Source: Elusimicrobiota bacterium
GTDB taxonomy: Bacteria; CG03; SLGR01; PWQF01
NCBI GenBank assembly: GCA_003557485.1
Contig: PWOI01000019.1
Location: 1-18,029, forward strand
Length of the DNA: 18,029 bases
Reading direction: 5' to 3'
Part shown: positions 1 to 18,029 of the stretch, one piece after another
How the letters are laid out: the number at the start of each line of letters is the position of its first letter
Numbering within the stretch: position 1 is the stretch's first letter
The notes under the pieces: model-generated
What the model was told of the DNA's origin: nothing
Database searches by the model: none
What the model saw: only the letters and a program-made list of their open reading frames with translations
Made by a program: the position numbers and the translations under genes

Positions 1-946
1 ATATTAAATCGCTTACCACCGCAGAAGCCGCGGGAAAACGGCCGGCTCCTTTCCCGTAAAACATTACCTCGCCTGCATTTGAAGCGTCAACAAGAAACGC
101 ATTGTTTTCATTGTTAACTGCAGAGAGCATATCGTCCCGGGGCAGCAGCGCCGGATGGACACGGATATCAAGCCCGTCTTTCATCTTTTTCATAATGCAG
201 AGGTGCTTTAATTTAAAATCAAACATCTCCCCGGAAAATGAAAGGTCCTGCGGATGTATTTCTTCTATTCCTTCTTTGTATATATCGCTGAAATTTACAG
301 GTTCAGGCGATATAACGTTGGCAAGGATGCAGAGTTTATGGGCTGCGTCATACCCTTTTATATCGGCAGATGAATCCGGCTCGGCAAACCCGGCTTCAAC
401 CGCTTCTCCGAGAGCATGATCAATAGTGCATAATTCTTTTGCCATCCTTGTAAGTATATAATTGCAGGTGCCGTTAAGAATCCCTTTTATTGAATTTATA
501 TCGTTGGAAGCAAGGCCTTCATTTATTCCCTGTATTACAGGTATTCCGCTGCCTACTGAAGCTTCAAAGTAGATAAGGCATTTATTTTTGCCGGCCAGGG
601 AAAATATGTCATCCCATTTCTCAGCGATAAGAGCCTTATTGGCTGTAACAACATGCTTTTTTTTCTTAAAGCAGGAGGAGATTATTTCATATCCGAGTTT
701 TAAGCTGCCGGTAAGAACGACAACCAGAGATATTTCTTCGTCGTTTATTATATCTTTCCAGTCGGAAGTAAATATTCCTTTGGGTATTTTAAGTTCGCCG
801 GCAATATTTTTACGTATATCGCAGACCTTTTTAATTTCAACTGGTGCTCCCACCCTGGAGGCAATAAGAGAGCGGTTTTTATTAATTATTTTCCAGACTC
901 CCCCACCTACAGTACCCAGGCCTATTATTCCTATTTTTACACTCAT
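1..946 (-). CDS. hom: Homoserine dehydrogenase, N-terminal ~315 residues (3' end outside window)
   Basis: This enzyme reduces aspartate semialdehyde to homoserine with NAD(P)H, the branch point to threonine and methionine. The frame starts at ATG 946 and stays open to the window edge, so the C-terminus (where many family members carry an ACT domain) is not visible. Near the start is the Rossmann motif GLGTVGGGV (about residues 9-17). Further on are VVTANKALIA with the family's conserved lysine, GILNGTCNYIL, and AGFAEPDSSADIKGYDAAHK, the catalytic-domain signature of homoserine dehydrogenases. The start lies 18 bases after the stop of the alaC-like aminotransferase, so the two are probably cotranscribed. 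The SD is weak (GGAAT about 10 bases upstream), consistent with coupling. I am confident of the family. Which cofactor is preferred and whether threonine feedback exists cannot be read from this part. Confidence 0.96.
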   Translation of the reverse strand, partial: MSVKIGIIGLGTVGGGVWKIINKNRSLIASRVGAPVEIKKVCDIRKNIAGELKIPKGIFTSDWKDIINDEEISLVVVLTGSLKLGYEIISSCFKKKKHVVTANKALIAEKWDDIFSLAGKNKCLIYFEASVGSGIPVIQGINEGLASNDINSIKGILNGTCNYILTRMAKELCTIDHALGEAVEAGFAEPDSSADIKGYDAAHKLCILANVISPEPVNFSDIYKEGIEEIHPQDLSFSGEMFDFKLKHLCIMKKMKDGLDIRVHPALLPRDDMLSAVNNENNAFLVDASNAGEVMFYGKGAGRFPAASAVVSDLI

Positions 947-964
947 ATCCAGTTTATTCCTTAA

Positions 965-2188
965 TTATGGCGGCCCCATCCGCAGGAATTTTTTCAGACG
1001 CAGAAGTGCGTCATGAAATCTCTGGTAATGGGTTACCGTTGCTAACCTTACATATCCTTCTCCGTATGAGCCGAAACCTATTCCGGGAGCTACAGCGATA
1101 CCGGTTTTTTCTATTAAAAGCTCCGCAAATTCAAGTGAACCCATGTCCCTGAAATTTTCAGGATGCCTGAGCCACATATACATAGTCGCCCTGGGCAACT
1201 CGGCAGGCCAGCCGGCCTTATTAAGCCCGTCGGCAAGTTTTTTCTGCCTTCGGCGGTATTCGGCGACAGTATCTTTTACGCATTTCTGGCTGCCAGTAAT
1301 GGCTTTTACCGCAGAGAGCTGTATAGCGGTAAAAACACCGTAGTCAAGATATGACTTTATCTTTTCCAGGGGTTTAAGGATGTCGCTCCCGCCGACTGCA
1401 AAACCAACCCTCCATCCAGCCATATTGTATGACTTTGAAAGAGAATGAAACTCCATCCCGACCTCCTTTGATCCCGGAGTTTCCATAAAGGAAGGCGGAC
1501 GGTATCCGTCAAAAACAATCTCCGAATAGGCCAGATCATGGCATACTATTATGTTGTAGTCCGAAGCAAACTCTACCACTTTTTCGAAAAAGCTGCCGTC
1601 ATCAAGCGTTGCCGTAGTAGGATTATTCGGATAGTTAAGAAACATCAACTTGGCTTTTTTTGCCACATCATGGGGAATATCTTCCAGAGCGGGGATATAG
1701 TTGTTTTTTTCCGTTATGGGCATATCGTACGGCTGTCCGCCGGAAAGAATAATGCCGTTCCTGTGGACCGGGTAGCACGGATTGGTCACCAGCGCTATAT
1801 CACCCGGATCCAGGTAGGCCATGCACATATGGGCTATGCCTTCTTTGGATCCTATAAGGGCTACAGCCTCATTTTCGGGATCAAAATCAACACCATACTT
1901 CTTCTTGTACCATCCGGTTACCGTGGCACGGAACTTGGGCATACCTTTGGCCTGGGGATACCTGTGAGTGCTGGGATGATTTAAAACGGTATCGCAGAGA
2001 CGCTCTACAATATGAGGTGGAGTAGGAAGGTCCGGATTTCCCATACCTAAATCTATTACATCAAGTTTTTTCCTATGAGCTTCTCGTTTGAGCACATCTA
2101 TAGCGCCAAACAGGTACGGCGGAAGCTCTTTCAGGCATTTTGCCGGCTCAACACTTACTTTTTTAATTTTTTTCTTTTTATCTTTCAT
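965..2188 (-). CDS. alaC: PLP-dependent aminotransferase, AlaC (YfdZ) family
   Basis: This 407-residue fold-type I aminotransferase probably moves amino groups between alanine or aspartate and 2-oxoglutarate. From recall, its sequence follows E. coli AlaC closely along its length: LPPYLFGAI near residue 22, GMGNPDLPTPPHIVE at about 48-62, IGSKEGIAHM at 112-121, YPNNPT at 186-191, HDLAYSEIVFDG at 217-228. The Schiff-base lysine is K252 in SLSKSYNMAGWR, and APGIGFGSYGEGYVRLA lies near the C-terminus and holds the substrate-carboxylate arginine. The lysine-rich first ten residues are an extension. ATG 2188 is preceded by GGAG five bases away. It heads an operon with hom and has its own candidate promoter. 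That placement suggests a role in aspartate-family metabolism, so aspartate aminotransferase or LL-diaminopimelate aminotransferase activity are alternatives within the same superfamily. Confidence 0.93.
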   Translation of the reverse strand: MKDKKKKIKKVSVEPAKCLKELPPYLFGAIDVLKREAHRKKLDVIDLGMGNPDLPTPPHIVERLCDTVLNHPSTHRYPQAKGMPKFRATVTGWYKKKYGVDFDPENEAVALIGSKEGIAHMCMAYLDPGDIALVTNPCYPVHRNGIILSGGQPYDMPITEKNNYIPALEDIPHDVAKKAKLMFLNYPNNPTTATLDDGSFFEKVVEFASDYNIIVCHDLAYSEIVFDGYRPPSFMETPGSKEVGMEFHSLSKSYNMAGWRVGFAVGGSDILKPLEKIKSYLDYGVFTAIQLSAVKAITGSQKCVKDTVAEYRRRQKKLADGLNKAGWPAELPRATMYMWLRHPENFRDMGSLEFAELLIEKTGIAVAPGIGFGSYGEGYVRLATVTHYQRFHDALLRLKKFLRMGPP

Positions 2189-2211
2189 TTTTTCTCCGGA
2201 TTCAATTGTAG

Positions 2212-2241
2212 AATTTACTAAAGTTCTGCCGTCTTTGTCAA
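2212..2241 (-). promoter_or_regulatory. Candidate sigma70 promoter for alaC-hom
   Basis: Read on the minus strand, TTGACA (2236-2241) and TAAATT (2212-2217) are separated by 18 bases. The predicted start near 2206 would leave a leader of only about 18 nt before the alaC ATG at 2188, just enough for its GGAG ribosome site. The -35 is a perfect consensus; the -10 matches 4 of 6. It suggests alaC-hom is transcribed independently of the cyclase gene upstream. Confidence 0.55.
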
Positions 2242-2301
2242 ATTATTTTTTTTCTTTTTTCACTTCGATTTTGCTTACCGCAAAAGCAGAACAGCGTTTT
2301 T

Positions 2302-3363
2302 TTATTTCCGGAGGTAAATTGGGACAGGATTAGCTTTACCTTTTACTTTTACTTCTTTGTAAAACTTAAAGTCTTCCGGTTGTTTTATGCGGGAATAGGT
2401 GGATTCGGAAACAGCCACAGTATTGACCGGGCTAATATTCTGTATACGGGAAGCTGTATTAACCACATCTCCTATAACAGTCAAATCCCTGCGGTTAACT
2501 GTACCTACAGTACCCTGTATAACTTCCCCGCTATTGATTCCTATCCGCACATTTATCTTTTCCTGATTTTTTTCTGTACGGTTTTTATTCATCTTAGAAA
2601 GAGCTCTTAAAATTTTAACCGCAGCATTAGCTGCATCATTGGCATCAATAAATATTGCCATTACAGCGTCGCCTATAAACTTATCTATATCGCCAAAGCA
2701 TTCTTTTGTTATTATCTCGCATATGCCGAAAACTTCGTTAAGCATCTGAGTGACATTTTCGGGTGAATGTTTCTCAGAATAGCCGGTAAAACCCACTATA
2801 TCCAGATATAATACGGAAAGATCTTTCTTGTGAGCTGTTGAAGCGGCATTTGAACGGGCCTCATTAAGTACATCATCATAGGTGGCAGAGGAGACATATT
2901 TTTTTATAAGCCTGTTAAATTTTTCCTGCAGTATCCTGAACTCTTCTTCCTTTGTAATATCCCTAAAAACTTCAATAGCAGCGACAATATTACCCTCCTT
3001 GTCTTTTATCGGAGCTATATGTGTCATAACGGGAAACCGTTTTTTAGATTTATGCAGCGGATATACCTTAGTTTTTATTTTCTTTCCTGTTTCAAGTGTT
3101 TTTTTCAAAGGGCAATCTGTTTTACAAATCAAATTCCCCTTTTCATCAATATGATTTAAAATATTATCCGAACAATGCTTTCCAGCAACTTCCGCTGATT
3201 TATAGCCGGTAACATCTTCAGCCCCCTTGTTCCAGAAGAGGATCTTACGATCCTTATCAACTATGTATACTCCGTCAAATATATCATTTAATAAACTTAA
3301 CGAATTTAAAGATTCTTCATTTTTATTGCGCTTACCCATACTGCTACTTCTCTTTATACTCAT
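2302..3363 (-). CDS. PAS domain - class III adenylate/guanylate cyclase
   Basis: This 353-residue soluble protein has no membrane segment. Residues ~20-137 form a PAS domain (DGVYIVDKDRKILFWNKGAEDVTGY, then a PAC-type end at FRDITKEEE). It carries a cysteine cluster C64, C80 and C84 (HCSDNIL...ICKTDCPL). Residues ~140-165 are a linker helix. Residues ~180-350 are a class III nucleotidyl cyclase catalytic domain. Expected residues are present: metal-binding D188 (YLDIVGFT) and D232 (IGDAVMAIF), base-recognition K228, D299 in VIGDVVNTASR (favouring ATP over GTP), and transition-state N302 and R306. It should therefore be active and probably makes cAMP. The frame overlaps the upstream ferritin-like gene by 20 bases. 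An alternative start at Met9 (3339), just after that gene's stop and behind GAGAAG, is about equally plausible. The two genes look translationally coupled. Confidence 0.93.
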   Translation of the reverse strand: MSIKRSSSMGKRNKNEESLNSLSLLNDIFDGVYIVDKDRKILFWNKGAEDVTGYKSAEVAGKHCSDNILNHIDEKGNLICKTDCPLKKTLETGKKIKTKVYPLHKSKKRFPVMTHIAPIKDKEGNIVAAIEVFRDITKEEEFRILQEKFNRLIKKYVSSATYDDVLNEARSNAASTAHKKDLSVLYLDIVGFTGYSEKHSPENVTQMLNEVFGICEIITKECFGDIDKFIGDAVMAIFIDANDAANAAVKILRALSKMNKNRTEKNQEKINVRIGINSGEVIQGTVGTVNRRDLTVIGDVVNTASRIQNISPVNTVAVSESTYSRIKQPEDFKFYKEVKVKGKANPVPIYLRK

Positions 3364-3826
3364 TTATTTTTTTCTCAATTTTAACTTTGTGTTCTCTTGT
3401 ATCTGAAACAATCTTATCCAACAGGTTAAGGAATTCGTTGTTTTCAGATTTCACTATTTCAAAAAACTTCTGTTCAAGAAGGGACATTTCAATATCCCTG
3501 GCAATATTTAAAGCCTTCTTTATATCTATCAGATTATTCTTTACTTTTTCTATATCAGAATCCACACCCTTTATAACTGTTTTGGCTGCGACAGAATTAA
3601 AGCGGCGGCCAACCTCAAATTGTTCGGGTTTTTCTTTGATAAAGCCTGATATGCGTGAGATATAGCAGGAGTGCAGTTTTTCACAGGACACTAAAGATTC
3701 CCAAAACTCTTCTTCTTCTGAATAGGATTCTGCGCATGCATTATAAAACTGAGAAACCTTAAGTTCCAGCTCACTTAAAACATCCAGTAAACCGACAATG
3801 TCTCTTAGATCGTTTCCTCTAATCAT
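3344..3826 (-). CDS. Small all-helical, ferritin/rubrerythrin-like protein (probable four-helix bundle)
   Basis: This 160-residue protein is rich in Glu and Lys and is predicted almost wholly helical; I do not recognise a named family. Four amphipathic helices can be drawn at about 8-35, 37-65, 88-128 and 131-158. The first two resemble rubrerythrin-type proteins: E19/E21 with FY in helix 1, then FW and an ExxH motif (E49, H52) in helix 2. Helix 3 has E113 and E118. Helix 4 has E145-H146, but not the second ExxH of a canonical di-iron site, so the metal site is partial or altered. The ATG at 3826 lies behind AAAGGAC and is preceded by a strong promoter. It overlaps the cyclase gene by 20 bases. 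I infer a sensory or metal/oxygen-binding partner of the cyclase. A plain coiled-coil regulator is the alternative. Confidence 0.6.
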   Translation of the reverse strand: MIRGNDLRDIVGLLDVLSELELKVSQFYNACAESYSEEEEFWESLVSCEKLHSCYISRISGFIKEKPEQFEVGRRFNSVAAKTVIKGVDSDIEKVKNNLIDIKKALNIARDIEMSLLEQKFFEIVKSENNEFLNLLDKIVSDTREHKVKIEKKINEYKEK

Positions 3827-3867
3827 TTTAAAGTCCTTTTTAAATATTTAAGCCTGCCCTAAAAGAG

Positions 3868-3896
3868 ATTATCTATATGTTGTCGTTAATTGTCAA
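3868..3896 (-). promoter_or_regulatory. Strong sigma70-type promoter for the ferritin-like/cyclase operon
   Basis: On the minus strand TTGACA (3891-3896) is followed after exactly 17 bases by GATAAT (3868-3873). The predicted transcription start is near 3861, giving a leader of about 35 nt to the ATG at 3826. This is one of the closest matches to consensus in the window. Confidence 0.72.
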
Positions 3897-3902
3897 ACAA
3901 TT
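3888..3902 (-). promoter_or_regulatory. Palindrome overlapping the -35 (candidate operator)
   Basis: The sequence AATTGT-CAA-ACAATT is a perfect inverted repeat with 6-base arms and a 3-base centre. It fully covers the -35 hexamer at 3891-3896. A dimeric regulator bound here would block RNA polymerase. I cannot assign a regulator family from the sequence. Confidence 0.45.
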
Positions 3903-3949
3903 TAGATGGGAAAATATTGGAATGAATGGAATTTTAGTATCCGGTGTCT

Positions 3950-5749
3950 TTAGCGGGAGCTTTTACGCGCGGTATGGTCAAGTATTTTTTTGCGGAACCT
4001 TATATTTTCAGGAGTTACTTCCATGAATTCATCTTCTCCTATATATTCCAGCCCCTGCTCTATTGTAAATTTCTGTGCAGGAGACAGGTTAAGAGCTTCA
4101 TCGCTGCCGGCGGCGCGCACATTGGTCAGTTTCTTTGTCTTACAGACATTTACTACAAGATCGGCTTCCCTGTTAGCAGCCCCGATAATCATACCCGCAT
4201 ATACTTTTTCTCCGGGACTTATAAAGAAAACCCCTCTGTCAGAGAGTTTATATAAAGAATAGGCTGAAGCTTCACCACTGATCATAGATATGAGAGAACC
4301 CTTTTTCCGCCCTTCAATTTCTCCACGGTAAGGCCCGTACTCATAAAAGTTATGGTTTAATACTCCTGTGCCCTTTGTGTCGGTTATAAACTCGTTCCTG
4401 TACCCCAGCAGCCCCCTGGAGGGGATATAGAATTCCAGTCTCCTGTACCCGCTGCTTCCAGCACTCATATTAACCATCTGGCCTTTTCTTGCGTTTAATT
4501 TCTCCATTACGCAGCCTACATGTATGTCTTTAACATCTACAATTGCATGTTCTATGGGTTCCTGGCACTGGTTCTCTTTTTGGCGGAATATTACCCGGGG
4601 CTTTGAAATCTGCAGCTCGTAACCCTCTCTTCTCATATTTTCAATCAATACGGCAAGCTGAAGTTCTCCCCGGCCCTTTACCTTGAAGCTGTCAGGGGCT
4701 GAGGTTTTTTCCACTTGAATACTTACATTGGTCTGGATTTCCTTACGGAGCCTGTCCCAGAGGTGCCTTGATGTCAGATACTGGCCTTCCCTGCCTGCAA
4801 AAGGAGAGTCATTAACCCTGAATTCCACAGCGAGAGTAGGTTTGTCTATATCAATAACAGGCAGCGGACGGGGATTTTCCTTATCTGCAACAGTTTCCCC
4901 GACATCTATGGAATCGGTACCGGCAATTGATACTATATCTCCAGCCTCGGCGCTCTCCATCTCGGTTTTCTGTAATCCGCAATAGGAGTATATTTTTGTT
5001 ACATTGAAGTTCACTATACCGGAATCTTTTTCTATTAAAACGACGCTGTCACCTTTTTTTACTATTCCTTCGTGTATTTTACCTGTCCCTATCTTACCAA
5101 CATAACTGTCATATTCTATCGCTGAAACCAGAAACCTGAAAGGACAAGAAATCTCTCCGCGGGCATCCGGCGCATATTTTATTACAGTATCAAGAAGAGG
5201 CTTAAGGTCTACAGATTCCTCTTCAAATTCTTTTTTTGCGACTCCTTCTTTGGATGAAGAGTATACCACAGGAAAATCCAGCTGGGAGTCGTCCGCTTCA
5301 AGTTCAACAAAAAGGTCAAATATATCATCCAGAACTTTATGGACATTAATATTGGGCCGGTCTATTTTATTTATTACAACAATTACCTTCAGTCCCAGCT
5401 CAAGCGATTTCTTAAGCACATACCTTGTCTGGGGCATAGGGCCTTCATAGGCATCTACAAGCAGAAGAACGGAGTCTACCATCTTAAGGATACGCTGTAC
5501 TTCTCCCCCAAAATCAGCGTGACCGGGAGTATCAACAATATTGACTTTGTACCCGCCATAGGTAAACGAGGCTATTTTTGAGAAGATTGTTATCCCTTTT
5601 TCTCTCTCCAGATCATTGGAATCCATTACCCTCTCAACAACTTTCTGGTTTTCCCGGAAGACCCCTGCATACCTGAGAATTGCATCCACCATAGTGGTCT
5701 TTCCGTGGTCAACGTGGGCTATTATTCCTATGTTCTTTATTTTTCTCAA
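3950..5749 (-). CDS. typA: Ribosome-associated translational GTPase TypA/BipA
   Basis: This is a 599-residue, full-length TypA/BipA of the EF-G-like GTPase family. It binds the ribosome and helps 50S assembly and growth under stress such as cold. The GTPase motifs are intact: G1 AHVDHGKT (11-18), switch I EREKGITI (48-55), G3 DTPGH (73-77), G4 NKID (127-130). They are followed by the beta-barrel domain II (GTGKIHEGIVKKGDSVVLI), an EF-G-like domain and the BipA-specific C-terminal region (PSRGLLGYRNEFITDTKGTGVLN and the DLVVNVCKTKKLTNVRAAGSDE block). The start ATG 5749 opens directly into MRKIKNIGIIAHVDHGKTT, as in other family members. It lies 104 bases after the helicase gene on the same strand and may be read through from it or use a weak promoter of its own. 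Confidence 0.98.
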   Translation of the reverse strand: MRKIKNIGIIAHVDHGKTTMVDAILRYAGVFRENQKVVERVMDSNDLEREKGITIFSKIASFTYGGYKVNIVDTPGHADFGGEVQRILKMVDSVLLLVDAYEGPMPQTRYVLKKSLELGLKVIVVINKIDRPNINVHKVLDDIFDLFVELEADDSQLDFPVVYSSSKEGVAKKEFEEESVDLKPLLDTVIKYAPDARGEISCPFRFLVSAIEYDSYVGKIGTGKIHEGIVKKGDSVVLIEKDSGIVNFNVTKIYSYCGLQKTEMESAEAGDIVSIAGTDSIDVGETVADKENPRPLPVIDIDKPTLAVEFRVNDSPFAGREGQYLTSRHLWDRLRKEIQTNVSIQVEKTSAPDSFKVKGRGELQLAVLIENMRREGYELQISKPRVIFRQKENQCQEPIEHAIVDVKDIHVGCVMEKLNARKGQMVNMSAGSSGYRRLEFYIPSRGLLGYRNEFITDTKGTGVLNHNFYEYGPYRGEIEGRKKGSLISMISGEASAYSLYKLSDRGVFFISPGEKVYAGMIIGAANREADLVVNVCKTKKLTNVRAAGSDEALNLSPAQKFTIEQGLEYIGEDEFMEVTPENIRFRKKILDHTARKSSR

Positions 5750-5853
5750 ATATTTTTTCCTTTGGTAGTCCGTATTGCGCTCAACACTGAAAACAACTGT
5801 GTTTTTTTATTAAATTACGGCTTTATTTTCAAGTTATGGCTGCAAATATAGTA

Positions 5854-7032
5854 TTATGCGCAAATGCGGTTTCTGCTGCGCTGTGACTGATAATTGTTTC
5901 GAGGTTTGGGTGTGCCGTAATCAAAATCCTTAAGAGTTTTTCTGTTAATTTTTTCTCCCATAATATTTTCAAGTTTTCGTACTATCTTTCCGTCACCGGA
6001 AGTGGTAAGAGTAAAGGCGGCGCCTGACTTTCGGGCACGGCCGGTCCGGCCTATCCTGTGAATATAGTCATCGGTAGTATCCGGCATATCAAAATTAATC
6101 ACATGTGAAATATGCTCTATATCAAGCCCGCGGGCAGCGATATCCGTTGCAACCATTATATTATAGTTTCCGTTTCTGAAACCTTTTATGGCCGCATTGC
6201 GCTGACCCTGGGAACGGTCTCCGTGAAGACTGGTAACCTTATATCTTTTTCTCTCTATCTGACTGGCCAGCCTGACCGCCCGGCGTTTTGTCCGGGTAAA
6301 AACAAGCACGGAATTAGTATCGGTATCATTCAGGATTCTCAGCAGGAGTTTTGATTTAAGATGCTGCGGTACCGGGAAAATAGAATGCGAAACGGTGTTT
6401 GCCGGACAGCTTACGCCTATGGATATACGTGACGGATTGCGTAGTATCTTTTTTGCAAGATTTTCTATTTCCCGCGGAAAAGTTGCAGAAAAAAGCATAG
6501 TTTGCCTATTCACAGGAGTCCTGGAAACAATCCGTTTTATGTCAGGCATAAAACCCATATCAAGCATGCGATCCGCCTCATCAAGTACCAGCATATCCAG
6601 ACCCTTTAATGCAACATGCCCTCTATTCATCAAGTCCAGCAGCCTGCCGGGACAGGCTACAAGAATATCCACTCCCCTGCGCAGGGACTTTACCTGCATA
6701 TTTAGATTTACCCCGCCGTACACGGTTGTACTGCGCAGTTGCGTACGGCACTTAAGTTCGTCTATATTGCGCTGTACCTGTGCTGCCAGCTCGCGGGTCG
6801 GGGTAACAATAAGGGCGCGGATAGAGCCGCGTTTCTTATTCAAAAGTTTATGAAGCATTGGCAAAACAAACGCTGCAGTCTTTCCCGTTCCGGTCTGGGC
6901 GGTTACAATAAGATCGTTTCCCGAGATTGCCCCGGGTATAACTTTTTGCTGCACAGGCGTGGGAACTTTATATCCCGCTTTCTCAATACCCGCTAAAAGG
7001 CGGGCGTCTAAATCAAAACTCTTAAAATTCAT
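5854..7032 (-). CDS. rhlE: DEAD-box ATP-dependent RNA helicase, RhlE-like
   Basis: This 392-residue helicase has both RecA-like domains and a short basic tail. Visible motifs are the Q motif (FKSFDLDARLLAGIEKAGYKVPTPVQ, from residue 3), motif I AQTGTGKT (45-52), Ia PTRELA (78-83), II DEAD (151-154), III SAT (182-184), V ATDIAARGLDI (295-305) and VI HRIGRTGR (325-332). It would unwind short RNA duplexes in ribosome assembly, RNA decay or cold adaptation. RhlE is the best subfamily fit from length, the short tail and VPTPVQ, but other DEAD-box groups are hard to exclude. The ATG lies 3 bases after the stop of the RRM protein gene (TGA-TAT-ATG), so the two RNA-binding proteins are almost certainly translated in a coupled way. 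Confidence 0.94.
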   Translation of the reverse strand: MNFKSFDLDARLLAGIEKAGYKVPTPVQQKVIPGAISGNDLIVTAQTGTGKTAAFVLPMLHKLLNKKRGSIRALIVTPTRELAAQVQRNIDELKCRTQLRSTTVYGGVNLNMQVKSLRRGVDILVACPGRLLDLMNRGHVALKGLDMLVLDEADRMLDMGFMPDIKRIVSRTPVNRQTMLFSATFPREIENLAKKILRNPSRISIGVSCPANTVSHSIFPVPQHLKSKLLLRILNDTDTNSVLVFTRTKRRAVRLASQIERKRYKVTSLHGDRSQGQRNAAIKGFRNGNYNIMVATDIAARGLDIEHISHVINFDMPDTTDDYIHRIGRTGRARKSGAAFTLTTSGDGKIVRKLENIMGEKINRKTLKDFDYGTPKPRNNYQSQRSRNRICA

Positions 7033-7035
7033 ATA

Positions 7036-7332
7036 TCAGTACCTGCGGGATTGCCCCCAGCCGCCTCTGCTTCCCCTGTCTTTTTTTGGATGGGCTTCAT
7101 TTACTCTAACCGCACGTCCTTCGATTTCTTTTGAATTCAAAGAATCAATAGCTTCCCTGACTTCCGGCTGGGTTGACATTTCAACGAATGCAAAACCTTT
7201 AGACCGACCGGTCTCGCGATCGGTAATTAAACTTACAGACTTTACATTACCGTGCCGGGAAAATACTTCCCTTAACTTGTCCTCATTTACCGAGTAACTG
7301 AGATTCCCTACATACAATTTTGTGTTTTCCAC
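7036..7332 (-). CDS. Small RRM-family RNA-binding protein (GTG start)
   Basis: This is a single RNA-recognition-motif protein of 98 residues. RNP2 is LYVGNL (6-11) and RNP1 is KGFAFVEM (45-52), both with the aromatic residues needed for RNA stacking. A short Gly/Arg tail (RGSRGGWGQSRRY) ends the protein, as in cyanobacterial and other bacterial Rbp proteins. I place the start at GTG 7332 because it follows AAAGGAG and gives the standard N-terminus ENTKLYVGNLSY; a TTG further upstream would add a non-homologous stretch. The gene is cotranscribed with the DEAD-box helicase 3 bases downstream, which suggests that they act together on RNA. It has a long leader with a hairpin and an upstream ORF, which suggests post-transcriptional control. 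Confidence 0.93.
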   Translation of the reverse strand: MENTKLYVGNLSYSVNEDKLREVFSRHGNVKSVSLITDRETGRSKGFAFVEMSTQPEVREAIDSLNSKEIEGRAVRVNEAHPKKDRGSRGGWGQSRRY

Positions 7333-7333
7333 T

Positions 7334-7465
7334 TTACAAATTCTCCTTTTGTTTTTCTCCCGCAGCCTTCCATGACTGAAGGACAATCTCTCGTAATAAT
7401 TCCTTTAATCTATATGATTCAGAGGTAACCCGGAACTGCTGGCCTCCAGCATTTACCGGTAACAT
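7334..7465 (-). CDS. Possible 43-residue upstream ORF / leader peptide
   Basis: An ATG at 7465 opens a 43-codon frame (it begins MLPVNAGGQQFRV and ends EKQKENL). Its TAA stop is followed by a single base and then the GTG start of the RRM gene. The RRM gene's AAGGAG lies in its last codons. An AAAGAG sits about 9 bases before the ATG. It has no signal peptide and I recognise no family. It may be a regulatory leader peptide coupled to RRM translation, a small real protein, or chance. The arrangement TAA-A-GTG is the main argument for its being translated. Confidence 0.35.
   Translation of the reverse strand: MLPVNAGGQQFRVTSESYRLKELLREIVLQSWKAAGEKQKENL
7424..7457 (-). promoter_or_regulatory. 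Two-part hairpin in the RRM leader
   Basis: An inner perfect stem TGCTGG-AGG-CCAGCA (7437-7451) is enclosed by an outer GGTAA/TTACC pairing (7453-7457 with 7424-7428). It lies inside the possible uORF, about 90 nt before the RRM start. No U-tract follows, so it is not a terminator. Confidence 0.45.
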
Positions 7466-7606
7466 AGAAAAGACTCTTTAGGGATTAGACAAACTATATT
7501 CTGTGTGACTTTATCCGGAATTGTTTAAAAAGGGCAAGGTAAAACTTATACTTTAAATAACATTCATTTCCTGAATAATCTTTTTATATTATTATTACAG
7601 AAAACG

Positions 7607-7634
7607 ACTATACTTTTAATTTGGTATTTGTCAA
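7607..7634 (-). promoter_or_regulatory. sigma70-type promoter for the RRM-helicase operon
   Basis: On the minus strand TTGACA (7629-7634) is followed after 16 bases by TATAGT (7607-7612), with predicted start near 7600. Both hexamers are near consensus. The next gene downstream is the RRM gene, about 270 nt away. Confidence 0.65.
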
Positions 7635-7662
7635 TATCAGATTCTTATTTTTTTGTCTTAAT

Positions 7663-7687
7663 AAAAAAACAGAACCGTCCCTTTTTA
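7663..7687. repeat. Short direct repeat, left copy (downstream of doc)
   Basis: A run of seven A, then CAGAACCGTCCC, then T5A. It matches the copy at 8477-8501 with about four differences over 25 bases. It ends at the stop codon of the Doc-like gene, whose TAA overlaps it. On the minus strand it reads as an A-tract, AGGG-ACGG-TTCT and a T-tract, so it can also form a weak terminator-like hairpin. I recall similar GGGACGGTTCT-type sequences scattered between genes in other genomes, but could not check. Confidence 0.5.
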
Positions 7688-8107
7688 CTTTGATAGATTT
7701 TCCATATGCCTTTTTATAAAAACTGCCGCGGCATTTACGACCTCTTCTTTAAGTTCTGCCGGACTTTGAGCGACCCATATTGTAAAGTTATATAGTTCCT
7801 GGATGTCTGCTCTTAACCATTTCTTGTTTTTATATAAAAACACCATCAGAGACGTTATGGCAATACGCTTATTCCCGTTCTGAAAAGGATGGTTCTTAAT
7901 AAGAAGATAAAAAAGAACCGCTGCCTTGTTTGTTATCCCGCTATATAAGTTTTTTTTAAAAAATGTCTGGAAGGGAACAGCCAGACAGCTTTCAAGCCTG
8001 CCCGGATATCTTGTCGAAAAATCAGGTATAGGCTCATTGTATTTAAGTACTTCTTTTGCCACTCTATGCGCAATAAACTCTACATCTTTAACTGTCAGAT
8101 TTTTCAT
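7685..8107 (-). CDS. doc: Doc-type Fic-fold toxin (death-on-curing family)
   Basis: This 140-residue Fic-fold protein has the active-site motif HPFQNGNKR (73-81). It matches the Fic/Doc pattern HxFx(N/D)xNKR with the catalytic His and the phosphate-binding NKR intact. Its length, the C-terminal helices and the absence of a second GR motif fit Doc rather than AMP-transferring Fic; Doc proteins phosphorylate EF-Tu and stop translation. The start ATG 8107 lies 5 bases after the stop of the HTH gene and has no clear SD of its own, so it probably depends on coupling. That would keep toxin below antitoxin. The gene order (DNA-binding protein first, toxin second) is that of a type II toxin-antitoxin module. 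The partner is not the usual Phd-type protein. Confidence 0.9.
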   Translation of the reverse strand: MKNLTVKDVEFIAHRVAKEVLKYNEPIPDFSTRYPGRLESCLAVPFQTFFKKNLYSGITNKAAVLFYLLIKNHPFQNGNKRIAITSLMVFLYKNKKWLRADIQELYNFTIWVAQSPAELKEEVVNAAAVFIKRHMENLSK

Positions 8108-8112
8108 TAAAT

Positions 8113-8361
8113 TTATTCGTTTTGCAGAAGCTTCAGTACTTCGCCATACTCATTTACTGTTTTTTTAACAGCTTTTATAATTATATCTTTTTCTTTCGAA
8201 GTCAGATTGTTTCCCGTTATAGAGGAAAACGGAATCGCATAATTCTTACCTATTCTTATAGCTTCAATCTCACCTTTTTTTATTTTCTTATATACCGCCA
8301 CCCTGCTTATACCCAATATATCCGCAAGCTCTGTTGTTGATATATATTTTTTTTCTTTCAT
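8113..8361 (-). CDS. HTH (excisionase/MerR-like) DNA-binding protein, probable antitoxin of doc
   Basis: This is an 82-residue protein. Residues 6-47 form an excisionase-type winged helix-turn-helix (YISTTELADILGISRVAVYKKIKKGEIEAIRIG...YAIP). Residues ~54-82 form one charged C-terminal helix (SKEKDIIIKAVKKTVNEYGEVLKLL). That two-part form, DNA-binding head and toxin-binding tail, is typical of antitoxins. ATG 8361 is preceded by a strong GGAGG 9 bases upstream, in contrast with the toxin gene's weak site. The region just upstream holds three GTTAAC palindromes, a likely autoregulatory operator. I infer the antitoxin role from position. A plain Xis-like regulator left from a mobile element is the alternative. 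Confidence 0.8.
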   Translation of the reverse strand: MKEKKYISTTELADILGISRVAVYKKIKKGEIEAIRIGKNYAIPFSSITGNNLTSKEKDIIIKAVKKTVNEYGEVLKLLQNE

Positions 8362-8384
8362 AAAAATGTTCCTCCATAAATTTT

Positions 8385-8422
8385 ATGGTTAACCTAAAAT
8401 TAAAAGTTAACCATCGTTAACT
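8385..8422 (-). promoter_or_regulatory. GTTAAC cluster upstream of the HTH-doc module (candidate operator)
   Basis: GTTAAC occurs at 8388-8393, 8406-8411 and 8416-8421, and a variant GGTAAC at 8428-8433. The first two form a perfect 9-base inverted repeat, ATGGTTAAC ... GTTAACCAT, with a 12-base spacer. Their position 25-60 bases before the HTH start codon suits autoregulation by the HTH protein. I could not fix a promoter with confidence; TTGATA and TTGAAT candidates lie further upstream. Confidence 0.5.
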
Positions 8423-8476
8423 TAAACGGTAACATATTCAATGGTTTTTATCAACCTTCTTTCAGCAATAGCGCAC

Positions 8477-8501
8477 AAAAAAACAGAATCGTACTTTTTT
8501 T
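8477..8501. repeat. Short direct repeat, right copy (downstream of mgtE)
   Basis: Seven A, then CAGAATCGTACT, then T-rich. It is the partner of the repeat at 7663-7687, in the same orientation and 814 bases away. It ends directly at the stop codon of mgtE. Together the two copies bracket the HTH-doc module. In the minus direction it may also act as a weak terminator for mgtE. Confidence 0.5.
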
Positions 8502-9863
8502 CTAAGCAAGAAAGGCGATAAAAGCTGTTGAGAGTCCCAGGTATATGCTGACTCCGGTTATATCTGTAATAGTTGTAAGGACCGGCCCGGTCATCATTGC
8601 GGGGTCCTTTCCAAGTGATTTTATCAAAAAAGGAAGCATCCCCCCTACAAGCCCGGCCACAAGAACATTTATGCCAAGCGCCGCCCCCGCCACAAGACTC
8701 AGATACGGATTACCCCGCAAAACAAAAGCAATAATAGCAAAAAGGACCCCCAGGGCCAGGCCGTTCATTACTCCTATGGATACTTCTTTTTTCAGTACTT
8801 TTTTGAAATCACGGAGCCTGGCTTCCCCCATAGCTATGCTTCTTATGGCAACGGAGAGCGACTGTATTCCGACGTTTCCACCCATATCGGTTATCATCGG
8901 TATAAACGCCGCAAGTATGGCTACTGTTGCGATTGTTTCTTCAAATCCGGTAATTACGGCTACCGCTCCCATATTGAGAAAAACGTTTGCCGCCATCCAG
9001 GGAAGCCTTCCCTTTACCGCCTTAACTGGGGGCGTAAAAAAAGATTCTTCGGCAGAAACAGCTGAATGAGATGCAATCAGCTGCGCCGATTCTTTAGAGA
9101 GCACTCGCATAGCGTCGTCAAAGGTTATCACCCCGGCTACATATCCTTCCCCGTCTATTACGGGAAGCATCATCAACTTGCGGTTCCTTATTATAGCAGC
9201 AGCCTGATGAGCGCTGTCTGTCACCGAAACAGTTACCAGTGACTGGTTCATTACATCTTTAACGGGCCTTGTCTTCTCCGTTCTCAAAAGATCTTTTATT
9301 GAAATGACTCCGGCGGGCTTGTTCTTACTGTCAAGTACGTAGACATAAGGTGTGCGCTCAATTTCCGGAGGCGCCGAGAGTATACTGTCCAGTGTTTCGC
9401 TTACACTGCGGTTTCCTTCAACCGAGACATAGTAAGGCGAAAGAAGGCGGCCTGCACTGTCTTGCGGATAGCTTTTTATGTCCTTAATATGTTCCTGGAT
9501 CTTTCCGTCCAGATGACCGGTCAGTTCCTTTTCTTGCTCCTCACTTAAAGACTCCAATATGGCTACAATATTATCCGCAGGTATATTGTTTACTATTTTT
9601 ACTCTTATGGGATACGGAAGTGTCTCAAGAACGCTGACTGCAAAATCTATCGGCATCCGGGAAAGAACCCTTCCACCGCGGTTTTTATCCATCTCCATCA
9701 GGCAGCGCCCTGCCTTTTCAGGTTCAGTTCCGCTGAGGACAAAAGCTGTTCTTGAAGGCGATAGCTGACGGCTTAAAACGGCTGCCTGCCTGTATTTGCC
9801 TGCTTCAATGTTTTCTGCCATTTGCGATGCGGTTTCCTTAAGTGTCTGGGGGTTTATAATCAT
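8502..9863 (-). CDS. mgtE: Magnesium channel/transporter MgtE
   Basis: This 453-residue protein is full length for the MgtE family of dimeric inner-membrane Mg2+ channels. The domains are in the expected order: N-terminal superhelical domain (~1-130), the link YPQDSAGRLLSP (132-143), tandem CBS domains (~140-260) that sense cytosolic Mg2+, a plug helix, and five membrane helices (~285-453). Key motifs are MITDMGGNVGIQSLS (323-337) and GPVLTTITDITG (426-437), where D434 corresponds to the pore Asp that binds Mg2+ in the Thermus protein. ATG 9863 is preceded by a strong GGGAGGAG. The leader is too short to hold an M-box or other magnesium riboswitch. It is transcribed divergently from the hydrogenase operon. 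Confidence 0.97.
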   Translation of the reverse strand: MIINPQTLKETASQMAENIEAGKYRQAAVLSRQLSPSRTAFVLSGTEPEKAGRCLMEMDKNRGGRVLSRMPIDFAVSVLETLPYPIRVKIVNNIPADNIVAILESLSEEQEKELTGHLDGKIQEHIKDIKSYPQDSAGRLLSPYYVSVEGNRSVSETLDSILSAPPEIERTPYVYVLDSKNKPAGVISIKDLLRTEKTRPVKDVMNQSLVTVSVTDSAHQAAAIIRNRKLMMLPVIDGEGYVAGVITFDDAMRVLSKESAQLIASHSAVSAEESFFTPPVKAVKGRLPWMAANVFLNMGAVAVITGFEETIATVAILAAFIPMITDMGGNVGIQSLSVAIRSIAMGEARLRDFKKVLKKEVSIGVMNGLALGVLFAIIAFVLRGNPYLSLVAGAALGINVLVAGLVGGMLPFLIKSLGKDPAMMTGPVLTTITDITGVSIYLGLSTAFIAFLA

Positions 9864-9890
9864 TTTTTCTCCTCCCTGGTTTTTTTTAAT

Positions 9891-9899
9891 ATATTAGCA
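9891..9899 (-). promoter_or_regulatory. Candidate extended -10 promoter for mgtE
   Basis: On the minus strand TGC-TAATAT (9891-9899) is an extended -10 element. No good -35 is visible in the AT-rich stretch upstream, which is tolerated by extended -10 promoters. The predicted start near 9884 gives a leader of about 20 nt that includes the strong SD. Confidence 0.4.
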
Positions 9900-9956
9900 T
9901 ATTTTTTATTTTAAAAAAATGAAAAAACCTATTTAAATTTTTTATCGTCACAGGAC

Positions 9957-9985
9957 TTGCATTTAATTTTAAAAACTGATATAAC
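9957..9985 (+). promoter_or_regulatory. Extended -10 sigma70 promoter for hydCBA
   Basis: TTGCAT (9957-9962), a 17-base spacer, then TATAAC (9980-9985), preceded by TG at 9977-9978 (TGA-TATAAC). The predicted start is near 9992. The candidate operator 10002-10021 follows directly, at about +11 to +30. Confidence 0.6.
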
Positions 9986-10001
9986 CTGCTTAAAATTCAG
10001 T

Positions 10002-10021
10002 TTTGTGAAAGATTTCACAAA
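10002..10021 (+). promoter_or_regulatory. Candidate Rex (or CRP-like) operator before hydC
   Basis: A perfect inverted repeat with core TTGTGAAA-GA-TTTCACAA (10003-10020), extended by one T/A pair on each side. It matches the Rex consensus TTGTGAAnnnnTTCACAA at every specified position. It also contains TGTGA-N6-TCACA, the CRP core. It lies downstream of the predicted transcription start and just before the ribosome site, a position typical of repressors. Rex senses NADH/NAD+ and commonly controls hydrogenase and fermentation genes, so I favour Rex. Confidence 0.65.
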
Positions 10022-10043
10022 CAGTTTAAGGATATTAAAAACA

Positions 10044-10517
10044 ATGGTAAAAACAGGTGAATTAAAGAAAATAGTCTCCAAGTGGAAGGATAAGGAAGGA
10101 AACCTTATAATGGTCTTCCATGAAATACAGAACAGGTACGGGTATGTGCCAAGAGATGTTTCCATGAAGCTTTCCGAAATGCTTGATGTTCCCCTTGCCC
10201 GTATATATGAAGTACTGACCTTCTACAACTATTTCGACCTGAAACCGCCGGGTAAACATACAATTTCAATATGTATGGGCACAGCATGTTATCTTAAAGG
10301 GGCAAACGAATTACTGAAAAAATTCAGAGATCTTCTCAATGTCAGCGAAGGCGAAACTACACAGGACGGACTCTTTAAATTAAATGTTGTGCGGTGCCTG
10401 GGATGCTGCGGCCTGGCCCCTGTTGTAACCATAGATGAAGACGTTTACGGAAAAGTCCAAAAAGAGGATATTCCAGATATTCTTGCAAAATATGCCGTAA
10501 AGGAAAAAAATGCATAA
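10044..10517 (+). CDS. hydC: NuoE-like [2Fe-2S] subunit HydC of bifurcating-type [FeFe]-hydrogenase
   Basis: This is a 157-residue thioredoxin-like [2Fe-2S] protein of the NuoE/24-kDa family. The N-terminal three-helix part (FHEIQNRYGYVPRDVSMKLSEMLDVPLARIYEVLTFYNYF) is followed by the ferredoxin domain with the cluster ligands in CMGTAC (CX4C) and CLGCC (CX3C). It would pass electrons between the flavin subunit HydB and the rest of the complex. I start it at ATG 10044, behind AAGGA at 10028-10032. An in-frame TTG at 9957 would add 29 residues unlike the family and would overlap the promoter and operator. Its stop overlaps the start of hydB by 8 bases. The order C-B-A is that of the Thermotoga hydrogenase operon. 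Confidence 0.95.
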   Translation: MVKTGELKKIVSKWKDKEGNLIMVFHEIQNRYGYVPRDVSMKLSEMLDVPLARIYEVLTFYNYFDLKPPGKHTISICMGTACYLKGANELLKKFRDLLNVSEGETTQDGLFKLNVVRCLGCCGLAPVVTIDEDVYGKVQKEDIPDILAKYAVKEKNA

Positions 10518-12615
10518 ATCACTGAAAAAAATTGATGAAATACGCCACTGCAGGAAGCAGGACAGTCTTAAGGAAACTATTATTGTAGGAATGAACAGCT
10601 GCGGGATTGCCGCAGGCGCGCGTGAAGTCTACAACATACTTGAAGAGGAAATAAAAAAAGGCGGCCTTGATATCGTACTTAAAAAAAGCGGATGCCTCGG
10701 AGCCTGCTACGCCGAGCCCCTTGTAGAAGTACTGGCAGAGGGGATGCCCGGTATCGTTTACTGTAATATAGATAAATCAAACGCTTCAAAAATAATATCA
10801 AGACATTTCCGGAGCGGTGAAATTCTGCAAAACAATGTCTATTCTTTTTCAGAAGGCCTGTCACCTAAAAAAAACAGAAGGAAATTCATATTCATAAAAG
10901 ACACTGACTGCAGCAGTTCCGATAAGGAAGATGAGTACACCGAGCTTTTCCTGCAGGAGATAATAAAAACTGAATCCTCAAGCATGGTACATGCCGCAAA
11001 AACTGAAGTGATCAGTCTCTACAACAAAGGCATTGCGGTAAAGATCTGGCCTGACAATATTGTTTATGCCGGTATAAAAAAGACAGATATACCCCGGATA
11101 TTAAAAAAGACAGTTGAAGGAACACAAATTGACAGCCTTATCCATAAGGCAGGCACTGAAAAATACCCCCAGATAGTTATGAGAAACTGCGGCAGGGTTA
11201 ATCCTGAAGATATAGAAGACTACATAGGAAGAGGCGGCTATACCGCCCTGGAAAAAGTCGCCGGAGGCATGACCGGAGAAGAAATAATAAAAGAACTGAA
11301 GGTTTCCGGCATAAGAGGACGGGGAGGCGGGGGTTACCCCACATGGCAAAAATGGCAGTTCGCCCGGGATGCGCAGGGTAAAACTAAATATATAATATGT
11401 AATGCCGATGAGGGAGATCCCGGCGCATATATGGATAGAAGTGTTCTAGAAGGAGACCCTCACTCCATACTTGAAGGTATGATTCTTGCCGGAGCTGCAA
11501 CAGGAGCAACTAAAGGATTTGTCTATATAAGAGCCGAGTACCCCCTGGCCATTAAAAGAGTTTACAGGGCAATTGAGCAAGCCGAAAAATACGGAATTCT
11601 CGGAAAAAAAATATTTGGAACACATTTAAACTTTGATGTTGAAGTCAGGCTTGGCGCCGGCGCTTTTGTATGCGGCGAAGAAACTGCTCTTATAGCATCC
11701 ATTGAGGGGGAGCGCGGCACACCCAGGCCAAGGCCTCCCTACCCTTCCGTAAAGGGGCTGTGGAATAATCCTACTGTTATAAACAATGTTGAAACTCTGG
11801 CAAATATTCCGGAAATAATAGCCAGAGGCGGAAAATGGTTCTCTTCATTCGGAACAAAAAATTCAAAAGGCACAAAAGTTTTTGCCCTCACGGGCAAGGT
11901 AAGAAATTCCGGTCTGGTTGAAGTCCCAATGGGAATTACTCTCAAGGAGATAGTCTTTAACCTGGGCGGCGGGCTGGGTTCAGGCAAGAAAATAAAAGCA
12001 GTTCAGACAGGCGGGCCTTCGGGAGGAGTCATTCCTGTTAAGCATCTTGATACACCCGTTGATTATGATAGTCTCCATAAGCTCGGATCAATAATGGGTT
12101 CAGGCGGAATGATTGTAATGGATGAAGATGACTGCATGGTTGATGTCTCCAAGTTTTATCTCAGATTCTGCGTGGATGAATCCTGCGGAAAATGCGTTCC
12201 CTGCCGTATAGGAGGATTTCAGCTCCTGGATATACTGAGCCGTATTACCCACGGTAAAGGGAATGATGATGATATAGAAAAAATAAAGAGGATCTCCCAT
12301 ACGCTCATAAAAGCATCGCTCTGCGGGCTGGGGCAGACTGCTCCTAACCCGGTAATCTCCACCCTTAATTATTTCAAGGAAGAATATATTGAGCATATAA
12401 ACAAAAAGAAGTGCCGGTCCGGCGTATGCCACGAACTTCTCGATTACAGTATTGATCAGAACCCCTGTAGAAAATGTGACCTGTGCGCCCGGACTTGCCC
12501 GGTAGGCGCCATATCCGGAAACAGAGACGAGGGGTATAAAATAGACCCTGTTAAATGCATAAAGTGCGGGGAATGTTTTGAAGTATGTAAGTTCGGAGCG
12601 GTAATAAAGAAATAG
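10510..12615 (+). CDS. hydB: NuoF-like flavin/NAD(H) subunit HydB with an extra thioredoxin-like domain
   Basis: This 701-residue protein is longer than the usual ~600-630. Residues ~20-110 are a thioredoxin-like [2Fe-2S] domain (C31, C62, C66). Residues ~122-213 look like a second, degenerate copy (see findings). From ~220 on comes the NuoF core: GRGGGGYPT (270-278), NADEGDPGAYMDRSVLEGDPH (298-318) for FMN and NADH, GAGAFVCGEETALIASIEG (382-400), and the [4Fe-4S] ligands C559, C562, C565 and C605. The C-terminal bacterial ferredoxin part has two CX2CX2CX3C sets: C653-C663 and C683-C693. It is the NAD(H)-binding, probably bifurcating, subunit in the cytoplasm. ATG 10510 overlaps the hydC stop and follows AAAGG. 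hydA begins 1 base after its stop. Confidence 0.95.
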   Translation: MHKSLKKIDEIRHCRKQDSLKETIIVGMNSCGIAAGAREVYNILEEEIKKGGLDIVLKKSGCLGACYAEPLVEVLAEGMPGIVYCNIDKSNASKIISRHFRSGEILQNNVYSFSEGLSPKKNRRKFIFIKDTDCSSSDKEDEYTELFLQEIIKTESSSMVHAAKTEVISLYNKGIAVKIWPDNIVYAGIKKTDIPRILKKTVEGTQIDSLIHKAGTEKYPQIVMRNCGRVNPEDIEDYIGRGGYTALEKVAGGMTGEEIIKELKVSGIRGRGGGGYPTWQKWQFARDAQGKTKYIICNADEGDPGAYMDRSVLEGDPHSILEGMILAGAATGATKGFVYIRAEYPLAIKRVYRAIEQAEKYGILGKKIFGTHLNFDVEVRLGAGAFVCGEETALIASIEGERGTPRPRPPYPSVKGLWNNPTVINNVETLANIPEIIARGGKWFSSFGTKNSKGTKVFALTGKVRNSGLVEVPMGITLKEIVFNLGGGLGSGKKIKAVQTGGPSGGVIPVKHLDTPVDYDSLHKLGSIMGSGGMIVMDEDDCMVDVSKFYLRFCVDESCGKCVPCRIGGFQLLDILSRITHGKGNDDDIEKIKRISHTLIKASLCGLGQTAPNPVISTLNYFKEEYIEHINKKKCRSGVCHELLDYSIDQNPCRKCDLCARTCPVGAISGNRDEGYKIDPVKCIKCGECFEVCKFGAVIKK

Positions 12616-12616
12616 A

Positions 12617-14374
12617 ATGAAAAACAAAAAGATAAAAGCAAAAATAGCCGGAATAGAAGTCAATGTAAAAGAAGGGACCACTATTCTTGAGGCGGCCAAA
12701 ACTGTGCATATCGGAATACCTACTCTATGCAAGCACGCTGACCTTCCACCCACAGCAGGGTGCGGAATATGCGTTGTTAAAATAAAGGGTTCGCCCAAAA
12801 TGCTCAGAGCCTGCTGCACTCCGCTGGAAAACGGAATGGATATAATAACCCAGGACCCGGAGTTGGTGGAAGTCAGAAGGACAATTCTGGAACTGATTCT
12901 TTCAAATCATCCCAACGACTGTCTTAAATGCGGCAGAAACAACAACTGTGAACTTCAGACTCTTGCAGGAGATTTCGGAATAAGAGAAGATTCTTTTGAA
13001 AAACTTCTGAGAAATCTTCCCGAGGATAAATCGACAAAAACAATAGAATTGATCCCCCAGAAATGCATCCTCTGCGGACGCTGCACAAATGTATGCCAGC
13101 AAATACAGGATGTATGGGCCCTTTCCTTTCTTGAAAGGGGGTTTTATACCAGAATATCCGCTACCGGCGACATAGAGCTTGCCGAGTCTCCCTGCATAAA
13201 GTGCGGCCAGTGCAGTGCCCACTGCCCCACAGGAGCCATATTTGAATATGATGAGACACAGAAGGTCTGGGATGCCCTTATGGATCCCGACAGATTCTGC
13301 GTAGTTCAGATTGCTCCCGCTGTGCGTGTCGGCATAGGAGAGGAATTTGGTTATCCGCCGGGAACAAACCTTACTCATAAACTCTATGCTATGCTTAAGA
13401 GAATCGGGTTCCGCGGCGTCTTCGATACCAGTTTCGCCGCTGACGTAACCATAATGGAAGAGGCGACAGAATTTAAAAGAAAATTTGAGAAAGACAAAAA
13501 AAATCTTCCTCTCATAACATCCTGCTGCCCTGCCTGGGTAGATTTTATGGAAAAATACTACCCTGATATGATAGAACATTTTTCTTCCTGCAAATCTCCC
13601 CATCAGATACTGGGAGTGCTCTCAAAAACTTACTATGCAGAGAAGAATGGAATAGACCCCTCTAAAATATTTATGGTCTCTATTATGCCCTGTACTTCAA
13701 AAAAGTATGAGATAACACGAAGCAGTGAGATGTCATCATCGGGATATCCGGATATTGATGTTGTACTTACCACACGGGAACTTGGGAGAATGATAAAACA
13801 GGCGGATATAAGGTTTAAGCATCTTCCCGGAGAAGATCCCGACAACATCCTTGGAGAGTATACGGGAGCAGGGGTAATTTTCGGCACTACCGGCGGCGTT
13901 ATGGAAGCGGCGCTGCGTACTGCTTATAAAATGATAACAGGGGAAAAACTGAAAGACCTTGAAATTAAAAAAGTCAGGGGACTGAAGGGAATAAAAGAAG
14001 CGACACTGGATATTAAAGGGACAAAAGTTAAGGCTGCCATTGCCCACGGTATGGGAAACGTAGGTACAGTACTGGAAAAAATACGAGAAGCCAAAAAAGC
14101 AAAAAAAGAAACCCCCTACCACTTCATTGAAGTAATGGCCTGCCCGGGAGGATGCGTGGGAGGAGGAGGCCAGCCCTACGGAGTCAACAATGAACTTCGC
14201 CAGAAAAGAGCAGCGGGACTCTACTCTGATGACCGCGGCCATAAAGTCAGGTGCTCCCACGATAATCCGTACGTCAAAGAGCTTTATAAAAAGTTCCTGG
14301 GAAAACCTCTAAGCGAAAAAGCTGAAAAGCTTCTTCATAATAAATACAAAAAACGCCCTGTATACAAAAGATAA
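12617..14374 (+). CDS. hydA: [FeFe]-hydrogenase catalytic subunit HydA
   Basis: This 585-residue enzyme makes or splits H2 at the H-cluster. N-terminal clusters are a plant-type [2Fe-2S] domain (C38, C49, C52, C66 or C67), the HX3CX2CX5C site (H98, C102, C105, C111) and two [4Fe-4S] sites (C150-C160, C193-C203). The H-domain has all three signatures: TSCCPAW (301-307), MPCTSKKYE (357-365) and EVMACPGGCVGGGGQP (505-520). Ligands are C304, C359, C509 and C513, and C303 is the expected proton-transfer cysteine, so it should be active. It lacks the extra C-terminal [2Fe-2S] domain of Thermotoga HydA. Together with HydB and HydC this points to a group A3 NAD-linked, possibly bifurcating, enzyme. 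The maturases HydE, HydF and HydG are not in the window. Confidence 0.97.
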   Translation: MKNKKIKAKIAGIEVNVKEGTTILEAAKTVHIGIPTLCKHADLPPTAGCGICVVKIKGSPKMLRACCTPLENGMDIITQDPELVEVRRTILELILSNHPNDCLKCGRNNNCELQTLAGDFGIREDSFEKLLRNLPEDKSTKTIELIPQKCILCGRCTNVCQQIQDVWALSFLERGFYTRISATGDIELAESPCIKCGQCSAHCPTGAIFEYDETQKVWDALMDPDRFCVVQIAPAVRVGIGEEFGYPPGTNLTHKLYAMLKRIGFRGVFDTSFAADVTIMEEATEFKRKFEKDKKNLPLITSCCPAWVDFMEKYYPDMIEHFSSCKSPHQILGVLSKTYYAEKNGIDPSKIFMVSIMPCTSKKYEITRSSEMSSSGYPDIDVVLTTRELGRMIKQADIRFKHLPGEDPDNILGEYTGAGVIFGTTGGVMEAALRTAYKMITGEKLKDLEIKKVRGLKGIKEATLDIKGTKVKAAIAHGMGNVGTVLEKIREAKKAKKETPYHFIEVMACPGGCVGGGGQPYGVNNELRQKRAAGLYSDDRGHKVRCSHDNPYVKELYKKFLGKPLSEKAEKLLHNKYKKRPVYKR

Positions 14375-14400
14375 CCACCTGTTTTACCGGAAGTCAACCG

Positions 14401-14430
14401 GGCACCTAAAATAACGCTGCCAGTTTTTTT
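14401..14430 (+). terminator. Weak candidate terminator after hydA
   Basis: GGCA and TGCC can pair (4 bases, 13-base loop) and are followed by AG and seven T (14424-14430). A second CCGG/CCGG pairing lies just upstream at 14387-14401. The stems are short. The site lies at the convergent junction with the ygeW-like gene, whose stop codon overlaps the T-tract. I see no better terminator. Confidence 0.35.
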
Positions 14431-15628
14431 ATCCTGTACGGTGCTTGTTCCCCCTAAACTTATCATCTATAAGAGACACCGGGTCGCGGAAACAGCACAT
14501 AAGTATCATTGCCGCTATTATGAATGGTTTATGGCGCGCCTGGCGGTAAGTCTGTATACGGTATTTTTCAAAGACACCTTCCGTCACTTCCCCGTGTTCA
14601 CAGCTGACCCCCTGCACGTCTGCCGGAAGGCAGTGCAGATAAATCGCTGATTTATCCTTAGTAAGCGACAGCATATCTTCATCACACACCCAGTCCTTGT
14701 GCTCTGCATTACGGGCAAGACACTCCTTTTCAAGTTCGTCAAGTCCCTTTTCATCCTCTTTATTAACCAGCCGGGTACGCTGCTCCATAACTTCAAAGGG
14801 GGCCCAGCTCTTGGGATATATTACGTCAGCATCTTTAAAGGCTTCTTTCATATCATCTGTAACGGTAAAACTGCCTCCGGAACCTTTTGCAAATTCCCCG
14901 GTTTTATCGATAATATCCGGCATAAGTCCGTATCCCTCCGGGTGCGCCAGGCAGACTTCGGCTCCGAACCTGCTCATAAGAGCTATCACACCCTGGGGCA
15001 CGGAAAGCGGTTTGCCGTAACTGGGTGAGTATGCCCAGCTCATTGCTATTTTTTTCCCTCTCAGGTTTTCTAGCGAACCGAAATAATGGTTGAGGTGCTG
15101 CAGGTCGGTAAGAGTCTGCGTGGGATGGTCAAAGTCGCACTGAAGGTTAATTACTGCCGGACGGTGGCCCAGAACACCCTTTTCGAAACCTTCGTCAAGA
15201 GACTCTGCCACTTCTTTCATAAAATTATGACCCCTTCCAACAAACATATCGTCCCTGATTCCGATAACTTCACTCAAAAAAGATATCATATTGGATGTTT
15301 CCCTTACGGTTTCTCCGTGGGTAATCTGGGTCTTGGACTCGTCCATGTCAAATGTCCCCAGCCCCAGAAGATTACAGGCCGAAGCATAAGCCATTCTTGT
15401 CCTTGTAGACATATCCCTAAATAGAGAAATACCCAACCCTGTCTGAAAAACTCTCAGGTTGACATTATCACGGTAAAGCCCCCTCAAAATTTCCGAAAGT
15501 GTAAGAATGGCTTTTATATCTTCTGTACTCTTATTCCAGGTCAGCAGAAAATCTTTCCTATACATATTAAAGTTCATCTTTTTAAGCGACACCAGCATGT
15601 TCTTTGTTTTTAAAATAGGTTCTCTCAT
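14429..15628 (-). CDS. ygeW: YgeW-family carbamoyltransferase
   Basis: This 399-residue protein is of the aspartate/ornithine carbamoyltransferase superfamily, in the knotted YgeW subgroup. The carbamoyl-phosphate loop is STRTR (74-78). DHPTQ (168-172) and HCLP (332-335) are also present. Long blocks follow E. coli YgeW from recall: GLGISLFRDMSTRTR, HGETVRETSNMISF, AYSPSYGKPLSVPQG, DADVIYPKSWAPFEVME and GEVTEGVFEKYRIQTY. The substrate of YgeW enzymes was long unknown. Recent work puts E. coli YgeW in anaerobic purine breakdown, acting on ureido compounds. It lies 16 bases after the YgeY-like gene, with GGAAGAGG as ribosome site, so the pair is cotranscribed. It is not an ordinary arginine-pathway OTCase. 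The start at ATG 15628 adds about 20 residues before the conserved NMYRKDFLLTW; ATG 15568 is an alternative. Confidence 0.94.
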   Translation of the reverse strand: MREPILKTKNMLVSLKKMNFNMYRKDFLLTWNKSTEDIKAILTLSEILRGLYRDNVNLRVFQTGLGISLFRDMSTRTRMAYASACNLLGLGTFDMDESKTQITHGETVRETSNMISFLSEVIGIRDDMFVGRGHNFMKEVAESLDEGFEKGVLGHRPAVINLQCDFDHPTQTLTDLQHLNHYFGSLENLRGKKIAMSWAYSPSYGKPLSVPQGVIALMSRFGAEVCLAHPEGYGLMPDIIDKTGEFAKGSGGSFTVTDDMKEAFKDADVIYPKSWAPFEVMEQRTRLVNKEDEKGLDELEKECLARNAEHKDWVCDEDMLSLTKDKSAIYLHCLPADVQGVSCEHGEVTEGVFEKYRIQTYRQARHKPFIIAAMILMCCFRDPVSLIDDKFRGNKHRTG

Positions 15629-15644
15629 TTTTTACCTCTTCCTT

Positions 15645-16850
15645 TTACGCTCCATCCACTACCCTCAAGTAATGCCCTGGAAAAGCTGCATAAAAAGCAG
15701 CTGCTTTTACCAGGTGGCCTGCAGGAACCTGGTCATCAACCGTATGCGCATATTTTTCTTCTCCGGGTCCGAATCCCACTGTGGGTATACCAAGCATCCC
15801 CATAGTAGCAACACCGTTTGTTGAAAAAGTCCATTTTCCAATTTCTCCGCCGCTTCCCATTATATCGCTGCGGGCCGCAGAGGCTGCAGCCAGAAGCGGA
15901 TGGTTTTCATCAAGTATCCAGGTAGGGAAATAGGCCTTTGCCGGGTATACCTTTCCTTTATATGAAGGCTTGGAGTATTCCGGTATCTTAATATCAGCTT
16001 CCACCCCTGCCCGGACGGCAGCATCTTCAATCTCCGCAAGAGCGCTCTCCATATCCTCCCCGGCGGTAAGGCTGCGGTCAATGTGGATGCTGCTTGAGGA
16101 CGGAACAGCGCAGAGCGAAGGTGATTTCGAAATTATTTGGCTGACTGTTATCGAGCCTTTACCCAAAAATGCATCTTCCTTAAGGCGCAGGTTAAGCTTT
16201 TCTATTTCAAGAACCATACGGCTCATAAGATAAACTGCGTTTATTCCCCTTTCCGGTGCCGAGCCGTGGGCGGACCGGCCCGCTACCGATGCAGTTATTT
16301 CCATCCTGCCGCGCTGCCCCCTGTATACATTCAGTCCGGTCGGTTCGGTTATAACCACGCAGTCCGGGCGGAGTTTCTCTTCATTTACTATATATTGCCA
16401 GCATAGTCCGTCGCAGTCTTCTTCCTGGACGCTTCCAACTACATAAAGGGTATAATCACTTTCAAGCTTAAGGTCTTTTATAAGTTTTCCCCCGTATACC
16501 ATTGAGGCCATCCCGCCCTCCTGGTCGCTTGCGCCGAGCCCGTAGACAGTACCGTTTTCAAATTTTCCATCATAGGGGTCGTGGTTCCACTGTTCTATAT
16601 TCCCCACGCCTACAGTATCGATATGGGCATCCATAGCTATTATTTTTTTACCCGAGCCTATCCTGCCCAGAATATTTCCCATACCATCTATTACTATCTC
16701 GTCAAAACCAGTTTTTTCCATCTCTTCCTTTATCCGAAGAACTACTTTTTCTTCGTTACAGCTTTCAGATGGAATACTTATCATATCGCGCAGAAACTTC
16801 ACCATATCTCTTTCATAATTCTGCGCTGCATTCAGAATACTCTTATTCAT
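15645..16850 (-). CDS. ygeY: YgeY-family M20 metallopeptidase/deacylase
   Basis: This 401-residue M20 (ArgE/DapE-type) di-zinc amidohydrolase is of the YgeY subgroup. Metal and catalytic residues are visible: H76 and D78 in MDAHIDTVG, bridging D109 in ASDQEGGMASM, E143-E144 in VQEEDCDG (base and ligand), E169 in TEPTG, and H369 in AHTVDD. The dimerisation domain starts near YRGQRGRMEITASVAGRSAHGSAPERG (176-202). It would hydrolyse an N-acyl or N-carbamoyl amino acid. The next gene is a YgeW-like carbamoyltransferase, as in the E. coli yge cluster, so a carbamoyl or ureido substrate is the best inference. ATG 16850 directly follows the TAA of the GGDEF gene, so translation is coupled. A ygeX/dpaL homologue is not seen. 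Confidence 0.95.
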   Translation of the reverse strand: MNKSILNAAQNYERDMVKFLRDMISIPSESCNEEKVVLRIKEEMEKTGFDEIVIDGMGNILGRIGSGKKIIAMDAHIDTVGVGNIEQWNHDPYDGKFENGTVYGLGASDQEGGMASMVYGGKLIKDLKLESDYTLYVVGSVQEEDCDGLCWQYIVNEEKLRPDCVVITEPTGLNVYRGQRGRMEITASVAGRSAHGSAPERGINAVYLMSRMVLEIEKLNLRLKEDAFLGKGSITVSQIISKSPSLCAVPSSSSIHIDRSLTAGEDMESALAEIEDAAVRAGVEADIKIPEYSKPSYKGKVYPAKAYFPTWILDENHPLLAAASAARSDIMGSGGEIGKWTFSTNGVATMGMLGIPTVGFGPGEEKYAHTVDDQVPAGHLVKAAAFYAAFPGHYLRVVDGA

Positions 16851-17765
16851 TTAGCTCTCATCCCCTTTAAGGTTAGCTGATATCCTGTTTTTACCTGACT
16901 TTTTGGCATCAAGAAGATTTTTATCGGCTATCCTGAAAAGATTCATATAGTTTTTTGAATCTTCAGGGAAAGAAGCGATGCCGCCGGAAACTGTTATCTT
17001 TAATTCCTTCCCTTCCCAGAAGACAAGGTTCTCTTCAACCTTCATTCTTAACCTGTCGGCCGTTTTGATTGCTTCTTCTCGGTCAACCCCGGGAAGTATT
17101 ACAACAAACTCCTCACCCCCATAGCGCACCAAAGCATCTTCCTTGCGCAGATTTTCAGAGAAAACCCGGGACAGAGAGGAAAGAACCCGGTCTCCCGCAG
17201 GGTGGCCGTAACTGTCATTTATATTTTTAAAATCATCTATATCAAAAACTACAACCGAGACAGACTCGCTGCTGCGCCTTGCTATCCCCACTTCCACTTT
17301 AAGACGGGGTTCAAAGTAGCTGCGGTTAAACGCCTGGGTAAGTTCATCCGTAATAGCCCTTTTTTCAAGCTCTACAATCTCACCTTTTATTCTTTCGGCC
17401 TCTTTATTAACCTGTTTTTTAGCGACAGTTACCAGATCTTTCTTGGCCTGTTTTTTGAGATTCTTTATCTTTTCAGAAGCTTTCTTTTTAACTTCTCCTG
17501 TAGCCTTTTGCTTTTCTATACGTAATTTTTGTATCTGCCCGTGCGTCTCTTCGGATATTTCCCTGAGAGATTCATTGACAAATCCGGATATTTTACTTAT
17601 CTCCTCTGAAAAAAAATGGCTTACCCTTTCCTTTTCCGCTTTTAAAAGATGATGCCTTTCACGCCTTACATTATTGATATCCCTTTTCAGAAAATCCAGC
17701 TGTTTGTTGATCTCTTTTATTTGATCAGAAATAACTTTAAGTTGTTTTCTTAGTTTCTCGGGCAT
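16851..17765 (-). CDS. Coiled-coil GGDEF diguanylate cyclase
   Basis: This 304-residue soluble protein makes c-di-GMP from two GTP. Residues 1-~135 are one long, strongly charged coiled coil (Lys/Glu-rich, with SEEISKISGFVNESLREISEE in the middle). No PAS, GAF, REC or membrane part is seen. The GGDEF domain begins at ITDELTQAFNRSYFE (138-152). It holds D175 (VVFDIDDFK), HPAGDRVL (188-195), the signature GGEEF (216-220) and the inhibitory-site motif RKED (207-210), five residues before GGEEF, so feedback inhibition is expected. Because GGDEF enzymes work as dimers, the coiled coil may set dimerisation. It sits 4 bases after the MBL-fold hydrolase gene and touches ygeY. What it senses is not visible. 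Confidence 0.93.
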   Translation of the reverse strand: MPEKLRKQLKVISDQIKEINKQLDFLKRDINNVRRERHHLLKAEKERVSHFFSEEISKISGFVNESLREISEETHGQIQKLRIEKQKATGEVKKKASEKIKNLKKQAKKDLVTVAKKQVNKEAERIKGEIVELEKRAITDELTQAFNRSYFEPRLKVEVGIARRSSESVSVVVFDIDDFKNINDSYGHPAGDRVLSSLSRVFSENLRKEDALVRYGGEEFVVILPGVDREEAIKTADRLRMKVEENLVFWEGKELKITVSGGIASFPEDSKNYMNLFRIADKNLLDAKKSGKNRISANLKGDES

Positions 17766-17769
17766 TAGA

Positions 17770-18029
17770 TTAATCCAGGTACCCTATATCCTTCTCTCCC
17801 CTTGCCATCATAACAAAAACCTGCGTCTGTCCGGGCAGGTCCGCCCGGCAGCCTTCCCACTCTTTAAGTCTTCTTACCTCCGGAAAAAGCCTGGTGAATT
17901 CTGTCTCTGTCTCTATATCCAGCTTGCAGGAAGGCGTAGAATAATGCATAGGAATAGCTATGGAAGGATTAAGCTGACTTACTATTTCAGCGGCGCCGGA
18001 ACTATCTATGGTAAATATCCCTCCTACCG
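17770..18029 (-). CDS. Metallo-beta-lactamase-fold hydrolase, C-terminal ~85 residues (5' end outside window)
   Basis: An open frame enters from the right edge and ends at TAA 17770-17772. The visible part begins VGGIFTIDSSGAAEIVSQL and contains IAIPMHYSTPSCKLD. That is the C-terminal signature of UlaG-like MBL-fold hydrolases (V/G-G-x-Y/F-T-[IM]-D then PxHY), in which the His of MHY is the last metal ligand. The N-terminal HxHxDH motif would be outside. The substrate is unknown. The stop is 4 bases before the GGDEF start, so it heads or belongs to the same operon as the GGDEF, ygeY and ygeW genes. Confidence 0.82.
   Translation of the reverse strand, partial: VGGIFTIDSSGAAEIVSQLNPSIAIPMHYSTPSCKLDIETETEFTRLFPEVRRLKEWEGCRADLPGQTQVFVMMARGEKDIGYLD

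Follow-up and report, generated by a model that had tools for sequence, protein, structure and literature searches.

The window analyzed here (18,029 nt of a contig from an Elusimicrobiota bacterium) contains a palindrome between the promoter and the first gene of a hydrogenase operon, which raises the question of which regulator, if any, recognizes it. The 18-mer TTGTGAAAGATTTCACAA at positions 10003 to 10020 is a perfect palindrome except for the two central bases, and a flanking T and A lengthen it to a 20-bp palindrome at 10002 to 10021, a predicted Rex operator that has no strand of its own. The 18-mer agrees with the Rex consensus TTGTGAA-N4-TTCACAA (as quoted in PMC5317091, PMC8376106, and PMC13077300) at every specified base, with 0 mismatches. 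It also includes TGTGA-N6-TCACA, which is quoted as the S. aureus Rex consensus (PMC8376106) and is, at the same time, the CRP core; therefore, the bases alone do not decide between the two regulators.

By direct reading, the hydC promoter consists of a -35 element, TTGCAT (9957 to 9962, forward strand), and an extended -10 element, TGA-TATAAC (9977 to 9985, with the hexamer at 9980 to 9985, forward strand), with a spacer of 17 nt. A congener of the source organism (G001) has TTGCAA as its -35 element and an identical extended -10. This promoter was not listed by the consensus promoter scan because that scan accepts only T as the sixth base of a -10 hexamer. Read from the promoter, transcription is predicted to start near position 9992, which puts the 20-mer, located past the extended -10 and before the hydC start (10044), at about +11 to +30. 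A likely Shine-Dalgarno sequence, AAGGA, is found by direct reading at 10028 to 10032 on the forward strand.

The operon consists of three forward-strand genes. The hydC gene (10044 to 10517) encodes a NuoE-like thioredoxin-fold [2Fe-2S] subunit of 157 aa, identified from its translation and a PF01257 match of 168 bits. The product of hydB (10510 to 12615; 701 aa) is a NuoF-like FMN/NADH-binding subunit with C-terminal ferredoxin domains, matched by PF01512, PF10589, and TIGR01959, the last below that model's cutoff. The hydA gene (12617 to 14374; 585 aa) encodes the catalytic [FeFe] hydrogenase subunit, which scores 794 bits, versus a cutoff of 765, with NF040763, a curated model of the NADH-dependent group A6 [FeFe] hydrogenase; its closest relative, with 91% identity, comes from a MAG labeled Elusimicrobia bacterium CSSed10_282R1. 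The HydA score and the NuoE- and NuoF-like partners identify the product as an NADH-dependent group A6 [FeFe] hydrogenase (HydABC). The initial annotation, made from the letters of the window, had thus been right about the coordinates of the palindrome, its agreement with the Rex consensus, its position relative to the promoter, and the NAD-linked nature of the genes behind it.

A search for rex and for crp/fnr homologues, as the initial annotation had proposed, found one of each in the genome. The single clear Rex (207 aa) combines a winged-helix N-terminal domain (PF06971, Put_DNA-bind_N, 53 bits, above the cutoff) with a Rossmann NAD(H)-binding domain (PF02629, above the cutoff), both assigned by profile matches, and scores 223 bits with NF003995, versus a cutoff of 126. 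It aligns with solved Rex structures, including 3IKV/3IKT, with an E value of about 1e-44. The aligned stretches include the Rossmann motif GAGNLG and the recognition helix TSSQIRRDL, which lies opposite TAFQVRKDL of T-Rex. The rex gene is located on a different contig than hydCBA, as the first gene of a [NiFe] operon.

Exact matches to TTGTGAAANNTTTCACAA are found only twice in 2.07 Mb, once before hydCBA and once before hydG, compared with 0.0011 to 0.0013 expected from base and dinucleotide models (the G+C content, measured over 122 kb of the genome, is 44%). A reversed-motif control yielded no match with 0 or 1 mismatch in the same genome. With up to 3 mismatches, there are 29 sites versus 16 for the reversed control; therefore, the weaker matches are mostly noise, and the 3-mismatch sites lie mostly inside genes. 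One 2-mismatch site, at C124:6599, lies in AT-rich DNA upstream of an AAA_14/DUF4143 gene and was put down to chance. A 3-mismatch site at L228:1488-1505 (G000:C127:11487) lies 13 nt before a gene, named by eye, for a glycolate oxidase/D-lactate dehydrogenase-like protein; this gene is a possible but weak candidate for an extra regulon member.

The second exact site is found 12 nt before hydG (TIGR03955, 531 bits), which is followed on its contig by hydE, hydF, and genes for another NuoE-like subunit, a NuoF-GltD-like fusion, and another HydA of group A6, with overlaps or close spacing throughout. In this second [FeFe] hydrogenase (L182:6685-9819, G000:C164), the fusion subunit has 1044 aa, which suggests an additional pyridine-nucleotide site. 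The best credible site after the two exact ones has 2 mismatches and touches the start codon of rex itself. There, rex heads a membrane-bound [NiFe]-hydrogenase-type operon (L181:1-8495, G000:C93), in which it is followed by genes for sulfhydrogenase-like beta and gamma subunits (NAD-linked), a ferredoxin, NuoH-, NuoB-, NuoC-, and NuoD/[NiFe]-like subunits, and Mrp-type membrane subunits. The NuoD/[NiFe]-like subunit contains two CxxC motifs (CGIC and CYCC), and the gene order of the rex-headed operon is kept in five genera. Thus, the three best-supported sites stand at the heads of the three hydrogenase operons identified in the genome. In all three promoters (hydC, hydG, and rex), as read directly from the sequence together with their starts, the operator lies downstream of the -10-like hexamer and begins 11 to 17 nt past it. 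The inner A7-A8/T11-T12 pairs are nearly invariant over ten sites.

Taken with the recurrence of the motif in related genomes, described below, these data support the Rex reading of the initial annotation: the palindrome is very probably an operator of the genome's own Rex, from which we infer Rex binding, repression of hydCBA, and a response of this repression to NADH. Rex proteins are on DNA at a low NADH/NAD+ ratio and come off when NADH is bound (PMC13077300, PMC8376106). At a low ratio, a Rex dimer would occupy positions +11 to +30 or so, just beyond the -10, and block initiation or early elongation at hydCBA. As NADH builds up, NADH-bound Rex would leave the DNA, and the NADH-linked hydrogenase would be made, evolving H2 and thereby reoxidizing NADH. 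The same Rex is predicted to control also hydGEF with the second [FeFe] hydrogenase, as well as its own operon, which encodes the membrane-bound [NiFe]-hydrogenase-type complex with its NAD-linked module, so that expression of the three hydrogenase operons would go up and down in step. We see about even chances that Rex is a dedicated hydrogenase switch, repressing two [FeFe] hydrogenases with their maturases, the rex-headed membrane [NiFe] complex, and little else.

Conservation of the site was assessed in 98 genomes, 8 from the order of the window's genome (that genome, G000, included) and 90 others. Eight exact sites are found in 6 of the 8 genomes of the order, and none in the 90 more distant genomes. 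Seven of the eight precede hydC (G000 and G001), hydG (G000, G001, and G005), or rex (G002 and G004). The eighth (L189:2102-2119, G003:C233) is located 54 nt before a gene for an ABC-type substrate-binding protein with no evident NADH link. G003 has a one-mismatch site at hydG, and rex of G005 carries the same two-mismatch 18-mer as the window's genome, on the opposite strand, with the two Rex proteins 55% identical. Overall, the hydG site is kept in three genera and the rex site in four; in the relatives with sites, Rex is 52 to 56% and HydG 64 to 85% identical. At both hydC and hydG, G000 and G001 have the -35, the -10, and the operator in common while the flanks have diverged, leaving a footprint; the 18-mer at hydC is identical in the two.

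Absence of the motif upstream of hydCBA in relatives had been named in the initial annotation as evidence against Rex, and the outcome is mixed: the site is retained in the congener G001 but is not found at hydC in G003, G005, and G007, which represent other genera of the order. Rex control of hydCBA is therefore not conserved across the order, and the hydCBA site appears to be genus specific, either gained in this genus or lost elsewhere. G003 and G005 nevertheless keep the site at hydG, and G005 also keeps it at rex. Upstream of hydC in G005 there is a match with 5 mismatches, but it was discarded because its TTGACAA half, by direct reading, resembles a -35 element. In G003, hydC is located 54 nt behind a LarE-like gene and may share its promoter, and no site is found within 300 nt of rex. 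No rex gene was found in G001 despite its two exact sites; this assembly is 82% complete, and the missing gene probably reflects that incompleteness. In G006 and G007 (66% and 84% complete), rex was not detected, and there is no exact or one-mismatch site.

The genome's CRP-family protein has a clear HTH (recognition helix SREVISRIL) and a cNMP domain with GE...RSA. With both proteins encoded and their cores overlapping fully in the hydC site, Rex could be the main regulator and yet, in certain conditions, face competition from the CRP-family protein for this palindrome. Such dual control is quite improbable: no other CRP-type site turned up in the vicinity of hydC, and the CRP-type motif of this genome is a different one. 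Even less probable is the cAMP link that the initial annotation had offered as an alternative, in which a CRP/FNR-family regulator binds the hydC site and ties hydCBA to cAMP, for which the PAS-cyclase 7 kb away is a possible source. Its ingredients are present, namely, the core TGTGA-N6-TCACA and a PAS protein with an adenylate/guanylate cyclase domain (Guanylate_cyc, PF00211, 97 bits; window positions 2302 to 3363, reverse strand), but the position of the operator argues against it. Past the -10 is where repressor operators lie and where a CRP-type activator would not be expected to function, and the hydC site is not upstream of the -35, as an activator site would be. The motif argues against it as well. 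The genome's CRP-type palindromes, GTGAC-N4-GTCAC, differ from the hyd sites in both sequence and position: their inner C/G is missing from the hyd sites, which instead keep AAA..TTT inside; the A7-A8/T11-T12 pairs are free in a CRP site. In addition, the hyd motif is found at rex itself, and none of the genomes of the phylum in which rex was not detected has an exact site, except G001. CRP control of hydCBA is thus unlikely.

In a genome scan with the CRP core, several one-mismatch matches that were inspected lie inside genes, and most of the intergenic ones belong to the GTGAC-N4-GTCAC family. This motif has 5 exact matches in the genome, versus 1 for the control, all intergenic (L215-L218 and L220: G000:C104:14915, C106:6468, C140:3091 and 3169, and C145:96), with a near match at C4:3168. 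Three of the sites are located 65 to 75 nt before genes whose products look secreted and were judged by eye to be FecR-, kelch-, or PKD-like. In G001, G003, and G004, too, the motif stands upstream of FecR-like genes, and G004 has seven copies of it. The CRP-family regulator may bind these palindromes. Finally, the palindrome could form a short RNA hairpin, but the reading that it arose by chance or is merely structural (in the 5' leader, for example) and has no protein partner is the least probable of all, given two exact matches, both before hydrogenase operons, against about 0.001 expected, the conservation of palindrome and promoter between diverged flanks, and the near-identical site at the regulator's own gene.

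Control of hydrogenases by Rex is a well-known mechanism in thermophilic Bacillota. In gel shifts, Rex of Caldicellulosiruptor bescii binds before FeFe hydrogenase genes, hydG, an Ech-type NiFe hydrogenase, and rex (Sander et al., PMC6391272). The set predicted here from sequence is the same, although the C. bescii regulon also includes POR, GOR, pta-ackA, and others. The NiFe operon of C. bescii has its site 45 bp before the start, which points to activation (PMC8579813), whereas the NiFe operon here begins with rex and has its site past the -10. Similarly, the trimeric NAD-linked [FeFe] hydrogenase of Caldithrix abyssi is placed under a Rex site, cTGTGAATCAATTCACAt, which is likewise only predicted (PMC5317091); there, however, rex is upstream within the hydABC operon, whereas here it accompanies the NiFe operon on a separate contig. 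As far as the description of Ravcheev et al. 2012 in PMC5886521 goes, the predicted Rex regulon of Thermoanaerobacterales shares hydG and echABCDEF members with this one but has a motif of the TTGTTA-N6-TAACAA type and includes alcohol dehydrogenases. Rex control of hydrogenases is thus already known, and what is new is its occurrence in this uncultured lineage, which gains a testable redox circuit in which the capacity for H2 evolution would follow NADH/NAD+ by way of a single repressor. The rex-first [NiFe] operon and a small hydrogenase-only regulon could help to predict when H2 is produced or consumed by such organisms.

Across phyla, 66 hydCBA loci have 900 nt or more of upstream sequence, and 17 of them include a rex homologue, in the orders rex-hydC and hydCBA-rex or divergently. 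The hydCBA-rex order is found in three MAGs labeled Firestonebacteria, two of which have a near match, TTGTGAAAAGCGTCACAT or TTGTGAAAATCGTCACAT, 26 to 27 nt before hydC. Elsewhere in the window, on the reverse strand at 7685 to 8361, a Fic/Doc-like protein (HPFQNGNKR) is encoded beside a small helix-turn-helix protein, an arrangement that, read from the sequence, resembles a toxin-antitoxin pair.
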